Shown: piece by piece, positions 1 through 64,000 of the stretch | Position numbering within the stretch: the first letter of the stretch is position 1 | Layout: each line of letters begins with the position of its first letter | Assembly: GCF_001570405.1 (NCBI RefSeq) | Contig: NZ_BBYM01000008.1 | Location: 1 to 64,000, forward strand | Length of the DNA: 64,000 nt | Direction of reading: 5' to 3' | Source of the DNA: Microtetraspora niveoalba | GTDB lineage: Bacteria; Actinomycetota; Actinomycetes; Streptosporangiales; Streptosporangiaceae | The notes under the pieces: generated by a model | The model's input: only the letters and a program-made list of their open reading frames with translations | What the model was told of the DNA's origin: nothing | Database searches by the model: none | Translations under genes and position numbers: made by a program

Positions 1-747
1 CGTCCCGGTTGCGCCGGCCGTGGGTCCCGCGGCCGGGGCGGGCGGCCCGGCGAACGCGGCCTGGCCGTACGGGGGCTGCGGTTGCGGAGCCGGGGCGTGC
101 GGCGGCCCGCCGTACGGGTTCCCCGCGTACGGCGAGGGCGTGTGCAGGGGCTCCGCGTACGGGCCGGGCGAGTGCGGGCCCGCACCGTGCGGCGCCCGCG
201 GCGGCATGCCGTACGGGCCGGACGGGGTGGCGTGGGTGCCGGGCCAGGGGAAGGCGTTCTCGTGGGCCGGGGTCATGCCGCGCCGGCCGAGGATCCGCTC
301 CGGGAGCGACTTGGCCAGCGCGAGCAGATCGACGCCCCGGGCGTGCGCGGCGAGCAGCGCGACCGCGAGCAGCGTGCCGACGACGATCGTGCCCATGCCG
401 ATGCCGCCCGACGCGACGTTGATGATCAGGCCGAACGCGAAGACCGCGGCGAGCAGCGCCAGCACGGTCTCGGTGTCGAAGATGCGCCGGGTCCACTGCT
501 CCACGTATCCGGGCCGGCCCTCGCCGTCCTTCATCAGCAGGAAGGCGGCGATGTACAGCATGACGCCGATGCCGGATCCAAGGACGAGCACCGCGAAACC
601 CACCCGGAACAGGACGGGGTCCATGCCGGTGTAGCGGCCGAGGCCCGCGCACACACCGGTGATCATCCGGCCCTCGCCGGATCGCTGCAGCACCCGCTCG
701 TCGGCGGGTGCGGGTTCTTCGGTGGAGGTGGGCGGTGCTTCGGTCAT
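1..747 (-). CDS. PspC domain membrane protein (3' end outside window)
   Basis: The reading frame starts at an ATG (complement of 745-747) and runs off the left edge, so the C-terminus is missing. Residues about 22-70 form a PspC domain: GVCAGLGRYTGMDP followed by a hydrophobic segment. Two more hydrophobic stretches lie near residues 95-135. The tail is rich in Pro, Gly, Ala, His and Tyr and looks disordered and cytoplasmic. PspC proteins act in phage-shock-type envelope stress responses. The gene is divergent from a PspC-containing histidine kinase, with only about 130 bp between the two starts, which suggests shared control. Identity as a PspC protein is firm; its partner and signal are inferred. 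Confidence 0.85.
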   Translation of the reverse strand, partial: MTEAPPTSTEEPAPADERVLQRSGEGRMITGVCAGLGRYTGMDPVLFRVGFAVLVLGSGIGVMLYIAAFLLMKDGEGRPGYVEQWTRRIFDTETVLALLAAVFAFGLIINVASGGIGMGTIVVGTLLAVALLAAHARGVDLLALAKSLPERILGRRGMTPAHENAFPWPGTHATPSGPYGMPPRAPHGAGPHSPGPYAEPLHTPSPYAGNPYGGPPHAPAPQPQPPYGQAAFAGPPAPAAGPTAGATGT

Positions 748-880
748 GGTCCCATCGTGGCGGGTCGCGGTACCTGCGGCCATCGGGGGAACCCCTGACT
801 CGCCCCCGACCCCTCAGGGGTGTCCTCAGGGCACGCCCTGATGCGACCATGGCGCGTGTCGTGTGACGATGCTGCGCGAG

Positions 881-2065
881 ATGTCTGAAACGCCTACTGT
901 CCCCGATGCCGCTCCCCGCCTCGTCCGGCCGGCCGCCGGCCGTGTCGTCGCGGGTGTCGCGCAGGGCGCCGCCGCCCAGTTGCGGCTCGACCCCGTCGTG
1001 CTGCGCCTGAGCTTCGTGCTGCTCACCGTCGTCAACGGCCTCGGTGTCGTCGCCTACGCGGCACTGTGGATGTTCACCCCCAAGGAGCAGGTCAAAGGTC
1101 CGGAGCCGGCCCGCGACTGGGGGCAGTTCGCCGCGTACGGCGTGCTCTGGATGGCTGTCGCCGGGTTCGGCTGGATCACCGGGGCTTCCGACGGGGGCAT
1201 CGGCACCTGGCCGATCGCCGCCGGAGGGATCGGCGCGCTGATCCTCTGGCAGCAGGCCGACCCCGGGAGGCGGCAGCGCTGGATGACCGGCGCGGTCCGC
1301 AAGGTCAGCGCGAGCTGGGTCAGGACGCTCATCGGCGCGTTGCTCATCGTGGTCGGCGCCATCGGGTTCCTCGCCGCGAGCGGCGAGCTGGCCAAGGCCA
1401 AGACCGGCCTGGTGTTCACCGCCGTCGTCGTGGGCGGCATGCTGATGATCGCCGCCCCGTGGCTCGCCACCCTGGTCAAGGAGCTCCAGCGGGAGCGCAC
1501 CGAGCGCATCCGCCAGGAGGAGCGGGCCGAGGTGGCCGCGCACGTCCACGACTCCGTGCTGCACACGCTGACGCTGATCCAGCGCAACGCCCACGACTCC
1601 CGCGAGGTGACGCGGCTGGCCCGCTCCCAGGAGCGGGAGCTACGCAACTGGCTCTACCAGCCCAAACAGGATGCCGACGCCACTTTGGCCGCGGCCGTGC
1701 GCAGGGTCGCCGCCGAGGAGGAGGATGCCCACGGCGTGCCGATCGAGATCGTCTGCGTGGGCGACTGCGACCTGGACGAGAGCCTGGGGGCGCTGCTGCA
1801 GGCCGCCCGGCAGGCGATGGTCAACGCGGCCCGATACTCCGGCGCCCCGGTGATCTCCGTGTACGCCGAGGTGGAGCCCGACGAGGTCACCGTGTTCATC
1901 CGGGACCGGGGCAAGGGCTTCGACATGGACGCCGTTCCCGCCGACCGCATGGGCATCCGCCAGTCGATCATCGGCAGGATGGAGCGCAACGGAGGCGGCG
2001 CCCGGATCAGGACCGAGCCCGGCGACGGGACCGAGGTCATGCTGACGATGAAGAGGGCGTCCTGA
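881..2065 (+). CDS. PspC-domain sensor histidine kinase
   Basis: This is a membrane sensor kinase of about 394 residues. An N-terminal PspC domain (about 10-70) is followed by further membrane segments to about residue 200. A dimerisation helix carries HVHDS, with the probable phospho-acceptor His at about 223, and a C-terminal HATPase domain shows AMVNAARYS (N box) and DRGKGFDM (G box). The ATG at 881 gives the N-terminus MSETPTV; a GTG at 863 in the same frame is an alternative. It lies 77 bp before a LuxR-type response regulator, its likely partner. A PspC module used as the sensor, opposite a second PspC gene, suggests envelope-stress sensing. The ligand is unknown. Confidence 0.85.
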   Translation: MSETPTVPDAAPRLVRPAAGRVVAGVAQGAAAQLRLDPVVLRLSFVLLTVVNGLGVVAYAALWMFTPKEQVKGPEPARDWGQFAAYGVLWMAVAGFGWITGASDGGIGTWPIAAGGIGALILWQQADPGRRQRWMTGAVRKVSASWVRTLIGALLIVVGAIGFLAASGELAKAKTGLVFTAVVVGGMLMIAAPWLATLVKELQRERTERIRQEERAEVAAHVHDSVLHTLTLIQRNAHDSREVTRLARSQERELRNWLYQPKQDADATLAAAVRRVAAEEEDAHGVPIEIVCVGDCDLDESLGALLQAARQAMVNAARYSGAPVISVYAEVEPDEVTVFIRDRGKGFDMDAVPADRMGIRQSIIGRMERNGGGARIRTEPGDGTEVMLTMKRAS

Positions 2066-2142
2066 ACGACGCCGCCGGGAGCGGCGAACGAATCCGCGCG
2101 GTGCCCGGCCGCGCGGGACGAGCGAGGAATGGTGGAGAGCAG

Positions 2143-2781
2143 ATGAAGACCGTACGCGTGCTGATCGTCGACGACCATCGGTTGTTCCGGTCCGGCGTCC
2201 GCGCGGAGCTGGGGCCGTCCATCCAGGTGGTCGGCGAGGCCGAGGACGTCGAGAGCGCGGTCGCGTCCATCGCGGAGCTGAAGCCGGATGTCGTGCTGCT
2301 CGACGTGCACATGCCCGGAGGCGGCGGTCAGGAGGTCCTCAGGCGGGTCCTCGGCGCCGGGTCGCAGGTGCGGTTCCTGGCGCTGTCGGTGTCCGACGCC
2401 GCGGAGGACGTCATCGGCGTGATCCGCGGCGGAGCGCGCGGCTACGTCACCAAGACGATCAGCGGCGCCGAGCTGACCGACGCGATCGTCCGCGTGTCGG
2501 AGGGGGACGCGGTCTTCTCGCCGCGGCTCGCCGGGTTCGTGCTGGACGCGTTCGCCTCCACCGAGGCTCCGCCCATCGACCCCGAGCTCGACTCGCTCAC
2601 CCAGCGGGAGCGCGAGGTGCTGCGCCTGATCGCGCGCGGGTACGCGTACAAGGAGATCGCCAAGGAGCTGTTCATCTCGGTGAAGACGGTGGAGACGCAC
2701 GTGTCGAGCGTGCTGCGCAAGCTCCAGCTCTCCAACCGGCACGAGCTGTCCCGCTGGGCCACCGCCCGCAGGTTGGTCTGA
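2143..2781 (+). CDS. NarL/LuxR-family response regulator
   Basis: A protein of 212 residues with a receiver domain (1-120; acidic pocket VDD at 9-11, phospho-acceptor Asp54 in VLLDVHMP, Lys at about 104 in VTK) and a C-terminal LuxR-type helix-turn-helix (about 151-212, LTQREREVL and VKTVETHVS). The start at 2143 follows the ribosome binding site GGTGGAG. It lies just downstream of the PspC histidine kinase in the same direction, so it is most likely phosphorylated by that kinase. A plausible target is the divergent PspC gene and its own operon; this is inference. Confidence 0.9.
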   Translation: MKTVRVLIVDDHRLFRSGVRAELGPSIQVVGEAEDVESAVASIAELKPDVVLLDVHMPGGGGQEVLRRVLGAGSQVRFLALSVSDAAEDVIGVIRGGARGYVTKTISGAELTDAIVRVSEGDAVFSPRLAGFVLDAFASTEAPPIDPELDSLTQREREVLRLIARGYAYKEIAKELFISVKTVETHVSSVLRKLQLSNRHELSRWATARRLV

Positions 2782-2809
2782 CCGGCTCCCGGGTGCGTAC
2801 GCTGGGTCG

Positions 2810-4267
2810 ATGGGGCGTGACGTACCCGCCATGGCGTTCACCCGGGAGGATCGCCGCCGGTACCGCGACAAGATCCGGCGGTCGCTCGACGTCCTCGCCC
2901 GGATGTTGCGCGAGTCGGACTTCGAGCCGCGCCGCCCGCGCGCGGGCCTGGAGATCGAGCTGAATCTCGTCGACTCCCGGGGCGAGCCGGCGATGAAGAA
3001 CGACGAGGTCCTCGCCGCCATCGCGGAGCCCGACTGGGGCACCGAGCTGGGCCGGTTCAACGTCGAGATGAACATCCAGCCGCAGGGGCTCTACCGGGAC
3101 GGGTCCCTCCGGCTGGAGGAGACCATCCGCGAGCGGCTCAACCGGGCGGAGGAGCGGGCGAGGACCGTCGGAGGCCATCTGGTGCTCGTCGGCATCCTCC
3201 CGACGCTGCGGGAGAGCGACGTCGGCGAGTCGGCCCTGTCGTCGAACGCCCGCTACCGCCTGCTCAACGAGCAGATCCTGGCCGCCCGCGGTGAGGACCT
3301 GCACATCGAGATCGAGGGTGTCGAACGGCTCGACACGTACGCCACGAGCGTCACGCCGGAGGCGGCCTGCACCAGCCTGCAGCTCCACGTGGACGTCGGC
3401 CCCGCCGAGTTCGCGGCACACTGGAACGCGGCGCAGGCCATCGCCGGGCCGCAGGTCGCCGTCGCGGCGAACTCGCCGTTCCTCTTCGGCAAGGAGCTGT
3501 GGCGTGAGACGCGGATCAGTCTGTTCGAACAGGCGACGGACACCAGGTCCGACGAGCTGAAGGCCCAGGGCGTACGGCCGCGCGTGTGGTTCGGCGAACG
3601 CTGGATCACCTCGGTCTTCGACCTGTTCGAGGAGAACGTCCGCTACTTTCCGGCGCTGCTGCCGATCTGCGACGAGGAGGACCCGCGCGAGGTGCTCGAA
3701 GTCGGCGGCGTGCCCGAGCTGGGCGAGTTGACCCTGCACAACGGCACGATCTACCGCTGGAACCGGCCCGTCTACGCGGTCGTGGACGGCACGCCGCACC
3801 TGCGGGTGGAGAACCGGGTGCTGCCCGCCGGGCCCTCGGTCGCGGACATCACGGCGAACGCCGCCTTCTACTACGGCCTGCTGCGGGTGTTGACCGCCGC
3901 CGAGCGGCCCGTGTGGACCCGGATGTCCTTCGCCGCCGCCGAGGAGAACTTCCGCAACGCCGCCAGGTACGGCCTCGACGCCCGCCTGTACTGGCCGGAC
4001 CTCGGCGAGGTGTCCGCCGCCGAGCTCATCTGCCGCCGCCTGCTGCCGCTCGCCGACCAGGGGCTCGAACTCTCCGGCGTCGGCGCGTCGTACCGGGACC
4101 GGCTGCTCGGGATCATCGAGCAGCGCTGCCTGACCTCGCGCAACGGCGCGACCTGGCAGGTGGAGACCGCGCGGGCACTCGGCGGGGACCACGAGGCGCT
4201 GCGCCGGATGACCCTGCGCTACATCGAGCACATGCACGCCAACGAGCCGGTCCATATCTGGGACTAG
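2810..4267 (+). CDS. GCS2-family glutamate-cysteine ligase-like protein
   Basis: This 485-residue protein belongs to the GCS2 family of ATP-dependent carboxylate-amine ligases. It shows an early GLEIELNLVD segment matching the family's metal/ATP-binding region and a later RVENRVLPAGPS segment. Family members couple glutamate to cysteine or another amine, but actinomycetes generally make mycothiol rather than glutathione, so the true substrate is uncertain. EgtA-like or unknown ligase roles are possible. The start is ATG 2810; a second in-frame ATG at 2831 is possible. It follows the response regulator by 28 bp and may be co-transcribed. A second GCS2-family gene lies at 42976-44157. Confidence 0.75.
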   Translation: MGRDVPAMAFTREDRRRYRDKIRRSLDVLARMLRESDFEPRRPRAGLEIELNLVDSRGEPAMKNDEVLAAIAEPDWGTELGRFNVEMNIQPQGLYRDGSLRLEETIRERLNRAEERARTVGGHLVLVGILPTLRESDVGESALSSNARYRLLNEQILAARGEDLHIEIEGVERLDTYATSVTPEAACTSLQLHVDVGPAEFAAHWNAAQAIAGPQVAVAANSPFLFGKELWRETRISLFEQATDTRSDELKAQGVRPRVWFGERWITSVFDLFEENVRYFPALLPICDEEDPREVLEVGGVPELGELTLHNGTIYRWNRPVYAVVDGTPHLRVENRVLPAGPSVADITANAAFYYGLLRVLTAAERPVWTRMSFAAAEENFRNAARYGLDARLYWPDLGEVSAAELICRRLLPLADQGLELSGVGASYRDRLLGIIEQRCLTSRNGATWQVETARALGGDHEALRRMTLRYIEHMHANEPVHIWD

Positions 4268-4344
4268 AGCCCGTACTGGCCTTCAGGCGCGACCCGGGCC
4301 GTGATCCGCGACGGCCTGGACCAGCGCGTGGCGCGTACGAGCAC

Positions 4345-4416
4345 GGTGTACGCCCCTACGTCGCCGCCAACCAGCGGCACGGCCGCGAGGCGGTCAAGAT
4401 GTTCGGAGCCGGCTGA
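4345..4416 (+). pseudogene. Possible 3' remnant of a DUF72-like gene
   Basis: In the gap after the GCS2-family gene, one frame ends with GVRPYVAANQRHGREAVKMF and a stop at 4414-4416. The spacing YV-AN-x-HG-x-AVKMF resembles the C-terminus of DUF72 proteins (typically YV-NNH-x-GHAP-x-TV). Upstream of it the frame is Arg/Pro-rich and not protein-like. This could be a decayed gene end or chance; the match is from memory of the family and is weak. Confidence 0.2.
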
Positions 4417-4428
4417 GAGGGGCAGGAT

Positions 4429-4450
4429 GGGGCCGGCTCGCTCCGGCCCC
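4429..4450 (+). terminator. Hairpin, candidate terminator
   Basis: GGGGCCGG and CCGGCCCC form a perfect 8-bp stem with a 6-nt loop downstream of the GCS2-family gene. No T-run follows, so intrinsic termination is uncertain. Confidence 0.35.
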
Positions 4451-4551
4451 GGCGGGGCCGGCCGGAGCATGGGAAGCGGGGAGACCGGCAACCGGTAACC
4501 GCTACCCGGGACCGGGTCCGGACGGCTTCGAGAGGGCGGTGGAGACTCCCT

Positions 4552-5292
4552 ATGGGGCGTGCGAGATCACGTGTGGGCCCGCTGGCCGGCGCGCTCGGTG
4601 TGCTGGCGCTGGCCAACGTGTCGAACAACCGGATCGCGCGGCGCTGGGCGCCGCTCACGTCGGCCGCCGCGACCGCCGCCCTGCTCGCCGTCGCCCGCCG
4701 TGAGGGCCTGGCCTGGGCGGAGCTGGGCTTCTCCGGCGAGGGGCGCGGCGCCCGCCTCGGAGGGGCGCTCGCCGCCGGTGTGGCCGCCGTGTACGCCGCC
4801 GGGGTCGCCTGCCCCCGTACCCGCCCGGTCTTCCTCGACGAGCGCTCGCTCGCCCTGTCCCGCGCCCGGCTCCTGGAGGAGGCGCTCGTCCAGGTGCCGG
4901 TGGGGACTGTCCTGCTGGAGGAGGTCGCCTTCCGCGGCGTCCTGCCCGAGTTGCTCGGCCGCTCCCTCCCGGCGCGTACGGCCGAGGGCGCGGCGGCGCT
5001 GCTCTTCGGGCTGTGGCATGTGCTTCCGGCGATGGACATGGCGCGGGCCAACCCGGCGCTCGGCCATCTGGCGTCCGGCTCCCCGGTGGTGTCGGCGGGC
5101 CGCGTGGTGGCGGGAACCGTGGTGTCCACCACGCTGGCCGGCCTGCTCTTCCAGGAGTTGCGCCGCCGGGGCGGTCTGCTCGCCCCCGCGCTGACCCATG
5201 TGGCGACCAATTCCTTCGGTTATGTCGCCGCGCGTGCCGCCCGCCGTCTCGACGAGGCCCGGCGCGCACGCTCCTCTCGTCCGACGCCGTGA
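4552..5292 (+). CDS. CPBP-family intramembrane metalloprotease (CAAX-like)
   Basis: A 246-residue membrane protein with the CPBP/ABI signature: EEVAFRG (Glu123-Glu124 and Arg), then FGLWHVLPA with His156, and a late LTHVATNS His near residue 214. These residues line the metal-dependent active site of this family of intramembrane proteases, related to type II CAAX processing enzymes. Several hydrophobic segments surround them. The start at ATG 4552 is preceded by GGTGGAG. The natural substrate is unknown. No functional partner is obvious next door. Confidence 0.85.
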   Translation: MGRARSRVGPLAGALGVLALANVSNNRIARRWAPLTSAAATAALLAVARREGLAWAELGFSGEGRGARLGGALAAGVAAVYAAGVACPRTRPVFLDERSLALSRARLLEEALVQVPVGTVLLEEVAFRGVLPELLGRSLPARTAEGAAALLFGLWHVLPAMDMARANPALGHLASGSPVVSAGRVVAGTVVSTTLAGLLFQELRRRGGLLAPALTHVATNSFGYVAARAARRLDEARRARSSRPTP

Positions 5293-5299
5293 CCGGGAC

Positions 5300-5380
5300 C
5301 CGGAGGGAGGCATGGCCGGGGGATGCGACCGGGCCGTGACCCGGGGCCGGGAGGGAGGAAGGGCCGGGGGATCCGACGGG
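5300..5380 (+). repeat. Imperfect tandem duplication, about 41 bp
   Basis: Two adjacent copies of a GGGAGG-x-GGCCGGGGGATSCGAC block lie between the CPBP protease and the metallopeptidase. On the other strand they read as proline-rich sequence. They appear non-coding. Confidence 0.5.
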
Positions 5381-5383
5381 GTT

Positions 5384-5399
5384 GTGATCGCGTAATCAC
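5384..5399 (+). promoter_or_regulatory. GTGAT-N6-ATCAC palindrome
   Basis: A small inverted repeat lies about 85 bp before the metallopeptidase start. The GTGAT half-site resembles many helix-turn-helix operators, but no regulator can be assigned. Confidence 0.3.
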
Positions 5400-5437
5400 G
5401 GGCCGCCCCGGCTTCGGAACACGCCACCGCTTGCGCG

Positions 5438-5458
5438 ATGATCGACCTCGTCGATCAT
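5438..5458 (+). promoter_or_regulatory. Perfect 8-bp inverted repeat upstream of the metallopeptidase
   Basis: ATGATCGA, a 5-nt spacer and TCGATCAT form a perfect 21-bp dyad that ends 22 bp before the metallopeptidase ATG. Its position within the expected promoter or leader suggests an operator or RNA hairpin. The binding protein is unknown. Confidence 0.5.
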
Positions 5459-5480
5459 TCACGTTTTAGGTGGACAAGTA

Positions 5481-6179
5481 ATGATTTCCCCCCGAATGTT
5501 GCTCGCCCTCACGCTCTCCGCGGCCCTCGTCGCGGGCTGCGGCGCGACGGATGACTCCGCCGAGGCCCCGGGGAAGGAGCAGAAGAAAGCCACCGCGAAG
5601 GCCGTCCCGCCGGGCTGCGACGAGGCCGGGAACGACTTCGCTAGTGACGTCAAGCTGGCCCGATGCCTCACGGAGCGGTTCTGGGCGAAGCAGTTCACGG
5701 CGGCCGGTGGAACGTACCAACCGATCAAGCGCTTCGTCGCGTACGACGGGACGAACGGTCCGTCCTGCGGGGGTGAGAAGGCCGAGCCGGAGAACGCGTT
5801 CTACTGCTCGGACGGGCACTTCATCGCCTACGACGCCGAGTGGATGCGTTCGATGTACGACCAGATGGGGGACGGCGCGGTCTACGTCGTCATCCCCCAT
5901 GAGTTCGGCCATGCTGTACAGGCGCAGCTTGAGAGCGGGTTCGAGTACAACGTGGAGCAGGAGCTCCAGGCCGACTGCTACGCGGGCGCGACGCTCGGGG
6001 GCCTGATCGCGGACGAGCAGATCCAGGCCGAGGAGGGCGACGACGAGGAGCTGTTCGCCAACCTCGAAGCGGTGGGCGACCCCACGGACGCCTGGTGGGA
6101 GCCGGATGCCCACGGCACGCCCGAGAAGCGCCAGGAGGCGTTCGCGACGGGCTTCGACAAGGGAGTCGATGCCTGCTGA
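5481..6179 (+). CDS. Putative neutral zinc metallopeptidase lipoprotein
   Basis: A 232-residue exported protein of the neutral zinc metallopeptidase family (PF04228 type). A lipobox LVAGC puts the lipid-modified cysteine at residue 20. The zinc site is HEFGH (140-144), with a downstream glutamate in the QELQADCYAG segment as the third ligand. The N-terminal linker is rich in Lys, Ala and Glu. The start at ATG 5481 has AGGTGG upstream. It should act outside the membrane on peptides or proteins; the substrate is unknown. It is monocistronic, with dyad symmetry in its promoter region. Confidence 0.85.
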   Translation: MISPRMLLALTLSAALVAGCGATDDSAEAPGKEQKKATAKAVPPGCDEAGNDFASDVKLARCLTERFWAKQFTAAGGTYQPIKRFVAYDGTNGPSCGGEKAEPENAFYCSDGHFIAYDAEWMRSMYDQMGDGAVYVVIPHEFGHAVQAQLESGFEYNVEQELQADCYAGATLGGLIADEQIQAEEGDDEELFANLEAVGDPTDAWWEPDAHGTPEKRQEAFATGFDKGVDAC

Positions 6180-6241
6180 CCGGGCCGGGCGGCCGCCCAC
6201 TTGGGGCTTCCCGCTTACGTGGGCCGGTGAGCGTCCGTGTT

Positions 6242-6285
6242 CGCCGGACGCCCGTCCGGTTCCGCCGGGAGTTCGCCGTCCGGCG
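6242..6285. terminator. Long-looped hairpin between convergent genes
   Basis: CGCCGGACG and CGTCCGGCG form a perfect 9-bp stem around a 26-nt loop in the gap between the metallopeptidase and the convergent response regulator. It may serve both directions; there is no T-run. Confidence 0.35.
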
Positions 6286-6307
6286 GGGTGGGCGGCGAAA
6301 GCCGTGG

Positions 6308-7105
6308 TCAGACGTCCGTGGCGGGGTCGGCGATCCCGTTGCGATAGGCGTAGGCCACCGCCTGCGCCCGATCCCGGAGTCCGGCCTTCGCGAAGAGGTT
6401 GTTGATGTGGGTCTTCACGGTCGCCTCGCTGACATACAGCGCGGCCGCGATCTCCGCGTTCGACAGGCCGCCCGCGATGAGCCGCAGCACCTCCAGCTCG
6501 CGCGGTGTCAGGCCGGCGGGCGCAGGAGGCACGGCGCGTACAGGAGGCGCGGCGGACGCGGGAGGCCGGACGGACGCCGAGGGCATGGAAGCCGCGGACG
6601 GGGACGGCGTGGGCGTGGAAGCCGCGGACGGGGAAGGCACAGCCGGGGACGGCGCGGACGGGGACGGCGCGGGGTCGGCCTGAAGGGACGTCACCGTGCT
6701 GATCAGGCGCCGCTGCACGCCCGGATCGAGCTGGGCGTCGCCGTTCATGACCGCGGCCACGGCCCGGGCGATCTCGTCTGCGTCGGCGCTCTTGGTCAGG
6801 AAGCCGCGCGCCCCCGCCCGGAGCGCGGCGAAGACCGACTCGTCGTCCGCGTACGTGGTCAGGACGACGACCTGGGTGCCCGGGAACTCGGCGCGGATCC
6901 GTCGTGTGGCCTCGACGCCGTCCATCCGGGGCATGCGCAGGTCCATCAGCACCACGTCCGGGCGCCGCTCGGCGACCAGCCGCAGCGCGGCCTCCCCGTC
7001 GCCCGCGGACCCGACGACCTCGATCCCGGGCAGGAGGCCGAGCAGGAGCACCAGCCCTTCGCGGACCACCGACTGGTCGTCCGCCACCAGAACGCGCGCC
7101 GTCAT
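6308..7105 (-). CDS. NarL-family response regulator with a long Pro/Ser/Ala linker
   Basis: A 265-residue regulator: receiver domain 1-125 with Asp55 in VLMDLRMP and ADD at 8-10, then a LuxR-type helix-turn-helix from about 198 (LTPRELEVL, VKTHINNLF). It is about 50 residues longer than usual because residues about 142-197 are an almost pure Pro/Ser/Ala/Thr spacer, built from short DNA repeats. It lies 73 bp downstream of a histidine kinase on the same strand, clearly its cognate pair. The flexible spacer could alter communication between the receiver and the DNA-binding domain. Confidence 0.9.
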   Translation of the reverse strand: MTARVLVADDQSVVREGLVLLLGLLPGIEVVGSAGDGEAALRLVAERRPDVVLMDLRMPRMDGVEATRRIRAEFPGTQVVVLTTYADDESVFAALRAGARGFLTKSADADEIARAVAAVMNGDAQLDPGVQRRLISTVTSLQADPAPSPSAPSPAVPSPSAASTPTPSPSAASMPSASVRPPASAAPPVRAVPPAPAGLTPRELEVLRLIAGGLSNAEIAAALYVSEATVKTHINNLFAKAGLRDRAQAVAYAYRNGIADPATDV

Positions 7106-7178
7106 GCGCGGCCCTCCTTCGCTCGAGCCGAGGACCGGGAGACGCGGACGCGGGCCGGCGTGCGGGACATACGGACGG

Positions 7179-8303
7179 TCACGACGGCACCCGCAGCCGC
7201 ACCAGGAAACCGTCGCCCGCCTCGCCCGCCTCCAGCGTGCCGCCGAGGAGTTCGGCCCGTTCGCGCATTCCCACGAGGCCGTATCCTCCCCCAGGCGTAC
7301 CCGGGACCTCCGATGCGGGGTTGGCCACCTCCAGCTCGCAGGCGCCGTCCTGGAAGCGGAGCCGTACGCGGGCGGGAGAGCCGGGCGCGTGGCTGCGCAC
7401 GTTCGTGATCGCCTCCTGCGCGGTGCGGACCACCGCGAGCTCGGTCTCGGAAGGCAGCCGCCGTTCCGGGCCGGACACCTCGACCTCGCACTCGTGGCCC
7501 GTCGCCGTACGGAACTCGTCGGCCAGGGCGCGCAACGCGACGGGCAGCGGCGGCAGGTCCTCGCGCAGTGCGGCGACGGCCCTGCGGGCCTCTTCGAGCC
7601 CGTTCTTGGCCAGCTCTCTGGCGCGTTCCACGCGTTCGAGGGCGTCGTGGGCCCGGTCGGCGCGAAGCAGCAGCCGCGCGCCCTCCAGATGCACGATCTG
7701 AGCGGACAGTGAGTGGGCGAGGATGTCGTGGATCTCCCTCGCGATCCGGGCGCGCTCGGCCAGCACCGCCTCGCGCGCCTCGGCCCTCCTGGCGGCCCGG
7801 CGCAGCGCGACCGTGTTCATGAGGAGGAACGCGAAGCAGACGCTGAGGCAGAGGCCCAGATCCCGCTCCACGTCATCGTTCACGACCCCGCCCAGGAGCA
7901 GCGCCGCCAGCGCGACGATCGCGACCGGGGCCGAGTGCCGTGGCGGGTGGCGCGCCGCGGCGGCTCCGACGACGAAGAGGAGCGAGGCGACGGCCGGGCC
8001 GCTCGCGTTCGTCGTCTCGATCAGGAGGATCGACGCCACGGCGGCGAGGCAGAGGAAGATGATCTTGATGGGAGCCCGGAGGACGGTCCTTCCCGGAGTT
8101 CCGGTTCTCGGAAGGGGAAGGATCCCGGCGGCCACCGTGGCGGCGACGGCCAACGTGAGGCCGGTGACGGCGAGCCCCTGCCCCGACAGGCCGAACCCGG
8201 GCCGGCTCGCGGCCTGCCCGATGACGAACAGCACGATCAGCCCCACACGCAGGACAACGGGGGAGAAAGCGGGGGAGGACGTCGTCTCGCCGGGGGTCGC
8301 CAC
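7179..8303 (-). CDS. NarL-type sensor histidine kinase
   Basis: A 374-residue membrane kinase. About six hydrophobic segments span residues 15-170, followed by a HisKA_3 dimerisation region with REIHDILAHSL (phospho-acceptor His192) and a C-terminal HATPase domain with TAQEAITNVRSHA and GYGLVGMRER. No separate sensor domain is visible, so the signal is probably perceived within or near the membrane, as in DesK/LiaS-type kinases. The start is read as GTG at 8303. Its partner response regulator follows on the same strand. The target genes are not evident. Confidence 0.88.
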   Translation of the reverse strand: MATPGETTSSPAFSPVVLRVGLIVLFVIGQAASRPGFGLSGQGLAVTGLTLAVAATVAAGILPLPRTGTPGRTVLRAPIKIIFLCLAAVASILLIETTNASGPAVASLLFVVGAAAARHPPRHSAPVAIVALAALLLGGVVNDDVERDLGLCLSVCFAFLLMNTVALRRAARRAEAREAVLAERARIAREIHDILAHSLSAQIVHLEGARLLLRADRAHDALERVERARELAKNGLEEARRAVAALREDLPPLPVALRALADEFRTATGHECEVEVSGPERRLPSETELAVVRTAQEAITNVRSHAPGSPARVRLRFQDGACELEVANPASEVPGTPGGGYGLVGMRERAELLGGTLEAGEAGDGFLVRLRVPS

Positions 8304-8328
8304 GTCATGACGTTAGCGCCGTATTGTT

Positions 8329-8565
8329 GATGGCGCTCGCTCCACTCGCGCGCGCTCGGGGCGCCTGCAGGCGATGTCTTCCCTCGTCACTCGGGACTCG
8401 TTCCTCGCCCGCTCGTTCCTGTTTTCGGGTTCGGCTTCGTCACGCTCCTCACTCCTTCGTCGCTCCGGGCGTTCCTCAGTCCAGACACCGCCGCGCCCCT
8501 CGCGTGATGGCCGTGCGCCGTGGTCATCGATGGCGCTCGCTCCGCTCGCGCGGGCTCGGGGCACC
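8329..8565 (+). repeat. Paired 37-bp direct repeats in a gene-free gap
   Basis: A block beginning GATGGCGCTCGCTCC occurs at 8329-8365 and again at 8529-8565 with a few mismatches, exactly 200 bp apart. The DNA between them (about 8366-8528) is rich in TCGTTCC and TCGCTCC motifs and has no protein-like frame. It lies between the histidine kinase start and the end of the DUF1453-like gene, so one copy is near the kinase promoter. Confidence 0.6.
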
Positions 8566-8567
8566 CG

Positions 8568-9065
8568 TCACGACGTCAGCGGGCCGTGCGCCGCCTGCCG
8601 TACGGCGACGCCGGGCAGGGCGCGGGCGCGCCGGGTCACCAGGACGGACTGCACCGCGATGGTCAGGCCGACGAAGAGCAGCACGGACGTCGGCGCCGAG
8701 GCGAGACCCAGGGCGTACCCGCCGCCGAGGAGCGCGATCCGCGACGCGAGCGAGGCCAGCCAGACCGCCGCGGTCCATCCGGTGCCCCTGGACCAGGTCA
8801 CGCCCGTCTCGTCCCGCCACACGCGTACGGTCGCGGCGCGCAGGAAGCCGAAAGCGACGGCGCAGGCGAGTTCCAGGACCAGCGTGAGCGTGCCGAGAGC
8901 CACGTGCCCGGTGTCGACCACGCCGCCGCCCGCGAGACCGGCCAGCATCATCAACCCGCCGAGGACGAGGATGCCCCGCCTCTCGGTGCGGCGCGTCATC
9001 ATCTGACGATAGACGACGAAGAGGACGACGGCGACGCTCAGTACGGCGATCTGCAGGGGTTCCAT
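8568..9065 (-). CDS. DUF1453/CcdC-like integral membrane protein
   Basis: A 165-residue protein with four or five hydrophobic segments. The N-terminus LFVVYRQMMTRR and the central AFGFLRAATVRVWRDE resemble DUF1453 (CcdC-like) membrane proteins of actinomycetes. No enzymatic motif is visible and the family role is unclear. The start is ATG 9065. It is followed on the same strand by intergenic repeats and preceded by the FetB-like permease on the same strand. Confidence 0.65.
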   Translation of the reverse strand: MEPLQIAVLSVAVVLFVVYRQMMTRRTERRGILVLGGLMMLAGLAGGGVVDTGHVALGTLTLVLELACAVAFGFLRAATVRVWRDETGVTWSRGTGWTAAVWLASLASRIALLGGGYALGLASAPTSVLLFVGLTIAVQSVLVTRRARALPGVAVRQAAHGPLTS

Positions 9066-9151
9066 GCCGCAAAACTAGGGACGAGCCGCCCCTCCCGGAT
9101 CGGCGCGAGGGTGGAGAAGCGGATCTCCACCCTCGGGTGGAGAAGGGACGG

Positions 9152-9889
9152 TCAGAGCGGGAACCGGCCGCGCGCGGCGAGCTCGATCGTCACGACGACG
9201 GCCACGGCCTCGGCGGCCAGCAGGGCGATCAGCACGGCCAGTTGGACGGCTCCGGCCTGCACCGGGCCCGCGCCGGCGAGCATCATGCCGACGAAAGCGC
9301 CGGGCAGGGTCACCAGGCCCACCGTTCTGGTCTGGTCCAGCGCGGGTACGAGCGCCTGGGCGGCGGCGGGGCGGCAGATCTCCATGGCCGCGTCGCGGGC
9401 GGAGAAGCCGAGGGAGAGCGCGGCCTCCACCTCTCCGCGTCGCTGCCGCAGCTCGTCGAGCGCCCTGCGCCCGGCCAGCGAGGTCGCGGTGAGGCAGCCG
9501 CCGAGCAGGATCCCGGTGATCGGCACGAGCACGATCCCCTCCACGGGAAGCACGCCGGCGGCGATCATCAGGAGGAGCACCGGCGCCGTCCCCGCGGCCA
9601 CGGGCAGCGCGGCCCACCAGGCGGCCGCGCTCTTCGTGATCCGCCGTCCCGCGGTGACGCTCGCCACGAGGTACATCACGATGAGGAACCCCGCCACCGC
9701 GGGCAGATACGTGATCGCCCAGACGATGGCGAAGGACACCACGGCGAGCTGGACCGCGGCGCGGACGGACGCGGTCAGGATCGCCGCCGAGTGCCCGAGG
9801 CGTCCGAGCAGGGCGACCGCGGCGGCGGCGAGGGCCAGCAGCGCCATCACGACGCCGAGCTGGGGAGTGACCGGCAGGAGGGTTCTCAC
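9152..9889 (-). CDS. FetB/YbbM-type (UPF0014) ABC permease
   Basis: About 245 residues, hydrophobic throughout, with the UPF0014 signatures TASVRAAVQL, LGFSARDA and TRTVGLVTLPGAFVGMMLAGA. In Escherichia coli FetB forms an iron-related exporter with the ATPase FetA; no adjacent ATPase gene is present here. I place the start at GTG 9889 (RTLLPVTPQLGVV); the ATG at 9847 is an internal alternative. A 69-bp upstream duplication repeats the RTLLPV start region and offers an ATG at 9958 in the same frame, so the true start is ambiguous. Confidence 0.8.
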   Translation of the reverse strand: MRTLLPVTPQLGVVMALLALAAAAVALLGRLGHSAAILTASVRAAVQLAVVSFAIVWAITYLPAVAGFLIVMYLVASVTAGRRITKSAAAWWAALPVAAGTAPVLLLMIAAGVLPVEGIVLVPITGILLGGCLTATSLAGRRALDELRQRRGEVEAALSLGFSARDAAMEICRPAAAQALVPALDQTRTVGLVTLPGAFVGMMLAGAGPVQAGAVQLAVLIALLAAEAVAVVVTIELAARGRFPL

Positions 9890-9972
9890 TCGCCCGATCC
9901 TGCCTCCCACGGCTCCCGACCAGGCGGGCAGGGTGCCGACCGGCAGGAGGGTTCTCATCCGCCCGATCCTGC
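9869..9972 (-). repeat. 69-bp-spaced duplication of the permease start region
   Basis: GACCGGCAGGAGGGTTCTCA and the following 15 bases occur at 9869 and 9938 with few differences. On the minus strand each copy encodes a start-like codon followed by RTLLPV: GTG in the copy next to the gene, ATG in the upstream copy. The 69-bp period keeps the frame. Confidence 0.8.
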
Positions 9973-10144
9973 CCCCGCTCCCGGCACGGCCCCCGTCCGG
10001 CCGGACCGGGCGGCCCGCGACCATGAGGTACCCGCGCGTGACCCCGCGGCCCCTGTTCGGCGTCCGGTCGCCGGCCCCCTTCCCGCGGGGCCCCGGGAAG
10101 TGGGCGGGATCCGGGACGAGGTGCCGGATGTCGGTGGGCGGCCA

Positions 10145-10157
10145 TACCCTAGGGACG
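10145..10157 (+). promoter_or_regulatory. -10 element for leaderless pcrA
   Basis: TACCCT at 10145-10150 is followed by six bases and then the GTG start at 10157, the spacing expected when transcription begins on the start codon. No ribosome binding site is visible. Confidence 0.5.
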
Positions 10158-12415
10158 TGTCCACCCGAGCCATCACCCATCCTTTGCTCGACGGTCTCAA
10201 CCCCAACCAGCGGGAGGCCGTTCTCCACCAGGGCGGTCCCCTGCTCATCGTCGCCGGGGCCGGCTCGGGAAAGACGCGGGTGCTCACCCATCGCGTCGCG
10301 TACCTGCTGTCCGAGCGGGGCGTGCAGCCGGGCGAGATCCTGGCGATCACCTTCACCAACAAGGCCGCCAGGGAGATGAAGGAGCGGGTCGACCGGCTCA
10401 TCGGTCCCCGGTCCAAGGCCATGTGGGTGATGACCTTCCACAGCGCGTGCGTACGCATCCTGCGGCGCGAGGCCAAGCGGCTCGGGTTCACGAGCAACTT
10501 CTCGATCTACGACCAGGCCGACGCGCAGCGCCTCATGGCGATGGTCTGCCGCGAGCTCGACCTGGACCCCAAGCGTTACCCGCCCAAGACGTTCTCGGCG
10601 CAGGTCAGCAACTTCAAGAACGAGCTGATCGACTACGAGACGGCGGCGGAGCAGGCGCAGACGCATCTGGAGCGCACGCTCGCCGAGGCGTACCGCACCT
10701 ACCAGACGCGGCTGACCGAGGCCGGCGCGATGGACTTCGACGACCTGATCATGCTGACGGTCACGTTGTTCCAGCTCTTCCCCGAGGTCGCCGAACACTA
10801 CCGCCGCCGGTTCCGGCACGTGATGGTCGACGAGTACCAGGACACCAACCACGCGCAGTACGTGCTGGTCCGCGAGCTGGTCGGGCGGCCCGCGCTCCGG
10901 ACGGCCGACGGCGACCTGGTCCGCCCGTCCGAGGGGGGCGAGGAGCGGGTCGAGCCCGCCGAGCTGGTCGTGGTGGGCGACGCCGACCAGTCGATCTACG
11001 CCTTCCGCGGCGCGTCGATCCGCAACATCCTCGAGTTCGAGCGGGACTACCCCGACGCGAAGACCATCCTGCTGGAGCAGAACTACCGCTCCACCCAGAC
11101 CATCCTCAACGCGGCGAACGCGGTGATCTCGCGCAACGAGAGCCGCAAGCCCAAGAACCTCTGGTCCGACCAGGGCGCCGGCTCCAAGATCACCGGGTAC
11201 GTCGCGGACAACGAGCACGACGAGGCCATGTTCGTCGCGCAGGAGGTCGACCGGCTCGCCGACGAGGAGGGCGTCACCCCCGGCCAGGTGGCCGTCTTCT
11301 ACCGCACCAACGCGGCCTCGCGGGTCTTCGAGGAGGTCTTCATCCGGACCGGCCTGCCGTACAAGGTGGTCGGCGGGGTGCGCTTCTACGAGCGCAAGGA
11401 GGTCAAGGACCTGCTCGCGTATCTGAGGGTCCTGGCCAACCCGCACGACACGGTCTCCCTGCGCCGGGTGCTGAACGTGCCCAAGCGCGGCATCGGCGAC
11501 CGGGCCGAGGCGATGGTCGAGGCGTTCGCGAGCCGCGAGCGGATCAGCTTCTGGGAGGGCCTGCGGCGGGCCGACGAGGCCCCCGGCCTGGCCACCCGCT
11601 CACTCAACGCGATCAGGGAGTTCACCGCCCTGCTCGACGACCTGCGGGCCAAGGAGCTGCCGCTGTCCGAGCTCGCCGAGGAGGTGCTGACCGCCACCGG
11701 ATACCGCACAGAGCTGGAGACGTCGGGCGACCCGCAGGACGAGAGCCGCCTGGAGAACCTCAACGAGCTGATCTCGGTGGCCGCGGAGTTCGAGGAGAGC
11801 AACCCCGAGGGCACGCTGGTCGACTTCCTTGAGCAGGTCTCGCTGGTCGCCGACGCCGACCAGATCCCCGAGGGCGAGGACCACGGCGGGGTCGTCACGC
11901 TGATGACCCTGCACACCGCGAAGGGCCTCGAGTTCCCCGTGGTGTTCCTCACCGCGATGGAGGACGGCGTCTTCCCGCACATGCGCTCCATGGGCGACCC
12001 CAAGGAGCTGGAGGAGGAGCGCCGGCTCGCCTACGTCGGCATCACGCGGGCGCAGCGGCGGCTGTACCTGTCCCGCGCGGCGGTGCGCTCGGCGTGGGGG
12101 GCGCCGTCGTTCAACCCGGCGTCGCGGTTCCTGTCCGAGGTGCCGAACGACCTCGTCGACTGGCGCAGCGACCCGGCCAAGTCCGCCTGGGGCGCGGCCA
12201 CATCCCGCGACTCCCGTACGGCTTCCGCGCCCAAGAAGACGGGCCAGGCGATCCCGAGCCTGTCCCCGGGCGACCGGGTCACCCACGACAGCTTCGGCCT
12301 CGGCACGGTCGTCGCGGTGGAGGGCCAGGCGGAGAAGACCCGCGCCAAGATCGACTTCGGCTCCGGCGGTGAGAAGACGCTGATGCTGGCCTACGCCAAG
12401 GTCGAGAAGATCTGA
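10157..12415 (+). CDS. pcrA: ATP-dependent DNA helicase PcrA/UvrD
   Basis: A 752-residue superfamily 1A helicase. Motifs in order: Q motif LNPNQREAV (15-23), Walker A AGAGSGKT (33-40), ITFTNKAA, DEYQDTN (Walker B), GDADQSIYAFRGA, QNYRST, VTLMTLHTAKGLEF and AYVGITRAQRRLYLSRA. The C-terminal 60 residues form the RNA-polymerase-binding Tudor-like region seen in PcrA (LSPGDRVTHDSFGLGTVV). It unwinds DNA 3' to 5' in nucleotide excision repair and replication-fork clearing. A charged insertion of about 30 residues separates DEYQDTN from the GDADQSIY motif. The start is GTG 10157 next to a -10 element, suggesting a leaderless mRNA. Confidence 0.95.
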   Translation: MSTRAITHPLLDGLNPNQREAVLHQGGPLLIVAGAGSGKTRVLTHRVAYLLSERGVQPGEILAITFTNKAAREMKERVDRLIGPRSKAMWVMTFHSACVRILRREAKRLGFTSNFSIYDQADAQRLMAMVCRELDLDPKRYPPKTFSAQVSNFKNELIDYETAAEQAQTHLERTLAEAYRTYQTRLTEAGAMDFDDLIMLTVTLFQLFPEVAEHYRRRFRHVMVDEYQDTNHAQYVLVRELVGRPALRTADGDLVRPSEGGEERVEPAELVVVGDADQSIYAFRGASIRNILEFERDYPDAKTILLEQNYRSTQTILNAANAVISRNESRKPKNLWSDQGAGSKITGYVADNEHDEAMFVAQEVDRLADEEGVTPGQVAVFYRTNAASRVFEEVFIRTGLPYKVVGGVRFYERKEVKDLLAYLRVLANPHDTVSLRRVLNVPKRGIGDRAEAMVEAFASRERISFWEGLRRADEAPGLATRSLNAIREFTALLDDLRAKELPLSELAEEVLTATGYRTELETSGDPQDESRLENLNELISVAAEFEESNPEGTLVDFLEQVSLVADADQIPEGEDHGGVVTLMTLHTAKGLEFPVVFLTAMEDGVFPHMRSMGDPKELEEERRLAYVGITRAQRRLYLSRAAVRSAWGAPSFNPASRFLSEVPNDLVDWRSDPAKSAWGAATSRDSRTASAPKKTGQAIPSLSPGDRVTHDSFGLGTVVAVEGQAEKTRAKIDFGSGGEKTLMLAYAKVEKI

Positions 12416-12418
12416 CCT

Positions 12419-12467
12419 GCCGGCTCCGTCGGGTCGCCGCCGTTCGGCGGGGCCTGGCGGAGCCGGC
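12419..12467. terminator. Bidirectional terminator hairpin after pcrA
   Basis: GCCGGCTCCG and CGGAGCCGGC form a perfect 10-bp outer stem with an inner CCGCC/GGCGG hairpin. It begins two bases after the pcrA stop, between the convergent pcrA and LprG-like genes. Confidence 0.6.
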
Positions 12468-12509
12468 CGGGCGTGGTGACCCGGACACCGCGCCCGGTCG
12501 GCGTGCCGA

Positions 12510-13388
12510 TCAGTCGCCCAGGTTGATGACGTCCGGGACCTCGGGGAGCTCGCCGACGATGTCGGCCATCGAGGCCACGTCGCGGGCCGGGGGAGCGGTG
12601 ATGGAGGTCTTCTGCCCCCACTTGCTGAACTTCGTGTCCCCGGTCATGGACATGTCCATGCTCGTCTTCTTGTACTTGAACGTCGTGGTCGTCGACGTCG
12701 TCAGGCGGCGGATGAGCTGGTCGGCGCCGATCCAGAGCTTCCAGTTGATCGTCGTCTTGGCGTCGGCCGGCTTCAGGTTCTTGAGCTGCTTCTTCGTCGC
12801 CGGGGACGACGCGTAGAGCTGCCGGAGCGTGATCGACCCGCGGTAGACCGTCGTACGGATCCCGTCCACGGTGCCGCCGTTGCTCTTGCCCTTGGCGGTC
12901 GCGAGCACGGCCTTGAGGGTTCCGGTGTCGAACGGGTTGATCCCGAGGGTGCCGTCCAGGCTGGCCGGGTTGCCTCCGGGCATGCGGAGCCAGCTCTTGC
13001 CCGCGGGGAGCATGTCGTCGTAGACGCCGCCCGACAGGTAGGAGGTCCCGTTGATGTTGATCGTCCGGAGCGGGTTCTTCATGCCGGCGAGGTCGTCGTC
13101 GCCGCCGAACAGCCCGTCGAAGTCGGACTTGGAGGTCAGGTCGGAGGCGGCGACGCCCGACCTGCCGAACTGGAGGTCGCCTTCGGAGCGGAACTTGAAG
13201 AGGGACATGCCCTCGGCGGAGACCTTGGCGGCCGAGGTCACGTGGACGCCGCGCATGGGCTTGATCTGCTTGGCGAGCGCCGATACGGGGTTCGCGGCGG
13301 GCGCCTGGGCGTACGCGGGAGCGGCGATCGCGGGGGCCAGTAGGGCCGCGGTGCCCGCGGTCGCCACAGTGGCGATAATTCGCCTCAT
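12510..13388 (-). CDS. Secreted LppX/LprG-like protein
   Basis: A 292-residue exported protein with a signal peptide cleaved near AYA-QAP (residue 27). There is no lipobox cysteine, so it is predicted to be soluble or cell-wall associated. The body is rich in Thr, Ser, Gly and Lys with alternating beta pattern, like the LppX/LprAFG half-barrel proteins that carry lipids in actinobacteria; key stretches are DLQFGRSG, TININGTSYLSGG and KLWIGADQLIRRL. The start at ATG 13388 follows a strong AGGAGGAA site. The ligand and partner are unknown, and assignment to the family is by overall pattern. Confidence 0.7.
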   Translation of the reverse strand: MRRIIATVATAGTAALLAPAIAAPAYAQAPAANPVSALAKQIKPMRGVHVTSAAKVSAEGMSLFKFRSEGDLQFGRSGVAASDLTSKSDFDGLFGGDDDLAGMKNPLRTININGTSYLSGGVYDDMLPAGKSWLRMPGGNPASLDGTLGINPFDTGTLKAVLATAKGKSNGGTVDGIRTTVYRGSITLRQLYASSPATKKQLKNLKPADAKTTINWKLWIGADQLIRRLTTSTTTTFKYKKTSMDMSMTGDTKFSKWGQKTSITAPPARDVASMADIVGELPEVPDVINLGD

Positions 13389-13434
13389 AAGGGGGGTTCC
13401 TCCTGTTAGCTGCCTTCCCCTCTCGCGGAGAAGG

Positions 13435-13480
13435 TGATCAAAAAGAGGTGATCATGGTGCATCCTCCCGCCTGATGATCA
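13435..13480. promoter_or_regulatory. Three TGATCA palindromes
   Basis: TGATCA occurs at 13435-13440, 13449-13454 and 13475-13480, in an AT-richer stretch about 50-90 bp upstream of the LprG-like gene start. The cluster may be an operator array; the regulator is not known. Confidence 0.35.
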
Positions 13481-13560
13481 CGGGAAAGTCACGAAATTCG
13501 ACATTTCCTGTGGATTTCCTCAGTGGTTTTCGGGAGCGTCGTGGATCGTTCCTCGCTGCG

Positions 13561-13608
13561 GGACTGCAGGACTGCGGGACTGCGGGACTGCGGGACTGCG
13601 GGACTGCG
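13561..13608 (+). repeat. 8-bp microsatellite (GGACTGCG, 6 copies)
   Basis: Six contiguous 8-bp units: one GGACTGCA followed by five GGACTGCG. Perfect short tandem repeats of this kind are prone to slippage. The tract lies about 135 bp before the B12-binding gene. Confidence 0.9.
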
Positions 13609-13742
13609 GGACCGGTGGAGGTAGGCCGCGGCCGGCGGCCGTACGAGCGGGGAGATCCTTGAGAGGGCGCGCTTCTGCCTCGTGGACGGCGGGGCGCGAG
13701 TCGGAGAGGATGTGAAACCGGTCGCGTTGCGAGGAGGTCGCC

Positions 13743-14141
13743 ATGGGGGCGATTCGGATCGTTCTTGCCAAGCCGGGGCTGGACGGGCACGACCGCGGGA
13801 TCAAGGTGGTCGCGCGGGCGCTGCGCGACGCGGGCATGGAGGTCGTCTACACCGGCCTGCACCAGACCCCCGAGCAGATCGTGCAGACCGCGATCCAGGA
13901 GGACGCCGGGGCGATCGGGTTGTCGATCCTCTCCGGCGCGCACATGACCCTCTTCGCTCGGGTGATGGAGGTCCTCAAGGAGCAGGACGCCGAGGACATC
14001 GTGGTTTTCGGCGGCGGCATCATCCCCGAGGCCGACATTCCCGAACTCAAGGAAATGGGCGTGGCCGGGATCTTCACTCCGGGGGCGACGACGGAGGAGA
14101 TCGTCGATTGGGTGCGCTCCCGGATCCCGACAGGGATTTAG
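13743..14141 (+). CDS. Stand-alone cobalamin (B12)-binding domain protein
   Basis: A 132-residue protein consisting only of a B12-binding fold, matching the C-terminal domain of methylmalonyl-CoA mutase and the small subunit of related acyl-CoA mutases. The DxHxxG motif is present as GLDGHDRG (Asp14, His16, Gly19), followed by the downstream [12 protein letters not shown] and [12 protein letters not shown] segments that complete the corrin pocket. It should supply the adenosylcobalamin-binding half of a split mutase, but no large subunit is present in the window. An ATG at 13743 preceded by GAGGAG sets the start. Confidence 0.85.
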
Positions 14142-14309
14142 GATCTTTTGCGTAACTTTGCCGTATCTCGTGGTCCTTGGCAAGGGCTTATCGGCACCCC
14201 ACGACGTGTTCACGTCCTCGCTAGGGCTAGGCTTCATGCGCGGAAATGCCAGGCAGGTCAATCCGCCTGGCCCTCGACATTTAGAAGATCAGCCGAAGGA
14301 CGGACCCTC

Positions 14310-15491
14310 GTGGACCTGTTCGAACATCAGGCGAAGGAGCTCTTCGCGGAGTACGGCATCCCGGTGCCGCGCGGCGTCGTCGCGCACACCGCGGAGGAGG
14401 CGCGCGCGGCTGCCGAGCAGCTCACCGGCCGCGTCGTCGTCAAGGCCCAGGTCAAGACCGGGGGCCGCGGCAAGGCCGGCGGCGTCAAGGTGGCCGACGA
14501 CGCGAGTGACGCTCACGACAAGGCGACGCAGATCCTCGGGATGGACATCAAGGGCCACACGGTCCACAAGGTCCTGATCGAGGAGGCCAGCCAGATCGCC
14601 GAGGAGTACTACTTCTCCTTCCTCCTCGACCGTGCGAACCGTACGTTCCTGGCCATCTGCTCGGCCGCGGGCGGCATGGACATCGAAGAGGTCGCGCACA
14701 CGGCGCCCGAGAAGGTGGCCAAGGTTCCGGTCAACCCGATCGACGGCGTCGACCTCGCCAAGGCGCGTGAGATCGCGCAGGCCGGCGGCCTCCCCGAGAA
14801 GGCGCTGGACGGCGCCGCCGCCCTCGTGGAGAAGCTCTGGGCCGTTTTCGTCGACGAGGACGCCACGCTCGTCGAGGTCAACCCCATGATCCTGTCGGCC
14901 GACGGCCAGGTGAAGGCCCTCGACGGCAAGGTCACCCTCGACGACAACGCGAACTTCCGCCAGGCGGAGCACGCGGCGTACGTCGACAAGGCCGCCGAGG
15001 ACCCGCTGGAGGCGCGGGCCAAGGAGAAGCACCTCAACTACGTCAAGCTCGACGGAACGGTCGGCATCATCGGCAACGGCGCGGGCCTGGTCATGTCCAC
15101 GCTCGACGTCGTCGCCTACGCCGGCGAGGCGTTCCCCGGCCAGCCGAAGCCGGCCAACTTCCTCGACATCGGCGGCGGCGCCTCGGCCGAGGTCATGGCG
15201 AACGGCCTGGAGATCATCCTCTCCGACCCGTCGGTGAAGTCGGTCTTCGTGAACGTCTTCGGCGGCATCACCGCGTGCGACGCGGTCGCGAACGGCATCG
15301 TCTCCGCGTTCCAGCTCCTGGAGAGCCGCGGCGAGGCCGTGACCCACCCGCTGGTGGTGCGCCTGGACGGCAACAACGCCGCCCTGGGGCGGCAGATCCT
15401 GGCCGACGCCGCGCTGCCGCGCGTCGAGCTGGTGGACACCATGGACGACGCGGCCAAGCGCGCCGCCGAGCTCGCTGCGGTAGGTGCGTAA
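14310..15491 (+). CDS. sucC: Succinyl-CoA synthetase subunit beta
   Basis: The 393-residue beta subunit of the TCA-cycle enzyme that converts succinyl-CoA to succinate with nucleotide triphosphate formation. The N-terminal ATP-grasp begins [33 protein letters not shown] is the nucleotide-binding loop, EVNPMI marks the metal site and [10 protein letters not shown] the CoA-ligase domain. The start is GTG 14310 with GAAGGA upstream; the 168-bp leader probably holds the promoter. The stop overlaps the sucD ATG by one base (TAATG), so the two are translationally coupled. Confidence 0.97.
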
Positions 15492-16366
15492 TGGCTATCT
15501 GGCTGACCGAGAACAGCAAGATCATCGTGCAGGGCATGACCGGCGGGGAGGGCACCAAACACACCCGCCGCATGCTCGCCGCCGGTGCCAAGGTCGTCGG
15601 CGGCGTCAACGCCCGCAAGGCCGGCACCGTTCACGAGGGCCTGCCCGTGTTCGGCACGGTCAAGGAGGCCATGGAGCAGACCGGCGCCGACGTGTCGGTC
15701 GTCTTCGTGCCCCCGGCGTTCACCAAGGACGCCGTCAAGGAGGCCATCGACGCCGAGATCCCGCTCTGCGTGGTCATCACCGAGGGTGTCCCGGTCCACG
15801 ACACCACCGAGTTCTGGGCCTACGCGGGCGCCAAGGGCAACAAGACCCGCATCATCGGGCCGAACTGCCCCGGCATCGCCTCGCCCGGCGCCTCCAACGC
15901 GGGCATCATCCCGGCGGACATCACCACCCCCGGCCGCGTCGGCCTGGTCTCGAAGTCCGGCACGCTGACGTACCAGCTCATGTACGAGCTGCGTGACTTC
16001 GGCTTCTCCACCTGCGTCGGCATCGGCGGCGACCCGGTCATCGGCACCACGCACATCGACGCTCTCCAGGCGTTCCAGGACGACCCCGACACCGAGGCGA
16101 TCGTGATGATCGGCGAGATCGGCGGCGACGCCGAGGAGCGGGCCGCGGCCTACATCGAGGAGCACGTCACCAAGCCGGTCGTCGCCTACGTCGCGGGCTT
16201 CACCGCTCCCGAGGGCAAGACCATGGGCCACGCGGGCGCGATCGTCTCCGGTTCCGCCGGCACCGCGCAGGCCAAGAAGGAAGCGCTGGAGAAGGTCGGC
16301 GTCCGCGTCGGCAAGACCCCCAGCGAGACCGCCCGTCTCATGCGCGAGATCATGCAGTCCCGTTGA
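15491..16366 (+). CDS. sucD: Succinyl-CoA synthetase subunit alpha
   Basis: The 291-residue alpha subunit. The CoA-binding Rossmann domain at the N-terminus contains [12 protein letters not shown], the central GPNCPGI and [10 protein letters not shown] segments are typical, and the phosphorylated active-site histidine lies in [10 protein letters not shown] near residue 240. It forms the catalytic complex with the preceding SucC. Two strong hairpins follow the stop codon, marking the end of the operon. Confidence 0.97.
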
Positions 16367-16373
16367 TCCCCCT

Positions 16374-16406
16374 GCCCGATCCGGGCGCGTGAGCGCCGGA
16401 TCGGGC
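16374..16406. terminator. Strong hairpin after sucD
   Basis: GCCCGATCCGG and CCGGATCGGGC pair, and the stem extends inward to a GTGA tetraloop with one bulged G. It begins eight bases after the sucD stop. It is GC-rich without a T-run, as is common in actinomycetes. Confidence 0.6.
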
Positions 16407-16462
16407 CGATCGCCCGGACGCCGCCGACGTCGTCGCGCGGGACCGGGCACCGGATCGCCCAT

Positions 16463-16497
16463 CGTGACCCCGCACTCCATGTGAGTGCGGGGTCACG
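16463..16497. terminator. Second strong hairpin after sucD
   Basis: CGTGACCCCGCACTC and GAGTGCGGGGTCACG form a perfect 15-bp stem with a 5-nt loop. It is the second hairpin between sucD and the DUF6350 gene and probably isolates the two transcripts. Confidence 0.6.
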
Positions 16498-16646
16498 GTC
16501 GTTCACCGGCCCGCACGAGCGCGGGCGGCGGCCGGGCCCCGGGTGTGCCGGCGCAGCCGCCCATCGCAGGGATGATCATGGCAAATCGGGCGGGTCTGGG
16601 CGTGGCGACGTCGCGAAACCCATGCCGGCTGGGACCATGGGGTAGC

Positions 16647-18266
16647 GTGACGGCTCTCTTCGATCAGCTACGGACAGCCCCCCGTGCCGTTCTCAGCCGC
16701 CTTCCCAAAGGCGACGACGACGAGACCCGCAGGCCGCTCCCTGTGTCGGGCATGCTCGCCGGCGCGGGCACGCTCGGCGTCGGCCTCGCGGTGCTGACCA
16801 CTCTCACCCTGATCGGCTGGGCCGCCGCCCCACGCGGTGCGTTCGGGCAGGGGCTGCCGGGGGTCTTCCGCGCCGCCTGCCAGCTCTGGCTGGCCGCCCA
16901 CCACGCCGGGTTCGCCATGCCCGGCGGCCGGGTAGGCCTGCTGCCGCTCGGCCTGACCATCCTGCCGGGCGTCCTGCTGTACCGGGCCGGGCTGTGGATG
17001 GCCCGCGACGCCGACCTGCGGCTCCGGCTGCCCGCCCGCCTGCCCAAGGGGACGCCCCGCGACGTCGAGAACGCCCGGCGACGGGCCCAGCTCATGCTCG
17101 TCGCCCAGGCCGGCATCTCGCTGGCCGCGCCGTACGCGCTGCTCGCCGGGATGATCTCCCTCGTCGCGCAGAACGAGGTCACCCAGCCGTTCCTCGGCGA
17201 GGCGCTGGCCAGCCACCTCGTGCTGGCGTTCCTGGCCGGATCCCTGGCCACCGCCCGCACGATCGGCCCGTGGAAGTCGATGCTCCGGCTGCTCCCGGAC
17301 CGCACCCGCTCCGTCGTCGCCGGTACGGCCGTCGCCCTGTCGATCATGCTGACGGCCGGGCTGCTGCTGGTCCTCGTGGCGGTCGCGGTGAAGTTCCCCG
17401 AGATCCAGCGGCTGTCGGAGATGCTCAACCCCGGGTTCGTCGGCGGGCTCCTGCTGCTGCTCGTCGAGGCCCTCTATCTGGTCAACGCCGCGATCTGGGG
17501 CATGGCGTACATCGCGGGGCCGGGGTTCGCCATCGGCACCGGCACCCTGGTCGCGCCCACGGGGGTGAAGCTGAGCGCCGTCCCCACCGTTCCGCTGCTC
17601 GGGGCGTTGCCGGAGTCCGGCGTCCCCCCCACCTGGGTCATGGGGGTGATCGCGCTGCCGTTCCTGGCCGGAGCGGTCGCCGGGGTCGTCGTGGCCCGCG
17701 TCGCCCCCACCCCGACGATCGAGGCGGCCCCGCTGTGGGGGTTCGGCTGCGGCCTGACCTCCGGGGCGGCGGCGGGCCTGCTCGCGGCGCTCTCGGGCGG
17801 CCCGCTCGGCGGAGCCCGCCTGTCCGCCGTGGGCCCCTCGCCCTGGGAGGTGGCGCTGTCGGTCGCGCTGGAGGTCGGCGTGGCCGCCGGCATCTCCGCC
17901 GGCATCACGAACTGGCTGCTGATCTCACGCCGTCCGGCGGCCCCGGACCCGGTGCGCAAGGCCGGCGCGGTGATCGCCAAGGCGGCCGGGCGGGTCCGCC
18001 GCGGGGAGAAGGACCAGGCCACACGAGCGCTTCCCGGCCACTGGCTGGACGCCACCGAGGCCGACACCCAGCCCATCCCCGTGATCAAGGATGACTGGAC
18101 CGACGACCACGCCGCCGCCGCGGCCGAGACGTTCGCCAAGATCCGGGCGGCCCGGTCCGAGCCGGTACGGCCGCCGCGCAACGACATCGTGGACGAGTCC
18201 GACGACCGCGGCGGCCACGTCATCTACGTCGACCCCTACGCCTGGGAACGCGACTCCGACCGCTAG
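16647..18266 (+). CDS. DUF6350 (PerM-like) integral membrane protein
   Basis: A 539-residue protein with about ten hydrophobic segments up to residue 430, then a charged cytoplasmic tail rich in Arg, Asp and Glu that ends HVIYVDPYAWERDSDR. It resembles the DUF6350 family that includes mycobacterial PerM (Rv0955), linked to cell division under stress. In actinobacteria this gene commonly lies between sucD and purN, which fits here. The start is read as GTG 16647 (MTALFDQLRTAP) with a GACCAT -10-like element eight bases upstream and no ribosome binding site, so the mRNA may be leaderless. The TAG stop lies in the CTAG that borders a MITE-like element. Confidence 0.8.
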   Translation: MTALFDQLRTAPRAVLSRLPKGDDDETRRPLPVSGMLAGAGTLGVGLAVLTTLTLIGWAAAPRGAFGQGLPGVFRAACQLWLAAHHAGFAMPGGRVGLLPLGLTILPGVLLYRAGLWMARDADLRLRLPARLPKGTPRDVENARRRAQLMLVAQAGISLAAPYALLAGMISLVAQNEVTQPFLGEALASHLVLAFLAGSLATARTIGPWKSMLRLLPDRTRSVVAGTAVALSIMLTAGLLLVLVAVAVKFPEIQRLSEMLNPGFVGGLLLLLVEALYLVNAAIWGMAYIAGPGFAIGTGTLVAPTGVKLSAVPTVPLLGALPESGVPPTWVMGVIALPFLAGAVAGVVVARVAPTPTIEAAPLWGFGCGLTSGAAAGLLAALSGGPLGGARLSAVGPSPWEVALSVALEVGVAAGISAGITNWLLISRRPAAPDPVRKAGAVIAKAAGRVRRGEKDQATRALPGHWLDATEADTQPIPVIKDDWTDDHAAAAAETFAKIRAARSEPVRPPRNDIVDESDDRGGHVIYVDPYAWERDSDR

Positions 18267-18429
18267 GTCGTGTTTCGCGGATCTTCTTGGCCTACTGCGG
18301 TCGCCCAGATGGCCCCTCGCGGCGTTGTCGTCGTCGGCCGTAGGCTCCGCTACGGCCTCCTCCTCCGCCTTGCGAGGCATCCATCTGGCCGATCCTCGCT
18401 ACGGCAAAGATCCACGAAACACTCCCTAG
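18263..18429. mobile_element. MITE-like long hairpin flanked by CTAG
   Basis: A 153-bp near-symmetrical inverted repeat. The terminal 16-bp arms (18270-18285 GTGTTTCGCGGATCTT; 18407-18422 its complement with one mismatch) surround internal CCAGATGG/CCATCTGG blocks and a central GGCCGTAG-GCTCCG-CTACGGCC hairpin (18336-18357). Both sides end in CTAG three bases outside the arms (18263-18266 and 18426-18429), like a 4-bp target duplication. No transposase is encoded. It sits exactly between two convergent genes and supplies their stop codons, so it may also terminate transcription. Confidence 0.6.
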
Positions 18430-19877
18430 ACCTCGCGCTGCCTGGTGCGGAGGGTGAGGGCGGCGACGAGGACGCCGAGGAGGACGAGGGCGGCGTTGAC
18501 CACTATGGCCACGGTGACGCCGTGCAGGATCGCACCCGCGGTCGCGGCGCCGGCGGTGGCGGCGGTGACGACGGCGGACATGATCGGGGTGCCCATCGTG
18601 ATGCCGACCTGCTGGGACATGGTGGCCAGCCCGGTGGCGAGGCCCTGCTCGTGGTCGGGAAGTCCGCTGGTGGCGGTGACCATGAAGCCGACGATGACGA
18701 GCATGTTCCCGACGCCGCCGAAGAACGTGGCGGGCAGCAGCAGTGCCATCGACGCGGCCGTGCTCGTGCCGAGGAGGAGCAGGGCGGCGGTGAAGACGGC
18801 CTGGATCAGGCCGCCCGCCACCAGCGCGGTCAGCGTCGAGGTCCTCGCGATCACCTTCGGCGCCAGCAGGCCGCCGGCGACGGTGCCCAGGCCCAGGACG
18901 CCGAAGGAGATCCCGGCCGCCAGCGGTGAGAAGCCGAGCGTCTTCTGCAGATACAGGGTGAGCAGGTAGACCAGGGACGTCTCGGTGACGAAGGCGAGCA
19001 GTCCCAGCACGTTCCCCCAGGCCACGTTCCGGCGGCGCAGTACGCGCAGCGGGACCAGCGGCTGGGCGACCTTCCGCTCCACGGCGGAGAAGACGGCCAG
19101 CAGGACGACGCCGGTGAGCAGCCCGGCCAGGGCGTGCGGGTCGGTCCAGCCGTACTCGCCGGCCTGCGTGAGCCCGTAGACGAGGCCGAGCAGTCCGAGG
19201 GTGACCGAGAGGGCGCCGGGAAGGTCCAGCTTGGGGCGGTCCCCGGGGCGCGACTCGTTGATCACCGCGGGGGCGATCAGCAGGACGGCCAGCGCGACGG
19301 GGACGTTGATGAAGAAGGCCCACCGCCAGGACAGCAGGTCGGTCAGGACGCCGCCGAGGATCGCGCCGGTGGTGAATCCGGCGGACATCAGCGCGCCGTT
19401 GAGCCCGAGCGCCTTCTGCCGCAGCGGCCCTTCGGGGAAGGAGGTGGTGAGCAGGGACAGGCCGGCCGGGGTGACCGCCGCGGTGGCCAGGCCCTGTGCC
19501 ACACGCGCGGCGAGCAGCACGCCCGGGCCGGTGGCCAGACCGCCCGCCAGCGACGCCAGGCCGAGCACGGCCAGGCCCAGCAGGAAGATCCGCTTGCGGC
19601 CGACCAGGTCCCCGATGCGGCCGAAGAAGAGCGTGAAGCCCGCCGCGCAGAGCGCGAAGGCGGTGGAGACCCACTGGAGGTCGGCGAGGGAGAAGCCGAG
19701 ACCGTCGCCGATCGCGGGCAGCCCCACGTTCAGGATCGAGAAGTCGACGGCCAGCATGAACTGTGCGACGAGAAGGACCGCGAGCACCAGCCGCAGGCGA
19801 CCGGTCAGCCGCTGCGGGGCACCGGTGGGAGCGACCGCGCGAATCGTGCCGGACGCACCTGATCCAGGTCTGGACAT
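18426..19877 (-). CDS. MFS drug exporter (DHA2, 14-TM type)
   Basis: A 483-residue major facilitator with about 14 membrane segments. Early LAVDFSILNVGLPAIG is the DHA2/QacA-type motif, GRIGDLVGRKR is motif A, and RVAQGLATAAVTPAGLSLL follows. It should export drugs or toxic metabolites by proton antiport. I choose ATG 19877 (MSRPGSGASGT) with AAAGGA upstream; a longer frame reaches 19955. A TetR regulator is divergent, with an operator-like palindrome between them. The stop codon lies in the right CTAG of the MITE-like element. Confidence 0.85.
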   Translation of the reverse strand: MSRPGSGASGTIRAVAPTGAPQRLTGRLRLVLAVLLVAQFMLAVDFSILNVGLPAIGDGLGFSLADLQWVSTAFALCAAGFTLFFGRIGDLVGRKRIFLLGLAVLGLASLAGGLATGPGVLLAARVAQGLATAAVTPAGLSLLTTSFPEGPLRQKALGLNGALMSAGFTTGAILGGVLTDLLSWRWAFFINVPVALAVLLIAPAVINESRPGDRPKLDLPGALSVTLGLLGLVYGLTQAGEYGWTDPHALAGLLTGVVLLAVFSAVERKVAQPLVPLRVLRRRNVAWGNVLGLLAFVTETSLVYLLTLYLQKTLGFSPLAAGISFGVLGLGTVAGGLLAPKVIARTSTLTALVAGGLIQAVFTAALLLLGTSTAASMALLLPATFFGGVGNMLVIVGFMVTATSGLPDHEQGLATGLATMSQQVGITMGTPIMSAVVTAATAGAATAGAILHGVTVAIVVNAALVLLGVLVAALTLRTRQREV

Positions 19878-20014
19878 GACCGAGTTTCCTTTCGGGCCCA
19901 CCCTCCTTCGAGGCGGATTCCAGGAGGGCGCGAAGTTCGGGCAGCGCCCGTTCACGCCTAACGGGTCCGCCGTTCCATTACGCCCGGCACTGTAGCATCG
20001 GAGATGGGATTAAA

Positions 20015-20028
20015 GGAACTGTGGTTCC
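20015..20028. promoter_or_regulatory. TetR-type operator candidate
   Basis: GGAAC-TGTG-GTTCC is a perfect 5-bp dyad between the divergent MFS and TetR genes; another GGAAC occurs at 20043-20047. It is the best candidate for TetR autoregulation and exporter control. Confidence 0.45.
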
Positions 20029-20063
20029 GATACGCTGTCTTCGGAACCGAGAGGGAGAACACC

Positions 20064-20678
20064 GTGTCAGAGACCCCTGCCCCCGGCACCGTCCGTCCCG
20101 GCGGGCGCACCGCCCGCGTCCGCGAGGCGGTCCTCCAGACGGCCGGAGACGTGCTCGCCGAGGAAGGCTTCGACTCCCTCGACCTGGCGGAGGTCGCTCG
20201 CCGCGCCGGTGTCGGGAAGACCACCGTCTACCGCCGTTGGGGCACCCCCGGCGCGGTCGCGGCCGATCTCCTGGAGGACATGGCGGTCCGGTCACTCCCG
20301 CGGGCCGACACGGGATCGATCGACGAGGACCTGCGCGCCAACGCCCGGCTGGTCGTCAGAACCCTCACGGATCCCCGCCAGGGGCGTCTGTTCACCGCGC
20401 TCATCGCCGCGTCCCTCTGCGACGACCAGGCGGCCCGAGCCCTCCGCCACTTCTACGCCGTACGCATCGACGAGTGGGCGGGATGCGTGACGGACGCGGT
20501 CCGGCGGGGCGAGCTCCCTGACGCCACCGACCCCCGCCGGGTCATCGCCGCCGTGTCCGCGCCCCTCTACTACGCACTCCTCAACTCGGGTGAACGGCTT
20601 GACGCCGAGGCCGCCGACCGTGCGGCCGCGGCGGCCGTGGCCGCGGCGCGCGCCGGTGTGTTCGTATACGCGCCGTGA
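20064..20678 (+). CDS. TetR/AcrR-family regulator of the divergent exporter
   Basis: A 204-residue regulator. The N-terminal helix-turn-helix includes LAEVARRAGVGKTTVYRRW (about 45-63); the C-terminal half is the all-helical ligand domain, ending in an alanine-rich helix. The start is GTG 20064 after GAGAGGGAG; an upstream ATG at 20004 would add 20 residues. It is divergent from the MFS exporter, the usual arrangement for a repressor that releases the promoter when a substrate binds. The ligand is not predictable. Confidence 0.88.
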   Translation: MSETPAPGTVRPGGRTARVREAVLQTAGDVLAEEGFDSLDLAEVARRAGVGKTTVYRRWGTPGAVAADLLEDMAVRSLPRADTGSIDEDLRANARLVVRTLTDPRQGRLFTALIAASLCDDQAARALRHFYAVRIDEWAGCVTDAVRRGELPDATDPRRVIAAVSAPLYYALLNSGERLDAEAADRAAAAAVAAARAGVFVYAP

Positions 20679-20711
20679 CCACCGCTCCGCGGGAGTCCTC
20701 GACGCGGCCGG

Positions 20712-21125
20712 CTAGTTGGGGAAGGGGAGGTCGGCGGGCCAGGGGACGCCGAGCCGCCGCTCCACGGCGCCCTTGAGCTCGTTCATGCAGTCGTGCTCGG
20801 CGGTGACGGTCCCCGCTCCCTTGCCGCACTCCACGTACGCGTTCAGCTCCGCGGAGAAGAGGAGCTGGGTGGCCATCAGGAGGCCGCCGAACATGAACGC
20901 GACCGCCGAGACCACGAGCGCCGCGACCGCCATGCCGACCGGGGCGCGGTCCCGGCTCAACGCCCGGGTGTCGCGGAACGCGACCACGAGACCGAAGACC
21001 GCCAGCGCGAGCCCGGCGGCGGGCAGCATGAATGTGCAGATCAGCGCCGCGAGGGCGAGCAACAACGCCCGGCGGCCCCTCAGCTCGGAGGCCGGCGTCT
21101 GCAGTGGTGCCGTCACGATCTCCAC
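20712..21125 (-). CDS. DUF4190-like small membrane protein
   Basis: A 137-residue protein with two hydrophobic segments (about 20-50 and 62-90) separated by a short polar loop, followed by a C-terminal tail with two cysteines (VECGKG and EHDCMNEL) that probably faces outside. The double-helix layout resembles DUF4190 proteins, but the match is general. The start is read at GTG 21125, with a second GTG at 21116. It is convergent with the TetR gene and divergent from purN. Its function is unknown. Confidence 0.6.
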   Translation of the reverse strand: MEIVTAPLQTPASELRGRRALLLALAALICTFMLPAAGLALAVFGLVVAFRDTRALSRDRAPVGMAVAALVVSAVAFMFGGLLMATQLLFSAELNAYVECGKGAGTVTAEHDCMNELKGAVERRLGVPWPADLPFPN

Positions 21126-21274
21126 CTTTGCTTTCCGCGCTATCCCTTGCCGCGGCGTCCCGGCTTTCCGCCGGGTCGCCTTCGAGTCCGGTGGCCGGAG
21201 CCCGATAACCTTTCTACCGGCGAGGGCCCGCTGCCTGCGCCCTCCTCACCAGCCTTCCCGAAGGAGTCAGCCCG

Positions 21275-21907
21275 GTGCCATCCGGACCTCACCATCCAGC
21301 AGAGGCCGCCCGGCTCGTGGTTCTCGTCTCCGGTTCCGGGACCAACCTACAAGCCCTTCTCGACGCCGCGGCGGCCCCGTCTTTCGGCGCCGCGATCGTC
21401 GCCGTGGGAGCGGACCGCGACGGCATCGAGGGGCTGGCCCGGGCCGAGCGCGCCGGGGTGCCCACGTTCGTCGAGCGAGTGGGCGACCACGCCGACCGCG
21501 ACGCGTGGGACGAGGCGCTCGCCGGGAGGATCGCCGCGTACAAGCCGGACCTCGTGGTGTCCGCCGGTTTCATGAAGATCCTCGGCCGCCGCGTCCTCGG
21601 TTCCTTCCCGGTGGTCAACACGCATCCGGCGCTGCTGCCCGCCTTCCCGGGCGCCCACGCCGTACGGGACGCCCTGGCGTACGGCGTGCGCGTCACCGGC
21701 TGCACGGTGCACCTGGTCGACGCCGGGGTGGACACCGGCCCGGTGATCGCGCAGGAGGCGGTCGCGGTACGCGAGGACGACGACGAGGACGCGCTGCACG
21801 AGCGCATCAAGACCGTCGAGCGCGGTCTGCTCGTCGAGGTCGTCGGACGCATGGCCCGCGAGGGTTGGACGCTTTCCGGCCGGCGGGTACGGCTCGGGCG
21901 TGCCTGA
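21275..21907 (+). CDS. purN: Phosphoribosylglycinamide formyltransferase
   Basis: A 210-residue enzyme of de novo purine synthesis that transfers formyl from 10-formyl-THF to GAR. The N-terminal LVVLVSGSGTNLQALL is the phosphate-binding loop; the catalytic Asn-His-Asp set is visible as NTHPALLPAFPGAHA and HLVDAGVDTGPVI. The start is GTG 21275 after AAGGAG. It is 67 bp upstream of purH in the same direction, so an operon with the last purine steps is likely. Confidence 0.96.
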   Translation: MPSGPHHPAEAARLVVLVSGSGTNLQALLDAAAAPSFGAAIVAVGADRDGIEGLARAERAGVPTFVERVGDHADRDAWDEALAGRIAAYKPDLVVSAGFMKILGRRVLGSFPVVNTHPALLPAFPGAHAVRDALAYGVRVTGCTVHLVDAGVDTGPVIAQEAVAVREDDDEDALHERIKTVERGLLVEVVGRMAREGWTLSGRRVRLGRA

Positions 21908-21908
21908 C

Positions 21909-21948
21909 CCCGGTTTCCGGGCATGACGACCCAGCGGATGAGCTGGGC
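21909..21948 (+). promoter_or_regulatory. Small hairpins between purN and purH
   Basis: CCCGG-TTT-CCGGG (21909-21921) and CCCAGC-GGATGA-GCTGGG (21931-21948) lie in the 67-bp gap. They could tune purH expression relative to purN or stabilise the mRNA; no known riboswitch fold is recognised. Confidence 0.3.
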
Positions 21949-21974
21949 GAAAACCGAAAAGAGAGGATCACGAA

Positions 21975-23516
21975 GTGACCCGCATCGCCATCCGGCGCGC
22001 GCTGATCGCGGTATACGACAAGACCGGGCTCGAAGATCTGGCCCGGGGTCTTGAGGCGGCGGGCGTCGAGATCGTCTCAACGGGCGGCACCGCCGCCGCC
22101 ATCGCCTCGTACGGCGTGCCCGTGACGAAGGTCGAGTCGCTGACGGGCTTCCCCGAGTGCCTGGACGGCCGGGTGAAGACGCTGCACCCGAGGGTCCACG
22201 CGGGGCTGCTCGCCGACGGCGCGAACCCCTCGCACGTCAAGCAGCTCGACGAGCTGGAGATCGAGCCGTTCCAGCTCGCGGTGGTCAACCTCTATCCGTT
22301 CGCCGAGACGGTCGCCTCCGGCGCGTCCGACGCCGAGTGCGTCGAGCAGATCGACATCGGCGGCCCCGCCATGATCCGCGCCGCCGCCAAGAACCACGGC
22401 ACCGTCGCGGTCGTCGTCGACCCCCGCTCGTACGACAGCGTGCTGGCGGCGGTGGCCGAGGGCGGCTTCACCGTCACCGAGCGGCGGCGGCTCGCCGCCG
22501 CGGCGTACGCGCACACCGCCGCCTACGACGTGGCCGTCGCCTCCTGGTTCGCCGACGTGTACGCGCCGGAGGGTGACTGGCCGTCCTTCATGGGCGCGGC
22601 GTGGAAGCTGCGGACCCCGCTGCGCTACGGCGAGAACCCGCACCAGGGCGCCGCGCTCTACGCGGGCCGGGAGGCCGGCCTGGCGAACGCCGAGCAGCTC
22701 CACGGCAAGGAGATGTCCTACAACAACTACGTGGACGCGGACGCGGCGTGGCGCGCCGCGTGGGACTTCGACCAGCCGTGCGTGGCGATCATCAAGCACG
22801 CCAACCCCTGCGGCGTGGCGGTCGGCGCGGACGTGGCCGAGGCCCACCGCAAGGCCCACGCGTGCGACCCCGTCTCCGCGTACGGCGGCGTGATCGCGGT
22901 GAACCGCGAGGTCACCCGGGAGCTGGCCGAGCAGGTCGCGCCGATCTTCACCGAGGTCCTGGTCGCGCCCTCGTTCGCTCCCGAGGCCCTCGACGTCCTC
23001 AAGGGGAAGAAGAACCTGCGGCTGCTCGTCTGCCCGACCGGCCCCTCGAACGCGGCGGAGTTCCGCCGGATCGACGGCGGCCTGCTCGTGCAGACCGCGG
23101 ACCGGGTGGACGCCGCCGGCGACGACCCGGCGACGTGGCAGCTCAAGGCGGGCGCGGCCGTTCCGGACGAGGTGCTGGCCGACCTCGCCTTCGCCTGGAG
23201 GGCGTGCCGCTCGGTGAAGTCGAACGCGATCCTGCTCGCCGCGGACGGCGCCACGGTCGGCGTCGGCATGGGCCAGGTCAACCGGGTCGACTCGGCCCGC
23301 CTCGCGGTGTCGCGGGCGGGCGAGCGCGCCGCGGGCTCGGTCGGGGCCTCCGACGCGTTCTTCCCGTTCGCCGACGGCCTCCAGGTGCTCGCGGAGGCGG
23401 GGGTGAAGGCGATCGTCGAGCCGGGCGGCTCGATCAGGGACGACGAGGTCATCGCCGCCGCCGAGGCGGCCGGGATCAGCCTCTACTTCACCGGCACCCG
23501 CCACTTCTTCCACTGA
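21975..23516 (+). CDS. purH: Bifunctional AICAR formyltransferase/IMP cyclohydrolase
   Basis: A 513-residue enzyme for the last two steps to IMP. The N-terminal IMP cyclohydrolase domain (about 1-195) starts [13 protein letters not shown] and contains [13 protein letters not shown]; the C-terminal transformylase carries [11 protein letters not shown] and the lysine/histidine pair, and ends FTGTRHFFH, the usual terminus. The start is GTG 21975 with GAGAGGA upstream. It uses 10-formyl-THF; the next gene, folD, helps supply that cofactor. Confidence 0.97.
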
Positions 23517-23545
23517 CCGGCACCGCCAACACCGTTAGGAGAGCA

Positions 23546-24397
23546 ATGAGCGCGCGGATTCTGGACGGCAAGGCGACCGCCGCCAAGATCAAGTCCGATC
23601 TCGCCGAGCGGGTGTCGGCGCTGGCCGCCAAGGGGATCAGGCCGGGGCTCGGCACGATCCTCGTCGGTGACGACCCCGGCAGCCAGATCTACGTCGGGGG
23701 CAAGCACCGGGACTGCGCCGAGGTCGGCATCGCGTCCATCCGGGTGGACCTGCCGGACACGGCGACGCAGGCGGACGTCGAGGCGGCGATCGACGAGCTC
23801 AACGGCTCCGCGGAGTGCACGGGGTACATCGTGCAGCTCCCCCTGCCGCGCCACCTCGACACGATGGCGCTGCTGGAGCGGATGGACCCGGCCAAGGACG
23901 CGGACGGCCTGCACCCGGTCAACCTCGGCCGTCTCGTCCACATGGTCGACGCCCCGCTGCCGTGCACGCCGCGTGGCATCGTCCACCTGCTGCACGAGTA
24001 CGGCGTGCCGCTCAAGGGCGCGGAGGTCGTCGTGGTCGGGCGCGGCATCACGGTCGGCCGCTCGCTCGGCCTGCTGCTGACCCGCCGGTCGGAGAACGCG
24101 ACGGTGACCACCTGCCACACCGGCACGCAGGACCTGGCCTGGCACACCCGCAAGGCGGACGTGATCGTCGCGGCGGCCGGCGTGCCCAACCTGATCACGG
24201 CGGAGATGGTCAAGCCCGGCGCGGCCGTGCTCGACGTGGGTGTCTCCCGGGTGGACGGCAAGATCGCGGGAGACGTCGCGCTCGACGTGCGCGACGTGGC
24301 CGGGTTCGTCGCGCCCAACCCGGGCGGGGTCGGCCCGATGACCCGCGCGATGCTGCTCACCAACGTGGTCGAGGCGGCCGAGCGCGCGGCCGGCTGA
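23546..24397 (+). CDS. folD: Methylenetetrahydrofolate dehydrogenase/cyclohydrolase
   Basis: A 283-residue bifunctional enzyme that interconverts methylene- and formyl-THF using NADP. Features include the [14 protein letters not shown] region (the usual YVRNK site here reads YVGGKH, retaining Tyr and Lys), [10 protein letters not shown], the P-C-TP-G segment PCTPRGI, the NADP loop [11 protein letters not shown] and the C-terminal [13 protein letters not shown]. The start at ATG 23546 follows TTAGGAGAG. It is 29 bp after purH, consistent with one-carbon supply to PurN and PurH. A GC-rich hairpin follows the stop. Confidence 0.95.
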
Positions 24398-24400
24398 GCC

Positions 24401-24418
24401 GGGGGCGGACCCGCCCCC
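24401..24418. terminator. Hairpin between convergent folD and FHA gene
   Basis: GGGGGCG and CGCCCCC form a 7-bp stem around GACC. It begins three bases after the folD stop and can act on both strands. Confidence 0.45.
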
Positions 24419-24481
24419 CGAGAGGGTGGAGCCGCCGCCACGCGGGCCCGCGCCGTTCGCCGGATCGGGCCCGTACGGCGG

Positions 24482-25135
24482 TCAGCTCGCGCGGCGGCTC
24501 GACGTCGGCGGGGTGTGGTGGTGGCGCGCCGGGTCGGTGGCCCGCTGCGTCGGGACCACCGGGCTCGGCTGCACCAGGCCGAGCGCCACGACCTCGTTGG
24601 CCAGGCGGGTGCGCCGGTTGGTTCCCTCCGGGATGCGGAACTTCTGGTAGAGCCGCAGCAGGTGCTGCTTGACCGCGGCCTCCGTCACCACGAGGTCGTC
24701 GGCGATCTCCCGCGCCGTCGCCGGGGCGACGAACGCCTCGTCCGACAGCGCGGGCCGGCACAGCGAGGTCAGCACGTCGACCTCGCGGCGGGTCAGCTCG
24801 GGCGCGGCGGCTCGGCGCAGCTCGACCTCGGGGGCGAAGTCCTCGCGGGGGATGCCGCCCACCCGGGCCCTCGCGGCGCCGAAGGAGACCACGTCGCCGT
24901 CGTCGAGCACCCTCCTGGCGATCGGCCTGCCGTTCACCCGGGTGCCGTTGCGCGACAGACCCAGGTCGACGACGTACAGGTAGGGCCCGCGCCGGACGAA
25001 TTCGGCGTGCAGCCGAGACACGCTCGGATCCGTCAGCCGGATGTCGACGCCCCTGCCCCGACCGATCGTGGTGATCTCGGGGCGCAGGGCGATGACCTCG
25101 CCGCTGTCCTCGATCCGTATGAACGGCCCCTCCAC
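24482..25135 (-). CDS. FHA-domain protein with C-terminal helix-turn-helix
   Basis: A 217-residue protein. Residues about 20-95 are an FHA domain with GRG (about 25-27), SVSRLHAEF, DLGLSRNGTRVNG and DGDVVSFG, which binds phosphothreonine peptides. Residues about 110-185 form a LuxR/AfsR-like helix-turn-helix (LTRREVDVL, TAREIADDLVVTEAAVKQHLLRLY), and the end is a disordered His/Pro/Ser tail. The combination suggests a DNA-binding regulator that responds to a Ser/Thr kinase; a membrane kinase gene lies 3.3 kb away, but a link is only inferred. It is divergent from the citrate synthase gene. Confidence 0.8.
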   Translation of the reverse strand: MEGPFIRIEDSGEVIALRPEITTIGRGRGVDIRLTDPSVSRLHAEFVRRGPYLYVVDLGLSRNGTRVNGRPIARRVLDDGDVVSFGAARARVGGIPREDFAPEVELRRAAAPELTRREVDVLTSLCRPALSDEAFVAPATAREIADDLVVTEAAVKQHLLRLYQKFRIPEGTNRRTRLANEVVALGLVQPSPVVPTQRATDPARHHHTPPTSSRRAS

Positions 25136-25208
25136 GGCAGTTCCTCCCCAGGTAGCCCGCCGTTACTTTCGCTACAGATCCGGCTTACCCAGACGTGGGG
25201 ATCGGGAA

Positions 25209-25228
25209 TCTCCTTTGCCGCAAGGAGA
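25209..25228. promoter_or_regulatory. Dyad upstream of citrate synthase
   Basis: TCTCCTT-TGCCGC-AAGGAGA is a perfect 7-bp inverted repeat in the gap between the divergent FHA-HTH and citrate synthase genes, about 90 bp before the latter's ATG. It is an operator candidate for the FHA-HTH protein or another regulator. Confidence 0.4.
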
Positions 25229-25316
25229 ATCGGGCTTGAAATTGGTCTGGACCTCTGCGAGGTGCTTTGCCTGCTCACGGGTAGACTTCGAGCGAAGATA
25301 AGCGGAGGAAACACTC

Positions 25317-26438
25317 ATGGCGGACAAGCCCACCAAAGGCCTCGCCGATGTCGTCGCCGCGTCCACAGCGCTCAGCGACATCGACGGGAAAGCCGGCCGG
25401 CTTTTCTATCGTGGCTACGACATCCACGACCTGGCCGGCCGCACCACCTTCGAAGAGACCGCGCATCTGCTCCAGCACGGCTCGCTGCCGAGCCGCGACC
25501 AGCTCGCCGCGTACGGGGCGGAGCTCGTCCAGGGGCGGGCCCTCGGAGGGCTGGTCGAGAGCAACATCCCGGAGATCGCCGGGAAGCAGGCTCCCATGGA
25601 GGCGCTGCGCACGCTGGTCTCCCTCGCCGGGGCCGACGACCCCGACAAGGATTCCAACGCCGCGGACGCCAACCTGCGCAAGGCCGCCCGCCTCACCGCG
25701 CAGCAGCCGATCCTGGTCGCCCGCTATCACGCGGCGCGCACCGGGGCCGCGATCCCCGACCCGGATCCCGAGCTGAGCATCGCGGCGAACTTCCTGCTGC
25801 AGATCACGGGGCGGACGCCGTCCCGGCGCGAGGTCGAGATCTTCGACACCTGCCTGGTGCTGCACGCCGACCACACGATGAACGCCTCCACGTTCGCCGC
25901 CCGCGTCTGCGCCGCGACCCTCTCCGACATGCACTCGGCCATCGTCGCGGCGATCGGCACGCTGAAGGGCCCGTTGCACGGAGGCGCGAACGAGCAGGTC
26001 ATGCGTACGCTGGAAGCGATCGACCCCTCCGGGGTGGCGCAGGCGGTACGGGACAGGCTCGCGGCGGGTGAGAAGATCATGGGCTTCGGGCACCGGGTCT
26101 ACAAGACGGAGGACCCGCGGGCGACACATCTGCGGAAGATGTCGCGGGAGCTGGGTGAGGCGTCCGGCGACGACACGTTCTACCGGATGTCCAAGGAGAT
26201 GGAGGAGGTCGTCTTCGCGGAGAAGGGCCTTTATCCGAACGTGGACTTCTACGCCGCGACGGTCTACCACTACCTCGGCATCCCGACCGACCTGTTCACC
26301 CCGGTGTTCTCGGTCAGCAGGATGTCCGGGTGGACCGCGCACGTGATCGAGCAGCACGCCGACAACCGCCTGATCCGCCCGGACAGCGAGTACATCGGGG
26401 AGCGCGACCAGAAGTGGACGCCGATCGACGAGCGGTGA
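25317..26438 (+). CDS. Citrate synthase (type II-like short form, possibly 2-methylcitrate synthase)
   Basis: A 373-residue enzyme that condenses acetyl-CoA (or propionyl-CoA) with oxaloacetate. The catalytic residues are evident: LHADH region, GPLHGGANEQV, GFGHRVYKTEDPRA and the aspartate in YPNVDFYAATVYHYLGIP. The length and start GLADVVAASTALSDIDG fit the short actinobacterial and 2-methylcitrate synthase group, and sequence reading alone cannot separate the two activities. ATG 25317 follows GGAGGAAAC. It lies between folD and DUF3017-icd, where many relatives carry mdh instead. A 58-bp repeat follows its stop. Confidence 0.9.
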   Translation: MADKPTKGLADVVAASTALSDIDGKAGRLFYRGYDIHDLAGRTTFEETAHLLQHGSLPSRDQLAAYGAELVQGRALGGLVESNIPEIAGKQAPMEALRTLVSLAGADDPDKDSNAADANLRKAARLTAQQPILVARYHAARTGAAIPDPDPELSIAANFLLQITGRTPSRREVEIFDTCLVLHADHTMNASTFAARVCAATLSDMHSAIVAAIGTLKGPLHGGANEQVMRTLEAIDPSGVAQAVRDRLAAGEKIMGFGHRVYKTEDPRATHLRKMSRELGEASGDDTFYRMSKEMEEVVFAEKGLYPNVDFYAATVYHYLGIPTDLFTPVFSVSRMSGWTAHVIEQHADNRLIRPDSEYIGERDQKWTPIDER

Positions 26439-26450
26439 GCGGCGCGGGGA

Positions 26451-26556
26451 GCGTAGCGAGCGAGCAAGTGAACGCGATCGTGAGCACGTGCGGTGAGCGG
26501 CGTAGCGAGCGTAGCGAGTGAGCAAGTGAACGCGATCGTGAGCCCGTGCGGTGAGA
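26451..26556 (+). repeat. 58-bp direct repeats after citrate synthase
   Basis: A block starting GCGTAGCGAG and containing GAGCAAGTGAACGCGATCGT appears at 26451 and 26509, almost identical over about 46 bp. A partial third similarity (GAGCGGTGAGCGGCG) begins inside the end of the citrate synthase gene. The region 26439-26620 has no other feature. Confidence 0.8.
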
Positions 26557-26620
26557 GCCGGAGTGGTCGGCGGCGGGCGGACGTCGCGCCGGAACGAGGA
26601 GTGAGGGTCCATAGGCGCTG

Positions 26621-26902
26621 GTGAGTGTGAGCGGTAAGCCCTGGGGGCCGTACCTGCTGGTTGTGGCGGGTGCGGTCGCCGGGCTGGGCCTGATCGCCTA
26701 CGGCGTCGCCATCTGGGTGGGCGGCGCGGTCATGGGTTTCGCCTTCATCGCAGGGGCGGCGCTGCGGTTGATCGTGCCGGACGACCGGGCCGGGTTGCTG
26801 GGGGTCCGCACACGGCGGACGGACGTCCTCGTGCTCCTGGTGCTCGGCGCGGCCCTGGCGGCGGGCTCGCTGAGCCTGCTGCTGCGTTTGCACAGCACCT
26901 AG
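26621..26902 (+). CDS. DUF3017 small membrane protein
   Basis: A 93-residue protein with three hydrophobic segments (about 9-30, 32-52, 70-90) and the central IVPDDRAGLLGVRTRRTDV loop that is typical of DUF3017. In actinobacteria this family is usually encoded beside folD and malate or isocitrate dehydrogenase, as here, but its role is unknown. The start is GTG 26621, with a second in-frame GTG at 26627. It lies 96 bp before icd. Confidence 0.8.
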   Translation: MSVSGKPWGPYLLVVAGAVAGLGLIAYGVAIWVGGAVMGFAFIAGAALRLIVPDDRAGLLGVRTRRTDVLVLLVLGAALAAGSLSLLLRLHST

Positions 26903-26998
26903 CAACGGGCGCATCACGCCCGTCCGATAGCCTCAACGGCCAGTGAGCCTCAAAACGGACTGTCTGGCCAGTGTTAGTTCAGAAGGGGAACCACACGC

Positions 26999-28216
26999 AT
27001 GCCCAAGATCAAGGTAGCGGGTCCGGTCGTCGAGCTTGACGGCGACGAGATGACCCGGATCATCTGGCAGTTCATCAAGGACCAGCTGATCCTTCCCTAC
27101 CTCGACGTCGACCTGAAGTACTACGACCTCGGCATCGAGCACCGCGACGCCACCGACGACCAGGTCACGATCGACGCCGCGAACGCCATCAAGCAGTACG
27201 GCGTCGGCGTCAAGTGTGCGACGATCACGCCGGACGAGGCCCGGGTCGAGGAGTTCGGCCTGAAGAAGATGTGGAAGTCCCCGAACGGGACGATCCGCAA
27301 CATCCTCGGCGGCGTCATCTTCCGCGAGCCGATCATCATGTCCAACGTGCCGAGGCTCGTACCGAGCTGGACCAAGCCGATCGTGGTCGGCCGTCACGCG
27401 TTCGGCGACCAGTACCGCGCGACCGACATCAAGGTGCCGGGCGAGGGCACGCTGACCCTGACCTTCACCCCGAAGGACGGCAGCGAGCCGGTCGAGCTGA
27501 ACGTCTTCGACTTCCCCGGCGCCGGCGTCGCGATGGCGATGTACAACCTGGACGAGTCGATCCGGGACTTCGCCCGCGCCTCCATGCGGTACGGCCTGTC
27601 CCGGAACTACCCGGTCTACCTCTCGACGAAGAACACGATCCTCAAGGCGTACGACGGCCGGTTCAAGGACATCTTCGCCGAGGTCTACGAGACCGAGTTC
27701 AAGGCGGAGTTCGACGCCGCGGGCCTCACCTACGAGCACCGCCTGATCGACGACATGGTCGCCTCCGCGCTGAAGTGGGAGGGCGGCTACGTCTGGGCGT
27801 GCAAGAACTACGACGGTGACGTCCAGTCGGACACGGTGGCGCAGGGCTTCGGCTCGCTCGGCCTGATGACCAGCGTGCTGATGTCCCCTGACGGCCGCAC
27901 GGTCGAGGCCGAGGCCGCGCACGGCACGGTGACCCGGCACTACCGCCAGCACCAGCAGGGCAAGCCGACGTCCACCAACCCGATCGCGTCGATCTTCGCG
28001 TGGACCCGGGGCCTGCAGCACCGCGGCAAGCTCGACAACCAGCCCGAGGTCATCGACTTCGCGACCAAGCTGGAGCAGGTCTGCGTCGAGACCGTCGAGG
28101 GCGGCCAGATGACCAAGGACCTGGCGCTGCTGGTCGGCGGCGACGCCGAGTGGCTGACCACCCAGGACTTCCTCGCCGCTCTGGACGAGAACCTGAAGAA
28201 GAAGATGGCCGGCTGA
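26999..28216 (+). CDS. icd: NADP-dependent isocitrate dehydrogenase
   Basis: A 405-residue TCA-cycle enzyme of the eukaryote-like homodimeric subclass. [13 protein letters not shown] begins the Rossmann-like core, [12 protein letters not shown] carries the substrate Ser and Arg, the metal-binding [10 protein letters not shown] contains the key lysine/aspartates, and [14 protein letters not shown] contacts NADP. The start is ATG 26999. A clear intrinsic terminator follows the stop. Confidence 0.96.
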
Positions 28217-28230
28217 TCACGCCGTCCGTT

Positions 28231-28271
28231 CACGGGCCGCTCGCCTTCCCGGCGTGCGGCCCGTTTCCTTT
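28231..28271 (+). terminator. Intrinsic terminator after icd
   Basis: ACGGGCCGC and GCGGCCCGT form a perfect 9-bp stem, continued by CGCC/GGCG across a T-T mismatch, and are followed by TTCCTTTT. It is the most classical terminator in the window. Confidence 0.8.
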
Positions 28272-28276
28272 TCCGG

Positions 28277-28338
28277 CCGTCCGGCGGTTTCCGGCCGCAC
28301 GGCGGTTTTTGGGCGGCACGGCGGTTTTTCGGCGGTAT
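28277..28338 (+). repeat. About 19-bp tandem repeats (GCACGGCGGTTTTT)
   Basis: Three units, two nearly identical (GCACGGCGGTTTTT followed by GGGCG or CGGCG) and one diverged, lie between the icd terminator and the kinase gene. Their T-runs may support termination or mark an upstream promoter region. Confidence 0.5.
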
Positions 28339-28453
28339 GGCGGCGCTGCGTGGCCGGGCCCCGGTCACGGCACGGTCTCGTGAGGCCGGGAACCGGTCAT
28401 CGGAGCCGTAAAGTTCTGATGGTCGATACTTTGCCGAATCTTGGGGGCGTGGG

Positions 28454-30913
28454 ATGCCGAACGTCGCGCCGCTCGGCCCGGGGGACCCGGTCCGGCTCGG
28501 GCCGTTCGTGCTGTCCGGGCGCATCGGCGAGGGCGGCCAGGGCGTCGTCTATCTGGGGCGCGGCGAGTCCGGGGAGCCGGCCGCGGTCAAGCTGCTGCAC
28601 GTCAAGTTCAGCGGCGACGCGATGGCGCGCTCCAGGTTCGGGCGGGAGTTGCGCGCCGCCCAGCGGGTCGCGAGCTTCTGCACCGCGCGCGTGATCGCGG
28701 CCGACCTCGAAGGCGACGCGCCGTACATCGCGAGCGAGTACATCGACGGGCGGTCCCTGCGGGAGGTCGTGGAGGAGAGCGGGCCGATCAGCGGCTCCGC
28801 GCTTGAGCGGCTCGCGGTCGGCACGGCGACCGCGCTGACGGCGATCCACCACGCGGGCATCGTGCACCGGGACCTCAAACCGGACAACGTGCTGCTCGCC
28901 CCCGACGGGCCGCGCGTGGTCGACTTCGGCATCGCGCGGATCATCGACTCGACGGGGACGATCACCAGCCGGGCCATCGGCACGCCGGCGTACATGTCGC
29001 CGGAGCAGATCTCGGGCGACACGGTGGGCCCGCCCTCCGATGTGTTCGCCTGGGCGGCGACCATCGCGTACGCCGCCACGGGGACGGCGGCGTTCGGCGG
29101 GACCTCGATCGCGGTCGTGCTCAACCGGGTGCTCAACCACGACATCGACGTGAGCATGTTGCCCGAGCCGCTGCGGGGCGTGGTGCGTTCCTGCCTGAAC
29201 AAGGCCCCCGCCGCCCGGCCGACCGCGGACCGGGTCCTGCTGCGCCTGCTCGGCCGTTCCGAGTCGGAGGACGCCTCCACGGTCGTGTTGTCCGAAGGAG
29301 CGCACGCGGCCATCCCGGACGCGGGGGAGGCCACCCAGGCCATGCGACTGCCCCGGGTGGCGCCGCCCCAGGAGCCGGCCGCCGGGGATCCCCGATCCCC
29401 GGCTCCCGCTGCCCCCGCTGCCCCCGCCCCGGATTCGTACGCCGCCGACGGTCGGGGGCGGGAGGTCCCCGTGGGAGGCGACCACAGCGGCGAGGTCCCG
29501 GGGCGAGCGGGCCCGGGGCGAGGGGGCACGACGCCTCAGGCCCGGCCCGGGGACGCGTACGCCGGGGGTGTTCCCGCCCAGGGAGACCTCACCCGGGACA
29601 TCCACGTGCGGGAGGTCCGGGAGTGGGCCGCCGGGACGCGAGGGTCCGCACGACCCGCCCCGGCCGCGCCCACCGGCGACCGGGACGAGTGGGGCGGGAA
29701 CACCGGGTACCAGGAGGCGGGGCATCAGGGCGCCGATTACCAGGACGCCGGACATCGAGGCGCTGGGTATCGGGACGCGGGGCGCGAGGACGCCGGATAT
29801 CAGCACGCCGCATATCAGGACGGCGGGTATCAGGGCGCTGGGTATCGGGACGCGGGGCGCGAGGACGCCGGATATCAGCACGCCGCATATCAGGGCGGCG
29901 GATATCAGGACGTCGGGCTCCGGGACACGAGGGGGCAGGAGGCCACGTACCCCGGCGCGAACTCGGTGGAGGGGACGCGCGACGGCGCCGGGCGGCCGCG
30001 CCGCAGGGGCCGGGTGATCGTGGCCGCGCTGGCCGCGGTCGCCGCCCTGGCGGCGGGCGGGACGCTGGTGGCCGCGCGGTTCGGAGGCGACGCGGAGACC
30101 ACGGACCGGACCACGACGGGCGGCACCGGCACGCCGGCCCGCTCACCGGACGCCCCGGCCTTCTCCTCCGTGGTGGACAAGGCGCTGCGGACCGGCAGGC
30201 TGACCGTCGGGGTGAAGGGCGACCTGCCCGGCGTCGCGCTCGCCGCCGGCGACGGGTCCTTCACCGGATTCGACGTGGACGTCGCGGCGTACATCGCGGC
30301 CGAGCTCGGGGTCCGGGCGGGCGGCCTCACGTACAAGAGGATCGGCAGGGCCGAGCGGGCCGATGTGCTGGCCGGACGCGACGTCGACCTCGTCGTCGCC
30401 ACCTACGCGTACGACGACAACAGCGAGGATCCGGTCGGCTTCGCCGGGCCGTACTACGTGGCGCACACCGACGTGCTGGTGCCGAAGGGGTCGTCGATCC
30501 GGCGGCTCGCCGACCTGAAGGGCAGGCGTGTGTGCGCTCCCGCGGGCGGTCAGGCGATCGCCCTCATCCAGGACAAGGTGGACGTGGAGCCGGTCGCCGC
30601 CGACAACTACGCCACCTGCATGGACAAGCTCGTCAGCGGCCAGGTGGACGCCGTCCCGGGTGACGATCTCATCCTGGCCGGGTTCGCGAACCGGGTGCGC
30701 GACCTCCGGCTCACGGTCGTCGGCCTCAAACTGACCGACCAGCGTTACGTCGTCGGCGTGCCGAAGGGGGACGCCCGCACGTGCGCGGCCGTCCAGTCCG
30801 CGATCTCCCGCATGTACGCCGGCGGCTCCCTGAAGGACCTTCTCAAGCGGCATTTCGGGAACGTCGACTTCGACCCCGAGGACGACCTGCCCGCGCCGCT
30901 CACCTGCGGCTAG
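28454..30913 (+). CDS. Membrane Ser/Thr protein kinase fused to an extracellular solute-binding domain
   Basis: An 819-residue fusion. Residues about 15-275 are a Hanks-type kinase: glycine loop GRIGEGGQG, ATP lysine 46 in AAVKLLH, catalytic HRDLKPDN (138-145), DFG (157-159), GTPAYMSPEQ. Residues about 276-518 are a disordered Pro/Gly linker with two 25-residue Tyr/Gln/Gly repeats. One membrane helix (about 519-541) follows, then a family 3 solute-binding domain (about 565-805: VGVKGDLPG, GFDVDVAAYIAAELG, DLVVATYA). This topology places the kinase inside and an amino-acid-binding-type sensor outside. Signal and targets are unknown. The start is ATG 28454. Confidence 0.9.
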   Translation: MPNVAPLGPGDPVRLGPFVLSGRIGEGGQGVVYLGRGESGEPAAVKLLHVKFSGDAMARSRFGRELRAAQRVASFCTARVIAADLEGDAPYIASEYIDGRSLREVVEESGPISGSALERLAVGTATALTAIHHAGIVHRDLKPDNVLLAPDGPRVVDFGIARIIDSTGTITSRAIGTPAYMSPEQISGDTVGPPSDVFAWAATIAYAATGTAAFGGTSIAVVLNRVLNHDIDVSMLPEPLRGVVRSCLNKAPAARPTADRVLLRLLGRSESEDASTVVLSEGAHAAIPDAGEATQAMRLPRVAPPQEPAAGDPRSPAPAAPAAPAPDSYAADGRGREVPVGGDHSGEVPGRAGPGRGGTTPQARPGDAYAGGVPAQGDLTRDIHVREVREWAAGTRGSARPAPAAPTGDRDEWGGNTGYQEAGHQGADYQDAGHRGAGYRDAGREDAGYQHAAYQDGGYQGAGYRDAGREDAGYQHAAYQGGGYQDVGLRDTRGQEATYPGANSVEGTRDGAGRPRRRGRVIVAALAAVAALAAGGTLVAARFGGDAETTDRTTTGGTGTPARSPDAPAFSSVVDKALRTGRLTVGVKGDLPGVALAAGDGSFTGFDVDVAAYIAAELGVRAGGLTYKRIGRAERADVLAGRDVDLVVATYAYDDNSEDPVGFAGPYYVAHTDVLVPKGSSIRRLADLKGRRVCAPAGGQAIALIQDKVDVEPVAADNYATCMDKLVSGQVDAVPGDDLILAGFANRVRDLRLTVVGLKLTDQRYVVGVPKGDARTCAAVQSAISRMYAGGSLKDLLKRHFGNVDFDPEDDLPAPLTCG
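29761..29910 (+). repeat. 75-bp tandem repeat in the kinase linker
   Basis: Two adjacent near-identical 75-bp units (29761-29835 and 29836-29910) each encode 25 residues containing GYRDAGREDAGYQHAAYQ. The period keeps the frame, so copy number can vary without breaking the protein. Confidence 0.9.
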
Positions 30914-30923
30914 GTGTGTTGAC

Positions 30924-30944
30924 CAGGAGCGACGGTTCCTCCTG
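30924..30944. terminator. Weak hairpin between convergent genes
   Basis: CAGGAG and CTCCTG form a 6-bp stem with a 9-nt loop 11 bases after the kinase stop, ahead of the convergent LuxR gene. Confidence 0.25.
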
Positions 30945-31047
30945 ATCGGCGGGAAGTCCTCCGGTGCGGTGGAGGCACCCGGGCTCCGCACACCATACGG
31001 AGGCCGGCCGCCGATCACCCGTGTCGACAACCCCGCGGTCGATACGG

Positions 31048-32175
31048 CTAGGGACCTGCCAGGGGGCCGGGGCCGGGTGCGTGGGTGTCGGCCCCGGACG
31101 GAGCGCCGGCCTGGCCGAACAGGTGGAGTGCCGCTTCCGTACGGCTGACGACGCCGAGCTTGGTGTAGATGTTGGCGAGGTGCTTCTCCACGGTTCGCGG
31201 GCTGATCCGCAGCGTACGCGCGGTCTGGACGCTGGTGCGGCCGTGGGCGACGAGCCAGAGCACCTCGGACTCGCGGGCGGTCAGCGGGGCGGCGGGACGG
31301 GGGCTGGACTCGGTGAGCAGCAGCGCTCCGCAGGCGCCGTGGGGGAACAGCCGGACGGTCAGGCGTCGCCCGCCCCGCTCGGCCACGTAGTCGCCGGTGA
31401 GGCGGGGCACCGCCGGGTCGGGCAGCCGGCGTCGGTCGGCCAGCCAGGCGACGAGCTCGCCGGGCAGCGCCCGGTCCTCGTGCGTGGGGCTGGTGAAGTA
31501 GGCGGCCAGCAGCATGCGGGCGGTGCGGTTGATGGTCTTGATCGTCGAGTGCGGGCCGAGGAGCACCAGCCCGTGGGCACCGCCGTCGGCGCCGTCGAGG
31601 GTGGCCAGCGCCGCCTCCAGCCACGCCGTGGCGTGCCTCGCGCGGAGGAAGGCGGCGAGATAGGGCTGGGCCAGCTCCAGCAGCTCGCGGTCGGTGTCGC
31701 TGAAGTCGCCGCCGGTGCGGTTGAGTCCCAGGCAGGTGATCGTGCCGTGATAGGTGTTCAGCACGCACATCATCTGATGCTCGATGCCCTGCGGACGGTA
31801 GAACTCCTGGTAGAGCGGCTGGCCGCGCCAGGCGCGGGTGGACAGCACGTCGCTGAGCCTGATCGGGCCGCCGTCGCCGACGGCTTCGCGTACGTGGCCC
31901 AGTAGAGGGTGCTGGAAGAACAGGCGGGACAGGGCGTTTTCCAGGTCGGAGGTGACCTCCACCCGGGGATGCAGATGGTGGTCGAAGTGACGGCCGCGCG
32001 GGTTCACCGTTTTGATCGCGACGACGTCGGCGGGCACCACGCTGGAGACGACTTCCAGCAATTGCGGGAACGCCTCTCCGGCGGGAACACGTTCGCAGTC
32101 GCGCAGCGCGTCCAGCAGACGTTTGAGATCAGATGCGCGCAGGCCCGTCACAAGATCATGGTAGGTGCGGGCCAT
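31048..32175 (-). CDS. LuxR-family transcriptional regulator
   Basis: A 375-residue protein. The N-terminal 250 residues look like a PAS/GAF-type sensor (for example QPLYQEFYRPQGIEHQM and ELLELAQPYLAAFLRA), and residues about 300-360 are a LuxR helix-turn-helix (LTARESEVLWLVAHG, SPRTVEKHLANIYTKLGV). There is no receiver domain, so it is probably ligand- or partner-controlled. I place the start at ATG 32175 after GGGGGA; TTG 32181 would add two residues. It is divergent from a secreted protein, a likely target, with 78 bp between the starts. Confidence 0.85.
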   Translation of the reverse strand: MARTYHDLVTGLRASDLKRLLDALRDCERVPAGEAFPQLLEVVSSVVPADVVAIKTVNPRGRHFDHHLHPRVEVTSDLENALSRLFFQHPLLGHVREAVGDGGPIRLSDVLSTRAWRGQPLYQEFYRPQGIEHQMMCVLNTYHGTITCLGLNRTGGDFSDTDRELLELAQPYLAAFLRARHATAWLEAALATLDGADGGAHGLVLLGPHSTIKTINRTARMLLAAYFTSPTHEDRALPGELVAWLADRRRLPDPAVPRLTGDYVAERGGRRLTVRLFPHGACGALLLTESSPRPAAPLTARESEVLWLVAHGRTSVQTARTLRISPRTVEKHLANIYTKLGVVSRTEAALHLFGQAGAPSGADTHAPGPGPLAGP

Positions 32176-32253
32176 ACGCAATTTCCCCCATCGCGCCGAC
32201 GGAAAACGAAACTCGATAGTGGGGGAGTTGATCCCAGACCAAGGGAGGAAGCC

Positions 32254-32928
32254 ATGCGATCCCCCACTCCCCGAAACGTCCCGGACCCTCGTCCGGGCAT
32301 GGCCGCCATGGTCAGGAGGCTGCTCGGCGGCTTACTGGCGACGGTGACGGCGGTGGCCGGGCTGTGCCTGGTCGCGCCGGCGGCGCACGCGGCCACCGTC
32401 GTCGCGGAGAACAGCCAGCATTCCTGGCACAACAACAACAGGAACAAGACCATCGACACGACGGTGAAGGTCTACGACGACGGCACCGTCCAGGGCACGT
32501 CCACGGTGGAGTCGGGCGTCTGGCTCACCGGCGTGCGCCTGTGCGCCAAGGCCGTGCTCATGGACCGCGACGGCGGCGCGCTCGCCGAGGTGGGAGGCGA
32601 CTGCTGGGGTGTGAACGGCACCGCCTTCGGCTATTCGAAGCGCACCGAGAACTGGAGCGGCCAGGTGTCGCGGGACATCGCGTCCCGGACGTACGCCGTG
32701 CAGATCGTCCACTGGAACAACGGCATCGACTGGGGTCAGGTCTTCGCGTTCGCGAAGAAGATCTGGGAGATCTACCGGGCCATCGCCTCCAGCAACGACG
32801 ACGCGGCCGCCACCGACATCGTCATGCCCAACGGCACCGTGATGCCGTACAGCAGCTTCGTTCCCGCTCCCGGCGGAGGAGGAGGCAGCACCAACTGCGG
32901 GGGAACCATCTGCCAGTACCCGAAGTGA
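32254..32928 (+). CDS. Secreted protein of unknown function
   Basis: A 224-residue exported protein. The N-terminus has an Arg-rich region followed by a hydrophobic core and a cleavage site near AHA-ATV (about residue 47); ATG codons at about 16 and 19 could be alternative starts. The mature part is rich in Asn, Trp and Thr, has paired cysteines (VRLCAKAV, GGDCWGVN; TNCGGTICQY at the end) and a Gly-rich tail. No family is recognised. The chosen ATG 32254 has AGGGAGGA upstream. It is divergent from a LuxR regulator, which may control it. Confidence 0.75.
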   Translation: MRSPTPRNVPDPRPGMAAMVRRLLGGLLATVTAVAGLCLVAPAAHAATVVAENSQHSWHNNNRNKTIDTTVKVYDDGTVQGTSTVESGVWLTGVRLCAKAVLMDRDGGALAEVGGDCWGVNGTAFGYSKRTENWSGQVSRDIASRTYAVQIVHWNNGIDWGQVFAFAKKIWEIYRAIASSNDDAAATDIVMPNGTVMPYSSFVPAPGGGGGSTNCGGTICQYPK

Positions 32929-33067
32929 CGATCCACCGGACGCTCTGTAGGGCCGCCGGGCCCGTCCGGCCCGCGGCCGGGTGAACGTTCCGGCCGGCGG
33001 CCCCGGAACCGATTCCGGGCCGGGGCGCGGAGACAGCCGTCCGAAGTGACGACGCGCCGACCGCACC

Positions 33068-33139
33068 GGGAAAGCCCCGAGGAAAGCCCGGGAAAGTCCG
33101 GGAAAGTCCGGGAAGCTCAGGAAAGCCCGGGGAGGTCCG
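33068..33139 (+). repeat. 10-bp tandem repeats (GGAAAGTCCG)
   Basis: About seven imperfect units related to GGAAAGYCCG lie in the gap between the secreted protein and the PadR gene. No coding frame uses them. Confidence 0.7.
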
Positions 33140-33153
33140 GCGCGGAAAGCACG

Positions 33154-33185
33154 CAGGCCGGAACAGCCGATGCTGTTCCGGCCTG
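33154..33185. terminator. Perfect 14-bp hairpin, bidirectional terminator
   Basis: CAGGCCGGAACAGC-CGAT-GCTGTTCCGGCCTG is a perfect stem with a tetraloop between two convergent genes (secreted protein and PadR regulator). Confidence 0.7.
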
Positions 33186-33205
33186 TCCGCGTTTCCCCGC
33201 GGCTC

Positions 33206-33793
33206 TCATTTACCGGCGCACTCCGCTTCCGGGCCGCCATGTGGCTGTGCTTCGTGATCTCCGGTGGCGGGTTCTTCGGCGTGCGCGGCCGACTCCTTGA
33301 GGTCGGCGATGCTGTCGGTGGCCCACTCCACGGCCATGCGGGCCTGACGGATGCCCAGATCGAGGGCGTACCGGCCGTACCCGGGCTTTCTCCTGGGGCC
33401 CTCCAGGGCCAGCAGTTCCGCGAGCCGGGCCTCGAAGTTCGCCTTCATGCGTTCCAGCAGGGCGAGCGCCTCCGACGTGTCCAGCAGCGGGGTCAGGAAC
33501 GCCTGGAGCGCGATCTCGCTGCGCGGCGACGACGAGGGGGTGTGCCCGGTGAGCCAGCGGTGCAGCTCACCCCGCCCGTCGGCGGTGATCGTGTAGATCT
33601 TGCGGCCGCGCGATCCCTCGGCCTCGACCGTGATCAGCCCGTCGGCGGCCATCTTGGCCAGCTCGGGATAGATCTGGCTGTGCCCGGCCTGCCACACGTG
33701 GGCGAGTGACGTCTCGAACTTCTTGGTCAGGTCGTACCCGCTGGCCGGGCCGGAGGCCGACAGCAGGCCGAGGAGCGCGATGCGCAGGGACAT
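33206..33793 (-). CDS. PadR-family transcriptional regulator
   Basis: A 195-residue regulator. The N-terminal winged helix reads MSLRIALLGLLSASGPASGYDLTKKF, then HSQIYPELAKMAADGLI; the rest is the helical dimerisation domain of PadR-s2 type. I choose ATG 33793, which has GTGAGGG upstream and a TATAGT -10 element (complement of 33800-33805). A longer frame to 33820 would overlap the promoter. It is divergent from an MFS exporter, with a perfect PadR consensus operator between, so it probably represses both. Confidence 0.9.
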   Translation of the reverse strand: MSLRIALLGLLSASGPASGYDLTKKFETSLAHVWQAGHSQIYPELAKMAADGLITVEAEGSRGRKIYTITADGRGELHRWLTGHTPSSSPRSEIALQAFLTPLLDTSEALALLERMKANFEARLAELLALEGPRRKPGYGRYALDLGIRQARMAVEWATDSIADLKESAAHAEEPATGDHEAQPHGGPEAECAGK

Positions 33794-33813
33794 GCCCTCA
33801 CTATAGCTGCGCG

Positions 33814-33850
33814 TTGACATGTCAAGGCTTACATGTCATCTTCAACATGT
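33814..33850 (+). promoter_or_regulatory. PadR operator overlapping a leaderless MFS promoter
   Basis: TTGACA (33814-33819), a 17-bp spacer and CATCTT (33837-33842) form a promoter whose expected start is the GTG at 33849. ATGT-N8-ACAT (33819-33834) matches the PadR consensus exactly and covers the -35 and spacer. The 12-bp palindrome TTGACATGTCAA lies at 33814-33825, and a third ACATGT is at 33845-33850. Confidence 0.75.
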
Positions 33851-35300
33851 GAAGACAGACACGAACAAGAACGGATTGCTCCTGTTCGCCGTGCTCGGCG
33901 GCATGTTCCTGGCGATGCTCGACCAGACGATCGTCGGCACCGCGTTGCCCCGGATCACCACGGAGCTGGGCGGCGCCCGGCTCTACACCTGGGTCGTGAC
34001 CGCGTACCTGCTCACGTCCACCGTAACCGTCCCCCTGTACGGCCGGCTTTCCGACGCGTACGGCAGGAAGCCCCTCATGCTGGTCGGCGTGACGATCTTC
34101 CTCGTCGGCTCCGCCCTGAGCGGCGTCGCCCAGGACATGGGCCAGCTCATCGCGTTCCGCGGCCTTCAGGGCCTCGGGGCGGGGGCGCTGCTGCCGCTCT
34201 CCCTCGCGTTGGTCGTCGACCTCTTCCCGCGGGAGCGCAGCGGCCAGGTGCAGGGCGCGCTCGGCGGCGTGATGGCGCTGAGCTACATCGCCGGGCCGTT
34301 CCTCGGCGGGCTGTTCACCGACCACGCGAGCTGGCGCTGGGCGTTCTACGTCAACGTCCCGATCGGGGTCGTGCTGCTCGCGATCATCTGGTTCCGGCTG
34401 CCGCACCGCCCCGGCGACGCCGGCGGGGCGCGGCCCGACTACCTCGGCATCGCGGTCTTCACCGCCGCCATCAGCACGTTGCTCATCGGCCTGACCGAGA
34501 AGGGCGTGGACGGCAACTCCTGGACCAGCGCCCCCGTCCTCGGCCCCATCGCCGCGTCCGCCGTCCTGATCGCCGTGTTCGTGCTGGTGGAGCGGCGGGC
34601 CGCGCAGCCGATCGTGCCGCTGCACCTGTTCGCCAACCGGACGTACACGCTGGTCAACGTCGCCTCCTTCGCCACCGCGTTCTGCATGTACGCCGGGGTG
34701 GTCTTCCTGCCGCGCTACTTCCAGGAGGCCCAGGGGCAGACCGCCACCTCCTCCGGCCTGCGCATCTATCCGCTGATGCTGGCCATGGTCGCGGGCAGCG
34801 CCGTCACCGGCGCGCTCATCTCCCGCAGCGGCCGCTACAAGCCGTGGCTGGTGGTCGCGCCGGTCTTCCTCGTCGCGGGCACCCTGCTCTGCGCGAACCT
34901 GGCCGTCGGCACCTCGACGCCCGCGCTCGTCGGGTGGATGGCCCTCATCGGCCTCGGCATGGGGCCGATGTTGTCCGGGCTCACCGTGGCCATCCACACG
35001 GCCGTGCCTCCTCGGTTCATCGGGACCGCCAGCGCCAACCTGACCTTCTTCCGCCAGATCGGCGGGTCGGTCGCCCTCGCCGTCGCCGGCACCGCGTACG
35101 GCAGCGTGGTGGCCCGCGAGGCGCCGTCGCACGGGCTGCCCGCCGCGCACGCCGCCGCGAGCGCGACCGTCATCCCCTGGCTGGGGGTCGCGGGCGCGGT
35201 CGTCGCCCTCGTCGTGCTCGCCCTGATGCCCGACCGCAGGCTCACCCGCGACGACCTCGCGCGCGAGGGCGAGGAGGCGGTCCTCGCCCAGGCCGGATGA
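33849..35300 (+). CDS. MFS drug exporter (DHA2, 14-TM type) under PadR control
   Basis: A 483-residue exporter with about 14 membrane segments. AMLDQTIVGTALPRI is the DHA2 early motif, GRLSDAYGRKP is motif A, FRGLQGLGAGALLPLSLALV is the antiporter-type helix, and GLRIYPLM and FFRQIGGSVALAV follow later. The substrate is unknown, but PadR partners often export antibiotics or phenolic compounds. The start is GTG 33849, apparently leaderless because it coincides with the expected transcription start. It is divergent from the PadR gene. Confidence 0.9.
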   Translation: MKTDTNKNGLLLFAVLGGMFLAMLDQTIVGTALPRITTELGGARLYTWVVTAYLLTSTVTVPLYGRLSDAYGRKPLMLVGVTIFLVGSALSGVAQDMGQLIAFRGLQGLGAGALLPLSLALVVDLFPRERSGQVQGALGGVMALSYIAGPFLGGLFTDHASWRWAFYVNVPIGVVLLAIIWFRLPHRPGDAGGARPDYLGIAVFTAAISTLLIGLTEKGVDGNSWTSAPVLGPIAASAVLIAVFVLVERRAAQPIVPLHLFANRTYTLVNVASFATAFCMYAGVVFLPRYFQEAQGQTATSSGLRIYPLMLAMVAGSAVTGALISRSGRYKPWLVVAPVFLVAGTLLCANLAVGTSTPALVGWMALIGLGMGPMLSGLTVAIHTAVPPRFIGTASANLTFFRQIGGSVALAVAGTAYGSVVAREAPSHGLPAAHAAASATVIPWLGVAGAVVALVVLALMPDRRLTRDDLAREGEEAVLAQAG

Positions 35301-35390
35301 GCGGCGACCTGCGGCCGGGACGGCGTGTCGGGGAGCGGCGCCTCGGCGCGACCCCCTTGAATTGATCTCCAACGTTTCGGGGGAGCACGC

Positions 35391-36620
35391 ATGGGTCGTC
35401 GGGTCGTCATGGTCGTCGCGGGTCTCGCCTGCCTGGTCGCCGCCGGAGCGCCGTCCGCCGCGCTCGCGTCGGACACGTACGGCGGAGCCGATCTCGGAGT
35501 CGAGATCTCCGCGTCGCCGGCGGTCGCCCAGCCCGGCCAGCCGGTGGTCTACGACGTGCGCGTCCACAACAACGGGCCGGGGGACGCGGTGCTCCCCGTG
35601 CTCACCATCCGGCTCCCGAGAGACGTGAAGATCATCAACGTCAACGTGGCCGAATGCGGTCCAGGGCGGGGCGCGAACGAGATCGTCTGCCGGTCGCCCG
35701 GCGACGTGCTCGCGTCCGGCACCGGCCAGGTCACCGTCACCGGCCTGGTGCGGCCCGCCGCCCGCGGCCCGCTCCGCGCCCAGGTGGACCTGACCTCCGA
35801 GATCGCCGACCCGCACCAGGAGGACAACACCGCCGAGGCGGTCACCCCGGTCGCCGCCGGGGCCGACCTCGCGGTCCGCCTCGCTCCCGGAGCTCGTACG
35901 GCCGTGCCGGGCAGGCGGATCGCCCTGAAGGCGACCGTGCGCAACCGGGGGCCCGAGGTGGTGCGGGACGCCTACGTGTTCCTGGAGCCGGCCCAGGCCC
36001 GTTTCCTGTCGGCGGCGGGCGCGCGCTGCCAGGGGGCGGCGGGTTTCGTCGGATGCGCGCTCAGGCCGATCAGGGCGGGGGCCAAGAGCCTGGTCGAGCT
36101 GATGTTCCAGGTGCCACGCCGGGCCGCCCGCGCGGTCGGCGCCCGGGCCACGGTCTACTCGGGCGCGGTGGGCGACCGGCGGCCGGACAACAACGCGGCG
36201 TTCACCCGGATCACCATGGCGTCCCCCGGGCTCCATCCGACGGCGCACGCGATCCCACACCCGATTCCGTACGGGACGACGGGCGGGGTGGCGCGCGGGA
36301 CGACGGGCGGGACGACGGGCGGGGTGGCGCGCGGGACGACGGGCGGGACGACGGGCGGGACGACGGGCGGGACGACGGGCGGGGTGGCGCGCGGGACGGA
36401 GCCGGGCGGCCGCCCGCCGGGTCTCGCGGCGCCCGCCGGCTCAGTGGGCGGAGCAGAACGGGTCGGCGGTCCTGGCCATGCGCTCGGGGGTGACACCCGA
36501 CGGGGGACCGCCGGTGGCGAACACCACGCCGGCGGCCGCCGCCATGCTGCCGAGCAGGACCAGGGCCACCAGCGCGGCCCGGATGACCAGCGGAGAAAGC
36601 CCGTCCACTCTCACATATGA
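35391..36620 (+). CDS. Secreted DUF11-like (Ig-fold repeat) protein with doubtful C-terminus
   Basis: The frame encodes 409 residues. A signal peptide ends near residue 26 (ALA-SDT). Two DUF11/CARDB-like beta-sandwich repeats follow: about 30-150 (ADLGVEISASPAVAQPGQPV) and about 160-280 (ADLAVRLAPGARTAVPGRRI, ending DNNAAFTRIT). From about residue 297 the frame is a repeat of GTTGG/GVARG encoded by 12-bp units, then an H/G/R-rich end that reads like antisense shadow and overlaps a better ORF on the other strand. The real gene probably ended near 36240-36290 or was shifted by the repeats. It may be a surface structural protein. Confidence 0.65.
   Translation: MGRRVVMVVAGLACLVAAGAPSAALASDTYGGADLGVEISASPAVAQPGQPVVYDVRVHNNGPGDAVLPVLTIRLPRDVKIINVNVAECGPGRGANEIVCRSPGDVLASGTGQVTVTGLVRPAARGPLRAQVDLTSEIADPHQEDNTAEAVTPVAAGADLAVRLAPGARTAVPGRRIALKATVRNRGPEVVRDAYVFLEPAQARFLSAAGARCQGAAGFVGCALRPIRAGAKSLVELMFQVPRRAARAVGARATVYSGAVGDRRPDNNAAFTRITMASPGLHPTAHAIPHPIPYGTTGGVARGTTGGTTGGVARGTTGGTTGGTTGGTTGGVARGTEPGGRPPGLAAPAGSVGGAERVGGPGHALGGDTRRGTAGGEHHAGGRRHAAEQDQGHQRGPDDQRRKPVHSHI
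36273..36396 (+). repeat. 12-bp tandem repeats (GGGACGACGGGC)
   Basis: About seven copies of GGGACGACGGGC alternate with GGGGTGGCGCGC spacers. They lie in the 3' part of the DUF11-like frame and encode GTTG and GVAR blocks. Expansion here probably created the read-through tail. Confidence 0.85.
36441..36614 (-). CDS. Small single-pass membrane protein (57 aa)
   Basis: The minus strand encodes 57 residues: a short basic start (MRVDGLSP), one hydrophobic helix (LVIRAALVALVLLGSM and onward, about 9-35), then a polar tail ending ADPFCSAH. It starts at GTG 36614, 41 bp after the galE stop on the same strand, so it may be co-transcribed with galE. It overlaps the doubtful end of the DUF11-like frame on the other strand. 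The composition is more protein-like than the overlapping frame. The function is unknown. Confidence 0.55.
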   Translation of the reverse strand: MRVDGLSPLVIRAALVALVLLGSMAAAAGVVFATGGPPSGVTPERMARTADPFCSAH

Positions 36621-36654
36621 GATCCCACCACATTTCCCCCCGCGAATCTGGGTT

Positions 36655-37602
36655 TTACGCCTGGAGAGCGGTCCAGGCGTCGCGCACGATCGAGTGCAGC
36701 GTCGTGTGGTCGGGCTCCCAGCCGAGCTCGCGCCGGATCTTCTCCGACGACGCGACCAGGACGGCCGGGTCTCCCGGCCGCCGCGGGCCGAACACGGCGG
36801 GGATCTCGTGCCCGGTGACCTCGCGGCACACGTCGATGACCTCGCGCACCGAGAAACCGGTGCCGTTGCCGAGGTTGTAGACGGCGTGCGCGGCGGGAGC
36901 GCAGGCGTCCAGGGCGAGCAGGTGCGCGCGGGCCAGGTCGGCGACGTGGACGTAGTCGCGGACGCAGGTGCCGTCCGCCGTGGGGTAGTCCTCGCCGAAC
37001 ACGCTCACCGACTCCCGCTCGCCGAGCGCCACCTTCAGGACGTTCGGGATCAGGTGGGTCTCGACCGCGTGGCGCTCGCGGAACCGCCCGTACGCGCCGG
37101 CGACGTTGAAGTAGCGCAGGCTCACCGCGGCCAGGCCGTACAGGCCGGCGTAGGCGGTCAGCGCGGTGTCCACGGCGAGCTTGGACGCGCCGTAGGGGTT
37201 GGTCGGCCGGGTCGGCGCGGTCTCCGGGATCGGCGTGCTCTCCGGCTCGCCGTACGTCGCCGCGGTCGAGGAGAAGACGATGCGGCCGACGCCCGTCCGC
37301 CGCATCGCGTCGAGGAGCGCGAGGGTGCCGCCGAGGTTGTGCGACCAGTACAGCTCCGGCCGCTCGACGGACTCGCCGACGAGGGACTTGGCGGCGAAGT
37401 GCAGCACGCCGTCGAACCCCTCGGCGAGCACGTCCGCGGCCTCGGTGATCGATCCCTTGACGAACCGCGCGCCGTCGGGCACGGCGTCGGCGTGGCCGGT
37501 CGAGAGGTCGTCGAGCACGGTGACGTCGTGTCCCGCCTCGACGAGCTGCGCCGCAACGACGCTGCCGACGTATCCCGCGCCACCCGTGACCATCAGCCGC
37601 AC
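36655..37602 (-). CDS. galE: UDP-glucose 4-epimerase
   Basis: A 315-residue short-chain dehydrogenase-type epimerase. The N-terminal TGGAGYVGS is the NAD-binding GxxGxxG, the catalytic pair is in [11 protein letters not shown] (Tyr and Lys) with the serine/threonine of FSSTAATYG, and [19 protein letters not shown] and [11 protein letters not shown] are standard epimerase motifs. It interconverts UDP-glucose and UDP-galactose for cell-wall or exopolysaccharide sugars. The start is GTG 37602. It is divergent from the CorC-like gene; a small membrane ORF follows it. Confidence 0.95.
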
Positions 37603-37795
37603 TGTTCGCTCCTGATTGATTTTGTTGGATTATGTACGTCATTTCCCAGCTTACGCCGTCGAGATTAGACGCGGGCGGAATGCCAGGCAGTAGGCTGAAC
37701 CGATCAGCACCGTGCGAACGGATCGAAGGCGTGAGCGAGAGTAGCGATCGGGCCGACGAGCACGGGTGCCGTGCTCGTGCCCACGAGGGGCGGCC

Positions 37796-39100
37796 GTGAG
37801 CGTCGCGGTGAGCATCCCTCTCGTCCTGATGTTCATCCTGATCTGCGGCTTCTTCGCGGCGGCGGAGATGGCGATGGTCTCCCTGCGCGACAGCCAGATA
37901 CGCAGGCTGAGCCAGCAGGGGCGCAGGGGCGCCCGCGTGCAGAAGCTCGCTCGCGACCCGAACCGCTTCCTGTCCTCCGTCCAGGTCGGCGTGACCGTCG
38001 CCACCGTGCTGTCCGCCGCGCTCGGCGCCGACACGCTCGCCGAGCGGCTCGAACCCGTCATGGAGGGCTGGGGGCTGTCCGCGGGGGTCGCCGCGCCGCT
38101 CGCGTTCGCCCTGGTCACCCTGGCCATCTCGTACGTCACGCTAGTGTTCGGCGAGCTCGCGCCCAAACGTTTCGCCCGGCAACGCGCCGAGGGGATGTCG
38201 CTCATGGTCGCGCCGCTGCTCGACCTGATCGCGACCCTGTCCCGGCCGGTGATCTGGCTGCTGTCCGTCTCGACCAACGGCGTCGTCCGCCTGCTCGGCG
38301 GCAACCCCTCCGCCGACCGGGCCGCGATGACCACCGAGGAGCTGCGCGACATCATCGTGGGCCACAAGGAGCTCACGCAGGACGAGCGCAACGTGATCGC
38401 CGATGTGTTCACGGCGGGCAAGCGGCAGCTCAGGGAGGTCCTGCTGCCGCGCACAGAGGTGGAGTTCATGGCGGCGGACACGCCGCTGGCCGAGGCGGCG
38501 GTGCTCGCGGCGACCATGCCGCACTCCCGCTTTCCCGTCTATCGCGATTCGTATGACGACATCGTCGGATTCGTCCATGTACGCGACCTGCTCGACCCCG
38601 TCCTGACGGGGCGCATCGAGCCCATCAGCGAGCTGGTGCCGATCAGGCCGGTCAAGCTCGTGCCGGCCAGCAAGCGTGTGCTGCCGACACTCGCCGAGAT
38701 GCGGGACGAGGGCCACCACCTGGCGATCGTCGTCGACGAGTACGGCGGCACCCGGGGCATCGTCACCCTGGAGGACCTGGTCGAGGAGCTCGTCGGCGAC
38801 ATCCGCGACGAGTACGACGCGGCCGGCGGGTCGGTCCGCGTCGTCGCCGGGGTCATCGAGGTGGACGGCCTGGTGAACCTGAACGACTTCGCCTCCGAGA
38901 CCGGCATCCGCCTCCCGGGCGGCCCGTACGAGACCCTCGGCGGCTTCGTCATGGCCGCGCTCGGGCACCTGCCCCAGGTCGGGGAGACGGCGGAGGCGCC
39001 GGGGGCACGGCTGACCGTCACCGAGATGGACGGGCGCCGGGTCGCGCGCGTCCGTGTGCAGCGCGCGCCCGCCGCCCCCGAGGCGCCCGAGACGCCCTGA
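37796..39100 (+). CDS. CNNM/CorC-family (HlyC/CorC) membrane protein with CBS domains
   Basis: A 434-residue protein: CNNM transmembrane domain with four hydrophobic segments (about 5-190: FFAAAEMAMVSLRDSQIRRL, VFGELAPKRFARQ), a CBS pair (about 205-330: LLPRTEVEFM, SRFPVYRDSYDDIVGFVHVRDLL, HLAIVVDEYGGTRGIVTLEDLVEELVG) and a C-terminal CorC-HlyC domain (about 345-425). The family is linked to magnesium or cobalt efflux and membrane ion homeostasis. I choose GTG 37796 with GAGGGG upstream. The stop codon lies at the edge of a 15-bp repeat array. Confidence 0.9.
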   Translation: MSVAVSIPLVLMFILICGFFAAAEMAMVSLRDSQIRRLSQQGRRGARVQKLARDPNRFLSSVQVGVTVATVLSAALGADTLAERLEPVMEGWGLSAGVAAPLAFALVTLAISYVTLVFGELAPKRFARQRAEGMSLMVAPLLDLIATLSRPVIWLLSVSTNGVVRLLGGNPSADRAAMTTEELRDIIVGHKELTQDERNVIADVFTAGKRQLREVLLPRTEVEFMAADTPLAEAAVLAATMPHSRFPVYRDSYDDIVGFVHVRDLLDPVLTGRIEPISELVPIRPVKLVPASKRVLPTLAEMRDEGHHLAIVVDEYGGTRGIVTLEDLVEELVGDIRDEYDAAGGSVRVVAGVIEVDGLVNLNDFASETGIRLPGGPYETLGGFVMAALGHLPQVGETAEAPGARLTVTEMDGRRVARVRVQRAPAAPEAPETP

Positions 39101-39106
39101 ACCACG

Positions 39107-39273
39107 AGCCCTGAACCGTCGGGCCCCGAACCGTCGGGCCCTGAACCGTCGGGCCCTGAACCGCCGAGCCCCTGAACCGTCGGGCCCTGAACCGTCGGGC
39201 CCTGAACCGTCGGGCCCTGAACCGCCGAGCCCCTGATCCGTCCAGCCCCGAACCGTCGGGCCCCGAACCGCCG
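39107..39273 (+). repeat. 15-16-bp tandem array (GGGCCCTGAACCGTC)
   Basis: About eleven contiguous units of GGGCCCTGAACCGTC with variants ending CGCC and 16-bp forms starting GAGCCCC. The variants recur in order, giving a higher-order period of about 61 bp. The array begins seven bases after the CorC-like stop, whose CCCTGAACC context resembles one unit. It separates that gene from trpS. Confidence 0.9.
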
Positions 39274-39376
39274 AGCCGGCACGTCCGGCCGCCGCTTCCG
39301 ATGCGCGCGCGAGGGGCCGGCGCGGGCGGGTGCGCGTGTCACGGGCACGGTCGTTCTGCTGACAGAATGAGGTGCT

Positions 39377-40384
39377 ATGGATCGTCCTCGCGTGCTCTCC
39401 GGAATCCAGCCCACCGCTGACTCCTTCCACCTCGGGAACTATCTCGGCGCGGTCCGGCAGTGGGTGGCGATGCAGGAGACCCACGAGGCGTTCTACTGCG
39501 TGGTCGACCTGCACGCGATCACCGTCAACCCGGCCCCTGAGGAGCTGCGCCGCCGCATCCGGATCGCCGCCGCCCAGCTTTTCGCGGTCGGGCTCGACCC
39601 CGACCGCTGCACGGTCTTCGTGCAGAGCCACGTGCGCGAGCACACCGAGCTGGCCTGGATGCTGAGCTGCCAGACCGGCATGGGCGAGGCCGCCCGGATG
39701 ACCCAGTTCAAGGACAAGGCGGCCAAGTACGGCGAGAGCGCGGCCAGCGTCGGCCTGTTCACCTACCCGATCCTGATGGCCGCCGACATCCTGCTCTACC
39801 AGGCCGACCAGGTGCCGGTGGGCGTCGACCAGAAGCAGCACCTGGAGCTCAGCCGCGACCTCGCGCAGCGGTTCAACACCCGCTTCGGGCAGACGTTCAA
39901 GGTGCCCAACCCGTACATCCTGAAGGAGGTCGAGAAGATCACCGACCTCCAGGAGCCGACGGCCAAGATGTCGAAGTCGTCCTCCAGCCCGCAGGGCATC
40001 CTCGACCTGCTGGAGCAGCCGGGCCCGCTGCGCAAGAAGATCATGCGCGCGGTCACCGACACCGGCACCGAGGTTCTCGCCGACGAGGAGAACAAGCCCG
40101 GCGTCACCAACCTGCTGCGCATCCAGTCGGCGCTGAGCGGCACCCCGATCCCCGAGCTGGAGGCGCGGTACGCCGGCCAGGGCTACGGCACGTTCAAGAA
40201 GGACGTGGCCGAGCTGGTCGTCGACTCCTTCGCGCCGATCCGCGAGCGCACCGAGAAGCTGCTGGCCGACGAGGCCGAGCTGGACAAGCTGCTCGCCGCC
40301 GGCGCCGAGCGTGCCCGCGCGGTGGCCCGCGAGACCATGGCCCAGGTGCGCGACCGCATGGGGTTCCTGCCCGCCTCCTCCTGA
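39377..40384 (+). CDS. trpS: Tryptophanyl-tRNA synthetase
   Basis: A 335-residue class I aminoacyl-tRNA synthetase. The HIGH-like motif is FHLGN (17-21) after SGIQPTADS, and the KMSKS motif is present in [20 protein letters not shown] and [22 protein letters not shown] are typical of bacterial TrpS. It charges tRNA-Trp in the cytoplasm. The start is ATG 39377; CAGAAT at 39363-39368 could be the -10, and GAGGTG may serve as a ribosome site. It is 46 bp before a YihY-family gene. Confidence 0.97.
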
Positions 40385-40429
40385 CAGGTCCGGGACGCGG
40401 TCCGGGGTAGTCCTCGGACGGGGGTGGTC

Positions 40430-41365
40430 ATGTTCGGGAGGATCACGCGGCTCGTCGAGAGGGTCAGGGCCCGCGGCCGGCTCCTGCTTGAGCGGGAACG
40501 CGTCAGGTTCCCCTGGGTGGACCATCTCGTCCGCACCGTCCACCGCTACCAGGTGCAGTCGGGGAGCCGGCTGGCGGGAGCGCTCACCTACTTCGCGTTC
40601 CTGTCGTTCTTCCCGCTGATCGCGCTGGCGTTCGCGGTGCTGGGCTTCGTCCTGGCCGCCAGCCCCGACGCGCGGACCGCGCTCACCGACGCGATCAACC
40701 AGCAGCTCCCCGGTCTCGCCGACCGCCTGGAGATCGGCCGCATCGCCGAGGCACGGGCGGGCGCGGGCGTGGTCGGCCTGGTCGGCCTGCTGTACGCGGG
40801 GCTCGGCGCCGTCGACGCCCTGCGCTTCGCGCTCCGCGAGATCTGGATGGGGTGCGAGCCGCCGCTCGACTTCCTGCGGGCCAAGCTCAGGGACCTGGTC
40901 GCGCTGCTCCTCACCGGGGTGACGCTCATCGTGTCCGCGGTGATCGGCGCCTTCGCCGTCGGGGCGACGAGCACGGTCGCGGAGTGGCTCGGCCTGGGCC
41001 GCTCCGGGCCGGTCGGCGCGGCCGTCTGGCTCACCGGCTTCCTCGCCGCCCTCGCCGCCGACCTCCTCCTCTTCCTGATCATGTTCGTCTGGCTGGCGCG
41101 GGCGCGGCAGCCGTTCCGGGTCGTGCTCGGGGGCGCCCTGCTCGGTGCGTTCGTGTTCGGGGTGCTCAAGCAGCTCGCCGCGCTGATCCTGTCCCACACG
41201 CTGCAGAACCCGGTGTACGGCACGTTCGCCGTCGTCGTGGGCCTGCTGGTCTGGATCAACTGGTCGGCCCGCGTCGTCCTCTACGCCGCCGCGTGGACGG
41301 CCACCTCCGGGATGGGGCCGCCGCCCGAGCCGACGCCCGTGCCGTCCACCGCCCTCCCCGCCTGA
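40430..41365 (+). CDS. YihY/BrkB-family membrane protein
   Basis: About 311 residues with six hydrophobic segments and the family signatures GALTYFAFLSFFPLIAL near residue 45 and NPVYGTFAVVVGLLVWINWSARVVLYAAAW near the end. YihY/BrkB proteins have no settled function; earlier annotation as ribonuclease BN is not supported for this family. I choose ATG 40430 with GGGGG upstream; GTG 40424 is an alternative. It is close behind trpS and probably in the same transcript. Confidence 0.85.
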   Translation: MFGRITRLVERVRARGRLLLERERVRFPWVDHLVRTVHRYQVQSGSRLAGALTYFAFLSFFPLIALAFAVLGFVLAASPDARTALTDAINQQLPGLADRLEIGRIAEARAGAGVVGLVGLLYAGLGAVDALRFALREIWMGCEPPLDFLRAKLRDLVALLLTGVTLIVSAVIGAFAVGATSTVAEWLGLGRSGPVGAAVWLTGFLAALAADLLLFLIMFVWLARARQPFRVVLGGALLGAFVFGVLKQLAALILSHTLQNPVYGTFAVVVGLLVWINWSARVVLYAAAWTATSGMGPPPEPTPVPSTALPA

Positions 41366-41451
41366 GCGGATCCCCGAAGGCCAGGGCGAAGAGGGCATCC
41401 CGGCGGAGGTTCCCGCGTGCGGGGTCCCCGCGGCTTCCGTGTGGTGCCCGG

Positions 41452-42609
41452 TCAGGCGCGCTTCGCCCGGCGGCGGCGGATGCCGAACCCGAGCCAGACG
41501 AGGCCGCCCAGCAGGCCGACGCCGGCCGCGATCATCGCGGCGATGGTAACGCTGCCGTCGCCGCCGCCCACGGCCGCGACCGGCGTGCGCGATGCGAGCG
41601 GGGTGGTGCCGTCGGCGAGTGCCGGGCCTCCGGAGCGCGGGTGCGCCTTCCGCTCCGCGGGCTTGTCCGGGACCGGGTCGACCAGGACGCCCACCGGGGT
41701 GGCCCGGCCGCTCGCCGCGAAGCCCCAGTCGAGCATCTTGGCGACGTCGTCCCAGAACGAGCCCTCGTAGTGCATGATCGAGACGATGATCGTGTGGCCG
41801 TTCCTGGAGGCGGCGCCGACGAAGCTGCCGAGGGCCTTCGAGGTCCAGCCGTTCTTCACCCCGATCATGCCGGGATAGCGCCAGAGCAGCTTGTTGTGGT
41901 TGCCGATCTCGTAGTAGCCCTTGGGCGCGGGGAACTTCGCCGTCTTCGTGCTCACGTACTTGCGGAACGCGGGCAGCGCCAGGCCGGCCCTGGCGATCAG
42001 CGCGAGGTCGTAGGCGGAGCTGCGCTGCCCGGGGCGGTCCAGGCCGCTCGGCGTCTTGGCCACCGTGTCGTACGCCTGGAGCCTGCGGGCCTCCTTGTTC
42101 ATGTCGGCGAGGGTGACCGAGAGGCCGCCGTGCGCCTCGGCGAGCGCGTTGGCGGCGTCGTTGCCCGAGACCATCAGCAGCGCGCGCATGAGGTCGTCGA
42201 CCTTGTAGATCGGCTTGGGCACCAGGCCGACGGCGCTGCCCTCCTCGTTGCACGCCTCCTGGCTCGGCTTGACGGTCTTGTCCTTGTCCAGCCTGGGGAT
42301 GAGCGTGACCGCGGTCAGGGTCTTCAGCGTGCTCGCCGGGAGGTAGTGGCCGTGCGGGTCCTTGGCGGCCAGCACCTGGCCGGTCTCCGCGTCGGCGATG
42401 ACGTAGGACGAGGCGGTCGTCTTCGGAGGCGCCTTGATCCCTTCGGGGGCGATCACGCCGTGCCCCGCGAGAAGGTCGCCGCCGATGGCGCCGCTCATGA
42501 CGGGCTCGGCCCGGGCGACGGCGGGGGTGCAGAGCGTGACGCCGGCGAGCGTCGCCGCGGTGGTCGCCGCTGTGAAGGCCGCCCCGAGGGCGCGCAGCCT
42601 GGTCCTCAT
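41452..42609 (-). CDS. D-alanyl-D-alanine carboxypeptidase (PBP5-like)
   Basis: A 385-residue penicillin-binding protein of the S11 type. A signal peptide (cleavage near ARA-EPV, about 34) is followed by the catalytic motifs STLK (93-96), SGN (148-150) and KNG (in GVKNGWTSKA) in place of KTG. A C-terminal membrane segment (about 350-373) with a basic tail RRRRAKRA anchors it. It trims the terminal D-Ala from peptidoglycan stem peptides. The start is ATG 42609. It is divergent from an SCO4848-family gene, the same pairing as in Streptomyces. Confidence 0.92.
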   Translation of the reverse strand: MRTRLRALGAAFTAATTAATLAGVTLCTPAVARAEPVMSGAIGGDLLAGHGVIAPEGIKAPPKTTASSYVIADAETGQVLAAKDPHGHYLPASTLKTLTAVTLIPRLDKDKTVKPSQEACNEEGSAVGLVPKPIYKVDDLMRALLMVSGNDAANALAEAHGGLSVTLADMNKEARRLQAYDTVAKTPSGLDRPGQRSSAYDLALIARAGLALPAFRKYVSTKTAKFPAPKGYYEIGNHNKLLWRYPGMIGVKNGWTSKALGSFVGAASRNGHTIIVSIMHYEGSFWDDVAKMLDWGFAASGRATPVGVLVDPVPDKPAERKAHPRSGGPALADGTTPLASRTPVAAVGGGDGSVTIAAMIAAGVGLLGGLVWLGFGIRRRRAKRA

Positions 42610-42695
42610 AGGGATGTCAGCCTAGCTTCGAGTCTCTACCCATGACGTGACAGATCCCCCGAAGATCACGGGCGTACGCACTCGGTGGCAATGCC

Positions 42696-42708
42696 GATAC
42701 TGAGAGCA
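42696..42708 (+). promoter_or_regulatory. -10 element for the SCO4848-like gene
   Basis: GATACT (42696-42701) is followed by six bases and then ATG at 42708, a leaderless-type spacing. GAGAG just before the ATG could alternatively be a weak ribosome site. Confidence 0.4.
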
Positions 42709-42914
42709 TGACGAGACGTGTATCGGGCTTCCTCCTCGCCCTCGCCGCTTTCATGATCTTTGAATGGATCAACCTGGGGTTCAACCTGGCCGACGGGCAC
42801 CCGACGAGCTTCTACGTCGTGCACGGCATCCTCATCGCGGTCAACATCATCCTGGCCCTCGTGCTCGGTGTGGTCGTCATCCGATCCTGGAAAACCAGCA
42901 ATAGAAGGGGGTAA
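42708..42914 (+). CDS. SCO4848-family small membrane protein
   Basis: A 68-residue protein with two hydrophobic segments: RRVSGFLLALAAFMIFEW (about 3-20) and HGILIAVNIILALVLGVVVI (about 39-58), a linker with HPTSFYVV, and a basic end. The pattern fits the SCO4848 family of actinobacterial membrane proteins, encoded beside a D,D-carboxypeptidase in Streptomyces as here. The function is unknown; the pairing suggests a cell-envelope role. Confidence 0.8.
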   Translation: MTRRVSGFLLALAAFMIFEWINLGFNLADGHPTSFYVVHGILIAVNIILALVLGVVVIRSWKTSNRRG

Positions 42915-42975
42915 ATCGGGCGGATAAATCGGGTACGGCCTAGGGGGACGCCGTTTCCGAGCAGGGAGGTCCGCG

Positions 42976-44157
42976 GTGGCGATTCAGTTCAATCCTTCGC
43001 GTGGGGCGACTCTGGGGGTGGAGTGGGAGCTGCAGCTCGTCGACCGGCACACCAGGCGCCTGCGCCAGGACGCGAAGGACGTGCTGGCGGCGGTCCCCGA
43101 GCTGAGTGAGAGCGCCCGGCCCAAGGCCATGCACGAGCTGATGCAGTCGCAGATCGAGATCGTCACCGACGTGTGCCACACGGCGGCCGAGGCGGTGGCC
43201 GATCTGAGCAAGAGCATCGATCGGCTCCGGGACGCGGTCGAGCCGCGCGGGATGTCCCTGGCCTGCACCGGCACGCACGCGATCAGCGACTGGCGCGACG
43301 CGGTCTACGCCCCCGTCCAGCGGTACACCGAGCTGGTCGAGGAGATGCAGTGGCTGGCCTGGCGCATCCAGACCTTCGGCGTGCACGTCCACGTCGGCGT
43401 CCGGGACAAGGACAAGGTCATCCCGATCGTCAACGCCCTCGCCGCGTACCTGCCGCACTTCCTCGCGCTCACCTCGTCGAGCCCGTGCTGGGGCGGGCAG
43501 GACACCGGGCTCGCGTCCAGCAGGGCGATCGTCTTCGGCGCGCTGCCGACGGCCGGCCCGCCGCATCTCCTCGCCGACTGGGCGGAGTTCGAGGAGTATA
43601 TGGACACCTTGGTACGTGCCGGGACAATTAGGAGTATTAAGGAGGTATGGTGGGATATCCGGCCACATCCTGATTTCGGGACCATCGAGATCCGGATGTT
43701 CGACGGCATTCCCACGCTCCGCGAGGTCGGCATGGTGACCGCCCTCTCCCAGTGCCTGGTCCAGCAGTTCGACCAGCAGCTCGACCGGGGGTACAAGCTG
43801 CCCCGGCCGCCCGCCTGGGTGGTGCGGGACAACAAGTGGCGGGCCACCCGGTACGGCCTCGACGCCGACGTCATCACCGACGACCAGGGGTCCACCGCGC
43901 CGGTCCGCGACGTGCTGTACGAGCTGCAGCGCGAGCTGGAGCCGGTCGCCGAGCGGCTCGGCTGCGCGGACGAGCTCGCCGTCGTGACCGAGGTCCTCGA
44001 CAAGGGCAGCTCCTGCGAGCGGCAGCGGGGGATCCTCGCGGCGGGCGGCTCGCTCGAGGACGTCGTGGACGCGACGATCATGGAGCTCGCGGAGGACAGG
44101 TTCGTCACCTCGCCACCGGGGTTCTCGAACGGCGGGCCGGGCCACTCGGGAACGTGA
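42976..44157 (+). CDS. YbdK-like carboxylate-amine ligase (GCS2 family)
   Basis: A 393-residue GCS2-family ligase. LGVEWELQLVD near the start and TFGVHVHVGVRDKDK are metal/ATP-site segments, and the conserved WWDIRPHPDFGTIEIRMFDGIPT follows. Its order resembles YbdK (weak glutamate-cysteine ligase in vitro) more than true GshA. The start is GTG 42976 with GGGAGG upstream. A block near 43603-43680 is strikingly AT-rich, with rare codons and an internal TAAGGAGGT, yet it encodes the most conserved part of the protein. The substrate is unknown. Confidence 0.82.
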   Translation: MAIQFNPSRGATLGVEWELQLVDRHTRRLRQDAKDVLAAVPELSESARPKAMHELMQSQIEIVTDVCHTAAEAVADLSKSIDRLRDAVEPRGMSLACTGTHAISDWRDAVYAPVQRYTELVEEMQWLAWRIQTFGVHVHVGVRDKDKVIPIVNALAAYLPHFLALTSSSPCWGGQDTGLASSRAIVFGALPTAGPPHLLADWAEFEEYMDTLVRAGTIRSIKEVWWDIRPHPDFGTIEIRMFDGIPTLREVGMVTALSQCLVQQFDQQLDRGYKLPRPPAWVVRDNKWRATRYGLDADVITDDQGSTAPVRDVLYELQRELEPVAERLGCADELAVVTEVLDKGSSCERQRGILAAGGSLEDVVDATIMELAEDRFVTSPPGFSNGGPGHSGT

Positions 44158-44544
44158 AACCGGCGGCGTGATCGAGTTGTCGTCGTAAATACTGTGTCAA
44201 TCGCCCATCTTGCCCGGCGTAACCGTGGAAAGATTGTGAACGAAGGGTCGGTCGTGGCGGACATGCCTACGCGACCCTTTCGCTCTTCGGCGTGGCCTGA
44301 CATCGCGGCCCGCCGGGTGGAGCGGGCTCCACAGAGATCCGCTCGGGCGTTTGACACGGAACCTGGGCGAGGGCGGGTACGACGGCGACGCTCAGCCGAT
44401 CTCCGGACCCCGGCTGTCCGGCGCACGGCGCGAGCCGGTCGCGCCCTGCTGAGCGCCATCACGATAACCGGCGGACCGCGCCGGGTAGAGGGCCGGCACC
44501 CTCCACGCCCGTGGACCGCGGTTCGCCCGAGGAAGGACAGAGTT
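44158..44544 (+). other. Gene-free leader region (387 bp)
   Basis: No convincing gene. An 8-bp inverted repeat AAGGGTCG/CGACCCTT spaced by 21 nt (44243-44279) lies after a short AT-richer stretch, and a TTGACA occurs at 44353-44358. A frame from 44194 is open into the amidohydrolase gene, but its sequence is Arg-rich and not protein-like, so I treat this as a long promoter and leader. Confidence 0.5.
44243..44279 (+). terminator. Inverted repeat upstream of the amidohydrolase
   Basis: AAGGGTCG and CGACCCTT are perfect complements around 21 nt, followed by TCGCTCTTC. It could end the upstream ligase transcript or act as an attenuator. Confidence 0.35.
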
Positions 44545-45792
44545 GTGACGATCTCATCGAGGCTCGCGCCCCCCGGCAACGCGGAGGTTCCCCAGGGCGG
44601 CGACCTCGCCGGGCAGTTGACCGACTTCCTGCGCGAGCACGGCGATGAGCTCATCGAGTTCCGGCGTGACCTCCACGCCCACCCGGAGACCGCCTTCAAC
44701 GAGCACCGCACCACCGAGAAGATCGCCCAGCGGCTGCTGGAGGCCGACCTGAAGCCGCGCACCCTCACGCGCGGCACCGGCCTGTGGGTGGACCTCGGCC
44801 GGGACAGCGGCCCCACCGTCGCGCTGCGCGCCGACATCGACGCGCTGCCGATGGACGACGAGAAGGACGTGCCGTACCGCTCGACCGTCCCCGGCGCCTG
44901 CCACGCGTGCGGGCACGACGTCCACACCGCCACCGTCCTCGGCGCGGGGCTGTTCCTCGCCGCCCAGGCCGAGGCGGGCGCGCTCCCCGGGCGGGTCCGG
45001 CTGATCTTCCAGCCCGCCGAGGAGACGGCCAGCGGCGCGCTGGAGGTCATGCGCGACGGCGGGCTGAGCGACGTGGACCGCATCTTCGCGCTCCACTGCG
45101 ACCCCAGGATCGACGTCGGCCACGTGGGCCTGCGCACCGGCCCGATCACCGGCTCGTGCGACAGCCTCGGCATCCGCGTCTCCGGCCCCGGCGGGCACAC
45201 CGCCCGCCCGCACCTGACGGTCGACCTCGTGTACGCGCTCAGCAAGATCGTCACCGAGCTGCCGGCCGCGTTGTCCCGCCGCGTGGACCCGCGCTCCAGC
45301 CTCAGCCTGGTGTGGGGGCAGATCACGGCCGGTTCGGCGTTCAACGCCATCCCCGACGTCGGCCTGGCGAAGGGCACGGTCCGCTCCCTCGACGAGGAGG
45401 CGTGGCACCAGGCGCCCGATCTGATCGCGTCGCTGGTGGAGTCGGTCGCCTCGGCGTACGGCGTCGAGGCGGAGATCGACTACCGTCGCGGCACGCCGCC
45501 CACGGTCAACGAGGCGACCAGCATCCAGATGCTGCACGACGCGGTGGTCCAGATGGTCGGCGAGACCGCGGCGGTGCCGACCCCGCAGAGCCTCGGCGGC
45601 GAGGACTTCTCCTGGTACGTCGAGTCCGTGCCCGGCGCGCTGGCCCGGCTCGGCACCCGCGTCCCCGGCACGGTCAACGAGGTCGACATCCACCGTCCGG
45701 AGTTCGACGTGGACGAGCGGGCGATCGGCGTCGGCGTCAAGACGCTGGCCGCGACCGCGCTCACCGCGCTCTGGGGCGACGGCGCCCGCTGA
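44545..45792 (+). CDS. M20-family amidohydrolase
   Basis: A 415-residue dizinc hydrolase of the M20D type (IAA-amino acid/hippurate/aminobenzoyl-glutamate hydrolase group). The sequence shows RRDLHAHPETAFNEHRT, LRADIDALPMDDE, CHACGHDVHTATVLG with the cysteine/histidine metal ligands, PAEETASGALEVM and a lid domain after GGHTARPH; the distal ligand lies in LGGEDFSWYVE. It should cleave N-acyl amino acids in the cytoplasm. The start is GTG 44545 after AAGGACAG. It is alone in its transcript, as far as seen. Confidence 0.9.
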   Translation: MTISSRLAPPGNAEVPQGGDLAGQLTDFLREHGDELIEFRRDLHAHPETAFNEHRTTEKIAQRLLEADLKPRTLTRGTGLWVDLGRDSGPTVALRADIDALPMDDEKDVPYRSTVPGACHACGHDVHTATVLGAGLFLAAQAEAGALPGRVRLIFQPAEETASGALEVMRDGGLSDVDRIFALHCDPRIDVGHVGLRTGPITGSCDSLGIRVSGPGGHTARPHLTVDLVYALSKIVTELPAALSRRVDPRSSLSLVWGQITAGSAFNAIPDVGLAKGTVRSLDEEAWHQAPDLIASLVESVASAYGVEAEIDYRRGTPPTVNEATSIQMLHDAVVQMVGETAAVPTPQSLGGEDFSWYVESVPGALARLGTRVPGTVNEVDIHRPEFDVDERAIGVGVKTLAATALTALWGDGAR

Positions 45793-46293
45793 CGCCCGGC
45801 GTCTGTGGACGGCGACGGCCTCCACTTACGCGTACGCGCCGGTGAACAGGGACGGCGTCCACTGACACGCGGCCGTCTGTGGAAGGCGACACCGCTCCGC
45901 TCGCCGGGCCTGGGCGCCCATCCGTTTCACGGCGTCCCCGCAGGTGTCCCTCGCCGAGGGCGCCCGCGGGGGCGCCGTCGTCGTCATGGCCGATCGGCAC
46001 GGGGCACGCCCGCGCCTCCCTCTCCGGCTCCGGATCCCGGCCGTCGCACTCGTGTGCGGGATCTCACACGCGCGCCCCGGTGATCTCCGGGCGCGGACCT
46101 CCGCGGACGCCCCTTCCGATAGATCGAACTTACTCGCTGGTCACAAGGTGGCGAGGGGTACATAACGGACAGGTTGCGGACCCGTGTCCCCATTTGGTCC
46201 ATGCAGGTCAAACAACTATCTTCCGTGCAGGGTCGCGCGCGTTGTGCGCGTTGCGCCGGTTGGACGGCGGGGACACGGAAGGGGAGTAACACC
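45793..46293 (+). other. Gene-free region before the nucleoside transporter (501 bp)
   Basis: No gene is supported. The first 100 bp contain related blocks: CGTCTGTGGA followed by C or A then GGCGAC at 45800-45816 and 45874-45890, with a reversed GGACGGCGTCCACTGAC between. The last 100 bp become AT-richer, with TATCTT near 46217 preceded by TTGGTC near 46195, a plausible promoter of the transporter operon, and then a leader with GGGGAGTAA before the TTG start. Confidence 0.5.
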
Positions 46294-47367
46294 TTGCTCC
46301 GCAATCGAGTAAGCAAGCTGGCTGCCGCCACTGCTGCGGGCGCCATGCTCATGGCCGCCGCCGCGTGTGGAGGTAGCGACGACAAGGCCGAGACGGGCGC
46401 GAGCGCCTCCTCGGAGCCCTCCGCCCAGGGTGGTGGGAAGGGCGGCAAGGTCGGCCTCGCGTACGACATCGGCGGTCGCGGCGACCAGTCGTTCAACGAC
46501 TCCGCCGCCGTCGGTCTCGACAAGGCCAAGACGGAGTTCGGCCTGGAGGCCAAGGAGCTGGAGGCCGCTCCCGGCGAGACCGACGCCCAGAAGGAGGAGC
46601 GGCTGCGCCTGCTCGCCTCCGGCGGGTTCAACCCCGTCATCGCGGTCGGCTTCGCCTACTCCGGCCCGGTGAAGAAGGTCGCCGCCGAGTTCCCCGACGT
46701 CAAGTTCGCCATCATCGACGACGCGGACGCCACCGGCCCCAACGTCAGCAACCTGGTCTTCGCCGAGGAGCAGGGCTCCTACCTGGTCGGCGTGGCCGCC
46801 GCGCTGAAGTCCACGAAGAACAGCATCGGCTTCGTCGGCGGCGTCAAGGTCCCGCTGATCCAGAAGTTCGAGGCGGGCTACGTGGCCGGCGCCAAGGCCG
46901 TCAAGTCGGACATCAAGATCCAGGTCAAGTACCTGAGCGAGCCGCCGGAGTTCACCGGCTTCAACGACCCGGCCAAGGGCAAGACCACCGCCCAGGGCAT
47001 GCTGGACGCCGGCGCGGACGTGATCTACCACGCGGCGGGCGGTTCCGGCGGCGGCGTGTTCGAGGCCGCCAAGGCCGCGAACGCGATGGCGATCGGCGTC
47101 GACTCCGACCAGGCCCTGACCGCGGACAAGGCCGTCTCCGACGTCGTCATCACCTCGATGCTGAAGAAGGTCGACGTCGCGGTCTACGACTTCCTCAAGA
47201 ACTTCACGGCCGGCACCGTCAAGGGCGGCGAGACCCGGTACGACCTGAAGGCGGGCGGCGTGGACTTCTCCACCACCGGCGGCAAGGTCGACGACATCAA
47301 GTCGCAGCTCGACGAGTACAAGAACAAGATCAGCAGCGGCGAGATCACGGTCCCCGCGACCCCCTGA
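46294..47367 (+). CDS. BMP-family nucleoside-binding lipoprotein of an ABC transporter
   Basis: A 357-residue extracellular binding protein. A signal peptide ends at the lipobox AAAC (Cys25), then a short Ser/Gly/Lys linker. The BMP/PnrA fold is evident from GLAYDIGGRGDQSFNDSA, VGFAYSG, FAIIDDAD and YHAAGGSGGGVFEAA, ending in a Lys-rich C-terminus. PnrA-like proteins bind purine and other nucleosides. The start appears to be TTG 46294, placed by AAGGGGAGTAAC just upstream and the hydrophobic leader. Two hairpins follow, before the ATPase gene. Confidence 0.9.
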   Translation: MLRNRVSKLAAATAAGAMLMAAAACGGSDDKAETGASASSEPSAQGGGKGGKVGLAYDIGGRGDQSFNDSAAVGLDKAKTEFGLEAKELEAAPGETDAQKEERLRLLASGGFNPVIAVGFAYSGPVKKVAAEFPDVKFAIIDDADATGPNVSNLVFAEEQGSYLVGVAAALKSTKNSIGFVGGVKVPLIQKFEAGYVAGAKAVKSDIKIQVKYLSEPPEFTGFNDPAKGKTTAQGMLDAGADVIYHAAGGSGGGVFEAAKAANAMAIGVDSDQALTADKAVSDVVITSMLKKVDVAVYDFLKNFTAGTVKGGETRYDLKAGGVDFSTTGGKVDDIKSQLDEYKNKISSGEITVPATP

Positions 47368-47377
47368 CCGCTGTCCT

Positions 47378-47416
47378 CCGAGGGGCCCGGGCGCCGATCC
47401 GCTCCGGGCTCCTCGG
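47378..47416 (+). terminator. Intercistronic hairpin after the binding protein
   Basis: CCGAGGGGCCCGG and CCGGGCTCCTCGG pair over 13 positions with one G-T wobble, eleven bases after the stop of the binding-protein gene. It may partially terminate or protect the upstream mRNA. Confidence 0.5.
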
Positions 47417-47422
47417 CCTACC

Positions 47423-47440
47423 GTGCCTGAACACAGGCAC
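47423..47440 (+). promoter_or_regulatory. Hairpin next to the ATPase start
   Basis: GTGCCTG-AACA-CAGGCAC is a perfect 7-bp hairpin ending five bases before the GTG at 47446. It would hide or shape the translation start of the ATPase. Confidence 0.45.
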
Positions 47441-47445
47441 CTCGT

Positions 47446-49047
47446 GTGGGGGAGGCCGCCATAACCACCGCAATCGCCACAGAACCCGCCGTTGAGCTGA
47501 AGGGGATCACCAAGAGGTTTCCCGGAGTCGTCGCGAACCGGGACATCCGTCTGAGCGTCGCCAAGGGTCACATCCACGCCATCGTCGGAGAGAACGGCGC
47601 GGGCAAGTCCACGCTCATGAAGATCCTGTACGGCATGCAGCGCCCGGACGAGGGCGAGATCCGGATCGACGGGGCGGCCGTGAGCTTCCACACGCCCGGC
47701 GACGCCATCGCCGCCGGGATCGGGATGGTCCACCAGCACTTCATGCTGGCCGACAACTTCACCGTCCTGGAGAACGTGATCCTCGGCAGCGAGCCGCGCA
47801 AGGGCGGCCTGGCCGTCGACTTCGCCGCCGCGCGCAGGAAGATCAAGGAGATCTCCGACGCGTACGGCCTCGGCGTCGAGCCGGACGCGCTGGTCGAGGA
47901 CCTGGGGGTCGGCGACCGCCAGCGGGTGGAGATCCTCAAGGTCCTCTACCGCGGCGCGCGGATCCTCATCCTGGACGAGCCGACCGCGGTGCTCGTGCCG
48001 CACGAGGTCGACGAGCTCTTCGACAACCTCCGGGTGCTGGTCCGCGAGGGGCTCACCATCCTGTTCATCTCGCACAAGCTCGACGAGGTCCTCAAGGTGG
48101 CCGACGCGATCACGGTGATCCGCCGGGGCACGACCGTGGCCAGCGTCGAACCGCGCGAGGTGACCGCGCGCAAGCTCGCCGAGCTGATGGTCGGCAGCGA
48201 GCTGCCCAGCCCGGAGACCCGTGAGTCGACCGTCACCGACGTCGTCACGCTGGAGGTCTCCGGCCTCACGATGGCCGCCTCCGGGCACGGGCCGGTCCAG
48301 AAGGGCGCCACCGCCGACCAGTTGAAGGCGGAGGGCGTGCGCCTCCTGCTGGACGACATCTCCTTCACCATCCACAAGGGCGAGGTCCTCGGCGTCGCCG
48401 GAGTCGAGGGCAACGGCCAGGCCGAGCTGGTCGAGGCCATCATGGGCATGCGGCCGATCACCGCCGGGACGATCAGCCTGGGCGGGGCCGACATCACCGG
48501 CTGGTCCACGCTGAAGCGGCGCGAGGGCGGCATCGGCTTCATCCCCGAGGACCGCCACCGGCACGGCCTGCTGCTGGAGGCGCCGCTCTGGGAGAACCGC
48601 GTCCTCGGCCACCAGACGCGCGAGCCGAACGTCAAGGGCATCTGGATCGACCGGGCCGGGGCGCGCAAGGACACCCAGCGGATCGTCGAGGAGTACGACG
48701 TCCGCACCCCCGGCATCGACGTGGACGCCGCCGCGCTGTCCGGCGGCAACCAGCAGAAGCTGATCGTCGGCCGGGAGATGAGCGGCGAGCCGGTGCTGCT
48801 GATCGCCTCGCACCCCACGCGGGGCGTGGACGTGGGCGCGCAGGCCGCCATCTGGGACCACCTGCGGAACGCGCGGGCCGCCGGCCTCGCCGTACTGCTG
48901 ATCTCCGCCGACCTCGACGAGCTCATCGGCCTGTCCGACTCGCTCAAGGTCATCCTGCGCGGCCGGATCGTCGGCGACGTCGATCCCGGATCCGTGACCC
49001 CCGAGCAGCTCGGCTCGGCGATGACCGGCGCCGGGGAGGGCGCATGA
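47446..49047 (+). CDS. Nucleoside ABC transporter ATP-binding protein (two NBDs)
   Basis: A 533-residue double nucleotide-binding protein of the sugar/nucleoside type. NBD1 (about 15-250): Walker A GENGAGKST, VHQHFMLADNFTV, signature-like LGVGDRQRVEILK and Walker B LILDEPTAVL. NBD2 (about 265-515): degenerate P-loop GVEGNGQAEL, LSGGNQQKLIVGREM, then LIASHPTRGVDVG. This pairing of a full and a degenerate site is usual for the BMP-type importers. The start is GTG 47446; no strong ribosome site is seen. The stop overlaps the next start (ATGA). Confidence 0.93.
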   Translation: MGEAAITTAIATEPAVELKGITKRFPGVVANRDIRLSVAKGHIHAIVGENGAGKSTLMKILYGMQRPDEGEIRIDGAAVSFHTPGDAIAAGIGMVHQHFMLADNFTVLENVILGSEPRKGGLAVDFAAARRKIKEISDAYGLGVEPDALVEDLGVGDRQRVEILKVLYRGARILILDEPTAVLVPHEVDELFDNLRVLVREGLTILFISHKLDEVLKVADAITVIRRGTTVASVEPREVTARKLAELMVGSELPSPETRESTVTDVVTLEVSGLTMAASGHGPVQKGATADQLKAEGVRLLLDDISFTIHKGEVLGVAGVEGNGQAELVEAIMGMRPITAGTISLGGADITGWSTLKRREGGIGFIPEDRHRHGLLLEAPLWENRVLGHQTREPNVKGIWIDRAGARKDTQRIVEEYDVRTPGIDVDAAALSGGNQQKLIVGREMSGEPVLLIASHPTRGVDVGAQAAIWDHLRNARAAGLAVLLISADLDELIGLSDSLKVILRGRIVGDVDPGSVTPEQLGSAMTGAGEGA

Positions 49048-50171
49048 GTACGTTCCTTGATCGCGTTTTCGGGCGGGTCGGGTTCGGCGGCGTGATGGCG
49101 CTCGTCGCGCCCGCGCTCGCCGTCGTCTTCGCCGCGCTGGTGACCTCGGTGGTCCTGCTGATCGCCGGGCACCCCCCGGTCGAGGCGTTCACCTCCCTGG
49201 TCGAGTACGGCTCGCAGCCCCGCGTGCTGGTCCTGATCCTCAACCTCGCCACCACCTACTTCCTGTCGGCGGTCGCGGTGGCGGTCGGGTTCCGGATGAA
49301 CCTGTTCAACATCGGCGTCGACGGCCAGTACCGGCTCGCCGCGCTCATCGCCGCGTCCGTCGGCGGGGCCGCGCTCGTGCCGGGGCCGCTCAACATCGTG
49401 CTGGTCGTGCTCGTGGCCATGCTCGTGGGCGCCCTGTGGGCGTCGATCGCCGCGGTGCTCAAGGTGACCCGGGGTGTCAGCGAGGTCATCTCCACGATCA
49501 TGCTGAACGCGATCGCGACCGGCCTGACCGGTTGGCTGCTCACCGCCGACCGGCTCGGCGTGCTCAGCGGCAACGCGATCGGCACGCCGCCGATCCCCGA
49601 GGACGCGCACATGCCCGGCATGGCGCTGATCCCGGGCACGCCGATGAAGGTCAACGGCTTCCTGATCGTGGCGATCATCGTCGGCATCGGGTACGCCGTG
49701 CTGCTCAACCGCACCCGGTTCGGGTTCAACCTGCGGGCCACCGGCCGGTCGGAGCCGGCCGCGGTGGCGAGCGGCGTGAACGTGAAGCGGATGGTCGTCG
49801 CCGCGATGGTCATCTCGGGCGCGTCGGCCGGTCTGATCGGCATGCCCGAGCTTCTCGGCAGCTCCTTCGAGTACAGCCTGAACTTCCCGACGGGGCTCGG
49901 CTTCACCGGCATCGCCATCGCCCTCCTCGGCCGCAACAACGCGGTCGGCATGGCGGTCGGCGCGCTGCTGTGGGGCTTCCTGGACAGCTCCTCCGACGCC
50001 CTCCAGCTCATGGAGATCTCCAAGGAGCTCGTCGACATCATGAAGGGCGTGATCGTGCTCTCGGTGATCATCGCGTACGAGCTGGTGCACCGGTATCGGA
50101 TCGTGGCCGCGCAGCGCAAGGTCAGCCGTGAGCTCGCCGCCCCGGCCGAGACGGAAGGGGCCGCCGCATGA
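49044..50171 (+). CDS. Nucleoside ABC transporter permease 1
   Basis: A 375-residue membrane protein with 8-10 hydrophobic segments of the branched-chain amino acid/nucleoside permease family. Typical motifs are GFRMNLFNIGVDGQY and VISTIMLNAIATGLTGWLL, and the late GLGFTGIAIALLGRNNAVGM. ATG 49044 overlaps the ATPase stop by ATGA, and its own stop overlaps the next permease start, so translation is coupled through the set. It forms the channel with permease 2. Confidence 0.93.
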   Translation: MSTFLDRVFGRVGFGGVMALVAPALAVVFAALVTSVVLLIAGHPPVEAFTSLVEYGSQPRVLVLILNLATTYFLSAVAVAVGFRMNLFNIGVDGQYRLAALIAASVGGAALVPGPLNIVLVVLVAMLVGALWASIAAVLKVTRGVSEVISTIMLNAIATGLTGWLLTADRLGVLSGNAIGTPPIPEDAHMPGMALIPGTPMKVNGFLIVAIIVGIGYAVLLNRTRFGFNLRATGRSEPAAVASGVNVKRMVVAAMVISGASAGLIGMPELLGSSFEYSLNFPTGLGFTGIAIALLGRNNAVGMAVGALLWGFLDSSSDALQLMEISKELVDIMKGVIVLSVIIAYELVHRYRIVAAQRKVSRELAAPAETEGAAA

Positions 50172-51439
50172 CCGCCACCGACGTCGCGGCGGAGAAGCCG
50201 GCGGCCGCGCCGCCGGCCCGCCGGTTCAAGCTGACCTTCCCCGTGCTGCTGCTCGGGCTGGCCGGGCTGGTCGTCCTGCTGTCGGTGGCCCGGCTGGCGA
50301 CCGGGGCGAACGACATCACGTCGGGCGGCACCATCAGCGCGGCGCTCGGCCTCGCCGTGCCGATCGGGCTGGCCGGGCTCGGCGGCCTCTGGTCGGAGCG
50401 GGCCGGCGTGGTCAACATCGGCCTCGAAGGCATGATGATCCTCGGCACCTGGTTCGGCGCCTGGGGCGCGATCCAGTTCGACAACCCGTGGGCCGGGGTG
50501 CTCGCCGGGGCGCTGGGCGGCGCGATCGGCGGGGCCATCCACGCGCTGGCGACGGTGACGTTCGGCGTGGACCAGATCATCTCCGGTGTCGCGATCAACA
50601 TCGTCGGCCTCGGCTTCACGCAGTACCTCTCCAAGCTGGTCTTCTCCACCATGAAGGGCGGCGGCGCGAAGCAGTCGCCGCGCGTGCCGATGATGGGCAA
50701 GATCAGCATCCCGGGCATCGGCCAGCCGCTGCTGGACCTGCAGAACAAGCGCTGGTTCCTGGTGTCGGACCTGGCCGGCGTCCTCCACGGCATCACGCAG
50801 AACGTCTCGCTCTTCACGGTCCTCGCGATCGTGCTGGTGCCGCTGTCGTTCTACGTCCTGTGGCGTACCGCGTTCGGCCTGCGGATCAGGTCGTGCGGCG
50901 AGCGTCCGGTCGCGGCCGAGTCGCTCGGCGTGAACGTCTACCTCTACAAGTGGATCGCGGTGATCATCTCCGGCGGGCTGGCCGGGCTGGGCGGGGCGTT
51001 CCTGTCGCTGGTCGCCGCCGGGATCTACCGCGACGGGCAGACGGGTGGCCGCGGCTACATCGGCCTGGCCGCGATGATCTTCGGTAACTGGCGGCCGGGC
51101 GGCCTGGCCGGCGGCGCGGCCCTGTTCGGGTACACCGACGCGCTCCAGCTCAGGCAGGGCGGCGTCTCCGTCCACGCGCTGCTGCTCGTCGTCGCCCTGC
51201 TGCTCGCCGCCGTCGCGGTCTACCAGCTCGTACGGCAGCGCAGGAACAAGGCCGCCCTGGTCGCCGGCATCGCCGCCATGGCGGTGTTCGCGCTGTTCGC
51301 GCTGACCGACACGGTGCCGGAGGCGTTCACGTCGTTCACCCCGCACCTGACTACGCTGCTGGTGCTCTCACTCGCCTCGCAGCGGCTGCGCATGCCGGCC
51401 GCCGACGGCGTTCCCTATCGCAGAGGACAAGCGAAATGA
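50168..51439 (+). CDS. Nucleoside ABC transporter permease 2
   Basis: A 423-residue partner permease, again 8-10 membrane segments, with LWSERAGVVNIGLEGMMILG and a late GRGYIGLAAMIFGNW segment typical of the second BMP-system permease. It is longer than most because of an extra C-terminal pair of hydrophobic segments (from about 335). ATG 50168 overlaps the stop of permease 1, and its stop overlaps the cytidine deaminase ATG. The transporter should import nucleosides. Confidence 0.93.
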   Translation: MTATDVAAEKPAAAPPARRFKLTFPVLLLGLAGLVVLLSVARLATGANDITSGGTISAALGLAVPIGLAGLGGLWSERAGVVNIGLEGMMILGTWFGAWGAIQFDNPWAGVLAGALGGAIGGAIHALATVTFGVDQIISGVAINIVGLGFTQYLSKLVFSTMKGGGAKQSPRVPMMGKISIPGIGQPLLDLQNKRWFLVSDLAGVLHGITQNVSLFTVLAIVLVPLSFYVLWRTAFGLRIRSCGERPVAAESLGVNVYLYKWIAVIISGGLAGLGGAFLSLVAAGIYRDGQTGGRGYIGLAAMIFGNWRPGGLAGGAALFGYTDALQLRQGGVSVHALLLVVALLLAAVAVYQLVRQRRNKAALVAGIAAMAVFALFALTDTVPEAFTSFTPHLTTLLVLSLASQRLRMPAADGVPYRRGQAK

Positions 51440-51834
51440 CCGAGCCGACCATCGACTGGGAGGCGCTGCGCGCCCGGGCGACCGAGGCGATGGCCCACGC
51501 GTACGCGCCGTACTCCAAGTTCCCGGTGGGCGCCGCCGCCCTGGTGGACGACGGCCGTGTCGTGACCGGCTGCAACGTCGAGAACGCCTCCTACGGCGTC
51601 GGGCTGTGCGCCGAGTGCGGCCTCGTGTCGGCGCTGCATTCGAGCGGGGGCGGGCGGCTGGTGGCGTTCACGTGCGTGGACGGGCACGGCGAGCTGCTGA
51701 TGCCGTGCGGGCGCTGCCGCCAGCTCCTGCTGGAGCACGGTGGGCCCGAGCTGCTGGTCGAGACCCCGGAAGGCCCGTGGCGGCTGGCGGACGTCCTGCC
51801 GTTCGCCTTCGGGCCGCAGGACCTGTCGCGCTGA
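51436..51834 (+). CDS. cdd: Cytidine deaminase
   Basis: A 132-residue zinc enzyme that converts (deoxy)cytidine to (deoxy)uridine. The zinc site is CAE (58-60) with catalytic Glu60, and PCGRCRQ (Cys91 and Cys94); substrate residues lie in GCNVENASYGVGLCAE. Its ATG overlaps the permease stop (ATGA), so deamination is directly coupled to uptake in expression. ATG 51436 is certain from the overlap and the family start. Confidence 0.96.
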   Translation: MTEPTIDWEALRARATEAMAHAYAPYSKFPVGAAALVDDGRVVTGCNVENASYGVGLCAECGLVSALHSSGGGRLVAFTCVDGHGELLMPCGRCRQLLLEHGGPELLVETPEGPWRLADVLPFAFGPQDLSR

Positions 51835-51878
51835 ATCGATGTGCGGCCCGCGCGAGCCGTACGGGAAAGAGGGGGACC

Positions 51879-53183
51879 ATGGGGTTCGACGCGATCGAGA
51901 TCATCACCGCGAAGCGGGACCGGCGTGAGCTGTCCACCGCCCAGATCGACTGGGTGATCGACGCGTACACCCGGGGCGGCGTGGCCGACGAGCAGATGTC
52001 GGCGCTGGCGATGGCCATCCTGATCAACGGCATGAACCGCAGGGAGATCGCCGACTGGACCCTCGCCATGATCAGGAGCGGGGAGCGGATGGACTGGTCG
52101 GCGCTCGACCGGCCCACCGCCGACAAGCACTCCACCGGAGGCGTGGGCGACAAGATCACCCTGCCGCTCGCCCCGCTGGTCGCCGCGTGCGGCGCGTACG
52201 TGCCGCAGCTCTCCGGGCGCGGGCTCGGCCACACCGGCGGCACGCTGGACAAGCTGGAGTCCATCCCCGGCTGGCGCGCCTCGTTGTCCAACGAGGAGAT
52301 GCTGGGCGTCATCCGGACCGCCGGCGCCGTCGTGTGCGCGGCCGGCACCGGCCTCGCCCCGGCCGACAAGAAGCTGTACGCGCTGCGGGACGTCACCGGG
52401 ACGGTCGAGTCGATCCCGCTGATCGCCTCGTCCATCATGTCCAAGAAGATCGCCGAGGGCACGGGCTCGCTCGTCCTCGACGTCAAGGCCGGCTCCGGCG
52501 CGTTCATGAAGAACGTGGCCGACGCCCGCGAGCTCGCCGAGACCATGGTCGCGCTCGGGAACGACGCCGGGGTCCGCACGGTCGCCCTGATCACCGCGAT
52601 GGACCGGCCGCTGGGCCGGGCCGTCGGCAACGCCCTGGAGGTCGCGGAGTCGGTCGAGGTGCTCGCCGGAGGCGGGCCGTCCGACGTCGTCGAGCTGACC
52701 GTACGGCTCGCCAGGGAGATGCTGGAGGCCGCCGCGGTGCCCGGGGCGAAGGACCCCGAGCAGGCGCTGAAGGACGGCTCGGCCATGGACGCCTGGCGGC
52801 GGATGATCGTCGCGCAGGGCGGGGACCCGGACGCGCCGCTGCCCGTGGCGGCCGAGACGATGGACGTCGTCGCGCCGTCGTCGGGAGTGCTGCGGAAGCT
52901 GGACGCCCTCAGCGTGGGGGTGGCCGCCTGGCGGCTCGGCGCGGGGCGCGAGCGCAAGGAGGACGCGGTCTCGTTCGGCGCGGGGATCACGCTGCACGCC
53001 AGGCCGGGCGACGCCGTACGGGCCGGGCAGCCGTTGATGACCCTGCACGCGGACGAGGCGGGACGCTTCGAGCGGGCGCTGGCGGCGCTTGAGGGCGGCT
53101 ACGAGATCGGCGAGGCCGCCGACCCGGGCCTGCTCCCGCTGGTGATCGACCGGATCACCGAGCGGGACCTTCCGCGGGGCTGA
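51879..53183 (+). CDS. deoA: Thymidine/pyrimidine-nucleoside phosphorylase
   Basis: A 434-residue enzyme that splits thymidine or (deoxy)uridine with phosphate to base and pentose-1-phosphate. DKHSTGGVGDKITLPLAP is the phosphate-binding signature, LSGRGLGHTGGTLDKLESIPG the substrate loop, and VLDVKAGSGAFMK is also conserved; the PYNP C-terminal domain (about 345-434) completes the fold. The start is ATG 51879 after GAGGGGG. It follows cdd by 44 bp, so it acts on the deamination product. Confidence 0.95.
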   Translation: MGFDAIEIITAKRDRRELSTAQIDWVIDAYTRGGVADEQMSALAMAILINGMNRREIADWTLAMIRSGERMDWSALDRPTADKHSTGGVGDKITLPLAPLVAACGAYVPQLSGRGLGHTGGTLDKLESIPGWRASLSNEEMLGVIRTAGAVVCAAGTGLAPADKKLYALRDVTGTVESIPLIASSIMSKKIAEGTGSLVLDVKAGSGAFMKNVADARELAETMVALGNDAGVRTVALITAMDRPLGRAVGNALEVAESVEVLAGGGPSDVVELTVRLAREMLEAAAVPGAKDPEQALKDGSAMDAWRRMIVAQGGDPDAPLPVAAETMDVVAPSSGVLRKLDALSVGVAAWRLGAGRERKEDAVSFGAGITLHARPGDAVRAGQPLMTLHADEAGRFERALAALEGGYEIGEAADPGLLPLVIDRITERDLPRG

Positions 53184-53188
53184 CCTCT

Positions 53189-53209
53189 CGCGGCCGGGCT
53201 CGGGCCGCG
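53189..53209. terminator. Hairpin between convergent deoA and marR-type gene
   Basis: CGCGGCC and GGCCGCG form a 7-bp stem with a 7-nt loop, six bases after the deoA stop. Confidence 0.45.
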
Positions 53210-53212
53210 CGT

Positions 53213-53614
53213 TCAGCCGAGATGGGCCGTGAGGACGGCGAGATGGGTGGGGGCGGCCTCCGTGTGCCGCTTCCTGCCCTCGTCCGTGAGCATCACGAAC
53301 ACGCCGCGGCGGTCGGCCTCACAGATGGCGCGGCTGACGAGCCCCTCGCGCTCCAGGCGGGCGATCAGCCGGGACAGGGCGCTCTGGCTCAGGTGGACCT
53401 CGTCGGCGAGCTCCTGCACGCGGAACTTCTCCTTGCCGCCCTCGTCGCAGGCGGCGAGGTTCTCCGCCATGCGGTCGAGCACCTCGAACTCGCTCACGCC
53501 GAGCCCGTGCCGCTCGCTCAGCTCGCGCTCCAGGGCGCAGGAGACGCCGGCATGTAGCGCAAGCAGCTCGCGCCACCTGTCGATGACGTCGTTGCCGGTT
53601 TTGTGGCGAGTCAT
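53213..53614 (-). CDS. MarR-family transcriptional regulator
   Basis: A 133-residue winged-helix regulator. LADEVHLSQSALSRLIARLEREGLV is the recognition region (about 72-96), and the wing follows in CEADRRGVFVMLTDEGR. The start is ATG 53614 with a strong AAGGAGG site; a few extra codons upstream are unlikely. It is divergent from an MFS exporter with nested palindromes between, so it is probably the exporter's repressor, and its own. Confidence 0.9.
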   Translation of the reverse strand: MTRHKTGNDVIDRWRELLALHAGVSCALERELSERHGLGVSEFEVLDRMAENLAACDEGGKEKFRVQELADEVHLSQSALSRLIARLEREGLVSRAICEADRRGVFVMLTDEGRKRHTEAAPTHLAVLTAHLG

Positions 53615-53653
53615 CCCAGCCTCCTTCACGCGCGGAGCCTAGCACGGACCCAG

Positions 53654-53705
53654 ATTACATGCAAAAGCATTAATTGCTTGTGCATTGGATGCAGGTGCAT
53701 GTAAT
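53654..53705. promoter_or_regulatory. Nested palindromic operators for the MarR/MFS pair
   Basis: ATGCAAAAGCA-TTAAT-TGCTTGTGCAT (53659-53685) is a 27-bp dyad with one mismatch. ATTACATGCA (53654-53663) and TGCATGTAAT (53696-53705) form a second, perfect 10-bp pair around it. TGTAAT at 53700-53705 could be the exporter -10, with TTGTGC at 53678-53683 as -35, so binding would block the promoter. Confidence 0.7.
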
Positions 53706-53715
53706 GTCCTCCGCC

Positions 53716-55140
53716 ATGACCTCCTCCACAACGGACGAGCGCTGGGGGGCTCCCCTGTGGGGTGCGCTCAGCGTCCTTTGCGCCGTCGTCTTCCTCGACG
53801 CCCTCGACGTGTCGATGGTGGGCGTGGCCCTGCCCTCCATCCAGGCCGAGCTCGGCATGTCCACCGGCGCCCTCCAGTGGGTCGTCAGCGGGTACGTGCT
53901 GGGATACGGCGGCCTGCTCCTGCTCGGCGGCCGCACCGCCGACCTGCTCGGCCGCCGCCGGGTCTTCCTCCTCGCGCTGGCCGTCTTCGCCGTCGCGTCC
54001 CTGCTCGGCGGGCTGATGAACGACGGCGGCATGCTGATCGCCGCGCGTTTCGTCAAGGGCATGAGCGCGGCCTTCACCGCGCCGGCGGCACTGTCGATCA
54101 TCACCACCACCTTCGCCGAGGGACCCGCGCGCAACCGGGCGCTGAGCATCTTCACCGCCTGCGGCGCGAGCGGCTTCTCCCTCGGGCTGGTGCTCTCCGG
54201 CCTGCTGACCCAGCTCGGCTGGCGGTGGACCTTCATCATGCCCGTCCCGGTCGCGATCCTGGCCCTGGCCGCCGGCCTGCGCCTGCTGCCGCGCGGCGAG
54301 GAGCGCGGGGAGGGCGGCCACGACATCCTCGGCGCGGTCCTCATCACCGCGGCGATGCTGCTCCTGGTCTTCACCGTGGTCCAGGCGCCCGACGTGGCCC
54401 TCTGGCGCACCGTGCTGTCCGCGGCCGCCGTGGCCGCGCTGCTCGCCCTGTTCGTACGGGTGGAGCGCCGCGTCAGGCACCCGCTGGTCCGCCTGGGCAT
54501 CCTGCGGTCCGCGCCGCTGGTCCGGGCCAACATCGGGCTGGTGATCCTGTTCGGCTCGTACGTCGGCTTCCAGTTCGTGGCCATGCAGTACTTCCAGAAC
54601 CTGCTCGGATGGTCGGCGCTGGAGACCGCCCTGGCGTTCCTGCCCGCCGGGCTGCTGGTCGCGGTCAGCTCGACCAAGATGGGCGACCTCGCCGACCGGT
54701 TCGGCACGGCGCGGCTCATCGTGCTCGGCTCGATCGCGCTGCTGGCGGGCTACGTGATGTTCCTGCGGCTGGACGCGCACCCCAGCCTCGCCACCCTGGT
54801 CCTGCCCGGGATGGCGCTGCTCGGGATCGCCTTCGGGCTCTCCTTCCCGTCGCTCAACATCCAGGCCACCAACGGGGTGTCCGACGACGAGCAGGGGCTC
54901 GCCTCCGGCCTGCTCAACACGTCCGGCCAGGTCGGCGGCGCGGTGGTGCTGGCCATCGTCACGGCGGTCCTGACCTCGGGCTCGGCCTCCGACCCGATCG
55001 GCGCGTTCCGCGCGGCGATCGTCGTCTCGGTCCTGTTCGCCCTGCTCGGCCTGGCCGTCGCGGTGAGCGGCCTGCGCTTCCGCTCCCGCTCCCGTACGGC
55101 CGGCGCCGCCGCGACGGAGAAGGTCCTCGAGACCGTCTGA
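53716..55140 (+). CDS. MFS drug exporter under MarR control
   Basis: A 474-residue, about 14-segment exporter. LDALDVSMVGVALPSIQAEL is the DHA2-type start, GRTADLLGRRR is motif A, FVKGMSAAFTAPAALSII and GLSFPSLNIQATNGVSDDEQGLASGLLN follow. It should export toxic small molecules by proton antiport. I choose ATG 53716 (MTSSTTDERWG); ATG 53704 overlaps the presumed -10 element. No ribosome binding site is clear, so the mRNA may be nearly leaderless. It is divergent from the MarR gene. Confidence 0.88.
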   Translation: MTSSTTDERWGAPLWGALSVLCAVVFLDALDVSMVGVALPSIQAELGMSTGALQWVVSGYVLGYGGLLLLGGRTADLLGRRRVFLLALAVFAVASLLGGLMNDGGMLIAARFVKGMSAAFTAPAALSIITTTFAEGPARNRALSIFTACGASGFSLGLVLSGLLTQLGWRWTFIMPVPVAILALAAGLRLLPRGEERGEGGHDILGAVLITAAMLLLVFTVVQAPDVALWRTVLSAAAVAALLALFVRVERRVRHPLVRLGILRSAPLVRANIGLVILFGSYVGFQFVAMQYFQNLLGWSALETALAFLPAGLLVAVSSTKMGDLADRFGTARLIVLGSIALLAGYVMFLRLDAHPSLATLVLPGMALLGIAFGLSFPSLNIQATNGVSDDEQGLASGLLNTSGQVGGAVVLAIVTAVLTSGSASDPIGAFRAAIVVSVLFALLGLAVAVSGLRFRSRSRTAGAAATEKVLETV

Positions 55141-55306
55141 GGCCCGGCGACACGGCGCGGCTCGGTCCGGCGGATCCGTTTCGGGCGGGGGCTCCCGAAC
55201 CGAACCCGCCGGGCCTTCGCGGGACGGGCGGCTCATACGCCGATGAAGCCGGGGGAACCTGCGAGGCGCGGGCGGGGACCCGCGCCGGGGACTCGCGGGG
55301 CGCGTG

Positions 55307-56527
55307 TCAGGGAGTGCGCGTCCAGATCCAGCCGGAGCTGTCCTCGTCGTAGTCGGGCCGGCCGCCCACCGCGAACGCCCGATCGCCGCCGGGGACCCGC
55401 GCGAGGGCGTCCACATAGACGCTTCCGGCGGATTCCGACGGGGTGCCCTCGTCCGTCCAGCCGCCGTCGCGCTTGTAGTGGAGGATCGACGCCCGCCCGC
55501 CAGCGGCCAGGAAACCGCCCCGCCCGTCACCGGTGACGGCGCTGAACGTGCCCGCGACGGGCCTGTCCGGGTGGTCCGGGTGGGCGGGGACGTCCGGCGC
55601 GGTCCAGCGTTCGCCGTCGAAGCGCAGCACCACGGCCTCCTCACGGTCCCCGATCCGCAGCGTCCCCACCGCCCAGACCTCCTCCGGGGACACCGCGTCC
55701 ACGTCCCCCAGCGAAAGGGGCGGCGTGCCGTCGCCCGGCCAGGGCGGGCCGGGCACGCCCAGCGAAGGAAACCCCGGGTCGCCCATGGTCAGCGCGGTCC
55801 AGGCGCGGCCGTCCCAGTGCAGGACGGCGGCGCCCCCGACCGCCCACACGTCGTCCGGCGAGGCCGCGCTGATCGCGCTGATCCCGGAGACACCCGCGGG
55901 CACCTCGGTCTCCGACCACCGCCCGCCCGACCATCTCGCGGCGTACGCGCGGCGCGGTTCGGAGGTCGTGGAGCCCGCCACCCACACCTCGCCCGGCCCC
56001 GCCGCCGTGGCCGAGCCGAGCCAGTGCCGACCGCCCGGCCCGCCCATGCTCGTCCAGCCGGAGCCGTTCCACCGCCAGGCGCGGGTCGTGTAGTCGAACA
56101 CCCACACCTCGCCGGGGGACGCGGCGGCGACCGCGTTGAAGGACTCGGCGTCGTCCGGCGCCCGCACCTCGCGCCACCGGTCGCCGTTCCACCGCATGAC
56201 TATGGGGTCCCCCTCGTTGCGGGAGCCGACCGCCCAGGCGTCCCGCGCCGTGGTCGCCACGACGTCGGCCAGGGAGCCGCCCCAGCCGCTGTCGCCGACC
56301 GTCGTGCTCCATGGGGGGCCCACGGCGGTCGCGGTCGGCCGTGCCCGGACCGGCGTCGCGCTCGGGGTGCCGTGAGCCGGGGCGGTTCCGGCGCGTGCCG
56401 AGGCGCCCGGCGTACCCGTCGGCCCGCCCGCGTGCGGCCCCGTGGGCTCCGTCCGGAGTGGGGCGCATCCCGCCAGCGCCAGGGCGATCGCCGCGGTGGC
56501 CGTCGGCAGGGAGAGCCGTCTCAGCAT
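55307..56527 (-). CDS. Beta-propeller-like lipoprotein
   Basis: A 406-residue exported protein with a lipobox LAGC (Cys21), a Pro/Thr/Gly/Ala linker (about 25-70), and then about seven repeats of a blade-like unit: ATTARDAWAVGS, AASPGEVWVF, AAGPGEVWVAGS, AASPDDVWAVGG, AVSPEEVWAVG, each followed by LxWxGxxW. This fits Kelch or photosystem-stability-type propellers that bind partners at the cell surface. No enzyme motif is visible. The start is ATG 56527. It follows the sigma-like fusion gene on the same strand by 51 bp, so the two are probably co-transcribed. Confidence 0.75.
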   Translation of the reverse strand: MLRRLSLPTATAAIALALAGCAPLRTEPTGPHAGGPTGTPGASARAGTAPAHGTPSATPVRARPTATAVGPPWSTTVGDSGWGGSLADVVATTARDAWAVGSRNEGDPIVMRWNGDRWREVRAPDDAESFNAVAAASPGEVWVFDYTTRAWRWNGSGWTSMGGPGGRHWLGSATAAGPGEVWVAGSTTSEPRRAYAARWSGGRWSETEVPAGVSGISAISAASPDDVWAVGGAAVLHWDGRAWTALTMGDPGFPSLGVPGPPWPGDGTPPLSLGDVDAVSPEEVWAVGTLRIGDREEAVVLRFDGERWTAPDVPAHPDHPDRPVAGTFSAVTGDGRGGFLAAGGRASILHYKRDGGWTDEGTPSESAGSVYVDALARVPGGDRAFAVGGRPDYDEDSSGWIWTRTP

Positions 56528-56578
56528 CCGGGGAGTATAGGGGAGGCGCCGCTCGTCGTGCTCCGAACCACGAAGGCT

Positions 56579-58621
56579 CTAGTCGAGCGCGCCGGGGGTC
56601 CAGGAGTAACGGATGCCGGTTCGCTCGTCGAGCGTGATCTCACGGTGGCGGCACGAGCGCACATCGACCGCACGGGTGGAGGAGAGCCGCGCCCCCTCTC
56701 CGGACGAGGCGCCGACGTCCATGACCACCTCGTGGTCGCTTCCCCAGCCGTGGACGTAGACGATGCCGACGCCCCGGGGGAGGGACGCCGTGCAGCGCTC
56801 CGGGGCCCGGCCCGCGACCGCGTCCACGGTCTCCACCAGTACGGCGGCGGCCTTCCCGGGGCGCTCGATCTCGATGATCACCGCCAGGGTGCGCCCGTCC
56901 GGGGACGAGACGGCGGCCACCGGTCCGTCGGACGCGAGCAGCCGGTCGTCCAGCCGCATCCGGCTCACGATCCGGCCGTTCGGGCGCATCCGCACCAGCT
57001 CCGTGCCCGTGTTCCGGACGTTGCCACTGGTCGTCCCGGTGACCGTGCCGTCGTCCGCGACCGCGAGGACGTGGAGCCTGCGCGGCAACGTCCACTTGCG
57101 CCGGGTGTCGAAGTCGCGCACCCGGGTCGGCGCGGCCCGCCCGCGCGTGCCGAAACCCGCCGCCACCCACCGGCCCGACGGCGACACCGCCAGCGACGTG
57201 TCCTTGGTGAGCCGCTGCCCGACGTCGACGAGGTCGCCGCTCTCCGGCACCGAGTGCCGCCGATCGATGACGACGAAGTCCGACCAGCTGGAGTTGTAGT
57301 ACGCGATGTGGTTCCCGTCCGGCGTGATCGCGAGCAACCGGTCGCCGCCCGGGCCGCCGGCGCCTCCCGCGTCGAAGATCACGTACTGCTGTCCCTCGAC
57401 GGTGACCACGCGCCACTCGTAGCACGGGCCCTCCTCCGTCGAGCCCTCCGCGCAGCGTGCCCGGTAGGCGTAGCGGATGGGCGCGTCCACGGTGGACGGG
57501 AGCGTGGACGGGCCGCCTCCGGCCGGGTCGTCCTCGGGCGCCGTGCCGTACGGATCCTCTGTGACGCGGTCCGGGAGGCCGCGGCCCGACGCCTCGTCGA
57601 TCGCGCCGACGAGGATGGTCGCCCCGACGACGACGGGCACGATCACGAGGGCGGCCAGCGTCACGCACACACTGGCGATGAGGGCGCCGCGGCTGGAGCG
57701 CCGCCGCCGCGCGATTCCGGCGACCTCGGGGAAGACGTCGCCCACGGGCGGCATCCGCGAGGCGAGGGCGTTCAGCGCCCGGCGGAGCGCGTCGTCGGCG
57801 GTGTCCCGCGTGGTGGGCCCGCCCGCCCAGGGGCGTACCGGCGGCGGTGCGATCCAGACCGGCTCCGGGCTCCACGCCTGCTCCGGGCTCCAAGCCTGTT
57901 CCGAGCTCCAGGTGGGCTCGGGGAAGAAGCCGATCCGCTCGGGCTCCGGCGTCGGAGGGGCCCAGGTCGTGGCCCGATCCGTCTCGGGCTCCCCAGGCGG
58001 GTCCGCGGGTGAGGGCGTGGAGGGCTCCGCCGGGTCCGCGCCGGGAGACGACGCGGGGACCTCGGCGAGGTCCGGGACGCGGGCGCGCAACTCCGCGCCC
58101 GCCGCCTTGATCTCGGCCCGCGCCCTGTCGGGCGTGGTACGGCACAGGATCGCCGCGTCGGCCTCCGACATCCCCTCGTGGAACCGCGCGACGAGCAGTG
58201 CGCGGCGCCACGGCGGCAGCGCGGCCAGCGCCTCCCGCAGCGTCGCCGTCCCGGCGTCGACGACCGCCAGGAGGGCGGGGGTCCGGCCCGGCGGCCTTCC
58301 GCCGTCGACGGCGAAGCCCATTTCCTCGGGGCCCCGGCCCGAGGGCCTTCTCCCCCCGCCACTGTTACGGCGCGTGGGACTCTTCCCGCCGTAGCGGGTG
58401 AGGAAGGACGTGAACAGCGCCTGGCGGGCCGAGCCGGCGGGGTCGGCCCAGCGTACGGTGGGCCAGCGGAGCACGATCCTGGTCAGGACGCCGACCACGA
58501 GGGCACGGGCGGCGTCCGGGTCGCCGGTCAACAGGAGGGCCGCACGGGCCAGCGGCTGGGCATGGTCGGCGACGAACGCGTCGAAACCCTGCAGCCTGCC
58601 CAGATCGCCCCTGGCGCTCAT
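56579..58621 (-). CDS. Sigma-70-like protein fused to a membrane helix and extracytoplasmic propeller-like domain
   Basis: A 680-residue fusion. Residues about 10-85 resemble sigma region 2 (FDAFVADHAQPLARAALLLTG), and about 125-185 resemble region 4 (LREALAALPPWRRALLVARF, MSEADAAILCRTTPDRARAEI). A Pro-rich linker to about 305 includes repeats of WSSEQ/WSPEQ/WSPEP. One membrane helix (about 309-340) follows. The C-terminal 330 residues look like beta-propeller repeats (LLAITPDGNHIAYY, LAVSPSGRWVAAG, VLAVADDGT, AVSSPDGRTLAVI). ECF factors with membrane-bound ectodomains are known, but the exact group is not assigned. The start is ATG 58621. Confidence 0.8.
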   Translation of the reverse strand: MSARGDLGRLQGFDAFVADHAQPLARAALLLTGDPDAARALVVGVLTRIVLRWPTVRWADPAGSARQALFTSFLTRYGGKSPTRRNSGGGRRPSGRGPEEMGFAVDGGRPPGRTPALLAVVDAGTATLREALAALPPWRRALLVARFHEGMSEADAAILCRTTPDRARAEIKAAGAELRARVPDLAEVPASSPGADPAEPSTPSPADPPGEPETDRATTWAPPTPEPERIGFFPEPTWSSEQAWSPEQAWSPEPVWIAPPPVRPWAGGPTTRDTADDALRRALNALASRMPPVGDVFPEVAGIARRRRSSRGALIASVCVTLAALVIVPVVVGATILVGAIDEASGRGLPDRVTEDPYGTAPEDDPAGGGPSTLPSTVDAPIRYAYRARCAEGSTEEGPCYEWRVVTVEGQQYVIFDAGGAGGPGGDRLLAITPDGNHIAYYNSSWSDFVVIDRRHSVPESGDLVDVGQRLTKDTSLAVSPSGRWVAAGFGTRGRAAPTRVRDFDTRRKWTLPRRLHVLAVADDGTVTGTTSGNVRNTGTELVRMRPNGRIVSRMRLDDRLLASDGPVAAVSSPDGRTLAVIIEIERPGKAAAVLVETVDAVAGRAPERCTASLPRGVGIVYVHGWGSDHEVVMDVGASSGEGARLSSTRAVDVRSCRHREITLDERTGIRYSWTPGALD

Positions 58622-58789
58622 CGCTGCCCTCCACTGTGCTGGGCGAATAGATGCGGATATTTCGCAATGTGAGACCCGGTACGGCGGCCAGATTAACGGA
58701 GATCCGAACCCCGGACCGGAAGAGCACGTCTATAGGGGTGGCACACATCGCACCTGATCGTTGTGGAACGTTCGAAAGGAGAGACCGCC

Positions 58790-59494
58790 ATGAAGACGTC
58801 GCGCGCCCTGGCCCTCGCCCTCGTGCCGATCGCCGCCACCATCGCCTGCGGGAGCGCGGCGAGCGGCGGCGGCGCCGGGGACACCGTCGCCCAGGTCACC
58901 TCCTCGGGGACCGGAACCGGAACCGGGCGGGAGGGGACGCCCGTCGCCGGGACCTCCACCACCGGGACCTCCACCGGCGGGACCTCCACCGGCGCAGGGG
59001 CCTCCGCCGGCAGCGGGACGCCCGCGGCCAACGGGGTCGCGGCCAAGCCGGGGGAGCCCGCCCCGCCCACCGGCACCAAGCCGATCAAGGTCTCCCGCAA
59101 TCCGGCCAAGCCGCCCAAGGTGACCGGGGTCAGGTTCGCGAAGCACACGGGCTTCGACCGGGTCGTGATCGACCTCTCCGGTCCGATGACCGGCTACTCC
59201 GTCGCCTGGACCGACAAGCTCATCCACGACGCGTCCGGCGACCCCGTCGGCCTCTCCGGCGGGGCGTACCTGCAGGTGCGCATCACCCCGGCGTTCGCGC
59301 ACGACAACGCGGGCGCCTCCACCTGGAAGGGGGCCCGCCAGGTCGCGGCGAACCTGCCGAACGTCCGTCACATCGTGAACAACGGCGACTTCGAGGGCAT
59401 CGTGAGCGTCGGCCTGGTCCTCGCCCGCAAGGCCGGGTTCCGGGTGCTGCCGCAATCGGGACCGTCCCGGATCGTGATCGACGTCGCTCACTGA
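58790..59494 (+). CDS. AMIN-like domain lipoprotein
   Basis: A 234-residue exported protein. The lipobox TIAC puts the modified cysteine at 20, followed by a Gly/Thr/Ser linker (about 22-85) encoded partly by GGGACCTCCACC repeats. The C-terminal 145 residues (VTGVRFAKHTGFDRVVIDLSG, GAYLQVRITPAFAHDN, GLVLARKAGFRVL, SRIVIDVAH) match the actinobacterial AMIN-like domain, thought to bind cell-wall glycans. The ATG at 58790 follows AAAGGAGAG. It is divergent from the sigma-like fusion gene and might be regulated by it, which is inference. Confidence 0.8.
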   Translation: MKTSRALALALVPIAATIACGSAASGGGAGDTVAQVTSSGTGTGTGREGTPVAGTSTTGTSTGGTSTGAGASAGSGTPAANGVAAKPGEPAPPTGTKPIKVSRNPAKPPKVTGVRFAKHTGFDRVVIDLSGPMTGYSVAWTDKLIHDASGDPVGLSGGAYLQVRITPAFAHDNAGASTWKGARQVAANLPNVRHIVNNGDFEGIVSVGLVLARKAGFRVLPQSGPSRIVIDVAH

Positions 59495-59506
59495 CAAACT
59501 GGACGC

Positions 59507-59863
59507 ATGGTACGGAAGATCGACGCGGCCACCCGCATCCCGGTCCCGGGCGGGAAGATCATCGACGAGTACGTGGGACGGGTCAACAGCGGCGACGAAC
59601 AGGTCTCGATCGCGCACATGCAGGCTCCTCCCGGCTGGGAGGAGCCGCCGCAGACCCCGCGGTTCGGCGAGTACACGCTGGTGCTCAAGGGGTCGGTGAT
59701 CGTGGAGCACGAGGGCGGCGCCACCGAGGTCGGCGCAGGTCAGGCGTTCGTCAGCGAGCCGGGGGAGAAGATCCGCTACCGCTCCGGGCCCGCCGGGGCG
59801 GAGTACGTCGCCGTCTGCCTCCCGGCGTTCTCGCCCGAGACTGCCAACCGCGACGACGCATAA
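59507..59863 (+). CDS. Small cupin-domain protein
   Basis: A 118-residue single-domain cupin. YTLVLKGSVIVEHEGG and the following VGAGQAFVSEPGEKIRYRS give the two conserved cupin strands with HxH-like spacing, although the first motif has lost its usual histidines, so metal binding is doubtful. Its enzymatic role is unknown. The start is ATG 59507, just 12 bp after the AMIN-like gene, so the two may share a transcript. Confidence 0.75.
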   Translation: MVRKIDAATRIPVPGGKIIDEYVGRVNSGDEQVSIAHMQAPPGWEEPPQTPRFGEYTLVLKGSVIVEHEGGATEVGAGQAFVSEPGEKIRYRSGPAGAEYVAVCLPAFSPETANRDDA

Positions 59864-59914
59864 TCGGCAAACAGTGCATGATCGGCGTTTCCGCAGGTGG
59901 CATAGGATGCCGAG

Positions 59915-60091
59915 ATGAGTGACGCAGCGTCCGGCGGGCCGTGCGCTGCCGGGCGCGGAGGAGTGACGAACAGCCATGAGCGAGCGACGCGGCGGTCGGA
60001 TCGGAGCCGGGGCATGAGCGGAAAGATCAGCGAGCGGCACGGCTCGGCCCCTGCGAGGGCGTCGCGGCGGCCGGGCGGAGAGCACGCGTGA
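59915..60091 (+). CDS. Possible 58-aa leader ORF overlapping the adenosine deaminase start
   Basis: An ATG-started frame of 58 codons ([10 protein letters not shown], then Arg/Ser-rich to PGGEHA) ends at TGA 60089-60091, overlapping the GTG of the adenosine deaminase gene. The arrangement would couple translation. The sequence is very basic and low-complexity and no family is recognised; it may be only an untranslated leader. Confidence 0.25.
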
Positions 60092-61176
60092 ACGGGCCGA
60101 CGCCGGAGCAGATCCGCCGCGCGCCCAAGGTCCTGCTCCACGACCACCTCGACGGCGGCCTGCGCACCGAGACGATCATCGACCTCGCCCGCGACACCGG
60201 GTACGGCAGGCTGCCCTCCACCGACTCCGCCAACCTCGCCACCTGGTTCCAGGAGGCGTCCGACTCGGGGTCGCTCGAACGCTACCTGGAGACGTTCGAC
60301 CACACGGTCGGGGTCATGCAGACCCGCGAGGCGCTGGTCAGGGTGGCCGCCGAGTGCGCCGAGGACCTCGCCGACGACGGCGTCGTCTACGCCGAGGTCA
60401 GGTACGCGCCCGAGCAACACACTCTGGGCGGCCTCTCGCTCGACGAGGTCGTCGAGGCGGTCATCGAGGGCTTCCGCCTCGGCTCACTCGGCCCCGACGG
60501 CACCCCGAGGATCAGGGTCGGCACGCTGCTGACCGCGATGCGGCACCAGGCCCGCTCCATGGAGATCGCCGAGTTGGCCGTCCGCTACCGCGACGTGGGC
60601 GTGGTCGGGTTCGACATCGCGGGAGCCGAGGCGGGCCACCCGCCCACCCGCCACCTCGACGCCTTCGAATACCTCCAGCGCGAGAACGCGCACTTCACCA
60701 TCCACGCCGGCGAGGCGTTCGGGCTGCCGTCGATCTGGCAGGCGATCCAGTGGTGCGGAGCCGACCGGCTCGGCCACGGCGTGCGGATCATCGACGACAT
60801 CGCGCTCTCCGGTGACGGAGAGGCCAAGCTCGGCAGGCTGGCCGCATACGTACGGGACAAGCGCATCCCGCTGGAGATGTGCCCGACGTCGAACCTGCAG
60901 ACCGGCGCCGCGCCGTCCATCGCGGAGCACCCGATCGGGCTGCTGCGCCGCCTGCACTTCCGGGTCACGGTCAACACCGACAACCGGCTGATGAGCGCGA
61001 CCAGCGTGTCCGGGGAGTTCGCCAAGCTGGTGGACGCCTTCGGCTACGACTGGGACGACCTGCAGTGGTTCACGGTCAACGCGATGAAGTCGGCGTTCAT
61101 CCCCTTCGACGAGAGGCTCGCGCTGATCAACGGTGTGATCAAGCCGGGCTTCGCCGGACTCAAGTGGCAGATATGA
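60088..61176 (+). CDS. add: Adenosine deaminase
   Basis: A 362-residue zinc enzyme that deaminates adenosine and deoxyadenosine. HDHLDGG (His18, His20) is the N-terminal metal pair, then TIHAGEAFG with the catalytic glutamate, GHGVRIIDD, and the late [11 protein letters not shown] aspartate pair (usually NTDDP; here NTDNR). [10 protein letters not shown] is also typical. The start is GTG 60088. It overlaps the next gene by ATGA. It works with the nearby purine nucleoside phosphorylase in salvage. Confidence 0.95.
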
Positions 61177-61742
61177 AACAGGTTTTCCGTTCCAAGCTGG
61201 CGTGGGTCTTCGGGTGGGCGTGGATCATCTTCGCCGCCTGGAACGCCTGGGATCTGATCGTCCGCGGCAGCATGCCGTCCGCGCTGATCGCGGGCGCGGT
61301 GCTCGGCGTCATCACGGTGTTCGTGGGCCTGCTCGCGCTGCGCCCGGCGATCATTCCCGAGGAGGGCGGCGTCCGGATCCGCAACCCGTTCCGCACCGCG
61401 TACGTGCCGTGGAGCGATCTGGACGAGGTGCAGGTGTCCAACGCCATCGTGATCGTGGCCGGTGACACGACCGTCCGCTGCTGGAGCCCGCAGCCGAGCG
61501 CCCGCGAGCGGGCGAAGGCCGCACGCCGGGCGACCAGGAAGCAGGCGTCCGAGCAGCGCCCGCACGAGGCGGCGGCGCTCGGCCGCACCCACGCCGACTG
61601 GGTGGCCCAGCAGCTCTCGGAGATGGCCGTGCTGCGCAAGCGGGACACGTCGGGGGCGACCAGGGTGTCCTGGTCGCCCGTGTCGATCGCCGGGCTCGCG
61701 GCCGCGGTGGCCCTCGTCGTGGTGACCATCGTGCTCGCCTGA
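61173..61742 (+). CDS. PH-domain-like membrane protein
   Basis: A 189-residue protein. Two hydrophobic segments (about 8-30 and 35-57) are followed by a bacterial PH-like stretch (about 60-95: [27 protein letters not shown]), a highly charged helix (about 110-140), and a final hydrophobic segment (about 168-188). Such bPH_2/PH_6-type proteins are common in actinobacteria; their roles are unknown. The ATG at 61173 overlaps the stop of the adenosine deaminase gene, so expression is coupled, although a functional link is not evident. Confidence 0.75.
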
Positions 61743-61770
61743 CGGCGCGGCCCCGCGGTCCGCCGCGCGC

Positions 61771-63417
61771 TCAGCCGCCGACGGCCGCGGCGAGGTCCGC
61801 CTTGAGGGCGGCCAGGTCGGCGGCCGCGGCCGCGCGTGCCCGCTCGACGTCGCCGGACGCGGGTCCCGTGACCGGGACGACCACCTCCAGATAGCACTTG
61901 AGCTTCGGCTCGGTGCCGCTCGGCCGGACGACCACGCGGGCGCCCCCGGCCAGCCGGTACCGCAGGCCGTCGGTCGGCGGCAACCCGGACAGGCCGGCGG
62001 CCAGGTCCTCGGCGGACTCGACCTCGCGGCCGCCGAGCTTGGCCGGCGGCGCCGCGCGCAGGCCCGCCATCGCCCGCGCGATGACCGCGAGATCCTCGAC
62101 CCGTACGGAGAGCTGGCCGGTGGCGTGCAGGCCGTACCGGCGGGCCTGGTCGTCGAGCAGGTCGAGCAGCGTCCGGCCGTCCCGCCGGGCCCGCGCCGCC
62201 AGACCGGCGACCGCGAGCGCCGCCCCGATGCCGTCCTTGTCGTGGACGGGCAGGCCGGCCTCGGAGCCGACGCTGTAGCCCAGCGCCTCCTCGTAGCCGA
62301 AGACCAGGCCGGGACCCGCCTTCATGATCCATTTGAAGCCGGTCAACGTCTCCGCGTACCGGACGCCGTGCGCGGCGGCGATCTTGCCCAGGAGCGAGGA
62401 CGAGACGATGGTCGTCGCGACCAGGCGGTCGTCTCCCGAGGTGGCGGCCAGCACGTGCTCGGCCAGCAGGCAGCCGAGCTCGTCGCCGGTGAGCATCCGA
62501 TAACCGCCGCCGGGGAGCCGCGCTCCGACCGCGCACCGGTCGGCGTCCGGGTCGTTGGCCAGGACGATGTCCGCCCCGATCTCCTCGGCGAGGCCGAGCG
62601 CGAGGTCCATCGCCCCCGGCTCCTCCGGGTTGGGGAAGGCGACGGTCGGGAAATCGGGGTCGGGGTCGCGCTGCGCGGCGACCATCTCCGGGGCCGCGAA
62701 GCCCAGGCCCAGGAACGCCTCGGCGAGGGTCTCCGCGCCGACCCCGTGCAACGGCGTGTACGCGACGCGGACGTCCCGGGCGTCGCCCACCGGGATGTGG
62801 CCGGCCAGCGCCCGCAGATAGGGGGCGACGATCGCCTCGTGCGTGAGGACCTCCCACGAGTAGCCGAGCGGCAGCTCGTCCACCCGGCCGACCGCGTCGA
62901 TCGCCCGCGAGATCTCCGCGTCGACCGGCGGCACGATCTGCGCCCCGTCCCCCCAGTAGACCTTGTAGCCGTTGTCGCGGGGCGGGTTGTGCGAGGCGGT
63001 GACCATGACGCCCGCGTCCGCGCCCAGATGGCGTACGGCGAAGGCCAGGACGGGCGTCGGCCACCTGCCGTCCATGACGGACGCCCGAAGGCCCGCGCCG
63101 GTCAGTACGGCCGCGGTGTCCCTGGCGAAGACGTCCGAGTTACGCCGTGCGTCGTAGCCGATCACGACATGCCCGCCGGGGCCGAGGACGCGGGCCAGGC
63201 CGGCGGCGGCGCGCATCACGGTCACCCGGTTCATCCGCGCCGGGCCCGCGCCCAGCTCGCCGCGCAGGCCCGCCGTGCCGAACTCCAGCCGCGCGCCGAA
63301 CCGCGAGGCCAGTTCGTCGTCGTCGTCCCGGGCGAGGATCGCCTCCAGCTCGGCCCGGGTCTCCGGGTCGGGGTCCTGGGCCAGCCACTCCCGCGCCCGC
63401 CGTACGAGATCGCTCAT
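61771..63417 (-). CDS. Phosphohexomutase (phosphoglucomutase/phosphomannomutase family)
   Basis: A 548-residue alpha-D-phosphohexomutase. The phosphoserine is in TASHNPP (Ser142), the metal loop is NDPDADRCAV, the sugar-specificity loop is GYEEALGYSV, and the phosphate loop is RPSGTEPKLKCYLE. FGTAGLRGELG begins the substrate site. It moves phosphate between C1 and C6 of hexoses, or C1 and C5 of pentoses; the length and neighbours fit the PgcA-like or phosphopentomutase-active group. The start is ATG 63417, eight bases after the purine nucleoside phosphorylase stop. Confidence 0.93.
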   Translation of the reverse strand: MSDLVRRAREWLAQDPDPETRAELEAILARDDDDELASRFGARLEFGTAGLRGELGAGPARMNRVTVMRAAAGLARVLGPGGHVVIGYDARRNSDVFARDTAAVLTGAGLRASVMDGRWPTPVLAFAVRHLGADAGVMVTASHNPPRDNGYKVYWGDGAQIVPPVDAEISRAIDAVGRVDELPLGYSWEVLTHEAIVAPYLRALAGHIPVGDARDVRVAYTPLHGVGAETLAEAFLGLGFAAPEMVAAQRDPDPDFPTVAFPNPEEPGAMDLALGLAEEIGADIVLANDPDADRCAVGARLPGGGYRMLTGDELGCLLAEHVLAATSGDDRLVATTIVSSSLLGKIAAAHGVRYAETLTGFKWIMKAGPGLVFGYEEALGYSVGSEAGLPVHDKDGIGAALAVAGLAARARRDGRTLLDLLDDQARRYGLHATGQLSVRVEDLAVIARAMAGLRAAPPAKLGGREVESAEDLAAGLSGLPPTDGLRYRLAGGARVVVRPSGTEPKLKCYLEVVVPVTGPASGDVERARAAAAADLAALKADLAAAVGG

Positions 63418-63425
63418 CGATGCCC

Positions 63426-64000
63426 CTACAGCTTGTCGACGACCTTGGCCAGCAGCACGCCCATCCGGGCGGCGGTGGCGCGGCCCACCTCCAGGACCTC
63501 CTCGTGGTTGAGCGGCTCGCCCACCAGGCCGGCGCCCGGGTTGGTCACGAGGGAGATGCCGAGCACGTCGGCCCCGGCCTCGCGGGCCGCGATGGCCTCC
63601 AGGACGGTGGACATGCCGACCAGGTCGCCGCCCAGCGCGCGCAGCATCCGGATCTCCGCCGGGGTCTCGTACGTCGGACCGCGGAAGGCGACGTAGACAC
63701 CCTCGGAGAGGGACGGGTCCACCTCGCGGGCGAGGTCGCGCAGCCGGGGGGAGTAGACGGAGGTGAGGTCGACGAACTTCGCCCCGGTGATGGGGTTGTC
63801 CCCGGTCAGGTTGATGTGGTCGCTGATCAGGACGGGGTCGCCCACGTTCTGGGTCTCGGGACGCAGGCCGCCCGCGGCGTTCGTGAGCACCACGGTGCGC
63901 ACTCCGGCGGCGACCGCCGTGCGGACGCCGTGCACGACCGGCTCGACGCCCCGGCCCTCGTAGAGGTGCGTACGGCCGAGCAGGACCAGGGCGTTGCGCC
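63426..64000 (-). CDS. Purine nucleoside phosphorylase (5' end outside window)
   Basis: The last 190 residues of a purine nucleoside phosphorylase of the trimeric class. Within them are [18 protein letters not shown] (purine site), [36 protein letters not shown] and [14 protein letters not shown]. It cleaves (deoxy)inosine or guanosine with phosphate. The start lies beyond base 64000. It is immediately upstream of the phosphohexomutase on the same strand, which could use the released pentose-1-phosphate. No frameshift is seen. Confidence 0.93.

Follow-up and report, generated by a model that had tools for sequence, protein, structure and literature searches.

A single open reading frame in the actinobacterium Microtetraspora niveoalba raises the question of what a sigma-like domain does when it is built into a membrane protein. 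The frame lies in a stretch of 64,000 nucleotides (contig NZ_BBYM01000008.1, positions 1 to 64,000; hereafter the window). The first-pass annotation of this DNA suggested a sigma factor held at the membrane and controlled by its own ectodomain, with the caveat that promoter binding may have been lost. We addressed the question through the architecture of the protein, its relatives, the residues kept and lost in its sigma-like part, its probable origin and its predicted structure; for positions 1-51590 of the window the analysis covered base composition.

Architecture and sigma ancestry

The gene and the parts of its product are as follows.

56579..58621, minus strand: whole gene, 680 aa; sigma-like domain, linker, juxtamembrane helix, membrane helix and beta-propeller
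58382..58621, minus strand: sigma2-like helices, residues 1-80, from alignments and the AlphaFold model
58067..58276, minus strand: sigma4-like helices, residues 116-185, with a changed recognition helix and the clade-invariant Glu170, from Pfam, alignments and the model
57806..58066, minus strand: Pro-rich linker, residues 186-272, predicted by AlphaFold to be largely disordered
57695..57802, minus strand: juxtamembrane helices, residues 274-309, which align with the N-terminus of separate partners; candidate cis anti-sigma element
57587..57694, minus strand: single membrane-spanning helix region, residues 310-345, a hydrophobic span from sequence and model
56582..57493, minus strand: extracytoplasmic beta-propeller, residues 377-680, from the AlphaFold model and Foldseek

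The frame is open, third-position GC is of coding type throughout (0.83-0.97), and by eye the ATG is preceded by a GGAGG-type site. In the AlphaFold model the sigma2-like and sigma4-like helices have pLDDT values of mostly 87-97 in 10-residue blocks, followed by a linker below 50 at residues 194-207 and 209-270, a juxtamembrane helix (274-287), a helix that contains the membrane span (297-344) and an all-beta domain (382-676). A Foldseek comparison of the ectodomain with the PDB gave TolB as the top match (E 3.7e-8), with many further propellers listed. Thus, the layout proposed in the first-pass annotation (sigma-like helices, Pro-rich linker, one membrane helix and propeller-like ectodomain) is borne out by AlphaFold and Foldseek. 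The same genome also encodes a membrane propeller paralogue (L198:1654-2931), in a reading frame without a sigma-like part.

Residues 11-182 match the NCBIfam model of SigE-family sigma factors, TIGR02983, with an E value of 5.8e-13 and 49 bits against a cut-off of 141.55. Pfam Sigma70_r4_2 matches the protein at E 0.001, under the family cut-off. No match to Sigma70_r2 was found in the protein up to E 1, and over the whole genome none of the 76 places that match this model at E <=0.001 falls on the frame. The sigma homology of the frame is real, and the ancestry suggested earlier is recovered by profile search, though far under the family cut-off of TIGR02983.

Distribution, locus and neighbours

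A scan of the genome collection returned 75 loci, and at 19 of these a single reading frame carries sigma-like, membrane and ectodomain parts; because the scan used an alignment of fused proteins together with two patterns drawn from the N-terminal region, the set is biased toward the fused clade. Recurrence at 19/75 loci indicates that the arrangement is more than chance. The fused genes occur in Microtetraspora, Planotetraspora, Microbispora, Streptosporangium pseudovulgare and Nonomuraea (with the [Actinomadura] parvosata locus counted under Nonomuraea), and by tree labels all 19 loci belong to the Streptosporangiaceae. Among 150 genomes sampled from this family, 16 have a strong match (E <1e-59) that spans the greater part of the protein, in a single piece or in two. 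No full-length match at E 1e-6 was found in 31 genomes outside the family (80 relatives sampled); spread outside the family is judged from these 31 genomes and the pattern scan of the genome collection.

In a quick tree of 93 sigma domains, the 22 fused rows form one clade (SH-aLRT 100) on long branches, which make a single origin less certain. For their sigma parts, the joined frames L050, L052 and L061 were labelled separate in this tree, as were L096 and L136, both without an ectodomain match.

By gene order the locus is also conserved. As in the window, an MFS transporter gene and adenosine deaminase bracket the gene at 18 of the 19 fused loci. Twenty further adenosine-deaminase stretches from other genera hold the fused gene in only one case (G093, taken as the same genome as L068), and 18 are without a fused or sigma gene by the models used, some of them ending at a contig end. 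In G085 the same syntenic spot is occupied by an intact-motif SigE-family sigma overlapped by a membrane partner (L182:2102-3957), and the ectodomain of this partner does not match the ectodomain model of the fused proteins.

Two lipoprotein genes flank the fused gene.

55307..56527, minus strand: propeller-like lipoprotein (PF12768, E 0.0032, below cut-off; lipobox by eye); non-conserved neighbour
58763..59494, plus strand: divergent AMIN-like lipoprotein (PF24837, E 1.4e-36; lipobox by eye); conserved neighbour

Both are of the kinds first described, the propeller-like one on a weak PF12768 match, and their candidacy as partners fared less well. At E 1e-8, the loci of the 19 fused relatives contain no match to the propeller lipoprotein, and in G003 a 71%-identical copy lies about 300 kb away from the fused gene of that genome; these results rule the lipoprotein out as a conserved partner. 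The AMIN-like lipoprotein adjoins the fused gene at 17/19 loci, and it is also present at 12 of the 18 loci without a fused or sigma gene (some cut by a contig end). It thus goes with the locus and not with the fused gene, which weakens the case for a specific partner.

Loss of polymerase-contact and promoter-contact residues

We compared alignment columns between 21 fused and 65 separate sequences, a count that includes L096 and L136 among the separate ones and omits 7 of the 93 sigma rows (L050, L052, L061, L123_3117, L114, L128 and the very divergent fused L058). The Gln of region 2.2 is present in 0/21 fused and 65/65 separate sequences, the first acidic position in 0/21 and 57/65, and the second (Asp) in 3/21 and 60/65. 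This acidic pair and the Gln we take to be core-contact residues. In region 2.4, the Trp is found in none of the fused sequences and in 62/65 of the separate ones, and the Arg after it in 2/21 versus 65/65. In the alignments, the window protein itself has neither the Gln and acidic residues of region 2.2 nor the Trp-Arg cluster of region 2.4. The recognition helix of region 4.2 has changed as well: its Val is kept in 0/21 fused versus 64/65 separate sequences, its basic (Lys/Arg) position in 6/21 versus 65/65 and its Ser/Thr position in 3/21 versus 64/65, and its mean net charge is -0.48 versus +3.69. The region 2.2 helix is described as carrying the main core contact (PMC4598750).

In the same alignment, the fold residues of the sigma-like part are kept across the fused clade, and new residues have become fixed. 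Glu170 and Ala145 are each present in 21/21 fused and 0/65 separate sequences, and His148 in 19/21 and 0/65. Profile searches agree with the column counts. At E 0.01, Sigma70_r2 matches 0/20 fused members and 20/20 separate sigmas, where the fused set is the window protein and the 19 loci, without L049 and L058, and the separate set was chosen by hand among 61 separate sigmas. TIGR02983 still matches 20/20 of the fused members at E <=0.01.

By sequence comparison, then, the fused proteins have lost core, -10 and -35 contact residues yet kept the fold, which points to a sigma mimic. The gene product appears to have lost its DNA-reading parts and probably acts by binding other proteins, not by switching genes. 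The degenerate regions 2.2, 2.4 and 4.2 throughout the clade support the earlier caveat that promoter binding may be lost and, together with the Sigma70_r2 result, disfavour the suggestion of a working sigma held at the membrane.

If the protein were such a sigma, regulated proteolysis would free residues 1-185 for transcription from unusual promoters, the mode of action expected of ECF52 and ECF53 proteins. Its layout does match that of tethered ECF sigmas as described in PMC8999054, and the TIGR02983 matches across the fused members fit as well. An ECF-like promoter pattern, GGATC-N17-CGTA, lies upstream of the fused gene (window 58680-58705, minus strand), with GGAAC-N17-CGTA at the equivalent place in M. 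fusca by eye, but 5 matches across the 64 kb window make this pattern a weak lead. Against a working sigma, the region 2.2 Gln, the Trp-Arg cluster and the recognition-helix residues are gone clade-wide and Sigma70_r2 is matched by none of the fused members. We consider this alternative quite improbable, and these two results rule it out as the main reading.

Origin from a sigma/partner gene pair

In the relatives recovered, a separate SigE-family sigma gene is usually followed directly by a gene whose product begins with a short cytosolic stretch ahead of a membrane helix. For 61 separate sigma reading frames (many from one genus, Nocardioides, and L096 and L136 included), the next frame is longer than 90 aa in 59 cases, and 53 of those encode an N-terminal membrane helix. 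Sigma and partner overlap by 4 bp in 49 of these 53 pairs (49/61 overall). The same arrangement was found for 11 of 903 other mechanical reading frames on the same loci, a loose control since many of these are not genes. The window genome has 64 TIGR02983 matches, of which we examined 12 (10 above the cut-off and 2 below). A membrane partner adjoins 11 of these 12 sigmas, with a 4-bp overlap in 9 of the 11.

In six pairs (L051, L053, L054, L059, L060 and L062) the partner ectodomain is homologous to that of the window protein (E 1e-10 to 2e-5), and sigma and partner overlap by 4 bp in 6/6. Two further pairs, L088 and L102, likewise match the ectodomain model, and their partners begin with residues that align to the juxtamembrane segment of the fused proteins. 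These overlapping pairs, homologous ectodomains and aligned partner N-termini indicate, at the level of sequence, that the window gene is a SigE-family sigma and its membrane partner joined in one chain. The actinobacterial pairs of SigE-family (TIGR02983) sigma and overlapping membrane partner are homologous to the fused protein in both halves, and they are likely the ancestral state. They differ from it in consisting of two genes with the sigma motifs intact, whereas the fused protein is one gene in which the motifs are lost.

Other joined frames occur in the collection. L061:4733-6352 encodes, in one frame, an intact-motif sigma, a membrane helix and an ectodomain that by eye resembles a periplasmic solute-binding protein. 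In L096:4962-6761, from a Nocardioides metagenome-assembled genome, an intact-motif sigma leads straight into a membrane helix and another domain, with no juxtamembrane helix. In L050:4771-6321, which encodes a homologous propeller protein, sigma region 4 continues directly into the membrane helix, as though by deletion, and the region 2 sigma motifs are retained. Judging from the motifs of L096 and L061, and of L050 in region 2, joining does not always bring loss of sigma motifs.

Predicted docking in cis

The juxtamembrane helices correspond to the cytosolic part of the separate partners, and AlphaFold predictions suggest where they may go in the fused chain. With the sigma-like part present, the blocks at 281-310 are predicted at pLDDT 91-95, and with residues 1-264 removed the blocks at 285-314 reach 64-69, in two runs that rest on differing alignments (30 and 22 rows). 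The first juxtamembrane helix falls little (82 for block 271-280 with the sigma-like part, 81 for 275-284 without), and the mean pLDDT of the ectodomain is about 86 and 84 in the two runs. The drop at about 285-310 on removal of the sigma-like part is the basis for predicting docking in cis, in which the juxtamembrane helices may dock on the sigma-like part like a class II anti-sigma factor. In CnrY, two helices are described as wrapping CnrH (PMC7406223). The account of CnrY there matches the fused protein in having a short cytosolic helix pair beside the membrane. The two differ in that the partner of the fused protein's helices would sit in the same chain, and the likeness is drawn from the published description of CnrY.

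Evolutionary constraint

We estimated omega for seven pairs of fused genes by the NG86 method, which gives rough values in such GC-rich genomes. The sigma4-like part has values of 0.30-0.57 in 7/7 pairs and the sigma2-like part 0.31-0.74 in 6/7 pairs, the remaining pair giving 2.1 on a synonymous distance of only 0.047. The ectodomain has values of 0.28-0.77, compared with 0.36-0.74 for the AMIN-like neighbour and 0.06-0.19 for adenosine deaminase. The fused protein is under constraint, but this is weak. For the juxtamembrane and membrane segment, omega is 0.44-2.5 and at least 0.9 in 4/7 pairs, values that show no strong constraint on this segment.

Could the sigma part simply have been eroding since the fusion, in a gene with no present role? 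Identity at the fused loci is 27-59% for the fused protein, with local identity to relatives down to 27%, against 42-96% for the neighbours, and omega is higher than that of adenosine deaminase, both as decay would predict. Yet the frame is open at 19 loci in several genera, omega of the sigma part is below 0.75 in 13 of the 14 region-pair values and similar to that of the AMIN-like neighbour, and the clade has invariant residues of its own. The kept fold residues, the new clade-fixed residues and the omega of the sigma part argue for more than mere decay, which we regard as very improbable.

The strongest rival to the reading that we prefer is a scaffold. Here the sigma-like domain would be permanently clasped and would only anchor or stabilise a receptor, and the outside propeller would do the work, for example by binding a wall component or another ligand. 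The predicted cis docking and the lost sigma residues would suit such a protein, as would the fast evolution of the chain, seen in the omega of the ectodomain, and the AMIN-like lipoprotein as a conserved neighbour. The AMIN-like domain type is wall-related. On the other side, the clade-wide new Glu170 and Ala145 and the omega of the sigma4 part in seven pairs suggest more than an inert remnant. On balance a scaffold seems somewhat unlikely.

A proposed partner switch

The reading that we prefer, at a probability of about 45%, is a membrane-anchored sigma mimic that arose from a joined SigE-family pair, is clasped in cis and works as a partner switch driven by the propeller. On this reading the protein descends from a SigE-family sigma joined to its membrane partner, which brought a short pair of cytosolic helices, a single membrane helix and a propeller on the outside. 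The juxtamembrane helices would dock in cis on the sigma-like part, as in a class II (CnrY- or NepR-like) anti-sigma factor, until a signal read by the propeller opens the clasp. The freed anti-sigma-like helices could then bind a genuine SigE-family sigma, or the mimic, once released, could capture the anti-sigma helices of another sigma/partner pair. While the clasp is predicted from the model, we infer the switch and its targets; candidates for the latter exist in the window genome, where nearly all of the examined sigmas have a membrane partner beside them. Put as a transmembrane mimic whose propeller decides whether the dead sigma and its tethered helices stay bound together or instead seize members of the cell's other SigE-family sigma/partner pairs, the proposal is unlikely.

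Comparison with known systems

Sigma mimicry is known from PhyR, which is not membrane-bound. In PhyR, from the alphaproteobacterial general stress response, the core-binding and promoter-binding regions are reported to have degenerated, and the protein titrates an anti-sigma factor (PMC8103513). These accounts make PhyR a precedent for a sigma domain that is dead yet still has a function (PMC8103513, PMC4598750), and like the fused protein it keeps an ECF fold in which the core and promoter regions have degenerated. As a response regulator PhyR carries a receiver domain, whereas the fused protein has a membrane helix, an outside propeller and SigE-family descent, and no receiver family was found among the Pfam matches of the window protein up to E 1. 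The PhyR_sigma2 model matched 2/20 fused members and 8/20 separate sigmas. PhyR models thus fit the fused proteins no better than separate sigmas, and on these profile matches we claim no kinship to PhyR itself.

Among actinobacterial proteins, ECF52 and ECF53 (SCO4117) are similar in that an ECF domain, a membrane helix, a Pro-rich stretch and an outside domain lie in one chain. The sigma factors of ECF48, ECF52 and ECF53 are reported to carry membrane extensions at the C-terminus, and proteolysis is expected to activate them (PMC8999054). SCO4117, a reported activator, is described with a zinc finger, a membrane region, a Pro-rich stretch and a carbohydrate-binding module (PMC5826349). By that description its Pro-rich stretch follows the membrane helix, whereas that of the fused protein precedes it. 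Unlike SCO4117, the window protein has no zinc-finger family among its Pfam matches up to E 1, and its sigma regions 2 and 4, unlike those of ECF52 and ECF53, do not appear intact. IutY (ECF243) is described as a sigma fused to a membrane anti-sigma that becomes active after proteolysis (PMC8999054). On that account it resembles the fused protein in combining a sigma with a membrane anti-sigma-like part in a single chain; once cleaved, IutY is active, whereas sigma activity of the fused protein is unlikely.

The clade may already carry a group number in the ECF classification; the fused protein was not described in the titles and abstract starts among the matches listed in an open-literature search. 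A clade of sigmas that lost their contacts with polymerase and promoter after fusion to the membrane partner would be a third outcome, beside mimicry as in PhyR and release of tethered ECF sigmas. If this is true, the fused protein would offer a natural cis complex for solving how SigE-family sigmas bind their membrane partners.
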